From: Nocardiopsis sp. CNT312
GTDB taxonomy: Bacteria > Actinomycetota > Actinomycetes > Streptosporangiales > Streptosporangiaceae
NCBI RefSeq assembly: GCF_000515115.1
Contig: NZ_KI911536.1
Coordinates: forward strand, 1 to 64,000
Length of the DNA stretch: 64,000 bases
Direction: 5' to 3'
In this document: piece after piece, positions 1 through 64,000 of the stretch
Layout: each line of letters starts with the position of its first letter
Numbering within the stretch: the stretch's first letter is position 1
Translations under genes and position numbers: made by a program
Notes under the pieces: model-generated
What the model was told of the DNA's origin: nothing
Seen by the model: only the letters and a program-made list of their open reading frames with translations
The model's database searches: none

Positions 1-1059
1 TGTGCTGGTGCTGTCGGGGGTGCCGTGCGGTGTGCCCCAGGGCGGCGTGGTCGGGGCCTGGTCGGTGATGCCGTAGCCGGTCCCCGCCGGGGTGCCGTAG
101 GCGGAGCGTGTGTGGTCGCCGGTGTCGTAGGGCGAGGACGGTGTGCGGTCCCCCGTGTGGTGGAGCGGCAGCGGATCCGTGTCGTGTCGGCGGGAAAGGC
201 CGTCCACGGTGTCGTCGACCGGTGCGCTCCGGCGCTGCTGGGAGTCCGTACCCAGGCTCGACCAGATCGGTGAACCGGTGTCCGGGCGCTCGGAGGGGGA
301 CGGAGTGCGAAAGTTCGGGGAGAGCGGGTCGGGCCAGCGTTCCGCGGTGGCTCCGTAACCCGGGTCGTTCTCGAACGCACGGCCGCGTGGGAGGTCGGCC
401 GCCGCCGGTGCGCCCAGTGGGTCATGGGGGGCCGCGGGTGCGGGAACGGAACGCTCCCCGCGCCAGGAGTCGCCCTTCAGCGGGTCGTTGTCCCCGGCGT
501 CCACCGGTTCGGGCAGCGGGGGAGCGGGGCCGGCCGGGGGATCCTGGTGCGCCGTGCCCAGGCTGGCCAGCATGGCGAGGTCGTCGGCCCCGGCCGCTAC
601 GGGGGCGGCGGTGTCTTCGTCGGCACGCACGGAGCGGTCCGGTTCGGGGCCGTGGCCGTCCCCGTAGCCGTCGTCGGCGTACTCGTAGTCGTCGTAGTCG
701 TCGTCGTAGTCGTCCTCGAAGGAGTGCGGGGCGGTGTCCCGGCGGTCGTAGCCGTCGTCCCCGCTCAGGCTGGACCAGAAGTCGTTGTCGGACATGCCGT
801 CGTCGTCGCCCCAGTCGACGTCGACCTCGCGCCTGCGTTTGAGCTTGGGACGGCGCTCCGCCTTCTGCCTCACCTCCCGCCGGGGGCGTCCGCGCGGTCG
901 GGGGGCCTCATCGCGTTCCGGCCCGCCCTCGTCGGCGGCATCCTCGTGGGCACGGTCGTCCCCGCCCGGGCCCGAACCCAGGAAGCGCATGCCCACGAGC
1001 AGGAGCAGAAGCACGGTCACGACGACGACGATGGCGATGATGATGACGGTGACGGTCAT
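1..1059 (-). CDS. Membrane-anchored acidic, Pro/Asp-rich protein (C-terminus cut by window edge)
   Basis: The frame is open from an ATG at 1059 to the window edge, so at least 353 residues are present and the C-terminus is missing. The first 22 residues form one hydrophobic segment (VTVIIIAIVVVVTVLLLLLV), read as a membrane anchor. A basic stretch with PRPRGRPRR and RRPKLKRRR follows, then a strongly acidic Asp/Tyr run around residues 110-130 (EDDYDDDYDDYEYADDGYGD), then a low-complexity Pro/Ala/Thr tail. No catalytic domain is visible, and low complexity makes homology weak evidence. It is the last gene of the leftward block here. Function unknown. It could be a surface or divisome-associated linker protein, but nothing in the sequence decides that. 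Confidence 0.75.
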   Translation of the reverse strand, partial: MTVTVIIIAIVVVVTVLLLLLVGMRFLGSGPGGDDRAHEDAADEGGPERDEAPRPRGRPRREVRQKAERRPKLKRRREVDVDWGDDDGMSDNDFWSSLSGDDGYDRRDTAPHSFEDDYDDDYDDYEYADDGYGDGHGPEPDRSVRADEDTAAPVAAGADDLAMLASLGTAHQDPPAGPAPPLPEPVDAGDNDPLKGDSWRGERSVPAPAAPHDPLGAPAAADLPRGRAFENDPGYGATAERWPDPLSPNFRTPSPSERPDTGSPIWSSLGTDSQQRRSAPVDDTVDGLSRRHDTDPLPLHHTGDRTPSSPYDTGDHTRSAYGTPAGTGYGITDQAPTTPPWGTPHGTPDSTST

Positions 1060-1337
1060 GTCGCACTACCTAGGAGAGGTCGGCCACGCCCGGAGCGCAC
1101 CGGCGGTCGGCCTGGTGGGAGCAGGCCGGAAAGCAACAGTGCCGGGGCTCCGGCGCGGTCCCGGGGGCGGGTACCGAGCAGCGAGCGAACGGGTATCGGT
1201 CATCTGAAAACGAGACGAGGGGCACATCCCCACTGTATGCCTTGTTGCGCGCTGTGTGCAGAGGTGGAGCGCCCCTTCTTCCGTGAGAGGTAAGGCACTG
1301 AGGCGTGGGCTTGCCCCGCTGAACGGCCCGCCCCGCG

Positions 1338-1949
1338 TCAGCTGCTGGTAGCGATCAGGGAACCCCTGGCGACGGCCTGCTCGGCGATCGCGTCCAGTGT
1401 CCTGCTCAATTCCGCGCCGTCGGGCAGGTCTAGGGTGCCCTCCAGGGCGTAGACGGTGAACCTGTACTCGTGGATGTCCTGGTCGGTCGGGCACGGCGCG
1501 CCGTACCGGGCTTCGCCGGCGCTGTTCTCCGCCTGCTTGGCGTCCGCCGGGACGGTGTTCTGGCGCAGTTCGACTAGTTGGGGGTCCAGGTCGAAGACGA
1601 CCCAGAACACCTCGGCCTCCTGGGGGTCGTCCACGACCACAGCGATGGATCCCACCCCGTCGGGCAGGCCCGACCAGCGCAGCGGGGGGGAGACGGCCCC
1701 GTCTGCGTCGCTCTCGGGGTCCCCCTCGCACACGTAGGCCTCCGGGAGCGGCTCGCCCTGCTGCATCAGGGGGCTGGTGACGTTGATGTCGGTGCGCATG
1801 TCGCCGTTCTGGCTGGGGGAGAACACGCCGCACCCGGTGCTCAGGGCCAGACAGAGCCCCGCAGCCGCCGCTCCCACCTCGCGGACGGGGAACCGACGGG
1901 GCGTGTTTTGCGCACCGGTGATCCATGAGGGACTGAGGGCCGACGACAA
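1338..1949 (-). CDS. YbhB/YbcL-type PEBP-family lipoprotein
   Basis: A protein of about 203 residues in the phosphatidylethanolamine-binding / Raf-kinase-inhibitor-like family. An N-terminal signal has basic residues (RRFPVRE), a hydrophobic stretch and the lipobox LSTGC, so it is probably a lipid-anchored extracellular protein. Family landmarks include SPPLRWSGLP, YGAPCP and the FTVYAL strand near the C-terminus. The usual DPDAP and GxHWV ligand-site motifs are degenerate (DDPQEAEVFWVVFDL), so ligand binding may differ from the family. No ATG or GTG lies well placed before the signal peptide. A TTG at 1949 preceded by AGGAG at five bases spacing gives a complete lipoprotein signal, so I chose it; a GTG at 1877 would remove the basic n-region. 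Function in bacteria is poorly known. Confidence 0.75.
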   Translation of the reverse strand: MSSALSPSWITGAQNTPRRFPVREVGAAAAGLCLALSTGCGVFSPSQNGDMRTDINVTSPLMQQGEPLPEAYVCEGDPESDADGAVSPPLRWSGLPDGVGSIAVVVDDPQEAEVFWVVFDLDPQLVELRQNTVPADAKQAENSAGEARYGAPCPTDQDIHEYRFTVYALEGTLDLPDGAELSRTLDAIAEQAVARGSLIATSS

Positions 1950-2092
1950 TGGGACTCCTGCTGGGCTTTTGGGCCGAAGAGGCGCAATTCGCTGTGGGCA
2001 CGGGAGCGTGGCCGGAGGGAACCCCGGCGCACGTCCTAGTGCGAACCCTACTGCGACCGGAGGCGAACTCCCCAGCCGTTCCCCGGGAGCGC

Positions 2093-2926
2093 TCACACGC
2101 GGCGCAGGTAGGACCACACGGCCAGCGGAGCGAAGACCGCGACGAAGACCGCCGTCCACACCAGGGTCCACGCGACGGGGGCGGCGGCGTCCCCCGTGCC
2201 CAGCATCAGGGCACGCATCGCGTCCACGACGTGGCTGACCGGGTTGTGGGAGGCCACCGCCCGCAGCCAGCCCGGCATGTCGTCGGGGTCGACGAACGCC
2301 GAACTGCCGAAGGTGAGCGGGAACATCAGAACCATGCCGAAGGCCTGGACCGTCATCGGCGTGCGGGCCAGCGTGCCCACGAACGCCGACATCCAGCACA
2401 AAGCGAAGGCGAACAGCAGCGCCAGCGCGACGGCGGCCACGGTTGCGAACAGTCCGCCCTCCGGCCGGAATCCGATGACCAGGCCCACCAGCAGCACCAT
2501 GGTGACGGTGATGGCGTAGCGGACCAGGTCGCCCAGGATGGCACCGGTCAGCGGGGCCGAACGGGCGATGGGCAGGGACCGGAACCGGTCGAAGATGCCC
2601 CGCTCCACGTCCTGGCTCAGGGAGAACCCCGTGCCGAGGGTGGCGAAGATGACCGACTGGGCGATGATGCCGGGCATGAGGAAGTCCCGGTAGGCTTGCC
2701 AGTCGCCCATCATCGCCTGCCCGAAGACGAACACGAACAGGGTGACGAACATGGCCGGCTGCATGAGGAGCCCGGCCACCTCGCCGGGGTTGGCCCTGAG
2801 TTTGAGGAGGCTGCGTTTGGCCAGGTGCAGGCCGTGCAGTGTTCCCGCCAGCGGTGTGCTCCGCCCCGCGGCGGCGGGGGAGACCGCCGGGTCCTCGGAG
2901 GGGGCGGGTGTGGTGACGGCGCTCAT
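2093..2926 (-). CDS. DrrB-type ABC-2 exporter permease
   Basis: A 277-residue integral membrane protein of the ABC-2 / daunorubicin-resistance permease type. About six hydrophobic segments are visible, beginning with LLMQPAMFVTLFVFVFGQAM and ending just before a short basic tail (YLRRV). The mid-protein signature VERGIFDRFRSLPIARSAPL is typical of this family. The start ATG overlaps the stop of the upstream ATPase gene by four bases (ATGA), so the two are translationally coupled and form one exporter. Substrate is unknown. Homologues export antibiotics or other hydrophobic compounds, but no biosynthetic genes lie next to it, so a housekeeping or self-protection role is only inferred. Confidence 0.9.
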   Translation of the reverse strand: MSAVTTPAPSEDPAVSPAAAGRSTPLAGTLHGLHLAKRSLLKLRANPGEVAGLLMQPAMFVTLFVFVFGQAMMGDWQAYRDFLMPGIIAQSVIFATLGTGFSLSQDVERGIFDRFRSLPIARSAPLTGAILGDLVRYAITVTMVLLVGLVIGFRPEGGLFATVAAVALALLFAFALCWMSAFVGTLARTPMTVQAFGMVLMFPLTFGSSAFVDPDDMPGWLRAVASHNPVSHVVDAMRALMLGTGDAAAPVAWTLVWTAVFVAVFAPLAVWSYLRRV

Positions 2927-3897
2927 GCTCGGCTCCCTTCGCGCACGGCCTCGTCCGTGCCCTGTTCCTCGGCGGTGTGCCCGGTCAGCGCGAGGAATAC
3001 CTCGTCCAGGCTGGGGCGGCGCAGCGACAGTTCGGCGACGGCCACGCCCTGCTCGTCCAGGCGCCGCACGACCTCGGGCAACACGCCCGTGTCGGTGGCC
3101 GGAGCGCTGGCGATCAGCCCGTCGGAGCTCGCGGGCACCCCGGTGGCCGCCTCGATGGCCTTGGCGGCCAGCGGCAGGTTTTCCGGATCGGTGGTGCGCA
3201 CCTCCAGCACCTGCTCGCCGGCGCGGTCCTTGAGCTCCTCTGGGGTGCCCGTGCTGATCACGCGCCCGTGGTCGAGCACCATGAGGTCGTCGGCCAGTCG
3301 GTCGGCCTCCTCCAGGTACTGGGTGGTGAGCAGGACGGTCACACCGTCCTCGGCCAGCCCGCGTACCACGTCCCACAGGCCGTTGCGGCTGCGCGGGTCC
3401 AAGCCGGTGGTGGGCTCGTCCAGATACAGCAGCGAGGGGCGTCCGACCAGGCTCGCCGCCAGGTCCAACCGTCGGCGCATACCGCCCGAGTAGGTCTTGG
3501 CGGCGCGCCCGGCGGCGTCGCTGAGTCCGAAGCGCTCCAGGAGCTGTGCGGTGCGCGCCCGTGCCTCGGCCCGGCCGTAGCCGAGTAGACGGGCGATGAG
3601 CATCATGTTGTCGGTGCCCGACAGCTCGGCGTCGACCGCCGCGTACTGGCCGGTGAGTCCGATGAGCCGACGCACCTCGTGCGGCCGCTTCACGACGTCG
3701 AAGCCGCCGACCTCGGCGTACCCGGCGTCTGGGCGCAGCAGGGTGGCGAGAATGCGCACCGTCGTGGTCTTCCCCGACCCGTTGGGGCCCAGGATGCCCA
3801 GCACCGCGCCCTTCCTGGCCCTCAGGTCCACCCCGTCCAGGGCGCGTTTGCCCTTGAACTCCTTGACCAGGCCCTCCGTGCGGATGGCGTCCGTCAT
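2923..3897 (-). CDS. DrrA-type ABC transporter ATP-binding protein
   Basis: A 324-residue cytoplasmic ATPase. Walker A is GPNGSGKTT at about residue 37, the signature is YSGGMRRRL, Walker B is LLYLDEPTTGLD, and a switch region follows. The C-terminal DrrA-type domain contains LRRPSLDEVFLALTGH, which marks the DrrA/CcmA-like exporter ATPases. It precedes and overlaps its permease by four bases. The start ATG at 3897 is followed by TDAIRTEGLVKEF, the standard N-terminus. It powers export through the adjacent permease; the substrate cannot be read from the sequence. Confidence 0.93.
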   Translation of the reverse strand: MTDAIRTEGLVKEFKGKRALDGVDLRARKGAVLGILGPNGSGKTTTVRILATLLRPDAGYAEVGGFDVVKRPHEVRRLIGLTGQYAAVDAELSGTDNMMLIARLLGYGRAEARARTAQLLERFGLSDAAGRAAKTYSGGMRRRLDLAASLVGRPSLLYLDEPTTGLDPRSRNGLWDVVRGLAEDGVTVLLTTQYLEEADRLADDLMVLDHGRVISTGTPEELKDRAGEQVLEVRTTDPENLPLAAKAIEAATGVPASSDGLIASAPATDTGVLPEVVRRLDEQGVAVAELSLRRPSLDEVFLALTGHTAEEQGTDEAVREGSRA

Positions 3898-4009
3898 GTC
3901 TCTCCCGTTGGTTCCCGCTCTGCGTGTCGGTCCACCAGTGTGTCTGATCGAACCGACAAAACGCTGACATTTTTCCCAACGGTGTCCTCCCGTGAGAGGC
4001 CCAACGGCG

Positions 4010-4042
4010 ACGGCCCCGCTCTCGGTACGAGGGCGGGGCCGT
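4010..4042 (-). terminator. GC-rich hairpin downstream of sepH
   Basis: A 10-bp inverted repeat (ACGGCCCCGC / GCGGGGCCGT, arms 4010-4019 and 4033-4042) lies 26 bases after the sepH stop and upstream of the ABC ATPase gene. There is no clear T-tract on the minus strand, so its role as an intrinsic terminator is tentative. Confidence 0.45.
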
Positions 4043-4067
4043 GGGGGAGGGGGAGAGGGGAAGGGCT

Positions 4068-5246
4068 CTAGTCGTCTTTCTTGGCGCCGAACATGATCTC
4101 GTCCCAGGACGGGACGGAGGCCCGCCGCCCCCGGCCCTTGCGCTTGGGCGCGGTGCGCTCGGCGGAGTCGCCGGGGGAGGCGGGGCGGGGCGGCTCGGGC
4201 ACCTCGCGGTGGCCCATGCCGGTGTCGCCGAGGTCGATACCGACCCGGCGGCGGCGCGCGGGGCGGGCCGGCGCCGGCGGCTCGGCGGGCGGGGGAGCGG
4301 TCTCGGGTCCGGGACGCCGGGGCGCCGCGGCGGGGGCGGTGTCCTCGGGCGGCCTGCGCGCTGCGCGTTCCCTCTCCGCGGCCGCGGCGGGTTCGGAGTG
4401 CTCCGCCTCCCGGGGCGTGCGGGGACGGGACGGAGGCCGCGCCTCGGGCCTGGGGGGGACGGCCGGAGCGGGGTCGGGGCGCCTGGCGCTCAGGGGCCGC
4501 GACGGCTCGTCCAGGGGCGTTGCCGGGGGCGGGTTCCGGGGAGCGGCGGGGCCGACCGGCCGTTCGGGGCCCGTCGGGTGGTCCGTGTAGGGCCGCTCGA
4601 CCGGTGCCTCGGGCCGACGCGGGGAGAGGGGGGTCACCGTGGCCTCGGGGAGGGCCACCGGCGGCGGCGGGGAGGCGGGCGCGGAGAACCGGGCCGCCTC
4701 CTCGTCGCAGGGAGTGACACTGTTGTGCCTGGGCTCGTAGAGCCAGTGGGCGACGCGTTCCTCGCCGCTGTGGGTGAAGGCGAGTCTGACCTGCCAGGTC
4801 CGGTCCTCACGCTTCCAGGAGTCCCACGAGGCGTCGCCGCTCTCCAGCTGGTGGCCGCCGATCCGCCTGGCGACCAGTTCCTCCAGGGTCGCCCCGGGGA
4901 CGGCGTCGCCCTGGGTGCGGACGGTGGCGTTCTGGGCCTGCTGGGCGATGTACTCGCGCTCCTGGAGGACGGGGCCCTCGAACCAGCGCACCCGTTCGAT
5001 GGGGATCCCGGAGATCTCGGAGATGCCCTCGGCGGTCTCGCCGGACCGGATACGGGCCTGGATTTCCTTGGGACGCAACGGATTCTCCACTTCGATCTCG
5101 TACTGGCCGAGCCGGGAGAACTGGCCGCGTACGGCGGCGCGAAGGCGGTCGTCGACGGGGAGCATGAAACGGGTTCCACGGCCCGTGCTGGCGAGCACCA
5201 GGTAGGTGCTGTCCTCACTCACGGCCACGAGGCGAAGCTCGTGCAT
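4068..5246 (-). CDS. sepH: SepH-type cell division protein (DUF3071)
   Basis: A 392-residue protein opening with MHELRLVAVSEDSTYLVLAS, the N-terminus of the actinobacterial DUF3071/SepH family. The conserved N-terminal half (about 1-170) contains a helix-turn-helix-like stretch (ETAEGISEISGIPIERVRWF). From about residue 190 the protein is a disordered Pro/Arg/Ala-rich linker with a basic C-terminus ending FGAKKDD. In Streptomyces SepH interacts with FtsZ and promotes Z-ring assembly during sporulation septation; that role is transferred here by family membership. It lies near cpfC, as in Streptomyces from memory. The palindrome at 5447-5460 lies about 200 bases upstream and could be part of its promoter region. 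Confidence 0.9.
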   Translation of the reverse strand: MHELRLVAVSEDSTYLVLASTGRGTRFMLPVDDRLRAAVRGQFSRLGQYEIEVENPLRPKEIQARIRSGETAEGISEISGIPIERVRWFEGPVLQEREYIAQQAQNATVRTQGDAVPGATLEELVARRIGGHQLESGDASWDSWKREDRTWQVRLAFTHSGEERVAHWLYEPRHNSVTPCDEEAARFSAPASPPPPVALPEATVTPLSPRRPEAPVERPYTDHPTGPERPVGPAAPRNPPPATPLDEPSRPLSARRPDPAPAVPPRPEARPPSRPRTPREAEHSEPAAAAERERAARRPPEDTAPAAAPRRPGPETAPPPAEPPAPARPARRRRVGIDLGDTGMGHREVPEPPRPASPGDSAERTAPKRKGRGRRASVPSWDEIMFGAKKDD

Positions 5247-5446
5247 CGCCCTCCCTTTCGCGTCCCGACGAAGGCCGGGACCCTGCGGCCAACCCTCGCG
5301 TTCTCCAAGTCTGGTCGGCCGACAACCGTTCGGCCAGTACCGCGCCCGGCATGTCCGAACTGTGTGCCCGCCTCCCGGCCGCGGGCTCTACCGCGGCCGG
5401 AAGCCGCGCCCCGGGGTGCGGGCCCGGGGCCCGCGGTCGTCTCCGG

Positions 5447-5460
5447 TGCCAATCTTGGCA
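5447..5460. promoter_or_regulatory. Palindrome TGCCAATCTTGGCA upstream of sepH
   Basis: A perfect 6-bp inverted repeat with a two-base spacer (TGCCAA-TC-TTGGCA) lies in the intergenic region between the oxidase 3' end and sepH. Such short symmetric sites often bind dimeric repressors. The binding protein is not known to me. Confidence 0.35.
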
Positions 5461-5517
5461 TGTGGACACTACGGCGACCGGGAGCGGTAGCGGTGCAATA
5501 GCGCCGCTTCCGCGTGT

Positions 5518-5549
5518 GGGCTCCGCCGCGATGGTATCCTGCGGAGCCC
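5518..5549 (-). terminator. Candidate terminator hairpin after the oxidase gene
   Basis: A perfect 9-bp stem (GGGCTCCGC at 5518-5526 pairing with 5541-5549, 14-base loop) about 110 bases past the stop of the leftward oxidase gene. There is no T-tract, so it may be a processing or termination structure of weak strength. The rest of 5247-5657 shows no gene. Confidence 0.35.
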
Positions 5550-5657
5550 GAATTACCCCAGGGCCGGGCAAGCGACGGATTCGTGACGTTCCACCGCGGA
5601 TGAGGGGTGATCACCCTGCGCCGGACTCCGGTTGCCGCCGGAGGGGCCGGTCCGCCG

Positions 5658-6956
5658 TCATCCCAGAACGCGGTCCAGGTAGGCGTTGCCGAACCGGTGC
5701 CGCGGGTCCACGCGCTCGCGTACCTCCAGGGCCTCCTCCAGGCGCGGGTACACCCCTTCCAGGTAGGCCCGGTCGCGCGTGTGGATCTTGCCCCAGTGCG
5801 GACGCCCGCCCACGGAGGCGAACACCGCCTCCAGGTCGGCGAAGTAGGCCGCGTAGGGCATGCCCTGGTACACGTGCACGGCCACGTAGGCGGTGTCCCT
5901 GCCGTACGCGGTGGACAGCCACACGTCGTCGGCCGGGGCGAAGCGCACCTCCACGGGAAAGCTCACCCGGTGCCCGCCGCGGTCCACGATCGACCGTGCC
6001 TCGCGCAGCACGTCCGCCAGGTGCTCGGCCGGGACGGCGTACTCCATCTCTACGAAGCGCACATCACGCACCGAGGTGAACACCGCGTGGGACACGTCGG
6101 TGTACGTGCGCGGGGACAGGGCGCGTGAACTCACCTGGTTCACCGCCGGTATCAGGGAGGGCAGGCGGCGGCACAGCCGGTTCGTGTACTCGAAGACCCT
6201 GTTGGACAGGAAGTCGTCGTCCAGCCAGGCCCGGAAGGCGGACAGCGGGCGGACTGGCCCGTCGCTGATGTTGTTGCGCTTGGTGTTGGTGTTTCCGGTG
6301 TGCGGGAACCAGTAGAACTCGAAGTGCGCGTTGTCCGCACGCAGTTCGGGTAGTCGCTCCAGGACCTCCTCCAGTGGCATCGGCTCCTCGCGCGCGTGCA
6401 GCAGGAAGGCCGGTCGCACCGCCAGGGTCAGGGCGGTGACGACCCCGAACGCGCCCATCCCCACCCGCGCCGCCTGGAAGAGAGCGGGCTCCCGCTCGGC
6501 CGAGCACTCCACCACCGACCCGTCGGCCAGGACCAGCTCCATCCCCACCACCTGGCCCGCCAGACCGCCCGAGTCGCGCCCGGTCCCGTGTGTGCCGGTC
6601 TGCACCGCCCCGGCGACCGTCTGCACGGCGATGTCGCCCATGTTCGCCAGCGCCAGCCCCCGCTCGGCCAAACGGTCGTTGAGGTCGCACAGGGGCAGCC
6701 CCGCCTCGACCGTGACGGTCCCCGCACCGGGATCGACCGAGCGCAGGGCGGTGAGACCGGAGGGGGAGAGCATGAGCCCGTCGGTCACGGCGATGTCGGT
6801 GAAGGAGTGCCCCGCCCCCACCATCCGTACACGCAGGCCCTCCTCGGCCGCGGAGCGCACGGACGCGGCCACCTCGGCCGTTTCGGTCGGGGCCGCTGTC
6901 CTCCGGGGGCGGGCCCGGTGGGTGTCCGCCCATGTACGCCACAACACGCCTGTCAT
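5658..6956 (-). CDS. FAD-linked sugar-lactone/alditol oxidase-like protein
   Basis: A 432-residue flavoprotein of the vanillyl-alcohol oxidase fold. The FAD-binding PP-loop region contains VGAGHSFTDIAVTDG; the His of the GHS motif is the usual site of covalent flavin attachment in this family. The C-terminal D-arabinono-1,4-lactone-oxidase-type domain ends in RVDPRHRFGNAYLDRVLG, a strong family signature. The likely reaction is oxidation of a sugar lactone or alditol with O2, but the substrate is not predictable. The ATG at 6956 gives MTGVLWRTWADTHRARP, a standard start. It is divergent from ferrochelatase with about 100 bases between them. Confidence 0.88.
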   Translation of the reverse strand: MTGVLWRTWADTHRARPRRTAAPTETAEVAASVRSAAEEGLRVRMVGAGHSFTDIAVTDGLMLSPSGLTALRSVDPGAGTVTVEAGLPLCDLNDRLAERGLALANMGDIAVQTVAGAVQTGTHGTGRDSGGLAGQVVGMELVLADGSVVECSAEREPALFQAARVGMGAFGVVTALTLAVRPAFLLHAREEPMPLEEVLERLPELRADNAHFEFYWFPHTGNTNTKRNNISDGPVRPLSAFRAWLDDDFLSNRVFEYTNRLCRRLPSLIPAVNQVSSRALSPRTYTDVSHAVFTSVRDVRFVEMEYAVPAEHLADVLREARSIVDRGGHRVSFPVEVRFAPADDVWLSTAYGRDTAYVAVHVYQGMPYAAYFADLEAVFASVGGRPHWGKIHTRDRAYLEGVYPRLEEALEVRERVDPRHRFGNAYLDRVLG

Positions 6957-7058
6957 GGCAGGCGACACTACCCACCGCCCGTCTGTGAGGCCAGAGGGGC
7001 GGTGGGCGCGTGCCCGTCGGACCGGGGATGCGCGAAAAGCCCTCGGAGAACTGGTTTC

Positions 7059-8099
7059 ATGAACCCCATGAGGCCCTACGATGCTTTTCTGCTGATCTCC
7101 TTCGGTGGCCCCGAGGGCGAGGACGAGGTCATCCCGTTCCTGGAGAACGTCACCCGCGGACGCAACATCCCCCGCGAGCGGCTGGCGGAGGTCGGCGAGC
7201 ACTACTTCCTGTTCCAGGGCGTGAGCCCGATCAACCAGCAGTGCCGCGACCTGGTCGCCGCCGTCACCGCCGACTTCGCCGACTCCGGCGTGGACCTGCC
7301 CGTGTACTGGGGGAACCGCTTCTGGCAGCCGATGCTCGTCGACACCCTCGCCCGGATGCGCGACGACGGTGTGCGCAGGGTGCTGGCACTGCCCACCTCC
7401 GCCTACTGCAACTGGTCCAGCAGGACGGCCTACCACGAGGACGTCGACCGGGCGCGCGCCGCCCTGGGCGAGGACGCACCCGAGGTGGAGCTGATCCGCC
7501 CCTTCTACGACCACCCGGGGTTCGTCGAGCCCCTTGTCGAGCACACCCGTGCCGCCTTGGACGCGCTGCCCGAGGACCGGCGCGGGGGTGCCCGGCTGCT
7601 CTTTTCCGCGCACTCCGTCCCCACCGCCATGGCCAGGGCCAGCGGTGGGCCCTGCCAGGGGTTCGGCCCGTCGGGGGCCTACGGGGCGCAGCTCGCCGAG
7701 GTGGCGCGGCTGGTGGCCGAGCGCCTCGAAGGCGCGTACCCGTACGAGGTCGTCTACCAGAGCCGCAGCGGCCCGCCCAGCCAGCCCTGGCTGGAGCCCG
7801 ACGTCAACGACCGCATCGAGGAGCTGGCAGGTGAGGGCGTGCCCGCCGTCGTCGTCGTTCCCCACGGGTTCGTCTCCGACCACATGGAGGTCAAGTTCGA
7901 CCTGGACGTGGAGGCCCGCGAGACCGCCGGCAAGCTCGGCCTCGGATACGAGCGCGCGCTCAGTCCCGGCACACACCCCCGCTTCGTCTCGATGGTGACG
8001 GAACTGGTGCGCGAGTACACCGACGGGGCGGGCCCGGTGCGCTTGGGCGGCCTTCCCGCATGCGCCGAGGGCGCCGGGAACTGCTGCGGCCAGAGCTGA
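7059..8099 (+). CDS. cpfC: Ferrochelatase (coproporphyrin ferrochelatase type)
   Basis: A 346-residue ferrochelatase that inserts Fe(II) into a porphyrin. In Actinobacteria with cgoX and chdC (both present at the right end of this window) the substrate is coproporphyrin III. Landmarks are LLISFGGPEG at the N-terminus, FLFQGVSPIN, YWGNRFWQP, FSAHSVP with the catalytic-region His, and VPHGFVSDHMEV. Cysteines at TSAYCNW and in the C-terminal CAEGAGNCCGQS fit the [2Fe-2S] cluster ligands of mycobacterial ferrochelatases. ATGs at 7059 and 7068 are both possible starts. It is upstream of the inositol-phosphatase gene, same strand, 66-base gap. Confidence 0.93.
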   Translation: MNPMRPYDAFLLISFGGPEGEDEVIPFLENVTRGRNIPRERLAEVGEHYFLFQGVSPINQQCRDLVAAVTADFADSGVDLPVYWGNRFWQPMLVDTLARMRDDGVRRVLALPTSAYCNWSSRTAYHEDVDRARAALGEDAPEVELIRPFYDHPGFVEPLVEHTRAALDALPEDRRGGARLLFSAHSVPTAMARASGGPCQGFGPSGAYGAQLAEVARLVAERLEGAYPYEVVYQSRSGPPSQPWLEPDVNDRIEELAGEGVPAVVVVPHGFVSDHMEVKFDLDVEARETAGKLGLGYERALSPGTHPRFVSMVTELVREYTDGAGPVRLGGLPACAEGAGNCCGQS

Positions 8100-8165
8100 C
8101 CGCGTGACCGGGCGGAGGACGATAGCCTCTTCGCTCCCCATCACCTTGGACGGGAGACCGAACAG

Positions 8166-8978
8166 TTGAACAACACCCACCACACGCCTGACCCTGAGTC
8201 CCTGCGCGACCTTGCCGTGAGTGTGGCCGCGGAGGCGGGTGAGCTCGCAGCCGAGGGGCAGGCGGGCATCACCGTCCTGGACACCAAGTCCAGCCCCACC
8301 GACGTCGTCACCAAGATGGACAGAGCCGCTGAGGAGCTCATCCGGACCCGCCTGCTCCAGGAGCGGCCCGACGACGCGATCCTCGGCGAGGAGGGCGGCG
8401 GTGCCCCCGGCACCAGCGGGGTCCGATGGATCGTCGATCCGATCGACGGCACGGTCAACTACCTGTACGGCCTGCCGGACTGGGCGGTGGCGATCGCGGC
8501 GGAGGTCGGCGGGCGGGTCGTGGCCGCGGCGGTGGCCGTCCCGGTCCGGGGCGAGATGTTCGAGGCGGTCCTGGGCGCAGGCGCCTACCGCAACCGTGAG
8601 CCGCTGCGGGCCCCGGCCGCTGTGCCCCTGGAGCGCGCCCTGGTCGCTACCGGCTTCGGGTACTCCGCGCGGCGCCGGGAGCACCAGGCCAGGGTGCTGC
8701 TCGACGTGCTGCCACGGATCCGCGACATCCGCAGGGACGGGTCGGCCGCCGTGGACCTCACCGGCCTGGCCGTGGGGCGCTACAACGCCTACTACGAACG
8801 CGGGCTCAACCTCTGGGACTGGGCCGCTCCGGGACTGATCGCCGCCGAGGCGGGGATCCGGGTCGGGGGCCCGAACGGCGGCCCGCCCTCCACTGACCTG
8901 GTGATCGCGGCCCGGCCGGAGCTGTACGAGGACCTCGAGGTGCTGCTGGCACCCCTGGCCGCCGACACCGACGGCTGA
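8166..8978 (+). CDS. Inositol-monophosphatase-family protein
   Basis: A 270-residue Mg-dependent phosphatase. The metal-binding motifs are GEEGG (about residue 77), WIVDPIDGTVNYLYGLP (about 96-112) and LNLWDWAAPGLIAAEAG near the C-terminus. Together these are the three signature blocks of the IMPase/SuhB family. Likely substrates are myo-inositol 1-phosphate or related sugar phosphates, and the family also contains histidinol-phosphate phosphatases. The start is TTG at 8166, preceded by GGGAGA at about eight bases. A GC hairpin follows the stop. Confidence 0.9.
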   Translation: MNNTHHTPDPESLRDLAVSVAAEAGELAAEGQAGITVLDTKSSPTDVVTKMDRAAEELIRTRLLQERPDDAILGEEGGGAPGTSGVRWIVDPIDGTVNYLYGLPDWAVAIAAEVGGRVVAAAVAVPVRGEMFEAVLGAGAYRNREPLRAPAAVPLERALVATGFGYSARRREHQARVLLDVLPRIRDIRRDGSAAVDLTGLAVGRYNAYYERGLNLWDWAAPGLIAAEAGIRVGGPNGGPPSTDLVIAARPELYEDLEVLLAPLAADTDG

Positions 8979-8991
8979 GGGCCGGGCTCGG

Positions 8992-9023
8992 GCGGGGAGG
9001 GGCGGGCTGTCGCCCCTCCCCGC
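8992..9023. terminator. Convergent terminator hairpin
   Basis: A perfect 13-bp stem (GCGGGGAGGGGCG at 8992-9004 with its complement at 9011-9023, loop GGCTGT) lies between the convergent phosphatase and small-protein genes. There is no T-tract. Position between converging genes supports a shared terminator. Confidence 0.6.
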
Positions 9024-9082
9024 GGGCTGCGACCGTCCCCGTCCCCCGGGGAAGATCAGAGCGGCCGGTTCGGCCGCCGTTC

Positions 9083-9247
9083 CTAGCAGCGGGTATCGAT
9101 GCCGTTGCGGGCGGCGATGCGGTGCAGGTCCTCAAGTTCCGAGGCGTGCGTCTCGGCGAGGAATTCGTCCCCGGCGGCCTGAGCCGAGCGGAGCGACCTG
9201 TGGGTCTCGTTGATCCGGCCCTTGATCTCTGTGAGGAACTCGCCCAT
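9083..9247 (-). CDS. Conserved-looking 54-residue protein of unknown function
   Basis: A 54-residue protein (MGEFLTEIKGRINETHRSLR at the N-terminus, NGIDTRC at the C-terminus), predicted mostly helical and charged, without membrane segment or signal. The coding case rests on an AGAGG ribosome-binding site four bases before ATG 9247 and strongly GC-biased third positions. An upstream in-frame extension to 9415 lacks a ribosome-binding site and was rejected. The terminal Cys is single. It stands alone, convergent with the phosphatase gene and divergent from cutR. I do not recognise a family. Confidence 0.7.
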   Translation of the reverse strand: MGEFLTEIKGRINETHRSLRSAQAAGDEFLAETHASELEDLHRIAARNGIDTRC

Positions 9248-9554
9248 GACACCTCTTTCTAGGGGTAGGGGCCGGTGTGTACGGGCACACCGGCGTGAAG
9301 ACGTCAGCGCGCGGAGGTCGCGCCCGTGCGGGGCGCTCGCGTGTCGCGGTCCGGATCTCACCGGTGTCCGTGCACGCCCGGTGAGTCCTACCGCATCGGA
9401 GCCGCGGTCAAACATGGGGCCGGGGCCCGCCTCGCGGCGGTGTCCGGTGGGGGAGGGCGGGGAGCGGGCGGTGTCTTAGGTCATACCCGCTTGGCGTCTC
9501 CCGTGCTTACTTGTTTCTTATCCTTGATGTGTCACATTTGAGATGTGCGGGGTT

Positions 9555-9595
9555 GGGTCGCCGCCGACGGTTGGGGGATTCGTCGGCGGCGGCTC
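9555..9595 (+). other. Hairpin I with loop GTTGGGGGATT
   Basis: A perfect 11-bp stem (CGCCGCCGACG 9559-9569 / CGTCGGCGGCG 9581-9591), extendable to about 15 pairs with G-U pairs, closes an 11-base loop GTTGGGGGATT (9570-9580). The loop decamer GTTGGGGGAT recurs in hairpin II although the stem sequence differs, so the loop, not the stem sequence, is conserved. Confidence 0.6.
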
Positions 9596-9735
9596 CCCGC
9601 GCGTCGCCGCTGGCGACACTCCCGGTCCAGCGCCCGTGCTCCGCACGGGGTGGGGCGGCCTCGAGGCCGCGGCGGGTTTACCGCCCCCTTACCCTGTGTG
9701 TGGGAGAACGGATGACGCGGCCGGGACACATGAAC

Positions 9736-9781
9736 GCCGCTGCCGGTGTGTTGGGGGATGCGCCGGCAGCGGCCCTTTTTC
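9736..9781 (+). terminator. Hairpin II with loop GTTGGGGGAT and a T-tract
   Basis: A 13-pair stem (9736-9748 / 9761-9773, core CCGCTGCCGG / CCGGCAGCGG, one G-U) closes the loop TGTTGGGGGATG and is followed by CCTTTTTCT. It has the form of a Rho-independent terminator placed about 40 bases before cutR. It could end a leader RNA or act as an attenuator. Confidence 0.6.
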
Positions 9782-9821
9782 TCAGTACAGGTCCCAGGTA
9801 CTCCAGGTCGAGAAGGACAAC

Positions 9822-10475
9822 GTGCGCGTACTCGTGGTCGAAGACGAACGGGTTCTTGCCGACACCGTCGCGGTCGGGCTCCGGCGTGAGTCCATGGCGG
9901 TCGACGTGGCCTACGACGGCGACACCGCCCTGGAACAGGTGTCGGTCAACGACTACGACGTGATCATCCTCGACCGCGACCTGCCCGGCGTGCACGGCGA
10001 CACCGTCGCGCGCACCCTGGTCGGGGACGGCCATCTCGGACGCATCCTCATGCTCACCGCCTCCGACGCGGTCGAGGACAAGGTGGAAGGCCTGACCCTG
10101 GGCGCCGACGACTACCTGGCGAAACCCTTCGCCTTCGTCGAACTCGTCGCCCGCGTCCACGCCCTGGGCCGCCGCGCGGTCCCGCCGCTGCCCCCGGTCC
10201 TGGAGCGCCACGGCATCACCCTGGACCCGGCCAACCACCGGGTGCACCGCGACGGCCGCGAACTGTCGCTCACCCCCAAGGAGTTCGCCGTCCTCCAGGT
10301 CCTCATGCGCGCCCAGGGGACGGTGGTCAGCGCCGAGGGCCTCCTGGAGAAGGCCTGGGACGAGAACGCCGACCCCTTCACCAACGTGGTGCGGGTCACC
10401 GTCATGACGCTGCGCAAGAAACTGGGGGAGCCCCCGGTCGTCCAGACCGTGCCCGGTGCGGGGTACCGGCTGTGA
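9822..10475 (+). CDS. cutR: CutR-type OmpR/PhoB response regulator
   Basis: A 217-residue response regulator. The receiver domain (about 1-115) has VEDE near residue 5, the phospho-acceptor Asp in VIILDRDLPG (about residue 50), LMLTAS and DDYLAKPFAF. The C-terminal winged helix ends DPFTNVVRVTVMTLRKKLGE and VPGAGYRL. The very close match of this C-terminal block to Streptomyces CutR, as I recall it, and the position near ferrochelatase and dut support the cutR assignment. GTG 9822 follows GAAGGA at about five bases. The stop overlaps the kinase start by four bases (GTGA), so the pair is translationally coupled. In Streptomyces CutRS affects secretion-stress and antibiotic phenotypes; the role here is inferred. 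Confidence 0.9.
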   Translation: MRVLVVEDERVLADTVAVGLRRESMAVDVAYDGDTALEQVSVNDYDVIILDRDLPGVHGDTVARTLVGDGHLGRILMLTASDAVEDKVEGLTLGADDYLAKPFAFVELVARVHALGRRAVPPLPPVLERHGITLDPANHRVHRDGRELSLTPKEFAVLQVLMRAQGTVVSAEGLLEKAWDENADPFTNVVRVTVMTLRKKLGEPPVVQTVPGAGYRL

Positions 10476-11722
10476 GGTCGGACGGTGCCTCCGAGCCGGG
10501 ACACGTGGAGCCCACCCGGTCCGGTGACACGAGCACGTGGCGCAGCCTCGCCGCCGTGGCCCCCTCGGGGGAGGGAGCGCAGCCCTCGGCCGCAGCCGCG
10601 CACATGCGCCGCTTCAGCGACAACCTCAGTATCCGGGCGCGGCTCACCCTCATCTACGGGATGCTGTTCTTCGCGGCCGGCTCCGTGCTGGTCCTGGTCA
10701 ACTATCTGATCGTCGCGGTGCTGCTCAACGCCCTCCTGGCGGAGGAGAGCGCCTCGGAGCTGGTGGCGCACGGCTACCTCATCGAGGAGGTCCTCACCCA
10801 GGTCACCCGGTTCTCCCTGCTCGCCCTGTTCCTGGTGGGACTGCTCGCGGTGGCCCTGGGCTACGCAGTGGCCGGCCGCGCCCTGTCCCCGCTCCAGAAG
10901 ATCACCCGCATCGCCCGGCGGCTCTCCGAGCGCTCCCTGCATGAGAGGATCGCCCTCTCCGGCCCCGACGACGAGATCCGCGAACTCGCCGACACCTTCG
11001 ACGGCATGCTGGAGCGGCTGGACCGCGCCTTCGACGGACAGCGCCGCTTTGTGGCCAACGCCTCACACGAGCTGCGCACGCCCCTGGCGATCAACCGGAC
11101 GCTCCTGGAGGTGGCGCTCAGCGCCCCCGAGGTGTCCGCCGACCTCAAGAGCGTCGGTCAGACCCTTCTGGAGACCAACGCGCGCCACGAACGCCTGATC
11201 GACGGACTGCTGATCCTGGCCCGCAGCGATCGCGAACTGGAGGCGCGCACCACGGTCGACCTCGGCGAGGTCGCCGAGACGGTCCTCAGCCAGTCTCCGG
11301 GGGAGTCGGACGAATCCGGTCTGCTCGTGCGCCGGGACCTGCGCCCGGCCGTGGTGGAGGGCGACCCCGTCCTGTTGGAGCGGCTCGTGGCCAACCTGGT
11401 GGAGAACGCCCTGAAGTACAACGTCGAGGGTGGGGAGGTGACCGTCCGCAGCGGTATGTACGAGGGCCGCCCCGCGGTCCAGGTGGAGAACTCCGGCAAG
11501 GTGATCCCCGCCTACGAGATCGAGGGCCTCTTCGAACCGTTCCGCCGGGGTTCGGGCGACCGCGTGGGTTCGGGGCGCAGCGCGGGCCTGGGGCTGTCCA
11601 TCGTCCGCTCCGTGGTGCGCGCGCACGAGGGCGTGGTGACCGCCTGGCCGCGCGCGGGGGGCGGCCTCGTCGTCACGATCTGCCTACCCGTTCCGCCGGG
11701 GCGGGGCGCCGAACGCCGCTGA
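10472..11722 (+). CDS. cutS: CutS-type sensor histidine kinase
   Basis: A 416-residue membrane kinase. A hydrophilic N-terminal tail of about 55 residues precedes TM1 (LIYGMLFFAAGSVLVLVNYL). A short extracytoplasmic segment of about 35 residues and TM2 (FSLLALFLVGLLAVALGYAV) follow, then a HAMP-like linker, the HisKA box FVANASHELRTPLAINR, the N box LVANLVENALKYNV, a degenerate G1 (VENSGKVIP) and the G2 box AGLGLSIVRSVV. The atypical G1 is, from memory, also found in Streptomyces CutS. The sensor segment contains no cysteine, a possible difference from Streptomyces CutS. The start GTG overlaps the cutR stop. A start at the internal ATG near 10604 would also keep all domains. Confidence 0.88.
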   Translation: MRSDGASEPGHVEPTRSGDTSTWRSLAAVAPSGEGAQPSAAAAHMRRFSDNLSIRARLTLIYGMLFFAAGSVLVLVNYLIVAVLLNALLAEESASELVAHGYLIEEVLTQVTRFSLLALFLVGLLAVALGYAVAGRALSPLQKITRIARRLSERSLHERIALSGPDDEIRELADTFDGMLERLDRAFDGQRRFVANASHELRTPLAINRTLLEVALSAPEVSADLKSVGQTLLETNARHERLIDGLLILARSDRELEARTTVDLGEVAETVLSQSPGESDESGLLVRRDLRPAVVEGDPVLLERLVANLVENALKYNVEGGEVTVRSGMYEGRPAVQVENSGKVIPAYEIEGLFEPFRRGSGDRVGSGRSAGLGLSIVRSVVRAHEGVVTAWPRAGGGLVVTICLPVPPGRGAERR

Positions 11723-12181
11723 CGCGCCCCCGAGCTGCGCGCGTCGGCGCTTCATGGTATCTATACGTGTCCGAAGACACGCCCACCCCTGTCACGGGCG
11801 CTGACTCCGGGTGGGTATGCTTCCCCGGGCGTGGACACGGAGGGAAACCCTCATGACGTGGGCATGTCTTGTTTCTTGCCGATGTAGGGGGAGTGTTCCG
11901 CGTCCGCCCGTGACGGGCGGAACAGCAGGGTCACCAGGTCTACGAGGTGCCCGAAGCCGGGCGGCAGACGGGGACATCGGCGTGAGGAGCGGCTGTCGGT
12001 GTGTGGCCGATTCCGGTCACGATCCCGTGAAGGCACGGCCGACCTGCGGATCGTGGCCCGGGAGGGGGCACGGTCCACGGGAACCGGGGAAACTCATCGG
12101 CCGGATCGGGCACAACCGAGGTCTCTCAAGCGTTACACCCGCGCGACGAGGCACTGAACGAGGGGGATGGAGTTAGCAGAG
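11723..12181. promoter_or_regulatory. Intergenic region between cutS and the DUF4193 gene
   Basis: No gene is supported in these 459 bases. Visible structure includes a small GTGTC-CGAA-GACAC hairpin near 11767-11780, an AT-rich patch with CTTGTTTCTT at 11868-11877 (the same decamer as at 9510-9519), and an inverted repeat CCGCCCGTGACGGGCGG near 11903-11920. It probably carries the cutS terminator and the DUF4193 promoter. Confidence 0.4.
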
Positions 12182-12481
12182 ATGGCCACCGACTACGACA
12201 GCCCGCGCAAGACGGACGAGGAAATCAACGAGGACAGTCTGCAGGAGCTACAGGCGCGGCGCGGCGCTGACAAGGGCACGGGCACGATCGACGTCGACCC
12301 CGACGAGGCCGCCGAGGGCATGGAACTGCCCGGCGCGGACCTGTCCGGTGAGGAGTTGGCGGTGCGCGTGCTCCCGCGCCAGTCCGACGAGTTCACCTGC
12401 GGGCGCTGCTTCCTGGTGCACCACCGCAGCCAGCTCGCCGAACAGCGCGACAACCAGCTCATCTGCAAGGAGTGCACCTGA
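12182..12481 (+). CDS. DUF4193 zinc-ribbon-like protein
   Basis: A 99-residue actinobacterial DUF4193 protein starting MATDYDSPRKTDEEINEDSL. Two CxxC pairs (CGRC and CKEC) near the C-terminus probably bind zinc. The N-terminal half is acidic and probably disordered. GGAG lies about nine bases before ATG 12182; a start five codons earlier is unlikely because family members begin with MATDYD. It ends at a convergent terminator. In Streptomyces it also lies near dut and cutRS, from memory. Molecular function is not established; a nucleic-acid or protein-interaction role is only inferred from the zinc ribbon. Confidence 0.9.
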   Translation: MATDYDSPRKTDEEINEDSLQELQARRGADKGTGTIDVDPDEAAEGMELPGADLSGEELAVRVLPRQSDEFTCGRCFLVHHRSQLAEQRDNQLICKECT

Positions 12482-12514
12482 CCGGACGGGGCGGGGGCAC
12501 CGCTCCCGTCCGGT
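12481..12514. terminator. Convergent terminator hairpin
   Basis: A perfect 10-bp stem (ACCGGACGGG 12481-12490 / CCCGTCCGGT 12505-12514) begins at the last base of the DUF4193 stop and lies between convergent genes. There is no T-tract. Confidence 0.6.
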
Positions 12515-12627
12515 GAGCCCCGGTGGACAGGGCCCGTTCCCCGCCACCGCCAGGGGCAGCCGCCCGCGTGAGCGGGCACCGTCGACGGAGCCTGGCGGCG
12601 CTGTGCCCTCCGGGCCCGCCCCCCGTG

Positions 12628-12906
12628 TCAGGCCTCGGGTTCGCCTCCGGCGGGCCTGCTCATCCCTTTGCGCGCGGCGCGCACGGCCAGGACCCGTGCC
12701 ACCTCCACGCCGACACCGGCCACCACGGCCCAGCCCAGGGCGTGGCCGAGACCGACTTCGGGAGACTCCAGGTCCGTGGGGGGCTCCTCGCCGGTGGCGC
12801 GGGTCCAGGCGAAGGTCAGGGCTTTGCGCGTCACGTATTCCGCGGCGAATCCCGCCACGAATCCGAGAAGCGCCGGGGCGATGTCACCGCCGTCCTTCTT
12901 GGCCAT
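12628..12906 (-). CDS. DUF4235-like small membrane protein
   Basis: A 92-residue protein. Two hydrophobic segments (IAPALLGFVAGFAAEYV and HALGWAVVAGVGVEVARVLAV) flank a charged central loop that includes WTRATGEEPPTDLESPE, matching the layout of actinobacterial DUF4235 membrane proteins. The start is ATG 12906, followed by MAKKDGG. It is divergent from valS with about 180 bases between. Function unknown; the family call is from layout and short motifs. Confidence 0.75.
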   Translation of the reverse strand: MAKKDGGDIAPALLGFVAGFAAEYVTRKALTFAWTRATGEEPPTDLESPEVGLGHALGWAVVAGVGVEVARVLAVRAARKGMSRPAGGEPEA

Positions 12907-13086
12907 GATGAATCGTTCACCGTTTCCGTTCGCGAGTGGGGCGGCGCGCGTGCGTCCGCCGTGTTCCTTCCTGGAATACTGTCACGACCTGCCCGGGGGC
13001 GCGCGTCCGCGCCGGTGCGCGTCCGATTCGCGGAAACCGTGCCGGACCCGGAACGATCACGGCCGTCGGCGCACTACCATTGGGCC

Positions 13087-15660
13087 ATGACCAACCGCTC
13101 TCATTCCTTCCGCATGCCCGACAAGCCTTCGCTGGACGGTATCGAGGCGAAGTGGGTCGACGTATGGGATGAGTCCGGCGTCTACCATTTCGACCGCACC
13201 CGCAGCCGCGAGGACGTCTACTCCATCGACACCCCGCCGCCCACGGTCTCGGGCTCGCTGCACATCGGCCACGTGTTCTCCTACACGCACACCGACACCG
13301 TCGCCCGCTTCCAGCGCATGAGCGGCAAGGCCGTCTTCTACCCCATGGGCTGGGACGACAACGGCCTGCCCACCGAGCGCCGGGTCCAGAACTACTACGG
13401 CGTGCGCTGCGACCCGTCGATCCCCTACGACCCGGACTTTCGCCCGCCGGAGAAGCCCGACCCCAAGCGGCAGGTGCCCGTCTCCCGCCGCAACTTCATC
13501 GAGCTGTGCGACGAGCTGACCGTCGAGGACGAGAAGGTCTTCGAGTCGATCTGGCGTCGGCTGGGGCTGAGCGTGGACTGGCGGCACACCTACGCCACGA
13601 TCGACGACAACTCCCGAGCCGCCGCCCAGCGCGCGTTCCTGCGCAACCTGGCCCGCGGCGAGGCCTACATGGCTGAGGCGCCCACCCTGTGGGACGTCAC
13701 CTTCCGCACCGCGGTGGCCCAGGCCGAGCTGGAGGACCGCGAGCGGCCCAGCGCCTACCACCGGCTGGCCTTCCACCGGCCCGACGGCACCCCGGTCCAC
13801 ATCGAGACCACGCGCCCCGAACTGCTCGCGGCCTGTGTGGCCCTGGTCGCCCACCCCGACGACGAGCGCTACCAGGACCTGTTCGGCACCACCGTGCGCA
13901 CCCCGGTCTTCGGCGTGCAGGTCCCGGTTCGGCCGCACCGCCTCGCCGACCCCGAGAAGGGGTCCGGTATCGCGATGATCTGTACCTTCGGCGACATCAC
14001 CGACGTCACCTGGTGGCGCGAGCTCCAGTTGGAGACGCGCCCGATCATCGGGTGGGACGGCCGCATCATGGCCGAGGCGCCCAAGGGGCTGGACTCCGAG
14101 CGAGGCCGCGAGGCCTACGCGCGGCTCGTGGGCGCCACCGTCCACACCGCGCGCGAGCGCACCGTCGAACTGCTCCGGGAGAGCGGTGATCTCGTCGGTG
14201 AGCCCACGCCGATCACCCACCCGGTGAAGTTCTACGAGAAGGGCGACAAGCCCTTGGAGATCGTCACCACCCGCCAGTGGTACATCCGCAACGGCGGCCG
14301 TGACGCGCAGTTGCGCGAGGCGCTCCTCGGGCGTGGCAGGCAGCTCGCCTGGCACCCCGAGCACATGCGCTCGCGGTACGAGAACTGGGTCAGCGGCCTC
14401 ACCGGGGACTGGCTCATCAGCCGCCAGCGGTTCTTCGGTGTGCCCTTCCCGGTCTGGTATCCCCTGGACTCCGAGGGCAACCCGCGCTACGACGAGCCGA
14501 TCGTGCCCGGCGAGGACCAGCTTCCGGTCGACCCCAGCTCGCAGGCGCCCGAGGGCTACACCGAGGACCGCCGCGGCCAGGCCGGGGGCTTCATCGGGGA
14601 CCCCGACGTCATGGACACCTGGGCGACCTCCTCCCTCACCCCGCAGATCGCCTCGGGCTGGGAGCGCGACCCCGACCTGTTCGAGCGCGTCTTCCCCATG
14701 GACTACCGGCCCCAGGGCCAGGACATCATCCGCACCTGGCTCTTCTCCACCGTGGTCCGCGCCCACCTGGAGAACGGCACACTGCCCTGGAGCACCACCG
14801 GTATCTCCGGCTGGATCCTGGACCCGGACCGCAAGAAGATGTCCAAGTCCAAGGGCAACGTCGTCACCCCCATCGCCCTGCTGGAGAAGTACGGCTCCGA
14901 CGCGGTCCGGTACTGGGCGGCCAGCGGCCGCCTGGGCACCGACACCGCGATGGACGAGGGCCAGATGAAGGTGGGCCGCCGCCTGTCCATCAAGATCCTC
15001 AACGCCAGCAAGTTCGTCATGTCGGTGGCGGGCGGGGACGCCTCCACCGACCCGGCCCGGATCACCGAGCCCCTGGACCGGGCGATGCTGGCCGCCCTCG
15101 CCGACGTGGTGGAGGAGGCGACCGCCGCGTTCGCCGCCTACGACCACACCCGGGCGCTGGAGCGCACCGAGCGCTTCTTCTGGGACTTCTGCGACGACTA
15201 CCTGGAGCTGGTCAAGGCCCGCGCCTACGACGCCTCCTCCGCCGAGGGCGCCTCGGCGCGCTCCGCCCTGCTCATCGCCCTGGGTGCCCTGCACCGGCTC
15301 TTCGCCCCCTTCGTGCCCTTCGTGGCCGAGGAGGCCTGGAGCTGGTGGCGGGAGGGCTCCGTGCACGCCCAGCCCTGGCCGGAGGCGGCCGAGTACCGCG
15401 CCGCGGCCGCCGACGGCGACCCGGCCGTCCTGGCGGTCACGGCCGAGGTCCTGCGCGCCGTGCGCAAGGCCAAGTCCGAGGCCAAGCTCTCCATGCGGGC
15501 CGAGGTCGAGCACGTCAGGGTCTCCGGCAAGCGTGTCGGGGCCGCCCGTGCCGCCGCGGGCGACATCGCCGCCGCGGGCCGGGCCGCCGGGATCGACTTC
15601 GAGGCCACCGACGAGGCCGAACTGACCGTCGGTGTGACGCTCCCGGACCCGGTCGGGTAG
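13087..15660 (+). CDS. valS: Valine--tRNA ligase
   Basis: An 857-residue class I synthetase that charges tRNA-Val. HIGH is at residues 59-62 (SLHIGHVFSYTHTD) and KMSKS at about 584-588 (RKKMSKSKGNV). The CP1 editing domain (HRPDGTPVHIETTRPELLAA) and the anticodon-binding domain (KARAYDASS) are visible. The N-terminal motif WDDNGLPTERRVQNYYGV marks the ValRS subtype found in many Actinobacteria. It is shorter than E. coli ValS (about 950) and ends with only a short region after the anticodon-binding domain. The ATG at 13087 gives MTNRSHSFRMPDKPSL. No T-box element is recognisable upstream. Confidence 0.95.
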   Translation: MTNRSHSFRMPDKPSLDGIEAKWVDVWDESGVYHFDRTRSREDVYSIDTPPPTVSGSLHIGHVFSYTHTDTVARFQRMSGKAVFYPMGWDDNGLPTERRVQNYYGVRCDPSIPYDPDFRPPEKPDPKRQVPVSRRNFIELCDELTVEDEKVFESIWRRLGLSVDWRHTYATIDDNSRAAAQRAFLRNLARGEAYMAEAPTLWDVTFRTAVAQAELEDRERPSAYHRLAFHRPDGTPVHIETTRPELLAACVALVAHPDDERYQDLFGTTVRTPVFGVQVPVRPHRLADPEKGSGIAMICTFGDITDVTWWRELQLETRPIIGWDGRIMAEAPKGLDSERGREAYARLVGATVHTARERTVELLRESGDLVGEPTPITHPVKFYEKGDKPLEIVTTRQWYIRNGGRDAQLREALLGRGRQLAWHPEHMRSRYENWVSGLTGDWLISRQRFFGVPFPVWYPLDSEGNPRYDEPIVPGEDQLPVDPSSQAPEGYTEDRRGQAGGFIGDPDVMDTWATSSLTPQIASGWERDPDLFERVFPMDYRPQGQDIIRTWLFSTVVRAHLENGTLPWSTTGISGWILDPDRKKMSKSKGNVVTPIALLEKYGSDAVRYWAASGRLGTDTAMDEGQMKVGRRLSIKILNASKFVMSVAGGDASTDPARITEPLDRAMLAALADVVEEATAAFAAYDHTRALERTERFFWDFCDDYLELVKARAYDASSAEGASARSALLIALGALHRLFAPFVPFVAEEAWSWWREGSVHAQPWPEAAEYRAAAADGDPAVLAVTAEVLRAVRKAKSEAKLSMRAEVEHVRVSGKRVGAARAAAGDIAAAGRAAGIDFEATDEAELTVGVTLPDPVG

Positions 15661-15683
15661 GGGACCGGTACACCAGGGCTCGG

Positions 15684-15716
15684 CGGGGCGGGGCGGCGAG
15701 GAGCCGCTCCCGCCCC
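15684..15716 (+). terminator. Hairpin after valS
   Basis: A GC-rich stem (GGGGCGGGGCGGC ... GCCGCTCCCGCCCC, one bulge and one G-U) about 25 bases after the valS stop. Weak T content follows, so confidence is moderate. Confidence 0.45.
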
Positions 15717-15777
15717 TCCGGCGTTCGACGGTGCCGGAAACCGGCAGCACTCACCGGGGGCGATAAGCTCAGCGGTT

Positions 15778-16254
15778 GTGAGTACCTCATCCCTGGCCGG
15801 CGGTCCGATCGCCGTCACGGTCCACCGCCTGGACCCCGGCCTTCCCCTGCCCGAGTACGCGCATCCGGCGGACGCGGGTGCCGACCTGTGCACCGCCGTC
15901 GACGTCGAACTCGCTCCTGGGGAGCGCGGCACGGTCCCTACCGGGCTGGCGATCGCCCTGCCCGAGGGGTACGCGGCCTTCGTCCACCCCAGGTCGGGGC
16001 TGGCGGCCCGCTGCGGTCTGACGATCGTCAACGCGCCGGGCACCGTCGACGCCGGCTACCGCGGCGAGATCAGGGTGACACTCGTCAACACCGACAGGGA
16101 GACCCCCGTGCGGCTGTCACGGGGGGACCGCATCGCGCAGCTGGTGATCCAGCGCGTGGAGCGGGCGGAGTTCGTGGAGGCGGACTCCCTGCCGGAATCG
16201 GTGCGCGGTACCGGCGGTTTCGGTTCGACCGGAGGGCACGCCGCTCTGCGGTGA
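15778..16254 (+). CDS. dut: Deoxyuridine 5'-triphosphate nucleotidohydrolase (dUTPase)
   Basis: A 158-residue trimeric dUTPase that converts dUTP to dUMP and pyrophosphate. The five family motifs are visible: [41 protein letters not shown] and the C-terminal P-loop-like [10 protein letters not shown]. The catalytic-region Asp lies in DAGYRGE. The start is GTG 15778. It is 58 bases upstream of the DUF3710 gene on the same strand, the neighbour expected for dut in Streptomyces-type genomes. Confidence 0.95.
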
Positions 16255-16312
16255 GGAGTCCCCAGAGCCCGGATGCGACCCGGGAGCAACCTAGAGCGTG
16301 AGAGGTGAGGGC

Positions 16313-17122
16313 GTGTTCGGACGCCGCCGTAAGAAGCAGGACGAGGAGACCGGGACGACGGACGCTCCGCGCCGGAGCACCACCGGGGAGGAGGTCTCCT
16401 TCGGCAACGTCGTCGAGCCCGAGAAGTCGTCCGCGTCGGCCGACAAGGAGTCGGACCGGCACCGTGCCACCGGTCCCTGGGACGTCTCCGAGGAGCCTTC
16501 CGAGGCCAAGCGGATGGACCTGGGCAGCCTCAGGCTGCCGATGGAGCAGGGCCTGCAGATCCAGGTGAACGTCGCCCGCGACGACCGGGGCAAGCAGACG
16601 ATCATCGGCGTGACCCTGGTCAAGGGCAAGAGCTCGCTCCAGGTGCAGCCCTTCGCCGCGCCCAAGAGCGAGGGCCTGTGGGAGGACATGCGCCGGGAGC
16701 TGCGGGAGCAGGTCGCCAAACAGGGCGGCAACTCCCACGAGCACGACGGCACCTTCGGCCCCGAACTCCAGGCGGTCGTGCCCGTCAAGGGCAAGAAGAC
16801 CGAGGACGGCAAGCAGATCGCCCAACGGGTGCGGTTCATCGGCGTGGACGGCCCGCGCTGGGTGCTGCGCGGGGTGGTCCGCGGCGAGGGGGCGGCCAGA
16901 CCCGAGGCGATGGGCGAGATCGAACGCCTCTTCGCCGACATCGTGGTGGTCCGCGGCGAGCAGCCCTCGCCCCCCGGTGAACTGCTGCAGATCACCGTTC
17001 CCAAGCAGCTCCAGGAGCAGATGGCCGCCGCCCAGGCCCGTGCGGCCCATCAGGCGGCCCAGAGCGGCAACGCCGGGAGATCCCCCAACGGCAGTGCGCC
17101 GGGCGGCCCCGACGGGGCCTGA
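16313..17122 (+). CDS. DUF3710 protein
   Basis: A 269-residue actinobacterial DUF3710 protein starting MFGRRRKKQDEETG. A charged, Ser/Thr-rich N-terminal tail is followed by a conserved core from about residue 60 (RMDLGSLRLPMEQGLQIQVN) through GPRWVLRGVVRGEGA to ELLQITVPKQL, and an Ala/Pro/Gly tail. GTG 16313 has AGGTGA about seven bases upstream, and family members begin MFGRRRK, so this start was preferred over GTG 16298. Adjacent to dut, probably one transcript. Function unknown. Confidence 0.9.
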   Translation: MFGRRRKKQDEETGTTDAPRRSTTGEEVSFGNVVEPEKSSASADKESDRHRATGPWDVSEEPSEAKRMDLGSLRLPMEQGLQIQVNVARDDRGKQTIIGVTLVKGKSSLQVQPFAAPKSEGLWEDMRRELREQVAKQGGNSHEHDGTFGPELQAVVPVKGKKTEDGKQIAQRVRFIGVDGPRWVLRGVVRGEGAARPEAMGEIERLFADIVVVRGEQPSPPGELLQITVPKQLQEQMAAAQARAAHQAAQSGNAGRSPNGSAPGGPDGA

Positions 17123-17167
17123 GCCCTTCTCCGGCCGCGGGGGCGGCGTTCATCTTAATGTGGTGCC

Positions 17168-17908
17168 ATGGCACAGACCAAGGACAGCAACGCCCCCCGG
17201 CCGCTCCCCGAGGACTGGGACCGCGCCCTGGCGGTGGTGGCCCACCCCGACGACCTGGAGTTCGGTGCCTCCTCGGCGATCGCCCGCTGGACCGGTCAGG
17301 GCAAGGACGTGGTCGAACTCATGGCCACCAGGGGCGAGGCGGGGATCGACACGATCGCCCCGCACGAGTGCGGGCCCCTGCGCGTGGCCGAGCAGCGCGC
17401 CTCGGCGGCCGAGGTCGGGGCGCGGGACGTGGAGTTCCTGGACTTCCCCGACGGGACGCTGGAGTACGGCCTGCCGCTCAGGCGCGCACTGGCCGAGGCG
17501 ATCCGGCGCCACCGCCCCGAGGTGCTCGTCTCCATCAACTTCCGCGAGGCCTTCCCGGGCGGGACCTCGTTCAACCATGCCGACCACCGGGTGCTCGGCC
17601 CCGCCCTGCTGGACGCGGTCCGCGACGCCGCCAACCGGTGGGTGTTCGCTGACCAGCTCGACGGCGGGCTCCGCCCCTGGGCCGGTGTGCGCTTCGCGGC
17701 CTTCGGCGCCTCGCCGAGGCCCACGCACTACGTGGAGCTCTCCGAGGCGGACCTGGCGGCGGGAATCGCCTCCCTGGACCGGCACGGGGTCTACCTGGCC
17801 CATCTGGAGGGGTTCGACCAGAAGGCGTTCCTGTCCACCGCCGCCCGGGAGGCGGGCGGCCGGGCGGGGACGGCGCTGGCCACGGAGTTCGAGGTCTTCG
17901 ACACCTGA
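17168..17908 (+). CDS. PIG-L family (LmbE-like) deacetylase
   Basis: A 246-residue zinc-dependent N-acetyl-sugar or amide deacetylase. The zinc motif AHPDDLEFG lies at about residues 26-34. The third ligand region is NHADHRVLGPALLDAV near residue 140. TRGEAGIDT is a family landmark. It lacks the longer C-terminus of MshB (mycothiol deacetylase, about 300 residues), so the substrate is uncertain. It lies between DUF3710 and a convergent serpin gene, eight bases apart. Confidence 0.9.
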   Translation: MAQTKDSNAPRPLPEDWDRALAVVAHPDDLEFGASSAIARWTGQGKDVVELMATRGEAGIDTIAPHECGPLRVAEQRASAAEVGARDVEFLDFPDGTLEYGLPLRRALAEAIRRHRPEVLVSINFREAFPGGTSFNHADHRVLGPALLDAVRDAANRWVFADQLDGGLRPWAGVRFAAFGASPRPTHYVELSEADLAAGIASLDRHGVYLAHLEGFDQKAFLSTAAREAGGRAGTALATEFEVFDT

Positions 17909-17916
17909 GAGCCCGC

Positions 17917-19008
17917 TCAGCCCCTGGCCGGACCCGGGTCCTCGGGGTCGGCGACCCGGCCCAGGAAGAGGAGCGTCCCGCCCCGCCGCAGCGCGAAGGA
18001 GAAGGGGCGGTCCACGGTGAAGTCGACGGGCCGGGTCGGAGCCGCCGCGGCCCTCACCATGACCGCGGCGGTGGCGGCGGCCCCCTCCGCGCCCTTCTCG
18101 TCCACCCTCATCACGGCCTGGTGCAGCAGGGCGTCCACTTTCAGCGGCTCCCCGCTGATCCCGTCGAAACGGGCGGCGTCGGTGGCCAGAGTGCGGACCC
18201 CGAGCCGTGCCAGGGGTTCGAGCAGGCCGGTCCCGGTCCGCACCGCGAAGCGTGGCAGTGCCAGGCGTACCGGGGTGCGCCGCCTGGCGCGGTACAGGGC
18301 TTCCAGCGTGTCCGCGTCGGGGACGGCGTCGCGGCCCTGCGCCAGCAGCACGTCCAGCGCCAGATCGTGCTCGCCCCTCAGGGACACCATGCGCCACCCA
18401 CGCGCGCGGGCGAAGGTCAGATCCCCCTCGCGGTGCATGGCGGGGACCGTCCGGTCCCCGCCCGGGGCGTGGAAGCGCCGGGCGCGCGTGGCCCGCACCT
18501 CGAAGGGGCACGCCCACACCACCTTCGCCCACAGGGCGTTGGCCAGCAGCATGCGCACGTCCGGGCCGACGCTGCCGGGCGGGAGCAGTTCGGGGACGAG
18601 CCCGCGGGTGGCCTCGGCGGCCTTGGCGTTGATCCTGCGGCGCACGCCCTCGGGGTCGCCGCGCACGTCGGCTCCGCGCACCTCGGCGGCGGGTCGTGCA
18701 CGCACCAGCTCGGTGAAGGCCGGGCGCACCGCCAGGCCGTCGGGGATGTAGAGGCCGTTGAACGCGGCCAGTTCCGGCCCCTCCTGCGCTCCGGCCGCCC
18801 CGTCCAGCGAGGTGAGCAGGGCGTGCGGGTCCGCGCCCAGCAGTGACTCCAGTTCGTCGCGGGTGCCTCCGGAGGAGCCCGCGGCGAGCAGGCAGAGCAC
18901 GGTGCCCACCGAGTAGGGCGACCACACGTGGGAGGCGCGGGGCCGGGCCAGCGCCCGGTCCAGGGCGGCGGCGAACTCCAGGTGGTCGCGGCGGACGGGG
19001 GTGTGCAC
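17917..19008 (-). CDS. Serpin-family protease inhibitor
   Basis: A 363-residue serpin fold protein without a signal peptide, so likely cytoplasmic or released on lysis. Landmarks are VWSPYSVGTVLCLLAAGSSG near the N-terminus, LLANALWAKVVW, and the C-terminal FTVDRPFSFALRRGG. The reactive-centre hinge KGAEGAAATAAV at about residues 300-312 has the small-residue composition of inhibitory serpins. The scissile region VMVRAAAAPTRP has Arg at two candidate positions, which would suit trypsin-like targets, but P1 cannot be fixed without a structure. Target unknown. Serpins are uncommon in bacteria. Confidence 0.85.
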   Translation of the reverse strand: MHTPVRRDHLEFAAALDRALARPRASHVWSPYSVGTVLCLLAAGSSGGTRDELESLLGADPHALLTSLDGAAGAQEGPELAAFNGLYIPDGLAVRPAFTELVRARPAAEVRGADVRGDPEGVRRRINAKAAEATRGLVPELLPPGSVGPDVRMLLANALWAKVVWACPFEVRATRARRFHAPGGDRTVPAMHREGDLTFARARGWRMVSLRGEHDLALDVLLAQGRDAVPDADTLEALYRARRRTPVRLALPRFAVRTGTGLLEPLARLGVRTLATDAARFDGISGEPLKVDALLHQAVMRVDEKGAEGAAATAAVMVRAAAAPTRPVDFTVDRPFSFALRRGGTLLFLGRVADPEDPGPARG

Positions 19009-19254
19009 GGGACGGCCTCCTCGGGTGTCGCCGACAGACTACGGACGGCCGGTGGTGTTCGTGACACCGGACACACGGCAAGAGGTATCGAACTAGCGCG
19101 AAACAGCACGCGCCGGGCGGGTCGCGGAGTGCGGAGCCGGTGCGCTTTCCGTGCCCTTGGCGGCGTGTCCACTAGTCTTGGCGGGGACGGGACCGGGCCC
19201 CCGAGGCGGGGACGGCCGGACACGCACGAGCACCGACCACGGACCGGGAGCGGG
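19009..19254. promoter_or_regulatory. Divergent promoter region, serpin / DUF3159
   Basis: A 246-base gap between divergent starts. It contains the two promoters by position. No repeat or conserved operator stands out. Confidence 0.4.
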
Positions 19255-20061
19255 ATGACTGAGCAGCGGCGGGCCGCCGAGGAGGCCGCCCGGGCGGCGG
19301 GTGCCGACGACGGCGGGCCCAAGGTCACCGAGGACACGGTCGAGGCGCTCGTGCGCTCCCAGTTGGCCAAGGTACTGGGCGGCAAGCGCGGTATGGTCGA
19401 GGCGGCCGTGCCCACCCTGGCCTTCACCCTCTCCTACATCGTCCTGTCCAGGATCGACGGGGCCCTCACCCTCTTCGGCGGCACCTACTCCGACCTGCGG
19501 GTGGCGATCACCGCGGGTGTGGTGGCGGCCCTGGTCCTGGGGGCGGTCCGCCTCGTCCAGCGCTCCACGGTGCAGTACGTCGTCACCAGCCTGTTCGGGA
19601 TCGGTATCGCCGCGGTGTTCGCCATGCGCAGCGGCGAGGCCGCCGACGCCTTCCTGCCCGGCATCATCTACAACGCCGTCTACGCCGTCGTGCTGACCCT
19701 GTCCATCCTGGTGCGCTGGCCCGCCATCGGCCTCATGATCGGCCCGTTCATCGGCGACAAGGAGGACCTCACCTCCTGGCGGGCCGATCCGGCCGTGGTC
19801 TCACTGGCCGCCAAGCTCACCTGGTTGCTCGTCCTGCCCTGCGTGATCCGGGTGCTCGTGCAGTACCCCCTGTGGTTCATGGACCACTACGACATCGCCG
19901 ACACCTTCGCCCTGCTCGGGCTGGCCAAGATCGGTATGGGCTGGCCGCTCCAGGTCGCCGGGCTCGCCGCCATGGTGTGGGTGCTCGCGCGCGGGCGCAC
20001 GCCCCTGCGCCAGGGACCCGACGGGGAGGCCGGACGAGGCGGCGGGGGCGGCCGGGGCTGA
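19255..20061 (+). CDS. DUF3159 membrane protein
   Basis: A 268-residue multi-pass membrane protein of the actinobacterial DUF3159 family. A charged N-terminal region (about 1-40) precedes about six hydrophobic segments, for example VPTLAFTLSYIVLSR, AITAGVVAALVLGAVRLV and LFGIGIAAVFAM. Landmarks are RWPAIGLMIGPFIG and WRADPAVVSLAAKLTWLL. It resembles the size of vitamin-K-type or intracellular septation-like membrane proteins, but no function is established. ATG 19255 sits after GGAGCGG. It is convergent with trkA, 15 bases apart. Confidence 0.85.
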   Translation: MTEQRRAAEEAARAAGADDGGPKVTEDTVEALVRSQLAKVLGGKRGMVEAAVPTLAFTLSYIVLSRIDGALTLFGGTYSDLRVAITAGVVAALVLGAVRLVQRSTVQYVVTSLFGIGIAAVFAMRSGEAADAFLPGIIYNAVYAVVLTLSILVRWPAIGLMIGPFIGDKEDLTSWRADPAVVSLAAKLTWLLVLPCVIRVLVQYPLWFMDHYDIADTFALLGLAKIGMGWPLQVAGLAAMVWVLARGRTPLRQGPDGEAGRGGGGGRG

Positions 20062-20076
20062 CCCCGCCCGGGTGCC

Positions 20077-20760
20077 TCAGACGTCCCCGTCCGAGCCGTC
20101 CGCCGGGCCGAGCAGGCCCTCCAACGTCTCCAGGGCACCGGGTTCAGCGAGGAACACCACGGTGTCGCCCACCGCCAGGGTCCGCTCCGACCCGGGCGCG
20201 CGCACGCCCCCGGAACCGACCACGGCCACTAGGGCCACCCCCTCGGGCAGTCGGGAGGTGAGCGCGCTCTCGGGGCCGCCGACGAACGCGCTCTCGGCGT
20301 GCAGCACCGATTCGGCGATCTCCGCACCGGGCAGCGGCGGCGTCTCCTCCTCGGCGAACCCGTCCTCGCCCGCGTCCTCGACCAGGTCGGCGATGAGCCG
20401 GGGTGGGGAGACCGCCAGGTCCACCCCCCAGGAGTCGTTGAACAGCCACTCGTTGTCGGGCTCGTTGATCCGGGCGATGACCCGGTCCACCCCGAACTCG
20501 GTCTTGGCCAGCAGCGACACCACCAGGTTGACCTTGTCGTCGCTGCTGGCGGCGATCACCACGTCCGCCTCGCCCAGGCGGGCCTCCTCCAGGCTGGCCA
20601 GTTCGCAGGCGTCGGCGAGCAGCCACTCCACCTGCGTCAGGTCGTCGACGTCGATCGCCCGCGTGTCGCGGTCGATCAGCAGGACGTCGTGCCCGCTCGC
20701 GGCGAGTTCGGCGGCGATGGAGCGGCCCACGCTTCCCGCTCCCGCGATGGCGATCCGCAT
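20077..20760 (-). CDS. ceoC: TrkA-type potassium uptake regulator (CeoC-like)
   Basis: A 227-residue cytoplasmic RCK/KTN protein. A Rossmann NAD-binding motif IAGAGSVGRSIAAEL starts the protein and LLIDRD supplies the acidic residue that binds the ribose. A TrkA_C domain follows. An acidic insert (EDAGEDGFAEEETPPLPG) lies between them. It follows the paralogue at 20762 with a one-base gap, as in actinobacterial ceoB-ceoC pairs. It probably gates a Trk/Ktr-type or amino-acid/polyamine/K+ permease encoded elsewhere, because no transporter gene is adjacent. Confidence 0.88.
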   Translation of the reverse strand: MRIAIAGAGSVGRSIAAELAASGHDVLLIDRDTRAIDVDDLTQVEWLLADACELASLEEARLGEADVVIAASSDDKVNLVVSLLAKTEFGVDRVIARINEPDNEWLFNDSWGVDLAVSPPRLIADLVEDAGEDGFAEEETPPLPGAEIAESVLHAESAFVGGPESALTSRLPEGVALVAVVGSGGVRAPGSERTLAVGDTVVFLAEPGALETLEGLLGPADGSDGDV

Positions 20761-20761
20761 G

Positions 20762-21430
20762 TCAGTGTCCCGTCTCGTCGTCGGAGCGCAGCGCGTCCAG
20801 GTCCCGGCCGCGCGCGACCACGTGCAGGATGTCGCCCGCCTCCAGGGGCAGGTCGGAGCGGGCGAGTAGGATGCCGCCGCCCCGGGCCACGTACACCACC
20901 CGTACCGGCGTGCGCGACTCCAGGTCCGACACGCGCCGTCCGGCCCAAGTCCGGGGGAGCGTGACCTCGTTCATCGCCAGGGTGCCGGAGGCGTCGTGCC
21001 ACTCCGGCCCCGCGGTGAGCCGCTGGTCGCCGGGGACCATGCGCCGCAGGATGGTGTCGGCAGTCCAGCGCACCGTGCCCACGGTCGGGATGCCCAGCCG
21101 CTGGTAGACCTCGGCCCGTCGGGGGTCGTAGATGCGGGCCACCACGTGCTCGACGCCGTAGGTCTCGCGCGCCACCCGGGCGGAGATGATGTTGGAGTTG
21201 TCGCCGTTGCTGACGGCGGCGAAGGCGGAGGCGTGCTCGATGCCCGCGGCGAGCAGGACCTCCCGGTCGTGGCCCACGCCGCGGACGGCGTGCTTGGTCA
21301 CCGCGCCGCGCAGGCGCCGGAACGCCTCGGGGTCCTGGTCGATGACCGCGACGGTGTGACCCAGGTCCACCAGGGTGTGCGCCAGGGTGGAGCCCACGCG
21401 CCCGCACCCCATGATCACGATGTGCACCAT
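20762..21430 (-). CDS. ceoB: TrkA-type potassium uptake regulator (CeoB-like)
   Basis: A 222-residue RCK/KTN protein, first of two tandem trkA paralogues. MVHIVIMGCGRVGSTLA is the nucleotide-binding loop, AVIDQDPEAF the acidic strand end, and NGDNSNIISARVARE lies in the interface helix. The TrkA_C domain ends LHVVARGRDLDALRS. ATG 21430 fits the family N-terminus. Divergent from the methyltransferase gene. Likely forms the regulatory ring of a potassium transporter with the downstream paralogue. Confidence 0.9.
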   Translation of the reverse strand: MVHIVIMGCGRVGSTLAHTLVDLGHTVAVIDQDPEAFRRLRGAVTKHAVRGVGHDREVLLAAGIEHASAFAAVSNGDNSNIISARVARETYGVEHVVARIYDPRRAEVYQRLGIPTVGTVRWTADTILRRMVPGDQRLTAGPEWHDASGTLAMNEVTLPRTWAGRRVSDLESRTPVRVVYVARGGGILLARSDLPLEAGDILHVVARGRDLDALRSDDETGH

Positions 21431-21646
21431 CACTCCAGGATCGCCGTTTTCGACTGCGGCGCCGCGCCGCCGCTCCACGGTCACACCATGGCACACATCC
21501 TCCCGACACGCGCGGCGACCCCGGAGCCCCGTGTGCGGGGGCGTCCCGGGCGGCTCCGCACGTCCACTAGATTGGATCCGGTTGGTGGCTGTGCACGCAG
21601 GTCACCCGCGAACAGCACCCGGCCGATCTCTCTTGAGGACCCTTCC

Positions 21647-22939
21647 ATGGCGACCCGTGTGGGCGACGAGTTCGAACTGACCGTGAACGACGCCGCGCAC
21701 GGCGGCTGGTGTGTGGGGCGCCACCACGAGCAGGTGGTCTTCGTCCGCCACGCCCTGCCCGGCGAGCGTGTCCGGGTGCGTGTCACCGAGCGCACGTCGC
21801 GCTTCCTGCGCGGCGAGGCGGTTGAGGTACTGGAGGCCTCCCCGGACCGGGTCGAGGCGCCCTGCCCCTTCGCGGGTCCGGGCCGCTGCGGCGGGTGTGA
21901 CTGGCAGCACGCCTCACTGGCGGCCCAGCGCGTGATCAAGGGCCGGGTGGTCGCCGACCAACTGCGCCGTATCGCCGGGACCGACCGCGAGGTCACGGTC
22001 GAGGAGCTGCCCGGCAGCCCCGACGGCCTGGGCTGGCGCACCCGGGTGCGCTTCACCGTCGACGCCCACGGCCGTGCCGGGCTGCGCCGCCACCGCTCCC
22101 ACGACGTCGAACCCGTGGACCGGTGCCTGATCGCCCACCCCGGAGTGGAGGAGCTCGGGATCACCGACGTCACCTGGGAGGGCGTGCGGGACGTGGAGGC
22201 GGTCGCCTCCGCGAGCTGCGCCGACCGCGCCGTCGTGGTGACCCCGTCCGGTTCCAAGCTGGGCCCCCTGCCCGACCTCAAGGCCTCCAGCGCCGTCCTG
22301 CGCCGGTTCAAGGGCGGCCGGGTCCAGCAGGTGCGCGGGCGCCGCGGGGTCCGCGAGACGGTCGCCGGACGGGAGTTCCGGGTCGGCGCGGGCGGCTTCT
22401 GGCAGGTGCACCCGGCGGCGGGCGAGGTCCTCACCGGCGCGGTCATGGACGCCTTGGCCCCCAGGGAAGGGGAGACCGCGATCGACCTGTTCTGCGGCGC
22501 GGGACTGTTCACCGCCCCGCTCGCCGAGGCAGTCGGCCCGCAGGGGCGGGCGATGGGGGTGGAGGGCGCAGTCGAGGCCGTGCGCGACGCCCGCTACAAC
22601 CTCAAGGACCTGGAGCAGGTGCGGATCGAGCACGGGGACGTGGCCGCGCAGTTGCGGGAGTGGGCCGACGTGCGCGCCGACGTGGTCGTCCTGGACCCGC
22701 CGCGGGCGGGCGCGGGCGCCGAGCCGGTCCGCCTGGTCGCGGGCATGCGGCCCCGCGCGGTCGCCTACGTCTCCTGCGACCCGGCCACGCTCGCCCGCGA
22801 CCTGGCCTCCTTCGAGCGCGAGGGGTACCGGCTCACGGCGCTGCGCGCCTTCGACGCCTTCCCCATGACCCACCACGTGGAGTGCCTCGCTGTGCTGGAG
22901 CCGGTGCGCCCGGCCCGCCGCCACCGCGAGCGTGCCTAG
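21647..22939 (+). CDS. TRAM-domain SAM-dependent RNA methyltransferase (TrmA/RumA-like)
   Basis: A 430-residue enzyme of the RNA m5U methyltransferase type. An N-terminal TRAM domain (about 1-60, GDEFELTVNDAAHGGWCVGR) is followed by a cluster-like Cys region (APCPFAGPGRCGGCDW), a central domain, and a C-terminal Rossmann fold with DLFCGAGLFTAPLAE (SAM motif I), VVLDPPRAG and YVSCDPATLARDL (catalytic Cys region). The Cys pattern CPFAGPGRCGGC could hold a 4Fe-4S cluster as in RumA (RlmD). ATG 21647 has GAGGA upstream. Whether the target is tRNA or rRNA is not decidable here. Confidence 0.9.
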   Translation: MATRVGDEFELTVNDAAHGGWCVGRHHEQVVFVRHALPGERVRVRVTERTSRFLRGEAVEVLEASPDRVEAPCPFAGPGRCGGCDWQHASLAAQRVIKGRVVADQLRRIAGTDREVTVEELPGSPDGLGWRTRVRFTVDAHGRAGLRRHRSHDVEPVDRCLIAHPGVEELGITDVTWEGVRDVEAVASASCADRAVVVTPSGSKLGPLPDLKASSAVLRRFKGGRVQQVRGRRGVRETVAGREFRVGAGGFWQVHPAAGEVLTGAVMDALAPREGETAIDLFCGAGLFTAPLAEAVGPQGRAMGVEGAVEAVRDARYNLKDLEQVRIEHGDVAAQLREWADVRADVVVLDPPRAGAGAEPVRLVAGMRPRAVAYVSCDPATLARDLASFEREGYRLTALRAFDAFPMTHHVECLAVLEPVRPARRHRERA

Positions 22940-22947
22940 GAGGCCGC

Positions 22948-22999
22948 GCCCGGGGCTCCGCCGACCCGGCGTCGGCGGAGCCCCGGGCACTCATCTTTT
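22948..22999 (+). terminator. Strong Rho-independent terminator
   Basis: A perfect 18-bp stem (GCCCGGGGCTCCGCCGAC 22948-22965, complement 22971-22988) with loop CCGGC begins eight bases after the methyltransferase stop and is followed by a T-rich run (CATCTTTTCCCC). It separates the core gene from the accessory operon. Confidence 0.9.
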
Positions 23000-23729
23000 C
23001 CCCGAGAACCTACGGCCAACCCCATCTGTGGTAAAGAATTTCATCCGTCGTTCTCCGCCAGTGTCTGATAAGGGTCCGCTTCCGTTCCGCGGTGCCCTGT
23101 GCCGCGAGTTCTAAGATCCATCACTGTGAACCGGGTGAAGGATTTTTCTGGAGTTTGGCGGCAGGGTTGGGGTGGATGTGTGGTCGTCGGAAACTTCTCT
23201 ATAGAATTTGATTCCTCTGCGGCATCCGTCCGGGGGTGGGGTTCCTTCTGTTCTCTAGTGAAATCTCCACGGTAATTCGTCCTACGTTTTCCTGGCCCAG
23301 GGGCCCGTTTCCGCCTGCCCCGATAAGAAAGTGCTGTCCACGAGGGGGCCGGGAGTCCGGCTCACCTTCCACTGTCGCCACGGGGTTCTCAGAAATTTTT
23401 GAAGCCACAGTTCGATGACAGGGGCCCAGTGGTGTAAAAACGCCACACCAGAAACCTCCCGTGGCTCCGACCTGCTCTTTTCGTTGTTCCGTGTGATGGT
23501 TGGTGGTTTTCGCTCATCCCCGCGCGGCGGCGTGATCTTGGAGAATCCCCTGGCAGGGTGCTTGAATGTTCAGTGCGAGGTTCACCGGAGAGGTGGTCTT
23601 AACTCTCGAGTAAGGGTTCCGGGTGGCGATCAATGGCCGTAAAAACTATGCGTAAAGGCATGGACACGGATATGTGGGCTGTGTCAATATCTGGATGTCG
23701 CTGAACGGAACGGCTTTGAGGGAGTTCGT
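23000..23729 (+). promoter_or_regulatory. AT-richer upstream region of the lanthipeptide operon
   Basis: About 730 bases without a convincing gene. Composition is clearly AT-richer than the neighbouring genes; for example 23161-23220 is 30 of 60 GC. Short open frames here lack codon bias and ribosome-binding sites. Visible inverted repeats are TGGTGT/ACACCA at 23430-23450 and an imperfect CTTAACTC-TC-GAGTAAG at 23598-23614. The region should carry the operon promoter and operator sites; no known box was recognised. GAGGGAG before ATG 23730 is the ramC ribosome-binding site. Confidence 0.55.
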
Positions 23730-26366
23730 ATGATCAGGGGGTATGGCGTTTTCTGTGACGCCGACCGCTACTTCTACGACACGCCCCACCGCCTCTGGTC
23801 GGGCTCCGGCGCGGACGACGGGCGCGGCCCGGTCTTCGAGGCGGCCCGGCGCCCGGTGCCCGAGGGGTGGCAGAGCCACCGGGCCGGCGACTGGCTGGCG
23901 CTGCGCCCCGTCGAGCCCCGCCTGCCGGACCAGGGATGGAAGATCCACGTCTCGGCCTGCCTGGACAACGCCGAGTCGGTCCTGGGCCGGGTCTGGGACT
24001 ACTGCGTGGCGCGGGGCGTCTCCTTCAAGTTCGTCCCCACCCGGTACCTGCTGCACAACCGGAATGCCAAGTACGCCGACCGCGGGGGCAGCGGGAAGTT
24101 CATCACCGTCTACCCGGCCGACGACGGCGAGTGCGCATCGGTCGCCGCGGGGCTGGACGCACTCGTGGGCGGTGAGCCCGGACCGTACGTCCTCAGCGAC
24201 GTGCGCTGGAACGCGGGACCGGTCCACCTGCGCTACGGGAGCTTCACCAGGAGGCACTGCTACGACAAGCACGGTGATGCGGTGCCCGCGCTGGAGAACG
24301 CCGAAGGCGTGCTCGTGCCCGACCACCGCGGTCCGGTCTTCCGCCTGCCGGAGTGGGTGCCTGTCCCCGACTTCCTCCGCCCTCACCTGGAGGCGCGTGG
24401 GGCCGTCGACGTCACCGGTCTGCCCTACGACATCGAACGGGCCCTGCACTTCTCCAACGGCGGCGGTGTCTACGCGGGGCGCGACCGGCGCACCGGCGAG
24501 TCGGTGGTGCTCAAGGAGGCCCGGCCGCACGCTGGCCTGGCCGCCGACGGTGCCGACGCGGTACGCCGCCTGGAACAGGAGCGCACCGCCCTGGAGCGCC
24601 TCGCCGGACTGCCCTGCACCCCCGAGGTCAAGGACGCCTTCACCCTCGGCGACCACCACTTCCTGGTCATGGAGTACATCGAGGGCAAGCCGCTGAACTC
24701 CTTCTTCGCGCGCCGCCACCCCCTGGTCGAGGCCGACCCCGCGCCGGACGCGCTGAGGGACTACGGCCGGTGGGCGATGCGCGTGCACGGCCTGGTGTCG
24801 GAGGCGGTGCGGGCCGTGCACGAACGCGGCATCGTCTTCAACGACCTGCACCTGTTCAACATCATGGTCGCCGAGGACGAGTCCTCGGTGGTGCTGCTCG
24901 ACTTCGAGGCGGCCCGGGACGCAGGCCAGGACAGCCGCCAGACGGTCGCCAACCCGGGGTTCGTCGCCCCGCGTGGTCGCCGGGGGTTCGATGTGGACCT
25001 GTACGCGCTGGCCTGCCTGCGCATCGCCCTCCTCCTGCCCCTGACCAGCGTGCTGGCCATGGACCGGAGCAAGGTCCGGCACCTGGCGGAGGAGGCCGCG
25101 CGTGTCTTCCCCGAGGCCCGGGAGTTCCTGGAGGCCGGCGTCACGGAGATCCTGCGCGACCCGGACGACGGTACGGGTGCGCCCCCGGCCGCTACCGGCG
25201 TGCACGGTCCCTACCTGCCGGCCGAGCCGGGGGACTGGCCGCGCGGCCGGGACTCGATGGTCCGTGCCATCCTCGCCTCGGCCTCACCCGACCGGGAGGA
25301 CCGCTGCTTCCCCGGTGACATCGCCCAGTTCACGACAGTGGGGGGCGGGCTCTCCTTCGGCTACGGCACCGCCGGGGTGCTCTACGCCCTCGCCGAGAGC
25401 GGCGCCCCGCGATGCCCTGAAGCCGAGGAATGGCTGCTGCGGCACAGCAAGGAACCCGACTCGGGTTTCCCGCCGGGTTTCTTCGACGGCCTCTCCGGCC
25501 TGTCCTGGGTCCTGCGCCGCCTCGGCTACGGGCAACCCTCCCTGGCACTGGCCGAACTGGTCCTCGCTCAGCCGTGGGAGGGGCTCGGACCCGGATTGCA
25601 CAGCGGGACGGCCGGGATCGGTCTGGCGCTGGACTCCCTGGCCGCTGACACCGGCGATCCGGAAGCGGCGGCGGGAGCGCTCCGCTGCGCGGAACTGGCC
25701 GTACACGGGTTCTTGGGCGCTCCGCCCGAACGCCGCCGCGCCGGTCTGCTCTACGGAGGCGCGGGTGTGGCCCTGCTCTGTTTGCGCCTGTACGAGAGGA
25801 CCGGTGACACCGGGCTGCTCGACTCGGCCGAACGGGCGCTCCGGGCCGATCTCGACCGCTGTGTCACCAGCGCCTTCGGCACGCTCCAGGTGGACGAGGG
25901 GTGGCGCACCATGCCCTACCTCGGCGCGGGCAGCGTGGGGGTGGGGATCGTGCTCGACGACTATCTGGAGCACCGTGCAGACGAGGAGTTCGAGCGGGCC
26001 CGGCCGGAGATCGCCGGGGCCGCGCGGTCCGGTTTCTACGCCCAGCCCGGGCTCTTCCGGGGCCTGGCGGGCATGGTGCTGTACCTGAGTCGGACGACCG
26101 CCCCGGGCACCGGGGCCGGGGACGTGCACCGCCAGGTCGACGCCCTGTCGCGCTACGCCATGCGCTACCGGGGCCACCTGGCCTTCCCGGGAGAGCAACT
26201 GATGCGGCTCTCCATGGACCTTTCCACGGGCACGGCGGGATGCCTGCTCGCGCTCACCGCGGCGCGCGGCGCACCCGCCCAACTGCCCTTCCTCCCTCCG
26301 CTGAGGCGGACCCAGAGCCGGGCCACTGCCATGGCCCGGAACAAAGAAGAGAAGAAGAACGAGTAA
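23730..26366 (+). CDS. ramC: Class III lanthipeptide synthetase LanKC (RamC-like)
   Basis: An 878-residue trifunctional enzyme that phosphorylates Ser/Thr in the precursor, eliminates phosphate and cyclises with Cys. The N-terminal lyase region (about 1-200) includes SFKFVPTRYLLHNRNAKYAD and GSGKFITVYP. The kinase domain (about 230-480) has the ATP Lys in VVLKEA near 260, the catalytic loop GIVFNDLHLFN near 368-378, and LLDFEAA near 390 in place of DFG. The C-terminal LanC-like cyclase (about 520-860) has repeated G-rich helices (LSFGYGTAG, LHSGTAGIGL, LLYGGAGV, PYLGAGSVGVG) but no Cys/His zinc-ligand motifs, which separates class III LanKC from class IV LanL. Ends in a Lys-rich tail. Translated just upstream of the precursor gene. 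Very likely the SapB-type synthetase. Confidence 0.93.
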   Translation: MIRGYGVFCDADRYFYDTPHRLWSGSGADDGRGPVFEAARRPVPEGWQSHRAGDWLALRPVEPRLPDQGWKIHVSACLDNAESVLGRVWDYCVARGVSFKFVPTRYLLHNRNAKYADRGGSGKFITVYPADDGECASVAAGLDALVGGEPGPYVLSDVRWNAGPVHLRYGSFTRRHCYDKHGDAVPALENAEGVLVPDHRGPVFRLPEWVPVPDFLRPHLEARGAVDVTGLPYDIERALHFSNGGGVYAGRDRRTGESVVLKEARPHAGLAADGADAVRRLEQERTALERLAGLPCTPEVKDAFTLGDHHFLVMEYIEGKPLNSFFARRHPLVEADPAPDALRDYGRWAMRVHGLVSEAVRAVHERGIVFNDLHLFNIMVAEDESSVVLLDFEAARDAGQDSRQTVANPGFVAPRGRRGFDVDLYALACLRIALLLPLTSVLAMDRSKVRHLAEEAARVFPEAREFLEAGVTEILRDPDDGTGAPPAATGVHGPYLPAEPGDWPRGRDSMVRAILASASPDREDRCFPGDIAQFTTVGGGLSFGYGTAGVLYALAESGAPRCPEAEEWLLRHSKEPDSGFPPGFFDGLSGLSWVLRRLGYGQPSLALAELVLAQPWEGLGPGLHSGTAGIGLALDSLAADTGDPEAAAGALRCAELAVHGFLGAPPERRRAGLLYGGAGVALLCLRLYERTGDTGLLDSAERALRADLDRCVTSAFGTLQVDEGWRTMPYLGAGSVGVGIVLDDYLEHRADEEFERARPEIAGAARSGFYAQPGLFRGLAGMVLYLSRTTAPGTGAGDVHRQVDALSRYAMRYRGHLAFPGEQLMRLSMDLSTGTAGCLLALTAARGAPAQLPFLPPLRRTQSRATAMARNKEEKKNE

Positions 26367-26386
26367 CCGACGAGAGGATATCAGTC

Positions 26387-26512
26387 ATGACCCTGTTCGA
26401 CCTGCAGTCCCTGGAGACCGCCAAGGACGAGGCCCACGGCGAGGCCACGGCCACCAGCACCGCCAGCCTCCTGCTGTGCGGCGACAGCAGCCTGAGCGTC
26501 ACCACCTGCTAG
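26387..26512 (+). CDS. ramS: SapB-like class III lanthipeptide precursor
   Basis: A 41-residue precursor. The leader begins MTLFDLQSLETAKDEAHG; the FDLQS segment contains the leader motif that class III LanKC enzymes recognise. The C-terminal core includes SLLLCGDSSLSVTTC. The core has two S-x-x-S-x-x-x-C units (Ser24/Ser27/Cys31 and Ser34/Ser37/Cys41), as in SapB. The core resembles Streptomyces RamS (as I recall, SLLLCGDSSLSITTC plus a terminal Asn, absent here). Expected product: a two-ring, amphipathic lanthipeptide with surfactant character. It is too short for automated gene callers with a 50-codon cut-off. GAGAGG lies nine bases before ATG 26387. No leader protease is encoded nearby. 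Confidence 0.93.
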   Translation: MTLFDLQSLETAKDEAHGEATATSTASLLLCGDSSLSVTTC

Positions 26513-26515
26513 GGG

Positions 26516-26574
26516 CGCGCCGCGGATGAGCGCGGCGCGACCGGGCCGTGGGGCTGGGAATCCGGCCCCACGGC
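26516..26574 (+). terminator. Two tandem hairpins between precursor and exporter genes
   Basis: Hairpin A has a perfect 9-bp stem (CGCGCCGCG 26516-26524 / 26531-26539, loop GATGAG) starting four bases after the ramS stop. Hairpin B has a perfect 10-bp stem (GCCGTGGGGC 26545-26554 / 26565-26574). Neither has a T-tract. Such elements typically give partial termination or protect the 3' end of the upstream message, so the precursor would be made in excess over the exporter. Confidence 0.6.
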
Positions 26575-26667
26575 ATCGGGTCCGGTGAACGGACCTCCTC
26601 CTCCGGCCCGGCGGTGCCCCTGGGCGCCGCCGGGCTCCGCCACGAGCCACGCAGGAAGGCGGCCCGG

Positions 26668-28425
26668 ATGGTGCCCACCCGCCCGCGCGACGGTACTGCC
26701 GACGGCGGCGCCGCCCGGTCCGCGGACGCCCTGCTCACCCGCATGGTCCGGGCCAGTGCCGGGCGGACCGCGGGGATCCTGCTGTGCGCGGCCGCCGCGG
26801 CGGCGGCCTCACTCGCCCTGCCCGCCCTGCTCGGCCTCACCCTCGACCTGCTCCTGGAGGGGCACCCCGACGCCGGACGGGCTCTGGCCGCGGTCGTGGT
26901 CCTGACTGCCGCCGAGGTCGGGCTGGACGCGGCCGTCGCCCTGCTGTCGGGCACGGTCGGCGCGCGCTCCACCGCCTGGCTGCGGCTGCGGGCGGTCCGG
27001 CGGCTGCTGGCCGCCGCGCCCCGGGACGTGAGCCGGTTCTCTAACGGAGACGTCGCGACGCGGCTCTCGGCGCACGCCACCGAGGCCGGGGCCGCCCCGG
27101 CCGGGGCGGCGCAGATCGTCGCCGCGGTGCTCGCCCCGGTCGGAGCCCTGGTGGCGCTGTTCGTGATCGACCCGTGGACCGGGCTCGCCTTCGTCCTAGG
27201 GCTGCCCGTCCTGGGACTGCTTCTGCGCTCCTTCGCACGCCACTCCTCCGACACCGTCTCCCGCTACCAGCGGGTGCAGTCCCTGATCGCGACCCGGCTG
27301 ACGGACGCTCTGGGCGGGGCACGCGCCATCGCCGCGGCCGGGACACTGGAGGACGAGCGCGCCCGCGTCCTGAGCCCCCTGGCCGATCTCGGCGTCGAGG
27401 GACGGCGCATGTGGTCGGTACACGGTTCGGCGATGGCGCGCAGCGGAGTGCTCATGCCCCTGCTCATCACCGCCGTGCTCGCCGTCGGCGGCGTCGGTCT
27501 GGCGCACGGGAGGATCAGTGTCGGCGATCTGCTGGCGGTGTCGCGCTACGCCGCGCTGGCCGCGGGGCTGGGGTCGGTGGCCGGCCCCCTCGCAGCGCTG
27601 GTCCGGGGCCGGACGGCGGCCCGCCGGGTGGGCGCGCTCCTGGCGGTTCCCCCGCTGGCCCACGGGCGGGCACAGCTTCCCCCGGCGGGCCCCGGAACGC
27701 TGGAACTGCGCGGCGTCGGGGTAAACACCGACGGCGTGTGGGTGCTTCGGGGGGTCGACCTGCGGGTGCCCGGCGGCCGGACGGTGGCCGTCGTGGGGCG
27801 CTCCGGCTCGGGCAAGTCGACGCTGGGAGCCGTCGCCGGACGGCTTCTCGCCCCCGACGAGGGCGAGGTCTGCCTGGACGGCGTGCCCCTCGACACCGTG
27901 GCCGCCGACGTGCTCCGCCGGGAGGTCGTGTACGCGTTCGAGCGCCCCGAGCTCCAGGGCGCCACCATCGCGGACGCCATCGCCGCTGGGGCCCGGACCG
28001 CTCCGGACGAAGGAGTGCGGTCGGCCGCACGGGCGGCCGGGGCCGACGGCTTCGTGCGGGCGCTTCCCCTGGGATACGCCACGCCGCTGGAGGAGGCGCC
28101 GCTCTCCGGCGGGGAGCTGCAAAGGCTGGGGCTGGCGCGGGCGTTCGCCCACGCGGGACGCCTGATGATCCTGGACGACGCCACCTCCAGCCTCGACACG
28201 GCGACCGAACGTCAGGTGGACCGGGCGCTGGCGCACGAGGTCCGCCCCGGCACCCGTCTGGTGATCGCCCACCGGCTCTCCACCGCGGCCCGCGCGGACC
28301 TGGTGGTGTGGCTGGAGGACGGCCGTGTCCGGGCCGTTCGCACACACGCCGAACTGTGGCGGGACCCCGACTACCGCGCGGCCTTCGGCCGCACCGACGC
28401 CTCAGGCCACCGGGAGGAGCGGTGA
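26668..28425 (+). CDS. ramA: Lanthipeptide ABC exporter half-transporter A (degenerate Walker B)
   Basis: A 585-residue ABC exporter half: transmembrane domain (about 1-330, roughly six hydrophobic segments, first AAAAAAASLALPALLGLTLD) fused to an ATPase. Walker A is GRSGSGKST near 377, signature LSGGE, Walker B LMILDDATSSLD near 499, switch His in VIAHRLST. The catalytic Glu after Walker B is Asp, the hallmark of a degenerate site in heterodimeric exporters. I chose ATG 26668, which has AGGAAGG about eight bases before it; a longer start at 26548 would overlap the hairpins. It overlaps the next gene by four bases. Likely exports the lanthipeptide or leader-bound form; it lacks a C39 peptidase domain, as expected for this class. 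Confidence 0.9.
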   Translation: MVPTRPRDGTADGGAARSADALLTRMVRASAGRTAGILLCAAAAAAASLALPALLGLTLDLLLEGHPDAGRALAAVVVLTAAEVGLDAAVALLSGTVGARSTAWLRLRAVRRLLAAAPRDVSRFSNGDVATRLSAHATEAGAAPAGAAQIVAAVLAPVGALVALFVIDPWTGLAFVLGLPVLGLLLRSFARHSSDTVSRYQRVQSLIATRLTDALGGARAIAAAGTLEDERARVLSPLADLGVEGRRMWSVHGSAMARSGVLMPLLITAVLAVGGVGLAHGRISVGDLLAVSRYAALAAGLGSVAGPLAALVRGRTAARRVGALLAVPPLAHGRAQLPPAGPGTLELRGVGVNTDGVWVLRGVDLRVPGGRTVAVVGRSGSGKSTLGAVAGRLLAPDEGEVCLDGVPLDTVAADVLRREVVYAFERPELQGATIADAIAAGARTAPDEGVRSAARAAGADGFVRALPLGYATPLEEAPLSGGELQRLGLARAFAHAGRLMILDDATSSLDTATERQVDRALAHEVRPGTRLVIAHRLSTAARADLVVWLEDGRVRAVRTHAELWRDPDYRAAFGRTDASGHREER

Positions 28426-30272
28426 GGCCCGGGACGGTGGTGGACGAGGCGACCGGCCGGCCCCCGGCACGGCCCGGGCGGGGCCGTCCGAGTCCGCGGC
28501 CGGACCACCGCCGGGGTTCGCTGCGCGCTCTGGTGCCGCACGCCCGCCCCTTCCTGTGGCGCCACAGGCGCGTGCTGCTGAGGCTGGGCGCCTGGTCGCT
28601 GGTGGAGTCCGTTCAGACCTTCCTGGTCGGGATCTGCTTGGCACGCGCCCTGGACCAGGGCTTCCTGGCGGGGCGGACCGCCACGGGCCTGGCGTGGCTC
28701 GCCGTCGCCGCGGGCTCGATCCTCCTGGCGGGCCCCGTGCTGCGCGGCGTGTTCGGCCAGCTCTCCGCCTTGGTGGAGCCGCTGCGGGACGGGCTCGTAC
28801 GGCGTGCGGTCGGACAGGCCCTGCGCCGGGCCGTGGCCGATCCGGCGCGTGCGGCGAGGGTGGAGCGGGCCGCGGTCTCGCGGCTCACCCAGCAGACGGA
28901 GATCGCCCGGGACAGCTTCGCAGGGCTGGTCCTGACGGTGCGGTCCTTCCTGTTCACCGCGGCGGGGGCGCTCGTGGGGATGCTCGCCCTGGCCCCCGAA
29001 CTGCTGCTGGTCGTGGTACCGCCCATGCTGGTAGGCCTGGCGCTCTTCCTTTGCACGCTCGCGCCCATGGCGGCGGCGCAGCGCCGGTTCCTGGACGCCG
29101 ACGAGGCGTTCACCGAACGTGCGGGAGCCCTGCGCGGCCAGTTGCGTGACCTGGTGGCCTGCGGTGCCACGGACGCCGCGGCCCAGCGGGCCGGGCCCCT
29201 GGTCGACGACGCCGCCGCGTCGACCCGGTCCCTGGCCCGCTGGGCGGCCGTGAGGACGCTGGCGCTCGGTACGGCGGGGCAGCTCCCCGTCGTCCTGCTG
29301 CTCGTGGCCACGCCGTGGCTGCTCGACCAGGGCGTCACGACTGGGGCCCTCATGGGTGCCCTGGCCTATCTCGTGCAGTCCCTGATGCCGGCGCTCCAGA
29401 CGATGATGACCGCGGTGGGTGCCGCTGGCAGTCGGCTCGTGGTGGTCCTCGACCGGTTTGTGTCCGCGGAAGCGGACGGTGCCGACGGGGGAGGCGTCCC
29501 CCACGAGGAGGCCGACGGCCCCGTGTTGGCCACCCCTCCCGCTCCGGAGGGGGTCCCGGCGGTGTGGTGCCGCGGGGTGCGGGTGTCCTACGGGGCGGGG
29601 ACGCGCCCCCTGGTGGAGGGGCTCGACCTCTCGGTGGAGGCGGGGGAGCGCATCGCGGTCGTCGGACCGAGCGGGATCGGCAAGTCCACGCTGGCGCACG
29701 TGCTGTCCGGGCTGCACCCCCCCGACGAAGGCGACGTGCGCCTGGCGGGCCGCCCGGTCGCCGGGCGCTCCCCTCGCGAACTGGCACGGGAACGGGTCCT
29801 CCTTCCCCAGCGGGGCTACGTCTTCGCCGGATCGGTCCGGGAGAACCTCGCCCAGTTGGAGCCCGGGGCCGGGGACGACCGCCTCGCCGGGGCGGTGGCG
29901 GCACTGCGCCTCGGGCCGCTGGTGGACCGCCTCGGCGGCCTGGCGGCTGAGGTGGACCCAGGGGCGCTCTCCGCCGGGGAGCGGCAGGCGCTCTGTCTGG
30001 GCCGGGCCTACGTGTCCCGGGCGCCACTGCTCATCCTGGACGAATCCACCTGCCACATGGACCCGGTCGCCGAGGCGCACGCGGAGGAGGCACTGGCGGC
30101 ACGGCCCGGTACGACGCTGATCGTCATCGCGCACCGGCTGTCGTCGGCGCTGCGGGCAGATCGGATCCTCGTCTTGGACGGAGCGGGTACGGCGCTGGGC
30201 ACGCACGGGGCCCTGCTCCGCAGCTCACCGCTCTACCGGGACCTGGCGGGGCACTGGAATGCGTCTGTCTGA
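28422..30272 (+). CDS. ramB: Lanthipeptide ABC exporter half-transporter B
   Basis: A 616-residue half-transporter. A basic N-terminal tail (about 35 residues) precedes the transmembrane domain (first segment LLRLGAWSLVESVQTFLVGI). The ATPase has Walker A GPSGIGKST near 415, an altered signature LSAGE, Walker B LLILDESTCHMD near 536 with the catalytic Glu, and VIAHRLSS. The LSAGE substitution matches the degenerate Walker B of the partner protein, so one composite ATP site is expected to be inactive and the other competent. Start GTG 28422 overlaps the upstream stop (GTGA) and follows GGGAGGAG. Forms the operon ramC-ramS-ramA-ramB. Confidence 0.9.
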   Translation: MRPGTVVDEATGRPPARPGRGRPSPRPDHRRGSLRALVPHARPFLWRHRRVLLRLGAWSLVESVQTFLVGICLARALDQGFLAGRTATGLAWLAVAAGSILLAGPVLRGVFGQLSALVEPLRDGLVRRAVGQALRRAVADPARAARVERAAVSRLTQQTEIARDSFAGLVLTVRSFLFTAAGALVGMLALAPELLLVVVPPMLVGLALFLCTLAPMAAAQRRFLDADEAFTERAGALRGQLRDLVACGATDAAAQRAGPLVDDAAASTRSLARWAAVRTLALGTAGQLPVVLLLVATPWLLDQGVTTGALMGALAYLVQSLMPALQTMMTAVGAAGSRLVVVLDRFVSAEADGADGGGVPHEEADGPVLATPPAPEGVPAVWCRGVRVSYGAGTRPLVEGLDLSVEAGERIAVVGPSGIGKSTLAHVLSGLHPPDEGDVRLAGRPVAGRSPRELARERVLLPQRGYVFAGSVRENLAQLEPGAGDDRLAGAVAALRLGPLVDRLGGLAAEVDPGALSAGERQALCLGRAYVSRAPLLILDESTCHMDPVAEAHAEEALAARPGTTLIVIAHRLSSALRADRILVLDGAGTALGTHGALLRSSPLYRDLAGHWNASV

Positions 30273-30275
30273 GCA

Positions 30276-30306
30276 CGGCCGAGGGCGCCCACCGTGCGCT
30301 CGGCCG
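30276..30306. terminator. Terminator hairpin between convergent genes
   Basis: An 8-bp inverted repeat (CGGCCGAG / CTCGGCCG) immediately after the ramB stop and five bases before the end of the convergent EamA gene. Candidate terminator of the lanthipeptide operon; no T-tract. Confidence 0.5.
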
Positions 30307-30310
30307 CCCG

Positions 30311-31417
30311 TCAGCCGAGCTGGGAATAGGAAGGATGCCCCGCGATGCCCGGGCTCGCGGCGAGCGCGCTCCCGGATCGGGCGCCCTGTGGTGGCGGCGT
30401 CGCGGGTGGGTGTCCCGGGGGCGGCGTGTCAGCCCCGGCCCGGGGCGCGGGCGGTGCCCGTGTGCCCGCCTCCGTGCGGTGATTGCGGCGCGTCCGCCCC
30501 GGCCGCCGTCCCGAGGGAGTCCGCAGGACGGCCAGACCCAGCGCGAGGACGGCCATCCCCGTCCAGGCGGCGGGGGAGAGGCGCTCGCCGACCACGGACA
30601 CCCCCAGGAGCGCGGCCACGGCGGGCTCGGCCAGGCTCAGTGTGGTGGCCGTCGCCGCGGGGGTGTGCCGCAGCCCGACTCCGAAGAGCGTGTAGGCCAG
30701 GAAGACGGTGAAGAGCGCCAGGTAGAGGGCGACCGCCGCGCCGCGCCCCGTGGCCAGCCACACCGGATCCAGGGCCAGGACCACGGGGGCCGTGACCAGG
30801 CCCCCGCCGGCGAACAGTACGCCCATGACCGCGCCGGAGGGGTGGCCGCGCCGGATCTGTGCTGCGGAGACCACCGCGTACAGGGCGTAGGAGGCACCCG
30901 CGGCGAGGGCGAGGAGCACGCCGGAGGTGTCCACGGTCCGTGCACCGTCCCCGCCCTCTGCGCCGAGGACGAGGAGTGTGCATCCGGCGACCGCGGCGAG
31001 GGTGGCCGCGCTCCACCGGCACCCGGGGCGCACGCCTTCGGACAGCCAGGCGAGGAGGCCGGCGAACACGGGTGCCGACCCCAGGGTGATCACGGTGGCC
31101 ACCGCCACCCCCGCCTGCGCGACCGCCGGATAGAAGGCCAGCGGGTATCCGGCGACCGCCAGGGCTCCCAGGGCGAGCGCTCCGCGGGTGCGGCGGTCGG
31201 CACCGTGGAGCAGGGCCGGGTAGCCGCGCCCGGTGAACAGGAGCAGCAGGCCGCCCACGGCCAGCCCGGCGGAGCCGATGGCGGCGGGGTGGGCCCCGGC
31301 GGGGGCGAAGGAGGCCGCTGTTCCGGTAGTGCCCCACAGCAGGGCGGCGCCCAGGACGGGCAGGGGGCCCCGGGCGAGGCCGCGCCGGGGCGCGGGGGCG
31401 GTGGGCGTCGTCGACAC
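30311..31417 (-). CDS. EamA-family (DMT) transporter
   Basis: A drug/metabolite-type permease of about 368 residues with ten hydrophobic segments in two EamA repeats (LPVLGAALLWGTTGTAASF begins the first, GVLLALAAGASYALYAVVSA the second). The conserved EamA C-terminal helix contains LSLAEPAVAALLGVSVVGERL. A Pro/Arg-rich tail of about 65 residues after the last helix is unusual for the family. GTG 31417 is supported by GAGAGGAGA about ten bases upstream; ATG 31441 is the alternative. Convergent with the lanthipeptide exporter. Substrate unknown; a link to the lanthipeptide is not supported. Confidence 0.82.
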   Translation of the reverse strand: MSTTPTAPAPRRGLARGPLPVLGAALLWGTTGTAASFAPAGAHPAAIGSAGLAVGGLLLLFTGRGYPALLHGADRRTRGALALGALAVAGYPLAFYPAVAQAGVAVATVITLGSAPVFAGLLAWLSEGVRPGCRWSAATLAAVAGCTLLVLGAEGGDGARTVDTSGVLLALAAGASYALYAVVSAAQIRRGHPSGAVMGVLFAGGGLVTAPVVLALDPVWLATGRGAAVALYLALFTVFLAYTLFGVGLRHTPAATATTLSLAEPAVAALLGVSVVGERLSPAAWTGMAVLALGLAVLRTPSGRRPGRTRRNHRTEAGTRAPPAPRAGADTPPPGHPPATPPPQGARSGSALAASPGIAGHPSYSQLG

Positions 31418-31579
31418 TGTCGCGTCTCTCCTCTCCGTCATCGGGGGTGGTGGGCCGGTGACGGGCGCACGCGGTGCCAGTGGCCACTCACCTGCGTGAT
31501 TCTAGGACATAAAGGGGTGAATCGGGCTTCGCTGGACGCGGTCCGCGGGCCGCGGTCCGGGTGCTGGCGTGCGGCAGCG

Positions 31580-32477
31580 GTGCGCGAAGATAAGCTCCTA
31601 CGTCTGAGGATCTTCATCGGGCCCCGGCAGGGGGCCGGGACCAGCTCGCCATCGCCCGGGCGGCGGAGGACCTGGGCTTGGACGCCCTGTTCCGCTGGGA
31701 ACAAGGAACTTCCTGAGTGGGGGTTGGGTAGTCGCTTGCTCCGTGCGTCCGTTCCGGCCACGACCCGCACATGGGCGGCCGCGCCGCCGGACCGCCCGGT
31801 CCCACCGACGCATGGGTCGCCCTCGCGGCACTGGCGCGGGAGACCTCCCGGACCCGCCTGGACACACTCATGAGTGCCGCGACCTTCCGCCTGCCCGGCC
31901 CCCTCGCCATCACCGTCGCCCAGGTCGACCGGATGAGCGGCGGGCGCGTGGGGTTCGGATTCGGTACGGGCTGGTACGAGGCCGAGCACGCCGGGTACGG
32001 GGTCGCCTGCCCCAGTCTGCGCGAGCGCTTCGGCCGCTACGAGGAGCAGGTGGAGATCGTCACCGGGCTCTGGGAGACACCGGAGGGCGGGTCGTTCCGC
32101 TACGAGGGCGGGTACTACCGTCTGGAGGAGGGGCCCGCGCTGCCCCAACCGGCGCAGGCGCCGCGCCCGCCGGTGCTGATCGGCGGCGGGGGAAAAGGCG
32201 CGCTCCCCGTCTGGCCGCGCGGTTCGCCGACGAGTACACCGTGCCGTTCGCCTCGCTGGAGGAGAGCACGGCCGCGTTCGAGCGCACCCGTACGGCGGTG
32301 CGCGCCGCCGGAAGGGAGGCACCCGTGGTCTACTCGGCGGCACAGGTGCTGTGCGCGGGCGGAAACGGGGCGGAGGTCTCGGCCAGGGCCGACCGGATCT
32401 ACCTTCAGGCTCTGGACATGGCCGACCTCGACCACCTGGAACTGGTGGCCGCGAGGATCGTGCCACAGCTCGGTTGA
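31580..32477 (+). pseudogene. Broken LLM-class flavin-dependent oxidoreductase
   Basis: Three pieces of one luciferase-like (F420/FMN) oxidoreductase are recognisable: LRIFIGPRQGAG (from 31604), AIARAAEDLGLDALFR in a second frame, and GPPGPTDAWVALAALARETSR through GGRVGFGFGTGWYEAEHAGYG to VLIGGGGK. Past the GGGGGAAAA run at 32188-32196 the reading shifts to APRLAARFADEYTVPFASLE, which continues to the C-terminus. Lesions: a frameshift near 31627-31639, an in-frame insertion of about 54-57 bases (around 31696-31752) with stops TGA and TAG, and the 32190 frameshift. Three separate breaks argue against sequencing error alone. Promoter and start are unclear. Its former substrate cannot be inferred. 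Confidence 0.85.
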
Positions 32478-35558
<3,081 letters not shown>

Positions 35559-35609
35559 TCGCCCACAGGACTCCGCCCGCGCCCACCAGGCGCGCCGCGC
35601 GGATACCGC

Positions 35610-35644
35610 GGGGCCGCCACCGTCCGACCGACGGTGGCGGCCCC
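35610..35644 (+). terminator. acnA terminator
   Basis: A perfect 15-bp stem (GGGGCCGCCACCGTC 35610-35624 / 35630-35644, loop CGACC) followed by GTCCCTCTT, about 50 bases after the acnA stop. Confidence 0.75.
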
Positions 35645-35698
35645 GTCCCTCTTGGACCGAAACCGGCCCCCGGGCCTTCCGGGCCCCGAAAGGCGACC

Positions 35699-35992
35699 GT
35701 GCGTGGCTGGGCCAACCCGCTGCACGGCACCGACACCCGGCAGGTCCAGTGGCGGGAGTCCGGCGGAGACCGGAGCGTCCGCGTGCCCCTGTGGCGGGAG
35801 CGCGCCGCGGCCGCGCGCAAGCGGGCCCGTCCCACCGTGCCGACCGACGAGCACGTCGGGCGCGGTGTTCCCTACTATGAGGTGCCCGCGCGGAAGAGCG
35901 TGTGGGCGGCCACGGGGTACGGCACTCCCGCCGGCGGCCTCGTGCGGCGGATCCAGAGGGGCGACCACCGCCGCGCGTCGGACACGCGCTGA
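35699..35992 (+). CDS. 97-residue basic protein of unknown function
   Basis: A small protein starting GTG 35699 (MRGWANPLHGTDTRQVQW), ending HRRASDTR. AAAGG lies about seven bases before the start and the third codon positions are strongly GC-biased, which supports real coding. The middle is Arg/Ala-rich (WRERAAAARKRARPTVP), followed by VPYYEVPARKSVWAATGYG. No signal, membrane segment or known domain is visible. It lies between the acnA terminator and a protein-kinase gene. I do not recognise it. Confidence 0.6.
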   Translation: MRGWANPLHGTDTRQVQWRESGGDRSVRVPLWRERAAAARKRARPTVPTDEHVGRGVPYYEVPARKSVWAATGYGTPAGGLVRRIQRGDHRRASDTR

Positions 35993-36036
35993 CGGGTGAA
36001 GGCACACGAGCGAGCGAAGTGAGGGGCGGCAGGTCT

Positions 36037-37698
36037 GTGAACGACTCCGCGAACGGCCGGGAGACGATCGGTGGCTACCGGGTGGTCCGGCCACTGGGCA
36101 GGGGCGGCTTCGGAGAGGTGTTCCTCTGCCAGGCCCCCGACGGGTCCCCTGCGGCGGTCAAGCTGCTGCACGCCACTTTCTCCGGCGACGAGGAGACGCG
36201 CCGCCGGTTCACCGCCGAGGTGGACCAGGCGCGCAAAGTGAGCGGGTTCTGCATCGCCTCGATCCTGGACGCCGACCCGGAGGCGGCCCAGCCGTGGATC
36301 GCCACGGAGTTCATCGACGGCCCTACGCTGCACGCCGCGGTGGCCAAGGACGGGCCGCGCACCGGTGCCGACCTGCACCGGCTGGCGGTGTCCACGGCCA
36401 CGGCGCTGGCGGCGATCCACGCCGCGGGGGTGGTGCACCGGGACCTGAAGCCGGAGAACATCATGCTGGCCCCGGACGGGCCGCGGGTGATCGACTTCGG
36501 CATCGCCAAGGCCGTGGAGTCCTCTGCGGTGACCGCCAGCGGCCTGGTGGGCACCATCGGGTACATGGCCCCCGAACAGTTGGAGGGCAACCGGCTCACC
36601 ACCGCCGTGGACATCTTCGCCTGGGGTGCGGTCATGGTCTACGCCGCCAGCGGGCGCCAGGCCTTCCCCGGCCCCACCCAGGCCTCCCGCATCATGCGCA
36701 TCCTGAGCGCCGAACCCGAGCTCGGGCCGCTCTCGGGCGGACTGCGCGACATCGTCCTCTCCTGCCTGGAGAAGGACCCCGACCGCAGGCCGGACGCGAC
36801 CGCGCTGCTCAACCTCCTGGTCACCATGCCCGCGGACGGCTCCTCCGCGGCGGTCGACACCACACACGTCCAGGCGGCGGCCCCCGAACCCGCCGCCGCA
36901 CCGGCTCCGGAACCGGTCCTGACAGGGGTTCCCTACCGGTTCAACGGTGGCGTCTTCACCGACCCGCGTGCCCTGGCGGAGGCGGTGCAGCGGGACTGGA
37001 CCGCCGCGATCCGCCTCTTCAGCGACCACGGCGAACGCGCTGCCCTGGGGGCGTGGGTCGCCAAGGCCCTCGGCGGCGCCGACCCGGAACCGGCCCTCTT
37101 CGGTCCTGAGGCCAACGACGTCAACCTGGCGATCGCCTCCTTCGTGGCCCGGCTGCGACCGGACCTGCCGCCGCTCTTCCGCGGGCAGGAGGTCACGCTC
37201 GCCGAGCTCGGCGACCTGTTCCGCAGCGCGCACCCGCTGTTCACCGGGGCCCCCAGAGCCAACGAGATGGCGCTGCTGGCCCGCCCGACCGTACTGCGGG
37301 TCCTGGACGCCCACCACAGTGACGGACCCGGCGACCTGCTCCGGCTCGCCGACGACCTCGACCGTGCCGAGCGCGCCGGTGTGGAGTTCTACGGGCGTGT
37401 CGTCCAGGGCCCGCCCGGCGCGGGCCCCACACGCGCCGAGGTCGACCCCGCGCTCATCCTCGTCTTCCTCCTCCATCCCGAACTGATGGTGCTGCCCGAT
37501 CCAGGGGAGGACCCCGAGCTCATGCGGTGGATCGGCGGCCTGTGGAACCAGGTCGAGGCGAGCCCCGGGCCGGTCGGCGCCGGGTACGCGGCCGCGCTCT
37601 ACGGCGCGCTGCCCGCCATGCGGGCCCTGCTGCGGCAGCGGCGCGGCTGGGGCGGCCCCCCGCCCCCCGCCTACGGTCCCGCGACCGGCCACTGGTAG
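36037..37698 (+). CDS. Serine/threonine protein kinase with unassigned C-terminal domain
   Basis: A 553-residue Hanks-type kinase. The kinase domain (about 8-270) has glycine loop LGRGGFGEVF, Lys in AAVKLLHA (about 40), HRDLKPENIML (about 134), DFGIAKA (about 153) and the APE region GYMAPEQLEGN. A Pro/Ala linker (about 285-305) leads to a C-terminal region of about 245 residues (GVPYRFNGGVFTDPRALAEA onward) that matches no domain I know. No transmembrane segment is visible, so it differs from PknB-type receptors and is probably cytoplasmic. GTG 36037 has GAGGGG about 11 bases upstream, so the start is not certain. Upstream of a K-channel gene, same strand. Confidence 0.88.
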   Translation: MNDSANGRETIGGYRVVRPLGRGGFGEVFLCQAPDGSPAAVKLLHATFSGDEETRRRFTAEVDQARKVSGFCIASILDADPEAAQPWIATEFIDGPTLHAAVAKDGPRTGADLHRLAVSTATALAAIHAAGVVHRDLKPENIMLAPDGPRVIDFGIAKAVESSAVTASGLVGTIGYMAPEQLEGNRLTTAVDIFAWGAVMVYAASGRQAFPGPTQASRIMRILSAEPELGPLSGGLRDIVLSCLEKDPDRRPDATALLNLLVTMPADGSSAAVDTTHVQAAAPEPAAAPAPEPVLTGVPYRFNGGVFTDPRALAEAVQRDWTAAIRLFSDHGERAALGAWVAKALGGADPEPALFGPEANDVNLAIASFVARLRPDLPPLFRGQEVTLAELGDLFRSAHPLFTGAPRANEMALLARPTVLRVLDAHHSDGPGDLLRLADDLDRAERAGVEFYGRVVQGPPGAGPTRAEVDPALILVFLLHPELMVLPDPGEDPELMRWIGGLWNQVEASPGPVGAGYAAALYGALPAMRALLRQRRGWGGPPPPAYGPATGHW

Positions 37699-37786
37699 CC
37701 GCCGGAGTGTCGCGCTGACCGGGGCGGTGCTGTGCGCGCATCATCGTGGAGCGGCGCACGGACACGAGGAGCGGCTGGGGGCGACG

Positions 37787-38437
37787 GTGAGGCGAGGGGC
37801 GAACCTGAGGCTGTTCCTCCTGTTCGTGGTCGCCCTGCAATTCGGGTACCCGGTCTCCCAGTACAGCCAGACGTGGCTGGTGCTGTACCTGCTGCTGTAC
37901 ACCGGGATGATCGCCTTCGGGCTGCGGGTGGTCCACGAGGAGCGCGACCGCGTCCTGCCGGTGCTGGGCATCGGCACCGTGTTCGCCCTGTTCGCGGTGT
38001 GGGTGGCCGTGGACCCCGAGCACCCCGTCGCTGTGACCGGACAGCACGCCAGCGTGGCGGCCTTCCAGGTCATGGTGATGTACTCGCTGATCAAGTTCGT
38101 CTACCGCCGCGGATCGGCCCGCAGCCTGGACCTGATCCTGGCCGCGATCAGCGTCTACCTGCTGATCGGCGGGCTGTTCGCGTCCGTGTTCGCCGTCGTG
38201 GAGTTCCTCGCTCCCGGCAGCTTCACCAGCACCTCGGGGCAGGCGCTGGCCTGGCAGCAGTTGATGTACTACTCCTACGTCACGCTGGCCACGCTGGGCT
38301 ACGGAGACATCGTCCCCGTGGGCCCGTGGATGCGCTCGCTGGCCACGCTGGAGGCGGTGATCGGAACGCTCTTCCTCACCACCGTCATCGCGCGCCTGGT
38401 CGGGATCTACACCGGGCACGGCGGCGACCGGGCTTGA
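37787..38437 (+). CDS. Two-pore-domain-like potassium channel (ion_trans_2)
   Basis: A channel subunit of about 216 residues. Hydrophobic segments include LRLFLLFVVALQFGYPV, WLVLYLLLYTGMIAFGL, VLPVLGIGTVFALFAVWVAV, LILAAISVYLLIGGLFASVF and LEAVIGTLFLTTVIARLVGI. The selectivity filter is TLATLGYGDIVP (GYGD), preceded by a pore helix (YYSYVTLATLGYGD). It has no cytoplasmic RCK domain. The start is uncertain: GTG 37787 is placed before the first helix, and GTG 37727 in the same frame gives a longer basic N-terminus. Its channel type is reliable, its physiological role is not. Confidence 0.85.
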   Translation: MRRGANLRLFLLFVVALQFGYPVSQYSQTWLVLYLLLYTGMIAFGLRVVHEERDRVLPVLGIGTVFALFAVWVAVDPEHPVAVTGQHASVAAFQVMVMYSLIKFVYRRGSARSLDLILAAISVYLLIGGLFASVFAVVEFLAPGSFTSTSGQALAWQQLMYYSYVTLATLGYGDIVPVGPWMRSLATLEAVIGTLFLTTVIARLVGIYTGHGGDRA

Positions 38438-38481
38438 ATTCCCGCCCCCTCCCGACCGCCCCGGACTCGCGTACCGCCTTG

Positions 38482-38497
38482 CCTTCAAGCCTTGTAA
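38482..38497 (+). promoter_or_regulatory. ROK-operator-like site upstream of the ROK gene
   Basis: CCTTCAA-GCC-TTGTAAC matches the first arm and centre of the palindrome CCTTCAA-AGC-TTGAAGG found upstream of xylF at 39855. The second arm is degenerate. Both sites are followed by similar TTGTAA sequences. Probable autoregulatory site of the ROK repressor. Confidence 0.45.
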
Positions 38498-38555
38498 CAT
38501 GCCTTTCAGTGGCGTCGAAGCGCCGACAGGCCAACCGAGCACGAGGGGGAGCCGG

Positions 38556-39731
38556 GTGACCGACACCGCAGTGACGCCCGGGTCCCAGTCCGCGCTGCGC
38601 CGGGCCAACGAGCGCCGTGTCGTGGACGTGCTGCGCCGACAGGGGACGTGTACCCAGGCCGAACTGGCCAGGGTGACCGGCCTGTCCGCCGCCAGCGTGT
38701 CCAACATCGTGCGCGGGCTGCGCGCCGCCGGCACGGTGTCGGTGCGCGACACCGCCTCCAACGGCCGTCGTGCGCGGGGGGTCACGCTCCTGCGCCCGCC
38801 GGGCACGGTCCTGGCCATCGACTTCGAGGTGGACCGCCTCGGCGTCGGGGTCGGTGACAGCGAGGGCAACCTCGTGGCGCGCGAGCAGATCGACTACGAC
38901 GTGGCGGCCGACCCCGGCCGCGGGGTCCGCCGGGCGGCGTGGCTGGCCGAGACCACCCTCCAGGGCGCACGCATCGACGCGGGCACGGTGTCGGCCGTGG
39001 TGGCCTCGGTGCCCGGACCCGTCGACCCCGCGACCGGGGAGGTCGGTCCGATCTCGTGCCTGCCCCGGTGGGCGGGCTTTCGGCCCGCGGAGGTGCTCGC
39101 CGAGCGGCTCGGGGCGCCGGTGCGGGCCGAGAACGACGCCAACCTCGCGGCACTGGCCGAGCAGCGCCTCGGCGCGGGTGCGGGTGCCGAGCACCTGATC
39201 CACCTGGTCATCGGGGAGGGGGTGGGAGCGGGCATCGTCCTGTCCGGCGAGCCGTTCCCGGGCGCGGGCGGGACCGCCGGGGAGATCGGCCACATCGCCC
39301 TGGATCCGCGCGGACCGGTGTGCCGGTGCGGCAACAGGGGCTGCCTGGAGACCTTCGTGGGCGCCCGCTACCTGCTGGGGATGCTGCCCCAGGACTTCGG
39401 GGCGGACCGCTCCGGGAGCGGTCCGCGGATGTCCGACGTCGTCGCCGCCGCGCGCGGGGGCGACCCCGGGAGCCGGAGGATCGTCGCGGAGGCGGGGACC
39501 GCCCTGGGCCAGGGGGTGGCGATCGTCGCCAACCTCTTCAACCCCGACCGGGTGACCGTGGGGGGTCCGCTGGCCGAGGCGGGGGAACTGCTGCTGGAAC
39601 CGATGCGCCGGTCGATGGAGCTGGGATCACTGGGCAGTGCCCTGGACCGGCTCAGCCTCTCCGCGGGGGCGCTGGGACGCGACGCGTCCCTGTACGGCGC
39701 CCTGTGGACGGCGGTGCGCAGCGCGCCCTGA
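38556..39731 (+). CDS. ROK-family transcriptional regulator (Rok7B7-like)
   Basis: A 391-residue repressor. An N-terminal winged helix-turn-helix (about 12-75, ELARVTGLSAASVSNIVRGL) is fused to a sugar-kinase-like ROK domain with zinc motif CRCGNRGCLE near residue 252 and GAGTAGEIGHIALDP. GTG 38556 follows GGGGGAG at about five bases. Position directly upstream of a xylFGH-type importer matches the Streptomyces rok7B7-xylFGH arrangement, where the ROK protein controls xylose uptake and other genes. Effector is inferred to be a pentose or its phosphate. Confidence 0.85.
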   Translation: MTDTAVTPGSQSALRRANERRVVDVLRRQGTCTQAELARVTGLSAASVSNIVRGLRAAGTVSVRDTASNGRRARGVTLLRPPGTVLAIDFEVDRLGVGVGDSEGNLVAREQIDYDVAADPGRGVRRAAWLAETTLQGARIDAGTVSAVVASVPGPVDPATGEVGPISCLPRWAGFRPAEVLAERLGAPVRAENDANLAALAEQRLGAGAGAEHLIHLVIGEGVGAGIVLSGEPFPGAGGTAGEIGHIALDPRGPVCRCGNRGCLETFVGARYLLGMLPQDFGADRSGSGPRMSDVVAAARGGDPGSRRIVAEAGTALGQGVAIVANLFNPDRVTVGGPLAEAGELLLEPMRRSMELGSLGSALDRLSLSAGALGRDASLYGALWTAVRSAP

Positions 39732-39995
39732 CGGGTGTGCGCGGCGATCGTCCAGGTCAGGGGCGCTTAACTGGGCGTTCATAGTCCGTTCGCTCCCTTA
39801 GTCTGCACATATCCCCCCAGGGGGCTTCTATGGCTCTGACCTGCGCATATATTTCCTTCAAAGCTTGAAGGCATCTCTTGTAATGTTTCGGTTATGTGTT
39901 CAGGAGTTGACGGCAAGCTGTTGGCGGGGTCTACTTCTGCACAACATTCACGAGTGGCCCCGATCACTCATCCCCCCGTCAGAGAGGTATCCGCG
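39732..39995 (+). promoter_or_regulatory. xylF promoter region
   Basis: Intergenic region of 264 bases with the palindrome at 39855-39871, an AT-rich stretch (CTTGTAATGTTTC) beyond it that could hold a promoter -10, and a CCCCCCAGGGGG hairpin near 39813-39825. No gene is supported. Confidence 0.45.
39855..39871 (+). promoter_or_regulatory. Palindromic operator CCTTCAA-AGC-TTGAAGG
   Basis: A perfect 7-bp inverted repeat with a three-base centre, about 125 bases upstream of the xylF start. The same half-site appears upstream of the ROK gene at 38482. It is the best candidate ROK operator of the sugar-import operon. Confidence 0.65.
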
Positions 39996-41144
39996 TTGCG
40001 CACACGACGCCCCACCCCACGGACGGCCGCTGTCGGCCTGGCCGCGGCGACCGCCGCGTTCGCCCTCCTCGCCTCCGGCTGCTCCTCCCTCACCACCTCC
40101 GATGAGGACGTGGCGGGAGAGCAGGAGGCCCACAGTGTCGACGAGGGCTTCAAGGTCGGCCTCCTGCTGCCCGAGCTCCAGACCGCGCGCTACGAGGCCT
40201 TCGACCGCCCCTTCTTCGAAGAGGCCCTGGCCGAGCTGTGCCCCGAGTGCGAACTCTCCTACGCCAACGCCGACCAGGACGTCGACCAGCAGCAGACCCA
40301 GGCCCAGGCCATGCTGACCGACGGTGTCGACGTCCTCGTCCTCGGCGCGGTCGACGCCGAGGCTGCGGCCGGCACCATCAACGAGGCCCAGTCCCAGGGC
40401 GTGCCGGTGGTCGCCTACGACCGCCTCGCCCAGGGCGGCGCGGACATGTACGTGTCCTTCGACAACGTCCGCGTCGGCGAGGTCCAGGGCGAGGCCCTCC
40501 TGGCGGCCCTGGAGGAGGAGGGCACGGCCGGCGACGGCCAGATCGTCATGATCAACGGTTCGCCGACCGACCCCAACGCCGCCAGCTTCAAGGCGGGCGC
40601 CCACTCCGTCCTCGACGGCCAGGTCGAGATCGGCCAGGAGTTCGACACCCCCGACTGGTCGCCCGACGAGGCCAACAGCCAGATGGAGGGTGCCATCACC
40701 TCCTTGGGCGTCGACGAGATCATCGGCGTCTACTCCGCCAACGACGGCATGGCATCGGGCATCATCTCCGCGCTGCGCAGCGCGGGCGTGGCCACCGAGG
40801 ACCTGCCGCCCGTCACCGGCCAGGACGCCGAACTGCACGGCATCCAGCGCATCATCGCCGGAGAGCAGTACATGACCGTCTACAAGGCGATCCGTCCCGA
40901 GGCCGAGATCGCCGCGAAGATGGCCGTGGCCCTGGCCACCGGCACTGACCTCGACGCCGGGGAGTACTCCCTCACCGACGTGGAGGACGCCGACGGCGAG
41001 AGCGTGCCCTCGATCCTGCTCGCCCCCATCTCCGTCACCGAGGACGACATCCTCGACACGGTCGTCGCCGACGGGTTCTACACCCTTGAGGAGATCTGCA
41101 CCGACGACTACGCCGACACCGGCTTCTGCCAGGAAAACCTGTAA
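39996..41144 (+). CDS. xylF: Sugar ABC transporter substrate-binding lipoprotein (XylF-like)
   Basis: A 382-residue periplasmic-binding-type lipoprotein. Signal peptide with LASGC lipobox (FALLASGCSSL) then an acidic spacer and the binding fold with VGLLLPELQTARYEAFDRPF, DGVDVLVLGAVDAEAAAG, MYVSFDNVRVGEVQGEAL and VYSANDGMASGIISAL. The D-xylose/ribose-type periplasmic fold and the rok neighbour suggest xylose. TTG 39996 follows AGAGAGG at eight bases and gives a normal RTRRPTPR n-region; longer in-frame starts were rejected. First gene of the importer operon. Confidence 0.9.
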   Translation: MRTRRPTPRTAAVGLAAATAAFALLASGCSSLTTSDEDVAGEQEAHSVDEGFKVGLLLPELQTARYEAFDRPFFEEALAELCPECELSYANADQDVDQQQTQAQAMLTDGVDVLVLGAVDAEAAAGTINEAQSQGVPVVAYDRLAQGGADMYVSFDNVRVGEVQGEALLAALEEEGTAGDGQIVMINGSPTDPNAASFKAGAHSVLDGQVEIGQEFDTPDWSPDEANSQMEGAITSLGVDEIIGVYSANDGMASGIISALRSAGVATEDLPPVTGQDAELHGIQRIIAGEQYMTVYKAIRPEAEIAAKMAVALATGTDLDAGEYSLTDVEDADGESVPSILLAPISVTEDDILDTVVADGFYTLEEICTDDYADTGFCQENL

Positions 41145-41234
41145 GGACCAGGTGAGACGTTCCGGTGGCGGGGGCGGGCCGGACACCCCGGCCCGCCCCC
41201 GCCACCGCGGGGCGAGGAAAGAGACACGAACACG

Positions 41235-42032
41235 ATGAGCACACCCGTCCTGGAACTGTCCGGGATCTCCAAGACCTTCGGAGCCGTCCGGGCGCTGAGC
41301 GAGGTCGACTTCCACGTCGCGCCCGGAGAGGTCGTCGCCCTGCTCGGCGACAACGGCGCCGGCAAGTCCACTCTCGTCAAGGTCATCGCCGGCGCCCACG
41401 CCGCCGACAGCGGCGGGACCATCTCCTGGGAGGGCGAGCCGGTCTCCATCGACTCTCCCTCCGACGCCCAGCGGCTCGGTATCGCCACGATCTACCAGGA
41501 CCTCGCCCTGTGCGACAACCTGGACATCGTCGCCAACCTGTTCCTCGGCAACGAGGAACTGCACTTCCCCGGCACTCTCGACGAGGTCGCCATGGAGAGC
41601 CGGGCGAGGGAACTGCTCGACTCGCTCTCGGTGCGGATCCCCAGCCTGCGGGTGCCCGTCGCCTCCCTCTCCGGCGGCCAGCGCCAGATCATCGCCATCG
41701 CCCGCTCGCTGCTGGGCCAGCCGCGCGTGGTCATGCTCGACGAGCCCACCGCCGCGCTCGGCGTCGCCCAGACCGCGCAGGTCCTCGACCTCATCGAGCG
41801 CCTGCGCGACCAGGGCCTGGGCGTCGTGCTGATCAGCCACAACATGGCCGATGTGCGCGCGGTCGCCGACCGCGCCGTGGTGCTGCGGCTGGGCCGCAAC
41901 GCCGGGGACTTCCCCATCGCGGAGACCAGCTACGAGGAGATCGTGGCCGCCATCACCGGGGCCGCCGACAACCCGGTCACCCGTCGCTCCGAGCGCGCCG
42001 ACACCCCGGCCGCGGCCACGAAGGACCACTGA
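41235..42032 (+). CDS. xylG: Sugar ABC transporter ATP-binding protein (XylG-like, single ATPase domain)
   Basis: A 265-residue ATPase with Walker A GDNGAGKST, signature LSGGQRQ and Walker B VVMLDEPTAALG, then ISHNMADVRAVADR. Only one nucleotide-binding domain is present, so it resembles the single-domain type of Streptomyces xylG rather than the two-domain RbsA type, and should form a homodimer. 90 bases after xylF; stop overlaps the xylH start by one base. It powers sugar import. Confidence 0.9.
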   Translation: MSTPVLELSGISKTFGAVRALSEVDFHVAPGEVVALLGDNGAGKSTLVKVIAGAHAADSGGTISWEGEPVSIDSPSDAQRLGIATIYQDLALCDNLDIVANLFLGNEELHFPGTLDEVAMESRARELLDSLSVRIPSLRVPVASLSGGQRQIIAIARSLLGQPRVVMLDEPTAALGVAQTAQVLDLIERLRDQGLGVVLISHNMADVRAVADRAVVLRLGRNAGDFPIAETSYEEIVAAITGAADNPVTRRSERADTPAAATKDH

Positions 42033-43306
42033 TGACCCAGCAGACACACCTCACCAGCGAGGCCCCCGACACGAGCACGGCACCGGCACCGGCCGACCCC
42101 CGGCTGCTCACCACCGCCGCCTCCCCGCGGGGGTGGCTCCAAGCCCTCAAGCGCAACCTGCGCGGGGGTGAGCTCGGCCCGCTTCCCGTCATCGTCGGGC
42201 TGATCCTCATCGCCGTCGTCTTCCAGTCGATGAACGACCGGTTCCTGTCCCCGCAGAACCTGTCCAACCTGACCGTGCAGATCGCCGCCATCGGCCTCAT
42301 GACCACCGGTGTGATCATGGTGCTGCTGCTGGGCGAGATCGACCTGTCCGTCGGCTCGGTCGCGGGCCTGTCCGCGGGCGTCCTCGGCGTGCTCGCGGTG
42401 CGCTACGGCGTCAACGAGTGGCTGGCCATCCTCATCGCCGTCGTCGCGGGCCTGCTCGTGGGCCTGCTGCACGGGGTGATCTTCGCCAAGGTCGGCGTCC
42501 CGGCCTTCGTCGTCACACTCGCCGGGCTCCTGGGGTGGCAGGGACTGCACCTGTTCCTCATGGGCCAGGACGGCTCGATCAACACCAGCCCCAACGGGCC
42601 GATCGCCCTGCTCACCCAGACCTACTTCGTCCCGCTCGTGGGCTGGGGCGTCGTCGCGATCGCCCTGGCCTGCTACCTGGTGTCGGTCCTGGCCGCCGAG
42701 GCCAAGCGCCGCAGGGCCGGGCTCCCCTGCAAGAAGGCTCCGGAGGTGGCCCTGCGCACTCTCCTGCTGGCCCTGCCGCTGGCGGGCGGCGCGTGGGTGC
42801 TCAACCAGTACAAGGGCGTGCCGCTGGCCTTCCTCATCTTCGTCGGCTTCGTGGTCTCGCTGGACCTGGTGCTGCGCAAAACCCGCTACGGCCGCATGGT
42901 CTACGCGGTCGGCGGCAACGCCGAGGCAGCCCGGCGCGCCGGCATCAACGTGGACCTCATCCGCGTGTCGGTCTTCGCCATCGCCTCCGCCCTGGCCTCC
43001 CTCGGCGGGATCATGCTCGTCTCGCGCAACTTCGCGGCGAGCGTGTCCACCGGCGCCGGTGAGGAGCTGATGATGGCCATCGCCGCCGCGGTCATCGGCG
43101 GCACCAGCCTCTTCGGCGGACGGGGCAACGCCTATTCCGCCCTGCTGGGCGGCCTGGTCCTGGGCGCGATCTCCTCCGGGCTGCTGCTCCTGCAGATGGA
43201 CACCTCGGTCCGATTCATGATCACCGCCGCGGTGCTGCTGGTGGCGGTCATCCTGGACGCGGCGTCGCGCCGCGGCAGGAAGACCCATGCCCGGGGCGGC
43301 GCCTGA
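42032..43306 (+). CDS. xylH: Sugar ABC transporter permease (XylH-like)
   Basis: A 424-residue BPD_transp_2 permease with about ten hydrophobic segments, the first VGLILIAVVFQSMNDRF. The family signature GEIDLSVGSVAGLSAGVLGV is intact. A hydrophilic loop after helix six (AEAKRRRAGLPCKKAP) and the EAA-like loop YAVGGNAEAARRAGINVDLI face the cytoplasm. TGATG overlap couples its translation to xylG. Completes the importer. Confidence 0.92.
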   Translation: MTQQTHLTSEAPDTSTAPAPADPRLLTTAASPRGWLQALKRNLRGGELGPLPVIVGLILIAVVFQSMNDRFLSPQNLSNLTVQIAAIGLMTTGVIMVLLLGEIDLSVGSVAGLSAGVLGVLAVRYGVNEWLAILIAVVAGLLVGLLHGVIFAKVGVPAFVVTLAGLLGWQGLHLFLMGQDGSINTSPNGPIALLTQTYFVPLVGWGVVAIALACYLVSVLAAEAKRRRAGLPCKKAPEVALRTLLLALPLAGGAWVLNQYKGVPLAFLIFVGFVVSLDLVLRKTRYGRMVYAVGGNAEAARRAGINVDLIRVSVFAIASALASLGGIMLVSRNFAASVSTGAGEELMMAIAAAVIGGTSLFGGRGNAYSALLGGLVLGAISSGLLLLQMDTSVRFMITAAVLLVAVILDAASRRGRKTHARGGA

Positions 43307-43332
43307 CCCGGGCCGAGGGACGGCCGTGCTCG

Positions 43333-43359
43333 GGCGGCGGGAGGGCCCCTCCCGCCGCC
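43333..43359 (+). terminator. Terminator hairpin after xylFGH
   Basis: A 13-base inverted repeat (GGCGGCGGGAGGG / CCCTCCCGCCGCC) 27 bases after the xylH stop, with a very short centre that would open to a small loop. No T-tract. Confidence 0.55.
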
Positions 43360-43424
43360 TCGGGCCGCACGCGGAGACGGATGTAGGTCCGCCTATCTCC
43401 GAATCCCTACCGGTTGGGTCGACA

Positions 43425-43430
43425 TATAGC
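43425..43430 (+). promoter_or_regulatory. Possible -10 element of a near-leaderless gene
   Basis: TATAGC lies about 12 bases before the ATG at 43442, so transcription would begin within a few bases of the start codon. No ribosome-binding site is visible between them. An upstream TTGGGT about 14 bases away is a weak -35. Confidence 0.35.
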
Positions 43431-43441
43431 TTCGGCGCGTT

Positions 43442-44212
43442 ATGTACACAGATCTCCTCCAGCCCAGCGCGTCCAGCCTGCTCGGAGCGGCCGACCCGTG
43501 GATCTTCATCGCCGTCGCCGGGACCGCCGTCCTGGTCGGCGCGATGGTGCAGAGCACCGTCGGCGTGGGCCTGGGCCTGGTCGCCGCGCCGATCATCACC
43601 TTCCTCGACCCCACGCTCATGCCCGGGGCGATGCTCATCGCCGCCGCACTGCTGCCCATGCTCACGCTCCTCCAGGAATGGCGGCACGTGGACTGGGGCG
43701 GTGTGGCGTGGGGGCTCCCGGCCCGGATCCCGGGGACTGCGCTGGGGGCCTGGGTGGTCGCCGTCCTCGACCCCCGTGCGCTGGCCGCCGCGGTCGGGGC
43801 CATGGTGCTCGTCGCGGTGGTGCTGTCGGTGTGGTCCTTCCGCGTGCGGATCACCCCCGTCTCCAGCATGGTCGCCGGATGCCTGTCCGGGTTCGCGGGG
43901 ACCTCCACCTCGGTGGGCGGTCCGCCGATGGCCCTGCTCTACCAGTACGAGCCGCCCGAACGGGTGCGGGCCACCCTGGCGGCGTTCTTCCTGTTCGGGA
44001 TCACGGTCTCGCTGTGCGCACTGGGCCTGGGCGGGCAGATCGATACCCGCACCGCACTGGTGGGCCTGAGCGCCATCCCCTGCGTGGGCGCCGGGTTCGT
44101 CCTGGGCAACGTCGTCCGACGGAGGGTCGACGCCGCCAGGCTGCGAGTCGTGATGCTGGCCGCGGTCACGGTCTCGGCGACCGGACTGCTGGTCCACGCA
44201 GCCCTGGGCTAG
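43442..44212 (+). CDS. TauE/SafE-family sulfite/organosulfur exporter
   Basis: A 256-residue membrane protein with about eight hydrophobic segments and the TauE repeat features VGAMVQSTVGVGLGLVAAPI and SGFAGTSTSVGGPPMALLYQ. The conserved GGPP motif is present. The family exports sulfite or sulfoacetate-type anions, or related organic acids; the substrate is not set by neighbours. The ATG 43442 lacks a ribosome-binding site (see promoter entry). Monocistronic by position. Confidence 0.88.
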   Translation: MYTDLLQPSASSLLGAADPWIFIAVAGTAVLVGAMVQSTVGVGLGLVAAPIITFLDPTLMPGAMLIAAALLPMLTLLQEWRHVDWGGVAWGLPARIPGTALGAWVVAVLDPRALAAAVGAMVLVAVVLSVWSFRVRITPVSSMVAGCLSGFAGTSTSVGGPPMALLYQYEPPERVRATLAAFFLFGITVSLCALGLGGQIDTRTALVGLSAIPCVGAGFVLGNVVRRRVDAARLRVVMLAAVTVSATGLLVHAALG

Positions 44213-44567
44213 GCCGTGTTTTTTGAACCTCCGACCGCCACCGCCCTCAACGGACGCCTGGCGGCGCGGCCCTTGCCCGGGTTCGTGCCCGGACACCCGT
44301 GAAACGGGAGCCTTCGGCCCCTGCGGCGGGTGCACCCGTTCCTCGCGAACCCGCCTCCGGCACCTGCGCCAGCCCCGTGGGCGCCCTAGCAGCCCCCTGC
44401 GATGCGGCACTGCGTTCAAAGACAGCTCCTGGGAGAACCGGGTACGACCCGAGGGCATCGGACCATAGACTCAAGTATGTGTACTTGTCGGTAGCCACCT
44501 CCGGACAGGCCAGACGCCGGATACGGTGGGGTTGACCGACACGCTGGACGAGGGGACTGACGAGACG
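44213..44567 (+). promoter_or_regulatory. dxs promoter region with palindrome
   Basis: No gene is supported in this stretch. A perfect 6-bp inverted repeat CAAGTA-TGTG-TACTTG lies at 44472-44487, about 80 bases before the dxs start, a plausible operator or hairpin. The rest is GC-rich leader. Confidence 0.45.
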
Positions 44568-46493
44568 GTGGCACTGTTCGAGTCGATGAACGACCCGGAG
44601 GCCCTCAAGCGGCTTCCGGCCGACCGCCTTCCGGCGCTGGCGCGGGAGATCAGGGACTTCCTGATCGACTCCTGCTCCCAGACCGGCGGTCACCTCGGCC
44701 CCAGCCTCGGGGTCGTCGAGCTGACCATCGCGCTACACCGGGTGTTCGACTCGCCCAAGGACCCCATCCTGTTCGACACCGGGCACCAGGCCTACACGCA
44801 CAAGATCCTCACCGGGCGCCACGACTTCAGCGCGCTCAAGTCCGAGGGCGGCCTGTCCGGGTACCCCTCCCGCGCCGAGTCCGAGCACGACTTCATCGAG
44901 AACTCGCACGCCTCCACCGCCCTGTCCTACGCCGACGGCATGGCCAAGGCCAACGAGGTGCGGGGCCGCGACGACCGCACCGTGGTCGCGGTGATCGGGG
45001 ACGGCGCCCTCACCGGCGGCATGGCCTGGGAGGCGCTCAACAACATCGCCGACAAGCGCAACCGGCGCCTGGTCGTCGTCGTCAACGACAACGGCCGCTC
45101 CTACTCGCCCACCAGGGGCGGCATCGCCGACCACCTGGCCTCCCTGCGGTTGGCCCCCGGCTACGAGCAGGCCCTCGACCTGGCCAAGAGCACGCTCAAC
45201 CGGACCCCCGTCGTCGGCCAGCCTCTCTACGAGGCCCTCCACGGTCTCAAGAAGGGCGTCAAGGACGCCATCCAGCCGCAGATGATGTTCGAGGACCTGG
45301 GCCTGAAGTACCTCGGCCCCGTCGACGGCCACGACGAACCCGCACTGGAGAAGGCGCTGCGCCGCGCCCGCGACTTCGGCGGCCCGGTGATCGTCCACTG
45401 CATCACCCAGAAGGGCAAGGGCTACGCGCCGGCCGAGAACCACGAAGAGGACCAGTTCCACGCCCCCGGTCCTTTCGACATCGACACCGGCCTGGCCAAG
45501 CCCGGGTCCAAGGCCGTCAAGTGGACCTCGGTCTTCGCCGACGCCATGGTCGAACTCGGTGCCGAGCGCGAGGACGTCGTCGCCATCACCGCGGCCATGC
45601 TGCACCCCACCGGCCTCCACAAGTTCGCCGAGGCCTATCCCGACCGCGTCTTCGACGTCGGCATCGCCGAACAGCACGCCGCCACGTCCGCGACCGGCAT
45701 GGCCATGAACGGCCTGCACCCCGTCGTGGCCGTCTACGCCACGTTCCTCAACCGGTGCTTCGACCAGGTGCTCATGGACGCCGCCCTGCACCGGCAGGGG
45801 GTCACCTTCTGTCTGGACCGCGCCGGTGTGACGGGCAACGACGGCCCCAGCCACAACGGCATGTGGGACATGTCGATCCTCCAGGTGGTGCCGGGCCTGC
45901 GCCTGGCCGCGCCGCGCGACGCCGAGCGCCTGCGCACGCTGCTGCGCGAGGCCGTCGCGGTCGAGGACGCCCCCACGGTCGTGCGCTACCCCAAGGGCGC
46001 GGTCGCCGAGCACCTCGACGCCGTCGGCAGGGTCGGCTCCATGGACCTGCTCCGCGCGGGCACCGGCGGCGACCGCGCCGCGGACCTGCTCATCGTCGGC
46101 GTCGGCTCCATGGCCCAGACGGCATGCGAGGTCGCCGACCGGATGGCCGCCCAGGGCATCGGCGTCACCGTCGTCGACCCCCTGTGGGTCAAGCCCCTGG
46201 ACCGGGCCCTGGTCGAGGAGGCCGCCCGGCACAGCGTGGTGGCCGTGGTGGAGGACAACGGCCGCACCGGGGGTGTCGGCGACGCCGTGGCCCGGCTGTT
46301 GCGTGACCACGGCGTCGACGTGCCCGTCCGCACGTTCGGCATCGAGCAGGAGTTCCTCGACCACGCCAAGCGCGACCGCATCCTCCAGCAGCAGGGCCTG
46401 ACCCCCCAGGAGCTGGCCCGCAAGCTCACCGAGACCGTCTCCCGCCACACCGAGGGCACCGGAGGCCGGGAACTGGCCGACGAGAAGGCCTGA
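44568..46493 (+). CDS. dxs: 1-deoxy-D-xylulose-5-phosphate synthase
   Basis: A 641-residue TPP enzyme that condenses pyruvate and glyceraldehyde 3-phosphate, first step of the MEP isoprenoid pathway. Landmarks are [35 protein letters not shown], the TPP motif [23 protein letters not shown], and the transketolase-C-type end with [23 protein letters not shown] 44568 gives [17 protein letters not shown], matching the normal Dxs N-terminus; the longer frame from GTG 44526 is unlikely. A 24-base-loop hairpin (46511-46556) follows. Confidence 0.95.
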
Positions 46494-46510
46494 CCCGCTC
46501 CGGCGGGCAC

Positions 46511-46556
46511 GGGTACGCGCGCAGGGTCGCCGCAGGGGCCCCCTCCGCGCGTACCC
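46511..46556 (+). terminator. Hairpin after dxs
   Basis: An 11-bp perfect stem GGGTACGCGCG / CGCGCGTACCC with a 24-base loop, 17 bases after the dxs stop and 36 bases before fprA. Candidate terminator or attenuator. Confidence 0.5.
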
Positions 46557-46592
46557 GGAGCCGACCGCCCCCGGTGCTGCGAGAATGGGTCC

Positions 46593-48029
46593 ATGACCTC
46601 TCCCGACCCCGAACAGCAGCGCACCGAGGCGGCAGGACCGCTCCGGGTGGCCGTCATCGGCTCCGGCCCGGCGGGCGTCTACGCCGCCGACGCCCTCACC
46701 CGCCAGCACCGCGTCCCCGTCCGGGTGGACGTCATGGACCGCCTGCCCACCCCCTACGGCCTGGTGCGCTACGGGGTCGCCCCCGACCACACCAGGATCA
46801 AGGGGGTGGCGCGGGTGCTGCGCACGGTCCTGGAGCACCCGCACGTGCGCTTCGTCGGTGGCGTCGAGTTCGGATCCGACCTCACCCGCGAGGACCTGGC
46901 CCGCTCCCACCACGCCGTCGTCTACGCCACCGGGGCCTCCGTGGACCGTCGGATGGGTGTGCCGGGGGAGGACCTGCCCGGCAGTGTCGCCGCTACCGAC
47001 TTCGTGAACTGGTACTGCGGCCACCCCGACAGCGAACTGGAACGGTTCGTCCTGGACTCGGAGGAGGTCGCCGTGGTCGGCGCGGGTAACGTCGCCCTCG
47101 ACGTGGCCCGGGTCCTGCTCAAGACCTCCGACGAACTCCGGCACACCGACATCCCCCAGCCCGTGCTGGAGGCCCTCGCCGCCAGCCGTGTGCGCACCGT
47201 CCATCTGCTGTCCCGGCGCGGTCCCCTCCAGGCGAAGTTCACCGCACCCGAACTGCGTGACCTGCTCGCGCTTCCTGGGGCGGACGTGCTGGTGGACCCC
47301 GGTCAGGTCGACATCGACCCGGCCCGTATCGGTGGCGGCCCCCCGGAGCTGAGCCGGGTGGCGCGCGCCGCCCGCACCAACCTGCGCCTGCTCTCGCGGC
47401 AGGCCGGCCGCCCCCCGCGTGGGCTGCCCCGCCGCCTGCGCCTGCACTTCTGGGCCAGGCCGCAGGAGGTCCTGGGCTCCGACCGGGTCCGGGGCGTGCG
47501 GGTGGAGCACACCCGGATGGACGCCGACGGCCGCCTGGTGGGCACCGGCACGGGGGAGGACCTGGCGGTGGGCATGGTGCTGCGCTCGGTGGGCTACGCG
47601 GGAGCCCCTCTGCCGGACGTGCCCTTCGACCCGGTGGAGCGCACCGTTCCGCAGGAGGCGGGGCGTGTGCTGGGGCCCGAGGGGCGGCCCGTGCTCGGAG
47701 ACTACGTGGCCGGATGGGCCAAACGGGGTGCCACCGGCGTGATCGGCACCAACAAGTCCGACGCCGCCGCGACCGTGCGATCCCTGCTGGAGGACGCCCC
47801 CGGCCTGTGCGACGCGCTGCCCGAGCCCGTGCCCCTGGAACGGGTCCTGGACGAGCGCGGCCTCGCCCACAGCGGCTACGGTGACTGGCTGCGCATCGAC
47901 GCCGCGGAGGCGGAGCAGGCCGAGCGGCTCGGCCGCGGCGAGCGCGTCAAGCTGCACGGCTGGCGGGCCTACCGCGGCGTGATCGAGCGGGGCGGGGCTC
48001 AGGAGACCCGGGAGGACTCCGCGTCGTAG
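46593..48029 (+). CDS. fprA: NADPH-ferredoxin/adrenodoxin reductase (FprA-like)
   Basis: A 478-residue flavoprotein with FAD motif VAVIGSGPAGVYAADAL near residue 20, NADP motif VAVVGAGNVALDVARVLL near 155, and RIKGVARVLRTVL and PTPYGLVRYGVAPDH, which mark the adrenodoxin-reductase family. It passes electrons from NADPH to ferredoxin, often for P450s or fatty-acid enzymes. Its final 31 bases overlap the 3' end of the convergent metallopeptidase gene. Confidence 0.9.
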   Translation: MTSPDPEQQRTEAAGPLRVAVIGSGPAGVYAADALTRQHRVPVRVDVMDRLPTPYGLVRYGVAPDHTRIKGVARVLRTVLEHPHVRFVGGVEFGSDLTREDLARSHHAVVYATGASVDRRMGVPGEDLPGSVAATDFVNWYCGHPDSELERFVLDSEEVAVVGAGNVALDVARVLLKTSDELRHTDIPQPVLEALAASRVRTVHLLSRRGPLQAKFTAPELRDLLALPGADVLVDPGQVDIDPARIGGGPPELSRVARAARTNLRLLSRQAGRPPRGLPRRLRLHFWARPQEVLGSDRVRGVRVEHTRMDADGRLVGTGTGEDLAVGMVLRSVGYAGAPLPDVPFDPVERTVPQEAGRVLGPEGRPVLGDYVAGWAKRGATGVIGTNKSDAAATVRSLLEDAPGLCDALPEPVPLERVLDERGLAHSGYGDWLRIDAAEAEQAERLGRGERVKLHGWRAYRGVIERGGAQETREDSAS

Positions 48030-49174
48030 GTGTTGCAGCCGTCGACGGTCTCCTGGGACCACCCCCGCTCGAACCAGTGGGAACGGTTCGCCGCGCTTCC
48101 GTGGCTGTCGAGGTCGCCGCCGCCGTTGAGGTAGGTGTTGACCGCCCGCAGGGCGTCCTCGTCTCCGGTGATTGCGCGCATCCCCGCCCCCGCCAGGCAC
48201 TCCGCCTGCAGTTCGGAGCGCCGCAGCATCTCCTGGTCGGAGTCCGCGCCGCCCGAGGCGTGGGTGAGCTCGAACATGCCGGCCGCGTTCTGGACGTGGT
48301 GGCCGTACTCGTGCGCCATCAGCGCGAACCAGATCAGCTCGCGATCCTGCGGGGGGACGCCCGCGTCGACCGCGCGGACGCTGGGCAGCACCAACGTGAT
48401 GCGCAGGGGATCGGGCTCGTAGTAGCCGAGGACGTAGGCGTCCGGATCGATGGGGACCGATCCGGGGGCGCTTCCGCTGACGCCGACCTCGGGAGCCTCC
48501 GGGAAGAGGCCGAGGCCGTTGAGGACCGGTGCCCACAGGGTGTCCAGGCACTCCCCGGTGACCTCGGCGAACTCCAGCCAGGACGCGTCCGAGTCCACGT
48601 CCAGGTCGGGCAGCTCGCAGGCGGCGCCGGTCGGCATCGGAGCCGAGTACAGGGGGTGGTCGACGAGGTCGACGGTGGCGGGCTCGGGGACGCCGGTCAG
48701 GTTCCGGTCGTAGTACAGGGCCAGGTCGGCTCCGCCGGTGGGGGGGTCCTCGCGCGGGGTGCTGACCAGGACCACGACGCTGGCGGCGAGCGCCGCCCCC
48801 GCGACCGTCAGGGCGACGGCCGTGCTGAACAGGACGTTCCTGGCACCGCTGCGCCGCGGGCGCGGTGGGGGCCACCCCGGCTGCGGCGCCCACCCCTGGT
48901 GGTAGGGCGGGGGCCAGGGGCTGGAGGGCGGGGGCCAGGGGCCGGTCGCGGGCCTCTGCGGGGGAGGAGGGGGCGGGGGCACGGGAAAGGGCGGGGGAGC
49001 CGCGGGGAGGCCCCGGGGCGCGGGGGCCGATCCGGGCGCTACCCAGGGGCCGGTCCGCTCGGGCGGGGGGTCCTCGCTCCCGGTCCGCTCACCGGGTGGG
49101 TTCTCCACGGGGGGTCGTCCTCGCTCTCGTGCGTGGTGCGCGCTGGGGGCCGAATCCGTGAATCCGGCGAACAT
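47999..49174 (-). CDS. Neutral zinc metallopeptidase, YpfJ type
   Basis: A 391-residue membrane-anchored protease. A long Pro-rich cytoplasmic N-terminus (about 1-110) precedes one hydrophobic segment (VLFSTAVALTVAGAALAASV), then the catalytic region with MAHEYGHHVQNAAGMF (HExxH variant: HEYGH) near residue 290 and a C-terminal domain with LYGGG-like NTYLNGGGDLDSHG. The zinc-ligand His residues of HEYGHH and a downstream Glu (SELQAECLAG) fit the gluzincin-like YpfJ family. ATG 49174 follows TGGAG at seven bases. It overlaps fprA by 31 bases, tail to tail. Substrate unknown. Confidence 0.87.
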   Translation of the reverse strand: MFAGFTDSAPSAHHARERGRPPVENPPGERTGSEDPPPERTGPWVAPGSAPAPRGLPAAPPPFPVPPPPPPPQRPATGPWPPPSSPWPPPYHQGWAPQPGWPPPRPRRSGARNVLFSTAVALTVAGAALAASVVVLVSTPREDPPTGGADLALYYDRNLTGVPEPATVDLVDHPLYSAPMPTGAACELPDLDVDSDASWLEFAEVTGECLDTLWAPVLNGLGLFPEAPEVGVSGSAPGSVPIDPDAYVLGYYEPDPLRITLVLPSVRAVDAGVPPQDRELIWFALMAHEYGHHVQNAAGMFELTHASGGADSDQEMLRRSELQAECLAGAGMRAITGDEDALRAVNTYLNGGGDLDSHGSAANRSHWFERGWSQETVDGCNTYDAESSRVS

Positions 49175-49373
49175 GACGAAACTCCAGTATGGGGTCTGTT
49201 CGGGAGCGTCTGGTGCTCAGGGGGCATGTGGGGCGCAGAGCACGCGCGGGATCCCGCCGGCATGCTCGCCGAAAGTGTGGTATCGCGCACAGTCCGCCTT
49301 TGGGGTCCGGGTCTCCGGTCGGCTCCCAGCCACGTGAACTGCGGTTTCACCGCGCGATACTTCCGGTATGACA

Positions 49374-49398
49374 CTGATGCGGCGATAAGACGCATCAG
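49374..49398. promoter_or_regulatory. Inverted repeat upstream of the MMPL gene
   Basis: An 8-bp inverted repeat CTGATGCG-GCGATAAGA-CGCATCAG, about 90 bases before the MMPL start in the 310-base divergent region 49175-49484. Its spacing and symmetry fit an operator; no regulator gene is adjacent. Confidence 0.4.
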
Positions 49399-49484
49399 CC
49401 CCCCCTACGCGCGGGTAGCGTAACCGTCGCACGTTCGGCCAACACCGGCCGCGCGGTCCACCGCTGCACTGAGGGGGGCGTCGG

Positions 49485-51695
49485 ATGCCGGCACACACGG
49501 GGCTCTTCGGACGGCTGGGGGACGCCGTCCACCGGCGGCGGTGGTGGGTGCTGGCGGCCACCGTGCTCTTCGCCGCCTTCTCGGCCGTCTGGGGCTCGGG
49601 GGTCTTCTCCGACGTCGGCGACAGCGGTTTCGAGGACCCGGGGTCGGAGTCCTACCGCGCCACACGCCTGCTGGAGGACGGACTCGGTCACGACGGGGCC
49701 GACCTCGTCGCTGTCTTCCGCAGCGACGAGCTGGAGGTGACCGACCCCGACTTCGCGGACGCGGTCGAGAGCGTCACCGGCGACCTGCCCGAGGACCTGG
49801 TCGCCGACTACGACACCTACCTCGACGCCGATCTGGGTGAGGCGGGGCGGGGCATGCTCGTCTCCGAGGACGCCCAGGCCACCTACGTTCCCGTCACCCT
49901 GGCCGGCGGGTCCCACGCCGAGCGCCTCCACCAGTACGGCGACGTCGCCGAGATCCTGGAGTCGGGCTCCCTGGAGACCCGCCTGGGCGGCTCCGTGGCG
50001 ATCGAAAGCGAACTGTCAGAGAGTGCCGAGGCCGACGTCGTGCGCGCCGAACTCGTCACCCTCCCGGTCCTGCTCCTGCTCCTGGTCGTCATCTTCGGCG
50101 GGCTCGTCGCCGGCCTGATGCCCCTCGCCGTGGGAGGGCTGGCCATCCTCGGCTCCCTCACCCTGCTGCGCGCCCTCACCCACGTCACCGAGGTGTCGGT
50201 GTTCGCCGTCAACGTCGCCACCATCCTCGGCCTGGGGCTGGCCATCGACTACGGCCTGTTCATGGTCAGCCGCTTCCGCGAGGAACTCGATCGCGGACAG
50301 CCGGTCCGCGACGCCGTCGCCCGCACCGTGGACACCGCCGGCCGCACCGTGGCCTTCTCCGGCATCACCGTCGGTATCGCCTTCGCCGGGCTCCTGTTCT
50401 TTCCCCAGCCCATCCTCAAGTCCATCGGCTGGGGCGGCATCGCCGTGGTCGTGTTCGACCTCCTCGCCGCGGTGGTCTTCCTGCCCGCGCTGCTGTCGGT
50501 CACCGGAAGGCGTATCGACCGGCTGCGTCTGCCGCTGCCGCGCCTGCGTCCGCGCCCGGCCCCCGGGGCGGTCGGCGGCTGGGAGCGCGCCGCCCGTACC
50601 GTGATGCGCTTCCCCGTGGTCTCGCTGCTGCTCGTCGGCGGTGTGCTGGTGGCGTTCGGGTTCGGCCTGTCGGACACCCGGCTGGGCCCGACCGACCAGC
50701 GCTACCTGCCTGAGGACTCCTCCAGCCGGATCGCCACCGAGGCGCTCGCCGACGACTTTCCCGGCGGGGACACCGGCCGCCTCGACATCGCGGTCGTCGG
50801 CGAGGCCGACGACGAGGACCTCCAGGAGTACACCGCGCGTCTGGCGGACCTGGCGCCCGAGGTGCAGCGGGCGGCGGTGGAACGCACCGGCGAGGGGATC
50901 GCGCACGTGGTCCTCGCCTACGAGGGGGAGGCCGACGCTCCGGAGACCGCCGACCTGGTCGAGGACGTGCGTTCGGAGGAACCGCCAGAGGGCGCCGAGG
51001 AGGTGCTGGTGGGCGGTGCCGCCGCAATGCAGGCCGACAACGTGGCGGCCATCGTCGAGGCGATCCCGGCCACAGTGGGCTTCGTGGCCGCCGCCACGCT
51101 GGTCCTGCTGTTCCTGGCCTTCGGCTCCGTCGTGCTGCCGGTGAAGGCTGTGCTCATGGGCGCGCTGTCGCTGGGGGCCTCACTCGGCGTGGTGATCTGG
51201 GCCTTCCAGGAGGGGGCGCTCTCGGCGCTGCTGGGCTTTGAGGCCGTGGGCACGATCGACCCGACCTACCTGGTGCTGATCACGGTCGTGGCCTTCGGCC
51301 TGGCGATGGACTACGAACTGTTCCTGCTCAGCCGGGTCCGTGAGGAGTACCTGCGCAGCGGTGACAACACCCGTTCGGTGGCGGTGGGGCTGCAGCGCAC
51401 CGGGCGGATCATCACGAGCGCGGCACTGCTGCTGGTGGTCGTGCTCCTGGCGATGGGTGTCTCCGACCTGCTGTTCCTCAAGATCATCGGTATCGGCCTG
51501 GCGATGGCGGTCTTCGTGGACGCCACCCTGGTCCGTGCGGTGATGGTGCCCGCGGCCATGCGGCTGCTGGGTCGGCTCAACTGGTGGCTCCCCCGCCCCC
51601 TGCGCTGGCTGCACGACCGGGTGGGCATCTCCGAGGGCGGGGAGGAGGGGGCTTCCGTTCCGGAGGCGTCCCGGAGGACACCCGAGCGGGTGTAG
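49485..51695 (+). CDS. MMPL-family RND transporter
   Basis: A 736-residue membrane transporter with two MMPL repeats. Each has one N-terminal helix, a large extracytoplasmic domain (roughly 35-175 and 395-525) and a cluster of five or so helices. Landmarks are GLGLAIDYGLFMVSRFREEL in the first half and AFGLAMDYELFLLSRVREEY in the second, the conserved Asp-Tyr pair of the proton relay. Export of lipids or hydrophobic compounds is typical; substrate unknown. GAGGGGGG lies before ATG 49485. Confidence 0.9.
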   Translation: MPAHTGLFGRLGDAVHRRRWWVLAATVLFAAFSAVWGSGVFSDVGDSGFEDPGSESYRATRLLEDGLGHDGADLVAVFRSDELEVTDPDFADAVESVTGDLPEDLVADYDTYLDADLGEAGRGMLVSEDAQATYVPVTLAGGSHAERLHQYGDVAEILESGSLETRLGGSVAIESELSESAEADVVRAELVTLPVLLLLLVVIFGGLVAGLMPLAVGGLAILGSLTLLRALTHVTEVSVFAVNVATILGLGLAIDYGLFMVSRFREELDRGQPVRDAVARTVDTAGRTVAFSGITVGIAFAGLLFFPQPILKSIGWGGIAVVVFDLLAAVVFLPALLSVTGRRIDRLRLPLPRLRPRPAPGAVGGWERAARTVMRFPVVSLLLVGGVLVAFGFGLSDTRLGPTDQRYLPEDSSSRIATEALADDFPGGDTGRLDIAVVGEADDEDLQEYTARLADLAPEVQRAAVERTGEGIAHVVLAYEGEADAPETADLVEDVRSEEPPEGAEEVLVGGAAAMQADNVAAIVEAIPATVGFVAAATLVLLFLAFGSVVLPVKAVLMGALSLGASLGVVIWAFQEGALSALLGFEAVGTIDPTYLVLITVVAFGLAMDYELFLLSRVREEYLRSGDNTRSVAVGLQRTGRIITSAALLLVVVLLAMGVSDLLFLKIIGIGLAMAVFVDATLVRAVMVPAAMRLLGRLNWWLPRPLRWLHDRVGISEGGEEGASVPEASRRTPERV

Positions 51696-51743
51696 CGCCG
51701 CCCGTGCGCGGGCCGGACCCGCGCCCGGGCGGGTTCCCCGACG

Positions 51744-52628
51744 CTATGCCTCGAAGAGTTCGTCGGTGGAGGAGACGGTGGCGGCCCGGTGGAGCCAGGT
51801 GTCGAGCACGTCGCGGTCCCGGCACCCGTTGATGCGCTCGCGGTCGGTGTCGGTGACTTCGATGCCGTGCCCGGCCAGGACGATCAGGAGGGCCTCCGCC
51901 TTGCCTTCGACCCTGCCTTCGGTCCTGCCTTCGGTCCTGAGGCTCTGGGTCCACTCGCTCGTGTACTCGAAGGTGTCCGCCATCATGAGTTTCTCCAGTG
52001 CTTTCTGTCCGTCGGTGTCGGCGAGCAGGTGCAGCGAGTATCCAATATACTTCGCCGCCCTCTCCGGATCGATGGTGTCGAGGCCGGTGTGCAGGGCCTC
52101 CAGCACGTCCGTCTTGCGGGACCCGTGTGCCGCCGCCGACAGCACCCCCAGCGTGGGTGCGCCCGCGACGGTCGCCGGATCGGTGACCACGGGGATGTCC
52201 TTCGGCCCCACCACGAGCGGGCTGAGGACGAAACCGGGGTGGCCTAGCGGGATGGCCCCGGTGTACCGGTCGGCCACGGACTGCCGCGGGCAGATCGCGA
52301 GCAGGCTGACCGGGCACTCGTGCCGGGACCGCAGGCTGGTCAGGTACTCCGGCCAGGTGTAGCGCTTGCGCTCGGACCAGTCGCGCTGGACCTCGACGAC
52401 GACGCCCATGAGGTTGTCGTGGGCACCGTGGGGGCCCTCGCCGCGCAGCATGATCGCCACGTCCGAGCGGCGTTCGACCGGTTCGACGTGTCCGAGGTCG
52501 CACGAGGTGATCTCGCTGCGGTCGTAGTCGGGGACACGCACGCCCCGCTCGCGCAGGAACTCGACGGCCATGTCGGGGGAGTCGGAGAACAACTCCGCGT
52601 AGATCTGATGTTCGGGAGAGATTGCCAC
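51744..52628 (-). CDS. Rpn-like PD-(D/E)XK-fold protein
   Basis: A protein of about 294 residues. Conserved features are EHQIYAELFSDSPDMAVEFL at the start, VVVEVQRDW (E-x-Q of the nuclease core), the P-V-V-T-D-P segment and the charged coiled C-terminus RTEGRTEGRVEGKAEALL. The layout matches a widespread group of actinobacterial hypothetical proteins related to Rpn/transposase-like PD-(D/E)XK nucleases. Start is uncertain: GTG 52628 or GTG 52652 in the same frame. It stands alone, between convergent and divergent neighbours. Catalysis is inferred from fold motifs only. Confidence 0.75.
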   Translation of the reverse strand: MAISPEHQIYAELFSDSPDMAVEFLRERGVRVPDYDRSEITSCDLGHVEPVERRSDVAIMLRGEGPHGAHDNLMGVVVEVQRDWSERKRYTWPEYLTSLRSRHECPVSLLAICPRQSVADRYTGAIPLGHPGFVLSPLVVGPKDIPVVTDPATVAGAPTLGVLSAAAHGSRKTDVLEALHTGLDTIDPERAAKYIGYSLHLLADTDGQKALEKLMMADTFEYTSEWTQSLRTEGRTEGRVEGKAEALLIVLAGHGIEVTDTDRERINGCRDRDVLDTWLHRAATVSSTDELFEA

Positions 52629-52718
52629 GCGGCGGACACTACACAATGTCACTGATGTATAGCGAATCGTAGTCGAAATGTGTGGGCTTCTGGACTTTGT
52701 GGGGAAATGCCAAGAAAA

Positions 52719-52754
52719 GCGGGCCCGGCCGCCGGAACCGGTGGCCGGGCCCGC
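52719..52754 (-). terminator. Rho-independent terminator of fadA-fadB
   Basis: A perfect 12-bp stem GCGGGCCCGGCC / GGCCGGGCCCGC, followed on the minus strand by TTTTCTT, lies 16 bases past the fadB stop. Confidence 0.85.
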
Positions 52755-52769
52755 ATGGGCCTCACACGC

Positions 52770-54863
52770 TTACACAGCCTTGGGCGCGCCCTCGTGGAAG
52801 GGCCTGCCGTTCACGGCCTCGGACACGCCCACCCGGTCCAGGTAGGGCGTGATCCCGCCGGTGTGGAAGGGCCAGCCCGCGCCCGCGATCAGGCACAGGT
52901 CGATGTCGGCAGGCTCGGCCACCACGCCCTCGTCCAGCATGATCCGGATCTCCAGGGCCAGCGCCCGCAGCGCCCGGTCCAGGATCGCGCTCTCCTCCGA
53001 CGGGGAGTCCCCGCCGCTGATCAGCTCCTTCACCTGCGGGTCGATGGTGAGGTCCGGGGCGAAGATCGCCGTCTTGCCCGCCTTGACCACCTCGGCCAGC
53101 CCGTCGGAGACCGCGAAGCGGTCGGGGAAGGCCTCGTGCAGTGTTTCGGACACGTGCAGCGCCACCGCCGGTCCCACCAGTTGGAGCAGCATCAGCGGCG
53201 ACATCGGCAGCCCCAGGGGCGCGACCGCACGGTCGGCAGCCTCGGGCTCGGTGCCCTCCGACACCGCGCTCAGTACCTCGCCCATGAACAGGGTGAGCAG
53301 GCGGTTGACCACGAACGCCGGGGCGTCCTTGCACAGCACCGAGGTCTTCTTCAGCTTCTTGGAGACGGTGAAGGCCGTCGCCAGGGAGGCCTCGTCGGTC
53401 TCCGCGCCGCGGACGATTTCCAGCAGCGGCAGGACGGCGACCGGGTTGAAGAAGTGGAAGCCCACCACCCGCTCGGGGTGCTTCAGCCCCGAGGCCATCT
53501 CGGTGACCGACAGCGAGGAGGTGTTGGTGGCCAGGATCGCCTCGGGGGAGACCACGGCCTCCAGCTCGGCGAACACCTGCTGCTTGATCGACATCCGCTC
53601 GAAGACGGCCTCGATCACGAAGTCGGCGTCGGCGAAGGCGTCCTTGGTCAGCGAGCCGGTCACCAGGCCCTTGAGACGGTTGGCCTGGTCGCCGTTGATC
53701 CGCCCCTTGCCCAGGAGCTTGTCGACCTCGCCGTGCACGTAGGCCACGCCCTGGTCCAGACGCTCCCGGTCGAGGTCGTTCATGACCACGGGCACGTCCA
53801 GGCGGCGGGCGAACAACAGGGCCAACTGCCCCGCCATCAGGCCGGCGCCCACGACGCCGACCTTGGTGACCTTGCGTGCCAGCGCCTTGTCCGGGGCGCC
53901 CGCAGGGCGCTTGGCGCGCTTCTGCATCAGGTCGAAGGCGTACAGGCCGGCCTTGAGCTCGTCGCCCATGATGAGGTCGGCGAGCGCCTCGTCCTCGGCG
54001 GCGAAGCCCTCGTCGCGCGTGCGGTTCCTCGCTTCGGCCACCAGCTCGACGGCGCGGACCGGGGCGGGGGCGGCGCCGTGCAGCTTGCCCTCCAGCTGGA
54101 ACCGGGCCGTGTTCACGGCGTCGTCCCAGGCCTGGCCGGTGTCGACCTCGGGGCGCTCGACCGTGATGTCGCCCTTGACCACCTTTGCGGCCCAGCGCAG
54201 CGACTCCTCGACGAAGTCGGCCGGCTCGAAGAGGGCATCGGCGATGCCCATCTCGTGGACCTTCGCGCCCTTGATGACCCTGTTCTGGGCGAGCGGGTTG
54301 TCGACGATGATCTTCAGGGCCTTCTCCGCGCCGATCAGGCGGGGCAGCAGGTAAGTGCCGCCCCAGCCCGGGACGAGGCCGAGGAAGGCCTCGGGCAGGG
54401 AGAACGCCGGGACGCCGGAGGAGACGGTGCGGTAGGAGCAGTGCAGCGCCACCTCCACACCGCCTCCCATGGCGGCGCCGTTGATGAGCGCGAACGTCGG
54501 CACGTCCAGCTCGCCGAGCTTGCGGAACACGTCGTGGCCGAGCTTGCCGATGGCGTGGGCCTGCTCCCACGTCTCCAGCGCGGGGATACCGGTCAGGTCG
54601 GCGCCGACGGCGAAGATGAACGGCTTGCCGGTGACGGCCACGGCCGCGATGTCGGTGCGCGCGCGGGCGGCCTCGATCGCCTCGTCCAGGGCGAGCAGCC
54701 CGCCCGGACCGAAGGTGTTCGGCTTGGTGTGGTCGTGCCCGTTGTCCAGGGTGATCAGGACCGCGGTGCCCGCGCCGTAGGGGAGTGTCACGTCACGGGA
54801 GATCGCGTTGGTGACGACCTCGGAGCCGAAGAGTTCCCGGGCCTGCTCGATGACGGTGCTCAC
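52770..54863 (-). CDS. fadB: Fatty-acid oxidation multifunctional protein (enoyl-CoA hydratase / 3-hydroxyacyl-CoA dehydrogenase)
   Basis: A 697-residue FadB/FadJ-type enzyme. The N-terminal crotonase domain (about 1-220) has NGAAMGGGVEVAL (oxyanion hole) and LPEAFLGLVPGWGG (catalytic Glu). The dehydrogenase begins VGVVGAGLMAGQLALLF near residue 335, with ATNTSSLSVTEMA and VGFHFFNPVAVLPLLE (catalytic His). A C-terminal helical domain duplicates the fold. Start GTG 54863 overlaps the thiolase stop by four bases, so beta-oxidation genes fadA-fadB form one leftward operon. Catalyses hydration and NAD-dependent oxidation in beta-oxidation. Confidence 0.94.
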   Translation of the reverse strand: MSTVIEQARELFGSEVVTNAISRDVTLPYGAGTAVLITLDNGHDHTKPNTFGPGGLLALDEAIEAARARTDIAAVAVTGKPFIFAVGADLTGIPALETWEQAHAIGKLGHDVFRKLGELDVPTFALINGAAMGGGVEVALHCSYRTVSSGVPAFSLPEAFLGLVPGWGGTYLLPRLIGAEKALKIIVDNPLAQNRVIKGAKVHEMGIADALFEPADFVEESLRWAAKVVKGDITVERPEVDTGQAWDDAVNTARFQLEGKLHGAAPAPVRAVELVAEARNRTRDEGFAAEDEALADLIMGDELKAGLYAFDLMQKRAKRPAGAPDKALARKVTKVGVVGAGLMAGQLALLFARRLDVPVVMNDLDRERLDQGVAYVHGEVDKLLGKGRINGDQANRLKGLVTGSLTKDAFADADFVIEAVFERMSIKQQVFAELEAVVSPEAILATNTSSLSVTEMASGLKHPERVVGFHFFNPVAVLPLLEIVRGAETDEASLATAFTVSKKLKKTSVLCKDAPAFVVNRLLTLFMGEVLSAVSEGTEPEAADRAVAPLGLPMSPLMLLQLVGPAVALHVSETLHEAFPDRFAVSDGLAEVVKAGKTAIFAPDLTIDPQVKELISGGDSPSEESAILDRALRALALEIRIMLDEGVVAEPADIDLCLIAGAGWPFHTGGITPYLDRVGVSEAVNGRPFHEGAPKAV

Positions 54864-56059
54864 TTGCCCCCCTCGTAGTTGGTGTTCTCCCACAGGACGG
54901 TCCCGCCCATGCCCATGCCCACGCACATGGTGGTCAGGCCGTAGCGGACGTCGGGGCGCTCTGCGAACTGGCGTGCCAGCTGCATCATGAGGCGGACGCC
55001 GGAGGAGGCCAGCGGGTGCCCGAGGGCGATCGCCCCGCCCCACGGGTTGACCCGGGCGTCGTCGTCGGCGATGCCGAAGTGCTCCAGGAAGGCGAGCACC
55101 TGCACGGCGAACGCCTCGTTGATCTCGATGAGTCCGATGTCGTCCATCGACATGCCCTGGCGCTCGAAGAGCCTCTCGGTGGCGGGGACCGGACCCACGC
55201 CCATGACCTCGGGCTCGACACCCGCGAAGGAGAAGTCGACCAGGCGCATGCCCGCGTTCAGGCCGAGGTCGGCGGCCACGTCTTCGGCGGCGAGCAGAGC
55301 GCCGGTGGCGCCGTCGTTGAGGCCCGCGGCGTTGCCGGGGGTCACGTTGCCGTGTGCGCGGAAGGGGGTCTTCAGTCCGGCCAGCGACTCCATGGTCGTG
55401 CCGGGCCGGGGCGGCTCGTCCTCAGTCGCTAGGCCGTAGCCCCTCTCCAGTGAGCGGACGGCCATCTCGACCAGGTCCGGCTGGAGGTGGCCGTCGGCGT
55501 AGGCCTTGGCGACCTTCTCCTGGCTGCGCACGGCGTAGGCGTCGGCGCGCTCCTTGGTGATGGAGGGGTAGCGGTCGTGTAGGTTCTCCGCGGTGTTGCC
55601 CATGACCAGGGCGGACGGGTCGACCAGCTTCTCGGAGAGGAAGCGGGGGTTGGGGTCGACCCCCTCGCCCATGGGGTGGCGGCCCATATGCTCGACACCG
55701 CCGGCGATCACGACGTCGTAGGCGCCGAAGGCGATGCCCGCGCCGGAGGTGGTGACAGCGGTGAGTGCACCCGCGCACATGCGGTCGATGGCGTAGCCGG
55801 GGACGGTCTTGGGCAGGCCCGCGAGGATCGCGGCGCTGCGGCCGATCGTCAGGCCCTGGTCGCCGATCTGGGTGGTGGCGGCGATGGCGACCTCGTCGAC
55901 ACGCTCGGGCGGGAGGCCGGGGTTGCGGCGCAGCAGTTCGCGGATGACGCGGACGACCATGTCGTCGGCGCGTGTCTCGGCGTAGAGGCCCTTGCCAGAT
56001 TTGCCGAACGGGGTGCGTACTCCGTCGACGAACACGACGTCGCGTGCGGTTCGCGGCAC
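54860..56059 (-). CDS. fadA: Acetyl-CoA acyltransferase (3-ketoacyl-CoA thiolase)
   Basis: A 399-residue thiolase that cleaves 3-ketoacyl-CoA with CoA. The acylated Cys lies in YAIDRMCAGALTAV near residue 95, the CoA loop GGVEHMGRHPMG follows, and the C-terminal active-site blocks are NEAFAVQVLAF, GGAIALGHPLA and TTMCVGMGMGGTVL. Start is GTG 56059 with AAGGAGG seven bases upstream, a strong ribosome-binding site. First gene of the fadA-fadB operon. Confidence 0.95.
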   Translation of the reverse strand: MPRTARDVVFVDGVRTPFGKSGKGLYAETRADDMVVRVIRELLRRNPGLPPERVDEVAIAATTQIGDQGLTIGRSAAILAGLPKTVPGYAIDRMCAGALTAVTTSGAGIAFGAYDVVIAGGVEHMGRHPMGEGVDPNPRFLSEKLVDPSALVMGNTAENLHDRYPSITKERADAYAVRSQEKVAKAYADGHLQPDLVEMAVRSLERGYGLATEDEPPRPGTTMESLAGLKTPFRAHGNVTPGNAAGLNDGATGALLAAEDVAADLGLNAGMRLVDFSFAGVEPEVMGVGPVPATERLFERQGMSMDDIGLIEINEAFAVQVLAFLEHFGIADDDARVNPWGGAIALGHPLASSGVRLMMQLARQFAERPDVRYGLTTMCVGMGMGGTVLWENTNYEGGK

Positions 56060-56217
56060 GATGGGCCCTCCTTAATCCAACGGTGAACGGACGTGTCGAG
56101 CCCATGCTACTCGCCAGTAACAAGTTGCGCGAGTACCGGAGCCCCCGAGGCACGCCGGGTTCACGGGCCCGCCCCCGTGGGACGCCCCGGGTTCGGCCGA
56201 CGGTGCTCGGGACGGCG

Positions 56218-56253
56218 ACGGCGCGCCCCGGGCCCCCGCCCCGGGCGCGCCGT
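56218..56253 (-). terminator. Hairpin after the TPR gene
   Basis: A 10-bp stem ACGGCGCGCC / GGCGCGCCGT lies about 20 bases past the TPR-gene stop on the minus strand, in the gap before fadA. No T-tract, so tentative. Confidence 0.45.
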
Positions 56254-56272
56254 GTGCGCGTTCTGTCCTCCC

Positions 56273-57280
56273 CTACCCGCGGTCGCGGTCCGCGGCCGCG
56301 TGGGCGCCCGCCAGGTCGCGCTTGAGACGCATGGTCAGGCGGCGCACGTCCGGGTCCCCCGAGGCGCCCAGAGCGGTGCGGTAGGCGTCCCGCAGGACCT
56401 GCACCGCCTCCTCGTGCCGGTGCGCCTGTGTGTAGGCGCGCCCCAGCCGGTGGTGCACGGTCAGGGTGTCGATGTGGGACTTGCCCAGCCGCCGCCGACG
56501 GCTGGCCAGGACCGTGCGCAGTTGCTCGACCGCGGCCGCGTGGTGCTCGGAGCGGATCAGGGCCAGGCTCAGGCTCAGGCGCAGCTCATCGCGCCGCTGG
56601 GGTGAGGCCGCGCTCTCGATGGCCTGCTCGAAGTGTCCGATCGCCTCCTCCAGGCGGCCGGAGCGCTTATAGCACATCGCGAGGTGAGCCCGCGCCTCCA
56701 CGGTGTCCTCGTCGGCGGGCCCGAACTGGTCCTCGCGCTCGCGCAGCAGGATCTCCCAGTGCACCGCCGCGTCCGCGGGACGCCCCGCGTCCTCCAGCGC
56801 CCAGGCCAGGTTCTCGCGGATGATCTCCGTGCGGGGGTGCTCCTCGCCATAGACCGCGGCGACCTCGGCCAGGGCCAGTTCGAACTGTTGGACGGCCATC
56901 TCGCGCCGCCCCATCCGCGCGTACTTGGTGGCCAGGTTGTTGCGTGCGGCGATCGTGTCCGGGTGCTCGGTCCCGTGCCGTTCTACCAGGGCCCGCAGGG
57001 TCCGCTCCAGGGCGGTCACGTGCGTTCCTGTGGTCCGGGCGGCGCGCGCGGCCGGCGGGACGCCGCCGAAACCGGGCCCCGGGCCGGGTGCGACCGGCAC
57101 GGCGGCGGGAACGGGGGCGGGGGGCACCGGATCCAGCACGCGGACCTCCACGTGCTCTTCCGCTTCCTGCCCGTTCTCCTCCGCAGGGGCGGACACGGTC
57201 GTGTCCGCCCTGTGCCCGGGGGCCTTGGTCAGGCCGGTCTCGGACAGGAACCCGCGCCAAAGCGACAGCAGACTCACCAC
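56273..57280 (-). CDS. Tetratricopeptide-repeat protein
   Basis: A 335-residue protein. An N-terminal Pro-rich region (about 30-80) precedes at least four TPR-type helix pairs, such as ARNNLATKYARMGRREMAVQ, RENLAWALEDAGRPADAAVH, ARAHLAMCYKRSGRLEEAIG and VHHRLGRAYTQAHRHEEAVQ. Each carries the hydrophobic/Gly-Arg pattern of the TPR motif. No membrane segment or enzymatic domain. GTG 57280 follows GAGGAGGT at four to five bases. Probably a protein-interaction scaffold; partner unknown. Confidence 0.85.
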   Translation of the reverse strand: MVSLLSLWRGFLSETGLTKAPGHRADTTVSAPAEENGQEAEEHVEVRVLDPVPPAPVPAAVPVAPGPGPGFGGVPPAARAARTTGTHVTALERTLRALVERHGTEHPDTIAARNNLATKYARMGRREMAVQQFELALAEVAAVYGEEHPRTEIIRENLAWALEDAGRPADAAVHWEILLREREDQFGPADEDTVEARAHLAMCYKRSGRLEEAIGHFEQAIESAASPQRRDELRLSLSLALIRSEHHAAAVEQLRTVLASRRRRLGKSHIDTLTVHHRLGRAYTQAHRHEEAVQVLRDAYRTALGASGDPDVRRLTMRLKRDLAGAHAAADRDRG

Positions 57281-57483
57281 ACCTCCTCGTGCGTGTGCAA
57301 AGGTGTCGGAGCCGGAAAGGGCTCCGAGAATAGGACGTCGAACGCGCCCCGGGGGTTGAGGGCACAGTTGTATAACTTAATCGGCCGCCGGTCCGGTGCA
57401 CACCCTGAAACCCGCCTGAAACCCACCCGAATGCGAGTGACTTCGCGCACAAGAGTGTTGAAGCGGTTAAGGGAGGGTAAGAA

Positions 57484-58746
57484 TCAGTCTTTTTCCGCTT
57501 CTCGTAGGGCTGTGGCCAGCGGAGACGCGGTCAGGCCGATCTGCCACTCACGGGCGCCGCGTGAACGCAGGAAGGCGGCGACCGACTCGGGATCCACCGT
57601 CGCGGGCGGTGTCCACGCCAGCCGCCGCACGCTGTCCGGCAGCAGCAGGTTCTCCGTCGGCATGACCACGTCCTCGGCGATGCCCGAGACCGTGGCTCGG
57701 GCGCGCTCCAGACGGCGCGCGGCCTCCGGGGCCCGGTCGGCCCACCGGTTCACGGGAGGGGGTCCGTCCCCCGGGGCGTTGGGTCTGGGCAGTTCGGGCC
57801 GTCCCATGTCGCGGGCCCGGTCGACAGCCCTGATCCAGGTGTTGAGGTGGCGTCGCGCCAGCTTGATGCCGAACTGCTTGATGCCGAGCAGTTCGGAGGG
57901 CGTGCGGGGCATCGCCGAGGCGGCCTCCACGATGGCGGCGTCGGGCAGGACCCGGCCGGGCGAGACGTCCCGCTCACGGGCGATCTCGTCCCGCGCGTAC
58001 CAGAGCTCGCGCACGGCGGCCAGCGCCCGCTGGTTGCGCACCCTGTGGATGCCCGACGTGCGGCGCCAGGGATCCTTGCGGGGCTCCTTCGGCGGGGCGG
58101 CGAGCACCGACGCGAACTCCTCGCGGGCCCACTCCAGCTTGCCGGTCTCGCTCAGCTCCTCCTCCAGCGCGTCCCGCAGCTCGATGAGGATCTCCACGTC
58201 CAGTGCCGCGTAGCGCAGCCAGTCCTCGGGCAGGGGACGCTGGGACCAGTCCACGGCCGAGTGCTCCTTGGCCAGCCGCACGTGCAGCAACCGCTCCACC
58301 ATGAAGCCCAGGCCGACCCGCTGGTAGCCCAGCAGCCGTCCCGCCAGCTCGGTGTCGAACAGCCGCCGCGGGCGCAGGCGCAGTTCCGACAGGCAGGGCA
58401 GGTCCTGGTGCGCGGCGTGCAGCACCACTTCGGTGTCGCCGATCGCCGTGTCCAAACCGGCCAGGTCCGGGCAGTGCACGGGGTCGATCAGCGCCGAACC
58501 GGAGCCCTCCCGGCGCAACTGGACCAGGTAGGCGCGCTGGCCGTAGCGGTACCCCGAGGCGCGCTCGGCGTCCACGGCCACCGGCCCGCTGCCAGCGGAC
58601 ACCGCCGCGATGACGTCGGCCAGCGCGTCGGGGTCGGCGGTGACGTCGGGCAGACCCTCGCGCGGTTCCCGCAGCAGCGGCGCCCTCTCAGCGTCGTCGT
58701 TCCCTGGGTCGTGGGGTTCTGTCTTGGAGTTCAACGCGTTGGCCAC
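57484..58746 (-). CDS. rnd: Ribonuclease D-like 3'-5' exonuclease
   Basis: A 420-residue exoribonuclease. The DEDD catalytic residues are visible: Asp and Glu in VAVDAERASGY (about 57-59), Asp in HAAHQDLPCL, and YAALDVEILIEL (DEDDy type, with Tyr at about 183 and Asp four residues later). The HRDC-like region follows (AAVRELWYARDEIARERDVSPGR and ELLGIKQFGIKLA). It trims 3' ends of tRNA and other small RNAs in related bacteria. GTG 58746. Adjacent to DUF3000, same strand, a conserved actinobacterial neighbour. Confidence 0.9.
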   Translation of the reverse strand: MANALNSKTEPHDPGNDDAERAPLLREPREGLPDVTADPDALADVIAAVSAGSGPVAVDAERASGYRYGQRAYLVQLRREGSGSALIDPVHCPDLAGLDTAIGDTEVVLHAAHQDLPCLSELRLRPRRLFDTELAGRLLGYQRVGLGFMVERLLHVRLAKEHSAVDWSQRPLPEDWLRYAALDVEILIELRDALEEELSETGKLEWAREEFASVLAAPPKEPRKDPWRRTSGIHRVRNQRALAAVRELWYARDEIARERDVSPGRVLPDAAIVEAASAMPRTPSELLGIKQFGIKLARRHLNTWIRAVDRARDMGRPELPRPNAPGDGPPPVNRWADRAPEAARRLERARATVSGIAEDVVMPTENLLLPDSVRRLAWTPPATVDPESVAAFLRSRGAREWQIGLTASPLATALREAEKD

Positions 58747-58812
58747 ACCACTACGGTATGCGCTGGGGCGAGCGGACGCGGAAGCCGACTCCGGAGGTGG
58801 AGGGTGTGCAGG

Positions 58813-59409
58813 TCAGGGCCTGGAGCGCTGTCGGGCGATGTCGGCCACGTCCAGCGGGGGCAGGCCCGCGGCCGAACCCAGCAGGGCCAGCCACGCGGCC
58901 ACGTGCCCGGACAGGTCCTCCGACTCCGGCGTCCACGAGGCCCGCATCTCCACCTCGGTGCTGGTCCCCTCCCCGGCCTTGGTGCCGAACCCCTCCGTCG
59001 TGGCGCGCGTGACCGTGCCGCTCAGCGTGTGGTGGGCGGCGCCCTGTCCGTCCAGCGCGTCGGTGAGCCAGCTCCATGCGACCGGCCCGAGCAGGGGGTC
59101 GACTGCGATCTCCGATTCCAGTTCCGCGTTGACCTGGCACACCAGACGGAACGGTCCCGGCCAGTCCCGGGTGCCCTCGGGATCGTAGAGGACGATGAGC
59201 CGTCCCCAGGAGACCTCCTCCCCCTGGACCGTCACCTCGGCCGACACCGCGGCCGTGTGGGGGGCCAGCCGCTGGGGTGCGGGGATCTCCCCCACGGCGA
59301 TCTCCGGGCGCGCCGGGGGAGCGTGCAGCGCCCCGACCGCTCGCCGGAACGTCTCGTGCGCGTTCTCGACGCTACCGACATCGGGCATGGTGGAAACGTC
59401 AGCCTTCAT
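58813..59409 (-). CDS. DUF3000 protein
   Basis: A 198-residue protein of the actinobacterial DUF3000 family, recognised by [36 protein letters not shown] and [12 protein letters not shown]. It contains a conserved [18 protein letters not shown]. Starts at ATG 59409 or the ATG seven codons in ([14 protein letters not shown]); neither has a clear ribosome-binding site. Divergent from hemE and just upstream of the RNase D gene. Function unknown. Confidence 0.85.
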
Positions 59410-59675
59410 CTTGTGGTGAGTCGCGGCCGGGGCCCGGTCCGGGCACGCCCGGACGGCCGACCCCCGGACACGGGTCGGTTGATGGCAACGCAGACGACCG
59501 TGGCACGAGTCCTCTACGTCGGTACGGAGTTGGCACGGCGTGTCGGGGTTTCGTAATGATCTTGGGACCCGTTCGCCGTACCGGGCCGCGCTTCCCGGCC
59601 CCCGCACAGACGACGGAGAGCCGTTCCCTGCCGACCTGCGTGAGAGCACGGCGGCGGGCATGGCACGATCGGGGA
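59410..59675. promoter_or_regulatory. Divergent promoter region, DUF3000 / hemE
   Basis: Intergenic region of 266 bases without a gene. No conserved operator stands out. The hemE start at 59676 follows GGGGA immediately, so initiation may be leaderless or depend on an element not seen here. Confidence 0.4.
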
Positions 59676-60707
59676 GTGACCCTTCAAGACTCTCCTTTCC
59701 TCCGCGCCTGCCGCGGACTCCCGGTCCCGCACACACCGGTGTGGTTCATGCGCCAGGCCGGACGCTCGCTGCCCGAGTACCGGCAGGCCCGCGCCGACGT
59801 CTCCATGCTCGACGCCTGTGCGCGTCCGGACCTGATCACCGAGATCACGATGCAGCCGGTACGCCGGTACGACGTCGACGCCGCGATCTACTTCAGCGAC
59901 ATCGTCGTCCCGCTCAGGGCCATCGGGATCGACCTTGACATCAAACCCGGTGTCGGACCGGTCGTGGCCGAGCCGATCCGGGACGCCGGCGGAGTCAAGC
60001 AGCTCCGTGAGATCGAGCCGGACGACCTGACCTACGTGACCGAGGCGATCGGGCGGCTGGTCGGTGAGCTGGGCGACAAGCCCCTCATCGGTTTCGCCGG
60101 GGCCCCCTTCACCCTCGCCTCCTACCTGATCGAGGGCGGCCCGTCCAAGAACCACGAGCACGCCAAGGCGTTCATGTACGGCGAGCCCGAGCTGTGGAAT
60201 GAGCTCATGCGCCGCCTGTCCGCCATCACGCTGGGCTTCCTGCGCACCCAGATCGAGGCGGGGGCGAGCGCGGTGCAGCTGTTCGACTCCTGGGTCGGCG
60301 CCCTCAGCGCCGAGGACTACCGGGCCTCGGTGCTGCCGCACACCACGTGGATCTTCGACCAGCTGGCCCGGTTCGACGTCCCGCGCATCCACTTCGGGGT
60401 GGGCACCGGTGAACTGCTCGGCCTGCTCGGCGAAGCCGGGGCCGACGTGGTGGGCGTGGACTGGCGTGTCCCGCTGGACGAGGCTGCCCGGCGTGTTGGC
60501 CCCGGCAAAGCGCTCCAGGGCAACCTGGACCCTGCGGCCCTGTTCGCTCCCTGGGAGGTCGTCGCCGAGCGCACCCGTGACATCCTCTCCCGGGGCGGCG
60601 CCGCCGACGGCCACGTCTTCAACCTGGGCCACGGAGTCCTGCCGAGCACCGAACCGGACGTGCTCGCGCGCCTCACCGCTTTCGTGCACGAGCAGAGCGC
60701 GGTCTGA
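59676..60707 (+). CDS. hemE: Uroporphyrinogen decarboxylase
   Basis: A 343-residue enzyme that converts uroporphyrinogen III to coproporphyrinogen III. Family signatures are [17 protein letters not shown] near the N-terminus, [32 protein letters not shown] and [12 protein letters not shown]. The catalytic Asp is in FSDI. Start GTG 59676 has GGGGA only two bases upstream, atypical; the frame is fixed by [20 protein letters not shown]. First of the haem genes at this end, followed by a palindromic terminator. Confidence 0.95.
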
Positions 60708-60773
60708 GCACCGGGGGACGCCACCGGCCGCACGGGAGCCGTTCCGGGACGCGCCGCCCGCCGGGGGCGGGCC

Positions 60774-60819
60774 CGGGCGCCCGCGGGGCCGCCGGAGGTT
60801 CCCGTCCCCCGGGCGCCCG
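60774..60819. terminator. Convergent terminator with repeated palindrome
   Basis: The 12-mer CCCGGGCGCCCG occurs twice (60772-60783 and 60808-60819), each copy itself palindromic over CGGGCGCCCG, so the copies can pair as a 10-bp stem. It lies between convergent hemE and the DUF4349 gene. Confidence 0.55.
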
Positions 60820-60842
60820 AGCACGCACCTGCGGGGGTCCGC

Positions 60843-61886
60843 CTATTCCCCGTCGGACGACCTCTCGCCGGAGGCCTCTTCGGTCTCTTCCCGTTCGGAG
60901 TCTGAAGGCTCGGCCGGTGCCGTCTCCTCGGCGGCCCGGGTGCGGCGCCGTCGGCGCCACCACCACAGCGGGCCGACGATCGCCGCAGCCAGGGCCGTGA
61001 ACGGCAGCACCCACCCCAGGAACACCAGGAGCCACAGCACCATCGCCACCAGGGCCTCCCACCCCTGCTTGAGCGCGCCGAGGAACCCGAGGTCCTCACC
61101 GTTGGGCCGCTCGACGTAGCTCTCCGGCGGGCTCAGCCGCACGTGGATGGTCGAGTAGGAGGTCTGGTCGGTCAGGGCCTCCAGCCGCGCCTGGAACGCC
61201 TCCAGTTCCGACTGGCGGCGCTGGATCTGCTCCTCCACGCGCAGCAGTTCGTCGACGTTCTCGGCCTCCTCCAGGTAGCCGCGCAGGGTGTCCAGTGACG
61301 TCTCCGCCGACTCGATGCGGCTCTCGACGTCCGTCACCTCCTCGGTGACGTCGTTCACACTGCGCTCCAGGTCCGAGCGGTCGCCCAGCTCGGCCAGAGC
61401 GGAGAGCAGCTCCTCGTAGCCCTCGTTGGGCACGCGCAGTGTCAGGAAGGCGTTCGGTGTGCCGCCCGAGGGGGTGGAGACGTGCTCGGAGGCGACGTAG
61501 CCCTCGGCCGTGATCGCGAGCTCCTTGGCTTCCTCGGACGTCGCGGTGACGTCGTCCACACGCACGGTCATGTGCGCGGTGTGGATGAGTGCCCGGTCGG
61601 GGGCCTCCAGATCGGCGTCGACGGACCCGCCGCCGTCGGCGGGGACCTCGGCCATCGCGTCCTCACCGGAGTCGAAGTCCTGGGCCCGCGACTCCTCCTG
61701 GACCGCGTAGTCCTGTGCCGCCTCGGGGGCCGCGGCCTCACCGCCGCCGGAGAAGGAACCGGCGGCGCCCTCGGAGGCCGTCGTGTCGGGGCCCGTGGAG
61801 CACGCCGAGAGGAGGGCGGCGGCCAGGCCCAGGGAGAACAGCGCGCCGACGCGTCGGCGCGCTCGGGGGAGCGTTGTCGTAGCCAT
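60843..61886 (-). CDS. DUF4349 lipoprotein
   Basis: A 347-residue lipid-anchored protein. Signal peptide ends in LLSACS (lipobox). An acidic linker precedes the conserved core ALIHTAHMTVRVDDVTATSE, a helical coiled segment (ESRIESAETSLDTLRGYLEE to QRRQSELEAFQARLEAL) and a C-terminal hydrophobic segment (ALVAMVLWLLVFLGWVLPFT) followed by an Arg-rich tail. This matches the DUF4349 layout. Function unknown; it may act at the cell envelope. Divergent from cgoX. Start ATG 61886 gives an Arg-rich n-region. Confidence 0.87.
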   Translation of the reverse strand: MATTTLPRARRRVGALFSLGLAAALLSACSTGPDTTASEGAAGSFSGGGEAAAPEAAQDYAVQEESRAQDFDSGEDAMAEVPADGGGSVDADLEAPDRALIHTAHMTVRVDDVTATSEEAKELAITAEGYVASEHVSTPSGGTPNAFLTLRVPNEGYEELLSALAELGDRSDLERSVNDVTEEVTDVESRIESAETSLDTLRGYLEEAENVDELLRVEEQIQRRQSELEAFQARLEALTDQTSYSTIHVRLSPPESYVERPNGEDLGFLGALKQGWEALVAMVLWLLVFLGWVLPFTALAAAIVGPLWWWRRRRRTRAAEETAPAEPSDSEREETEEASGERSSDGE

Positions 61887-62038
61887 TCCCGTTCGACGTG
61901 CCCGGTCCTGGGCGCGGTTTCGTCCACGGCGTCACGACACGGCAACGCTCCGGCAACGCTCTGGGACAGGAACCGGAACCGGTGGCGTTCGGGTGGTGGC
62001 CGGTCGATGTGAGCCAGGACATCTGGAAAGCTGGAGGC

Positions 62039-63508
62039 ATGGCACAAGCACCCCACGTCGTCGTGGTCGGGGGCGGGGTCTCCGGACTCGCCGCGGCCCA
62101 CCGCCTCACCGTGTTGGGGGCCGCCGTCACCGTTCTGGAGGCCGCCGACGCGCCCGGCGGCAAACTCCGCGTCTCACCGGTCGCGGGCGTGCCCGTCGAC
62201 GAGGGGGCTGAGTCCGTCATCGCCCGCCGCCCCGAGGCGGTCGCGCTCTTCTCCGAACTCGGCCTGGACGGAGCGGTCGTCCACCCAGGCCCCGGCTCAG
62301 CCGCCCTCTACAGCAGGGGGGAGCTCAGGCCGATCCCCGGCGGACAGCTCATGGGGGTGCCCGGTGACCTGCGCGCACTCGCCCGCAGTGGCGTTCTCGG
62401 ACCCGCCGGAACCCTCAGGGCCGCACTCGACCTGGCCCTGCCGCGCACACCGGTCCACGGTGACGTGTCCGTGGCCGCCCACATCGGCGGGCGGATGGGC
62501 CGACAGGTCGTCGACCGGCTGGTGGAACCGCTCCTGGGCGGCGTCTACGCGGGCCGGGCCGACCGCCTCTCCCTGGAGTCCGCCCTGCCGCAGATCCTGC
62601 CCATGGCGCGCGAGGGTGGCTCCCTGCTCCGCGGGGTGCGCGCCTCCCTGCGTGGGCGCGGCGCGGCCCCCACCGCGTCGGGTCCGGTCTTCGCCTCCCT
62701 GCGGGGCGGCATCGCCGAACTCGCCGCCGCCCTCGCACATGGCTGCGGGCCGCGTCTGCGCACCCGTACCAGGGCCGTCTCCCTGCACCGCCTGGAGCGA
62801 GGGTGGCGTGTGCGTCCCGACCCGGGTCCCCCGATCGACTGCGACGCGCTGCTGCTGGCCTGCCCCGCGCCCGAGGCGGCGCGCCTGCTCACCGGGCACG
62901 CCCCCGGGGCCGCGCGCGAACTGGGCGCGGTGGAGCACGCCGACACCGCACTGGTCACCTTCGCCCTGCCCGCCTACGCCTTCCCCGAGCCCCCCGCCGG
63001 CACGGGCTTCCTCGTTCCCGCGGGGGAGGGGCTCACCGTCAAGGCCGCCACCTACTCCAGCAACAAGTGGCCCTGGATCGCCGACGCGCTGCGCACGGCC
63101 CACCCCGGCGACGACCTCGTCGTGGTGCGGTGCTCGATCGGCAGGGCGGGCGAGACCGGGGTGCTGGAGCGCTCCGATGAGGAACTCGCCGCCGTCGCGG
63201 CGGCCGACCTGGCCACTGTGGCCGGCGTGTCCGGGCCCCCGGTGGCGACTCGGGTAACACGCTGGGCGGACGCCCTGCCCCAGTACGGCGTCGGCCACGC
63301 GGCCCGAGTCGAACGTGTCCGATCCGCGGTGGAGGCGCTGCCCGGCCTGGAGGTGTGCGGCGCCGTCTACGGCGGTGTCGGCATCCCCGCCTGCATCGCC
63401 GAGGCGGACGGGGCCGCCGAGCGTCTTGCGGCCGCACTCACCACGACCAGTCCGACCCTCCGCGGCACCGGTGCCGACGGAAACGAACAGCAAGGAGCCA
63501 ACCCGTGA
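62039..63508 (+). CDS. cgoX: Coproporphyrinogen III oxidase (HemY/CgoX type)
   Basis: A 489-residue FAD flavoprotein that oxidises coproporphyrinogen III to coproporphyrin III with O2. FAD motif [17 protein letters not shown] near residue 10, then [32 protein letters not shown] and the C-terminal [20 protein letters not shown]. Actinobacterial HemY homologues act on coproporphyrinogen rather than protoporphyrinogen, consistent with chdC overlapping it and cpfC at 7 kb. ATG 62039; stop overlaps the chdC start by four bases. Confidence 0.93.
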
Positions 63509-64000
63509 CGGGCCAGCAGAACACCGCCGTCGCCGCCGACGGCACGGACCTCAACGCGCTCATCCGCTACACCATGTGGTCGGTCTTCAGGGTCGACGGC
63601 CTGGAGGGCGTCGACCGGGCCGCGGCCGCCGACGAGGTCCAGAGCCTCTTCGACAAGGCCTCCGAGCGCGGTGTCACCACCCGGGGAAGCTACGACGTGC
63701 AGGGTCTGCGCGCCGACGCCGACACCATGTTCTGGTGGGTGGCCGAGACCTCCGAGCAGGTCCAGGAGATGTACGCCGCCTTCCGCCGCACCCGTCTGGG
63801 GCGCGCGAGCACCCCCGTGTGGTCGGTCGCGGGCCTGCACCGCCCCGCGGAGTTCAACCGCGGCCACGTGCCGGCCTTCCTCGCGGGCGAGGAACCGCGC
63901 GACCACCTGTGCGTGTACCCGTTCGTGCGGTCCTACGCGTGGTACCTGCTGCCCGACGACGAGCGCCGCGCGATGCTCGCCGAACACGGCAGGATGGCCG
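63505..64000 (+). CDS. chdC: Coproheme decarboxylase (HemQ), C-terminus cut by window edge
   Basis: The first 165 residues of a chlorite-dismutase-fold coproheme decarboxylase that converts coproheme III to haem b. The conserved block [20 protein letters not shown] carries the catalytic Tyr. The proximal His would lie in the missing part. Start GTG 63505 overlaps the cgoX stop and follows AAGGAG at seven bases. With hemE, cgoX and cpfC it completes the coproporphyrin route. Confidence 0.93.

Follow-up and report, generated by a model that had tools for sequence, protein, structure and literature searches.

Two hairpins with a common G-rich loop upstream of cutRS in Nocardiopsis and related genera: a conserved structured element and probable cis-regulatory leader

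Upstream of cutR in Nocardiopsis sp. CNT312, two hairpins expose the same G-rich loop on different stems, and the question is what such a pair does there: whether it works as RNA or as DNA, and whether it serves the adjacent genes or acts elsewhere. The DNA analysed, here called the window, comprises 64,000 nucleotides (positions 1 to 64,000 of contig NZ_KI911536.1) of a genome of 4.68 Mb. An initial annotation had pointed out an identical 10-base loop in two hairpins 180 bases apart, and this is accurate: GTTGGGGGAT is present exactly at 9570-9579 and 9750-9759. The T-tract that it placed after the second hairpin, just before cutR, is likewise found there (9776-9780, + strand), with the GTG start codon of cutR at 9822, 48 bases past the stem of hairpin 2.

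On one side, the hairpins are flanked by an inositol-phosphatase-like gene (8166-8978) and a small ORF on the opposite strand, and on the other side by cutR. On the + strand, cutR (9822-10475) encodes an OmpR-family response regulator according to Pfam, with a conserved start codon and, judged by eye, a Shine-Dalgarno-like sequence GAGAAGGA at 9810-9817; cutS (10472-11722) encodes a sensor histidine kinase with a HAMP match, also according to Pfam. Both names are given because of similarity. A primer for cutRS of S. coelicolor has been published (PMC10433416), and its first ~22 bases are also present at the cutR start of locus L192, whose CutR is 72% identical to that of the window. The small ORF, MGEFLTEIKGRINETHRSLRSAQAAGDEFLAETHASELEDLHRIAARNGIDTRC (9083-9247, minus strand), is divergent from cutR and gave no match in an NCBIfam search; MGEF-like starts, in reverse complement, are visible upstream of cutR in many loci of the outgroup.

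By itself, the loop sequence is not rare. The window contains three exact copies of the GTTGGGGGAT 10-mer, and five with at most one mismatch where 3.6 are expected; the whole genome contains five copies, and no stem comparable to those of the hairpins was seen by eye around the other three. The stretch as a whole is highly structured: the predicted fold of 9540-9790 has an energy of -166 kcal/mol (z -6.2), which none of 200 shuffled sequences equaled. Across the 70 loci with both hairpins that were collected from related genomes (see below), a GGGGGAU core is present in the loops of both hairpins without exception. The loop of hairpin 1 is GTTGGGGGAT in 66 of these 70 loci and differs slightly on its 5' side in the remaining four (L012, L060, L066, and L076); therefore, GGGGGAU is the invariant core. 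In one locus, L054 of genome G095, the interval between the two hairpins contains a third GTTGGGGGAT (position 1090 in the locus as oriented), which appears by eye to be enclosed by the perfect-stem arms GCCCGGCCC and GGGCCGGGC and to which the covariance model gave no score.

Hairpin 1 provides evidence for a function at the RNA level. Its inner stem consists of 13 uninterrupted pairs, one of them T-G, between 9557-9569 and 9581-9593 on the + strand, enclosing the loop GTTGGGGGATT (9570-9580). Covariation was evaluated in an alignment (A2) of 66 of the 70 hairpins, which leaves out the loop variants L060, L066, and L076 as well as L182; L001 and L002, which represent other copies of the loop, were left out of all alignments. 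Among the 806 cells of this alignment (66 sequences, 62 of them distinct), 99.3% are paired, and this share drops to 30-70% in slid controls. Both sides have changed at 7 of the 13 pairs, and the compensatory changes, at different pairs, include C-G to U-A, G-C to A-U, G-C to C-G, and C-G to G-C. Cells changed on both sides number 87, against 14.5 in shuffles, and the score was reached in 0 of 500 shuffles, a count that is not to be taken as a probability, as the sequences share kinship. That a conserved loop on changed stem pairs marks a functional RNA, as originally suggested, is therefore upheld by strong covariation in hairpin 1 across 17 genera. Around the inner stem, an outer stem can form between the invariant GTGCGGGG (9545-9552) and 9595-9602, both on the + strand. 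Its duplex energy is -17.0 kcal/mol, against -12.1 kcal/mol with 3' flanks randomized by simple shuffles, but flanks swapped between genera perform nearly as well (-16.3 kcal/mol).

Could the stems instead mimic RNA while serving as DNA, for example as an inverted-repeat operator or another protein-binding site? The wobble pairs bear on this. In hairpin 1, 37 cells are G-T or T-G and only 4 are A-C or C-A. Since this asymmetry is expected of an RNA transcribed in the direction of cutR, hairpin 1 is a base-paired RNA of the cutR (+) strand; an RNA of the minus strand is ruled out by the same count. A DNA site leaves both the asymmetry and the compensatory nature of the changes unexplained, and the loop, which is conserved in both hairpins, is not symmetric. 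What does speak for a DNA-level element is hairpin 2 (9736-9773, + strand, with its loop at 9750-9759), a 38-mer that is identical in 69 of the 70 loci, with a single-base difference in L182, so that both arms are invariant beyond what base pairing demands. On balance, a DNA-level element is rather unlikely as an explanation of the pair. The near-total invariance of hairpin 2, on which the initial annotation is silent, leaves no covariation to be seen among the 70 loci, as the sequence hardly varies; its pairing rests on perfect complementarity and stability, and its own constraint could lie at the level of DNA. The searches by which the loci were recruited did not include the 5' arm of this hairpin; a 24-mer with part of the arm served for names only. 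Of the 69 rows available for hairpin 2, alignment A3 contains 31. In the same kind of duplex test as above, an outer stem around hairpin 2 scored no better than with swapped flanks.

The two stems had been described as unrelated in sequence. This is correct for the genome of the window; in other genera, however, they are nearly alike (GTCGCTGCCGG and GCCGCTGCCGG), and the two hairpins therefore resemble variants of a single element.

A covariance search of relatives, which had been proposed as a check, was performed with a model (R1) built from hairpin 1, and relatives do contain copies: exactly two in 70 of the 341 genomes of the family, covering 17 genera, besides six weak single matches. 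The absence of further copies from related genomes, named beforehand as grounds for refutation, is thus contradicted. Among 394 genomes of the class, 23 contained two copies and 7 a single weak match; genomes G060 and G068 are common to the weak matches of both searches, and no match to CutR was found in the regions fetched around the seven weak loci of the class search. Outside the group of Nocardiopsis, Streptomonospora, and Thermobifida, no R1 copy is convincing. Simpler searches gave a similar picture. Of 297 genomes in the order, 68 contained the pattern GTTGGGGGATKCGYCGG, in most cases as two copies separated by 100-320 nt, and 2 contained the reversed pattern. The 24-mer of hairpin 2 was present in 51 stretches among named genomes, which belong to Nocardiopsis, Streptomonospora, Thermobifida, Marinactinospora, Murinocardiopsis, Allosalinactinospora, Actinorugispora, and Marinitenerispora or are records of one Nocardiopsaceae bacterium, one genome named Glycomyces fuscus, and one MAG. 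Within the genus, 36 other genomes were queried with 421 bases comprising the leader and the start of cutR, and in 35 of them the match extended across the leader, with 76-84% identity; in the sole exception, G025, a CutR match is also absent at E 1e-70. In the 36-row alignment of the genus, the loop of hairpin 1, a block GCTTACTTGTTTCTTATTCTTGATGTGTCAGATTTGAGATGTGCGGGG, and the whole of hairpin 2 are nearly or fully invariant. The copies and the covariation in 70 genomes rule out a chance origin of the hairpins, and a coding sequence is ruled out by the freely varying length of the middle part, as judged by eye.

At all 70 loci, cutR is located 3' of both hairpins, as established by tblastn (33 loci), by alignment and start codon (36 loci), and separately for L182. 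Counted from where the second loop starts, cutR begins after ~50-125 nt in each of the 33 further loci, and the distance between the loops, 180 nt here, ranges from 104 to 320 nt in loci of other genera. A conserved structure is thus fixed upstream of a single gene family, and the leader role proposed in the initial annotation fits this constant position directly upstream of cutR. The linkage also bears on two other explanations. Two near-copies side by side might be what remains of a mobile or REP-like repeat that landed here twice, but the presence of a single pair, at a single locus, in each of the 70 genomes refutes this by copy number and makes it vanishingly improbable. A stand-alone small RNA, transcribed from a promoter upstream of one or both hairpins, ending at the T-tract of hairpin 2, and acting elsewhere, would match the 250 nt of dense structure with a promoter-like block and a terminator-like end in this genus. 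It is unlikely, though, as the element is always tied to cutR, R1 finds none elsewhere in the 70 genomes, and a run of four T's is absent in 27 of the 70 loci.

Two promoter-like blocks, which had escaped the initial annotation, are associated with the hairpins. OmpR/PhoB-type regulators usually bind an 11-bp direct repeat located close above the -10 element. P1, ahead of hairpin 1, contains a direct repeat with an 11-bp period, CTTACTTGTTTCTTAT (9506-9521, + strand), as a putative response-regulator operator; P2 contains the direct repeat TTTACCGCCCCCTTAC (9677-9692, + strand), at the position equivalent to that of the single cutR promoter in other families, followed by a -10-like GAGAAC (9704-9709, + strand; GATAAC in many other genera), proposed on the basis of spacing and conservation. 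Promoters of this type have tandem 11-bp direct repeats ~10-12 bp upstream of the -10 element, a layout that the repeats fit with the putative -10 positions. The 5' strand of the outer stem of hairpin 1 lies near the presumed P1 start. A YTTAY-N6-CTTAY repeat or a near version of it precedes hairpin 1 in 67 of 67 loci and, by eye, in L060, L066, and L076 as well, i.e., in 70 of 70, and a TTA direct repeat precedes hairpin 2 in 61 of 70. The nine loci without the latter are four of a genus of the Thermobifida group (g25), L061, L034, L036, L037, and L038. In the g25 loci, L068-L071, which have lost the P2 repeat, some show a T-rich stretch after hairpin 1, suggesting that control has shifted towards hairpin 1. 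About 20 nt ahead of P1, an imperfect palindrome GTGTCTTAGGTCAT (9471-9484) was noticed by eye in the alignments; it reads GTGTCCCATGACAC in many Nocardiopsis and GTG..CAC in most other genera, and we take it to resemble the actinobacterial Crp consensus.

The repeat extends beyond the genomes with hairpins. In outgroup loci without hairpins, it is found at most 160 nt from cutR in 22 of 23 cases, where shuffles predict 0; the one miss, L200, reads CTTAC-N6-CTTAG, and in most of these loci, ACAAT-, AGAAT- or ATAAC-like -10 candidates follow ~12 nt past the repeat. In a Streptomyces-like genus, all 25 genomes have it no more than 220 nt upstream of cutR. In the window's own genome, the pattern matches five times, against four for a reversed control, and three of the five are not at cutR. 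As the same repeat precedes cutR outside the group, the simplest view is that P2 is the ancestral promoter of cutR and that P1 was added. Duplication of the whole unit would be an attractive origin of the pair; however, the stretches between repeat and hairpin in P1 and P2 show no significant similarity (mean z 0.8 in 67 genomes, with simple shuffles). A 2025 study in Streptomyces reports enrichment of CutR at the cutRS promoter by ChIP and no site there (PMC12802291); the published motif, TAWATAAA, does not cover the TTA direct repeat. The repeat, of the CTTAC-N6-CTTAY type, is a candidate autoregulatory site of CutR across actinobacteria.

Hairpin 2 with its T-tract raises the possibility that most transcripts stop before cutR unless antitermination intervenes, and attenuation was among the roles that had been put forward. 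In the window, a G+C-rich hairpin is indeed followed by a T-tract as in an intrinsic terminator, and one such terminator-like site (9736-9773 followed by TTTTT) was found against 0.4 expected. A run of at least four T's within 12 nt after hairpin 2 is present in 43 of the 70 loci, i.e., in 30 of 39 within the genus and in 13 of 31 elsewhere, and in the other genera hairpin 2 is unchanged apart from one base in L182. In addition, RNAalifold gave no conserved antiterminator structure, and the middle part varies in length. Because only 43 of 70 loci have the T-tract, attenuation does not qualify as the conserved role. In this species, hairpin 2 could plausibly terminate transcription, and attenuation is possible to that extent; as an account of the element as a whole, an attenuator is possible but doubtful.

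No Rfam family covers the element. Rfam 15 gave no match at or above the gathering score in the window, and at E ≤10 over 9400-9900 only sub-threshold matches were obtained, the best of them to F6, on the opposite strand, with 25.3 bits against the required 46. RNAs targeted by ANTAR proteins are alike in that the leader of a message contains two stem-loops whose similar loops are recognized in trans. However, as described in PMC8164766, their loops are hexanucleotides with A1 and G4, and the linker measures 2-25 nt; the loops of the leader, GTTGGGGGAT, comprise 10-12 nt without A at position 1 and are 104-320 nt apart. Leaders of the Csr/Rsm type may be alike in having GGA in hairpin loops near the message of a regulator; the loop here is GGGGGAU. 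Guanidine-II (mini-ykkC) RNAs likewise consist of two small hairpins with identical loops on different stems, but their loops are ACGR, their hairpins are close together, and the element has no Rfam match. The cutRS promoter of Streptomyces shares the gene pair and the upstream 11-bp repeat (25 of 25), whereas GGGGGAT is absent from the 220 nt upstream of cutR in all 25 genomes of the Streptomyces-like genus. Literature searches, covering titles and the starts of abstracts and largely restricted to papers outside subscription, yielded nothing on a cutRS leader motif. The element is filed as a new cis-regulatory leader motif outside any named family.

The 6C RNA (RF01066) deserves separate discussion, since it and other sRNAs with C-rich loops also consist of hairpins in tandem whose loops contain a run of a single base and are complementary to the leader loops. 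Its base is C where that of the leader is G, it is encoded at a separate locus, and its model gave no match to the leader; membership of the 6C or ANTAR-target families was rejected. The 6C RNA could still be a partner, if its two C-rich hairpin loops kissed both G-loops and so controlled cutRS mRNA. It is present in 30 of 35 genomes searched, and in all 30, its loops can form 6-10 bp with the 10-nt G-loop, at -13 to -18.5 kcal/mol. In mycobacteria, 6C/B11 acts via a C-rich loop on G's in mRNA, as stated in PMC12395582. However, six of the 30 genomes have no hairpins and their 6C loops pair equally well; therefore, no co-evolution is seen and the pairing is a lead only. Moreover, pairing of this kind is available to any loop rich in G, it leaves the flanking GUU of the loop unexplained, and the 6C match of the window's own genome is weak (44.6 bits, below the cut-off of 47). 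Regulation by 6C is accordingly improbable. The latter match is located at L039 (C11:9746-9823); 6C was absent at E 0.001 in four of six genomes of the same genus searched and may be diverging in Nocardiopsis. A bolder version, which is more doubtful still, would make the leader of Nocardiopsaceae a two-site docking RNA that forms a double kissing complex with the C-loops of 6C, so that a global stress sRNA would set the dose of cutRS, while in species with the T-tract, the hairpin would also act as a terminator and thereby release a natural sponge for 6C. If so, the dose of cutRS would be under a stress sRNA even though its own sensor does not possess the redox cysteines of Streptomyces.

These cysteines set the sensors apart. 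In Streptomyces-like loci, two cysteines are found within 110 residues of CutS in 25 of 25 cases, and PMC12802291 reports that two cysteines control CutS in Streptomyces and that the double serine variant is constitutively active. By contrast, no cysteine was found in the 85 residues from the first membrane helix of CutS in 22 outgroup loci (besides L192 and L182), nor in the in-frame readings of the hairpin group (L003-L032 minus L021, whose reading was out of frame, 31 of L050-L082, and L182). Some of these readings are short, L059 and L070 have no cutS in reach, and the sequence of several loci stops within the sensor loop. In the genus of the window, a very short loop joins the membrane helices of CutS. 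With the two redox cysteines absent, sensing by CutS would have to differ, which would leave scope for regulation through expression.

The favoured reading is that of a leader that regulates in cis and whose loop is recognized in trans, and the element is likely to be a structured leader acting in cis at the 5' end of cutRS mRNA, with two tandem promoters that each give transcripts starting with a hairpin. P1 and P2, each with an 11-bp TTA repeat typical of activators of the OmpR/PhoB family, would probably start transcripts ~10-20 nt upstream of a hairpin, so that the message from either promoter would open with a hairpin bearing the same G-rich loop. CutR would bind the repeats and thereby regulate its own expression. 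The strict linkage in cis, the single pair per genome, and the same loop at both presumed 5' ends suggest that the loop is read whichever promoter is used. A trans-acting factor, either an RNA-binding protein or an sRNA with a C-rich loop, would read the loops and set the stability or the translation of cutRS mRNA. In species with the T-tract, including this one, hairpin 2 could in addition terminate transcription and release a short RNA.

The element represents a structured RNA with clear covariation that is absent from Rfam 15 and fixed to one signaling operon, in a group of hosts that includes Thermobifida and producers of antibiotics. Such a leader is known from few two-component systems. 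Two leads follow: the factor that would read the loop, and the conserved repeat in the cutRS promoter, where, according to the Streptomyces study, CutR was enriched without a recognized site (PMC12802291).
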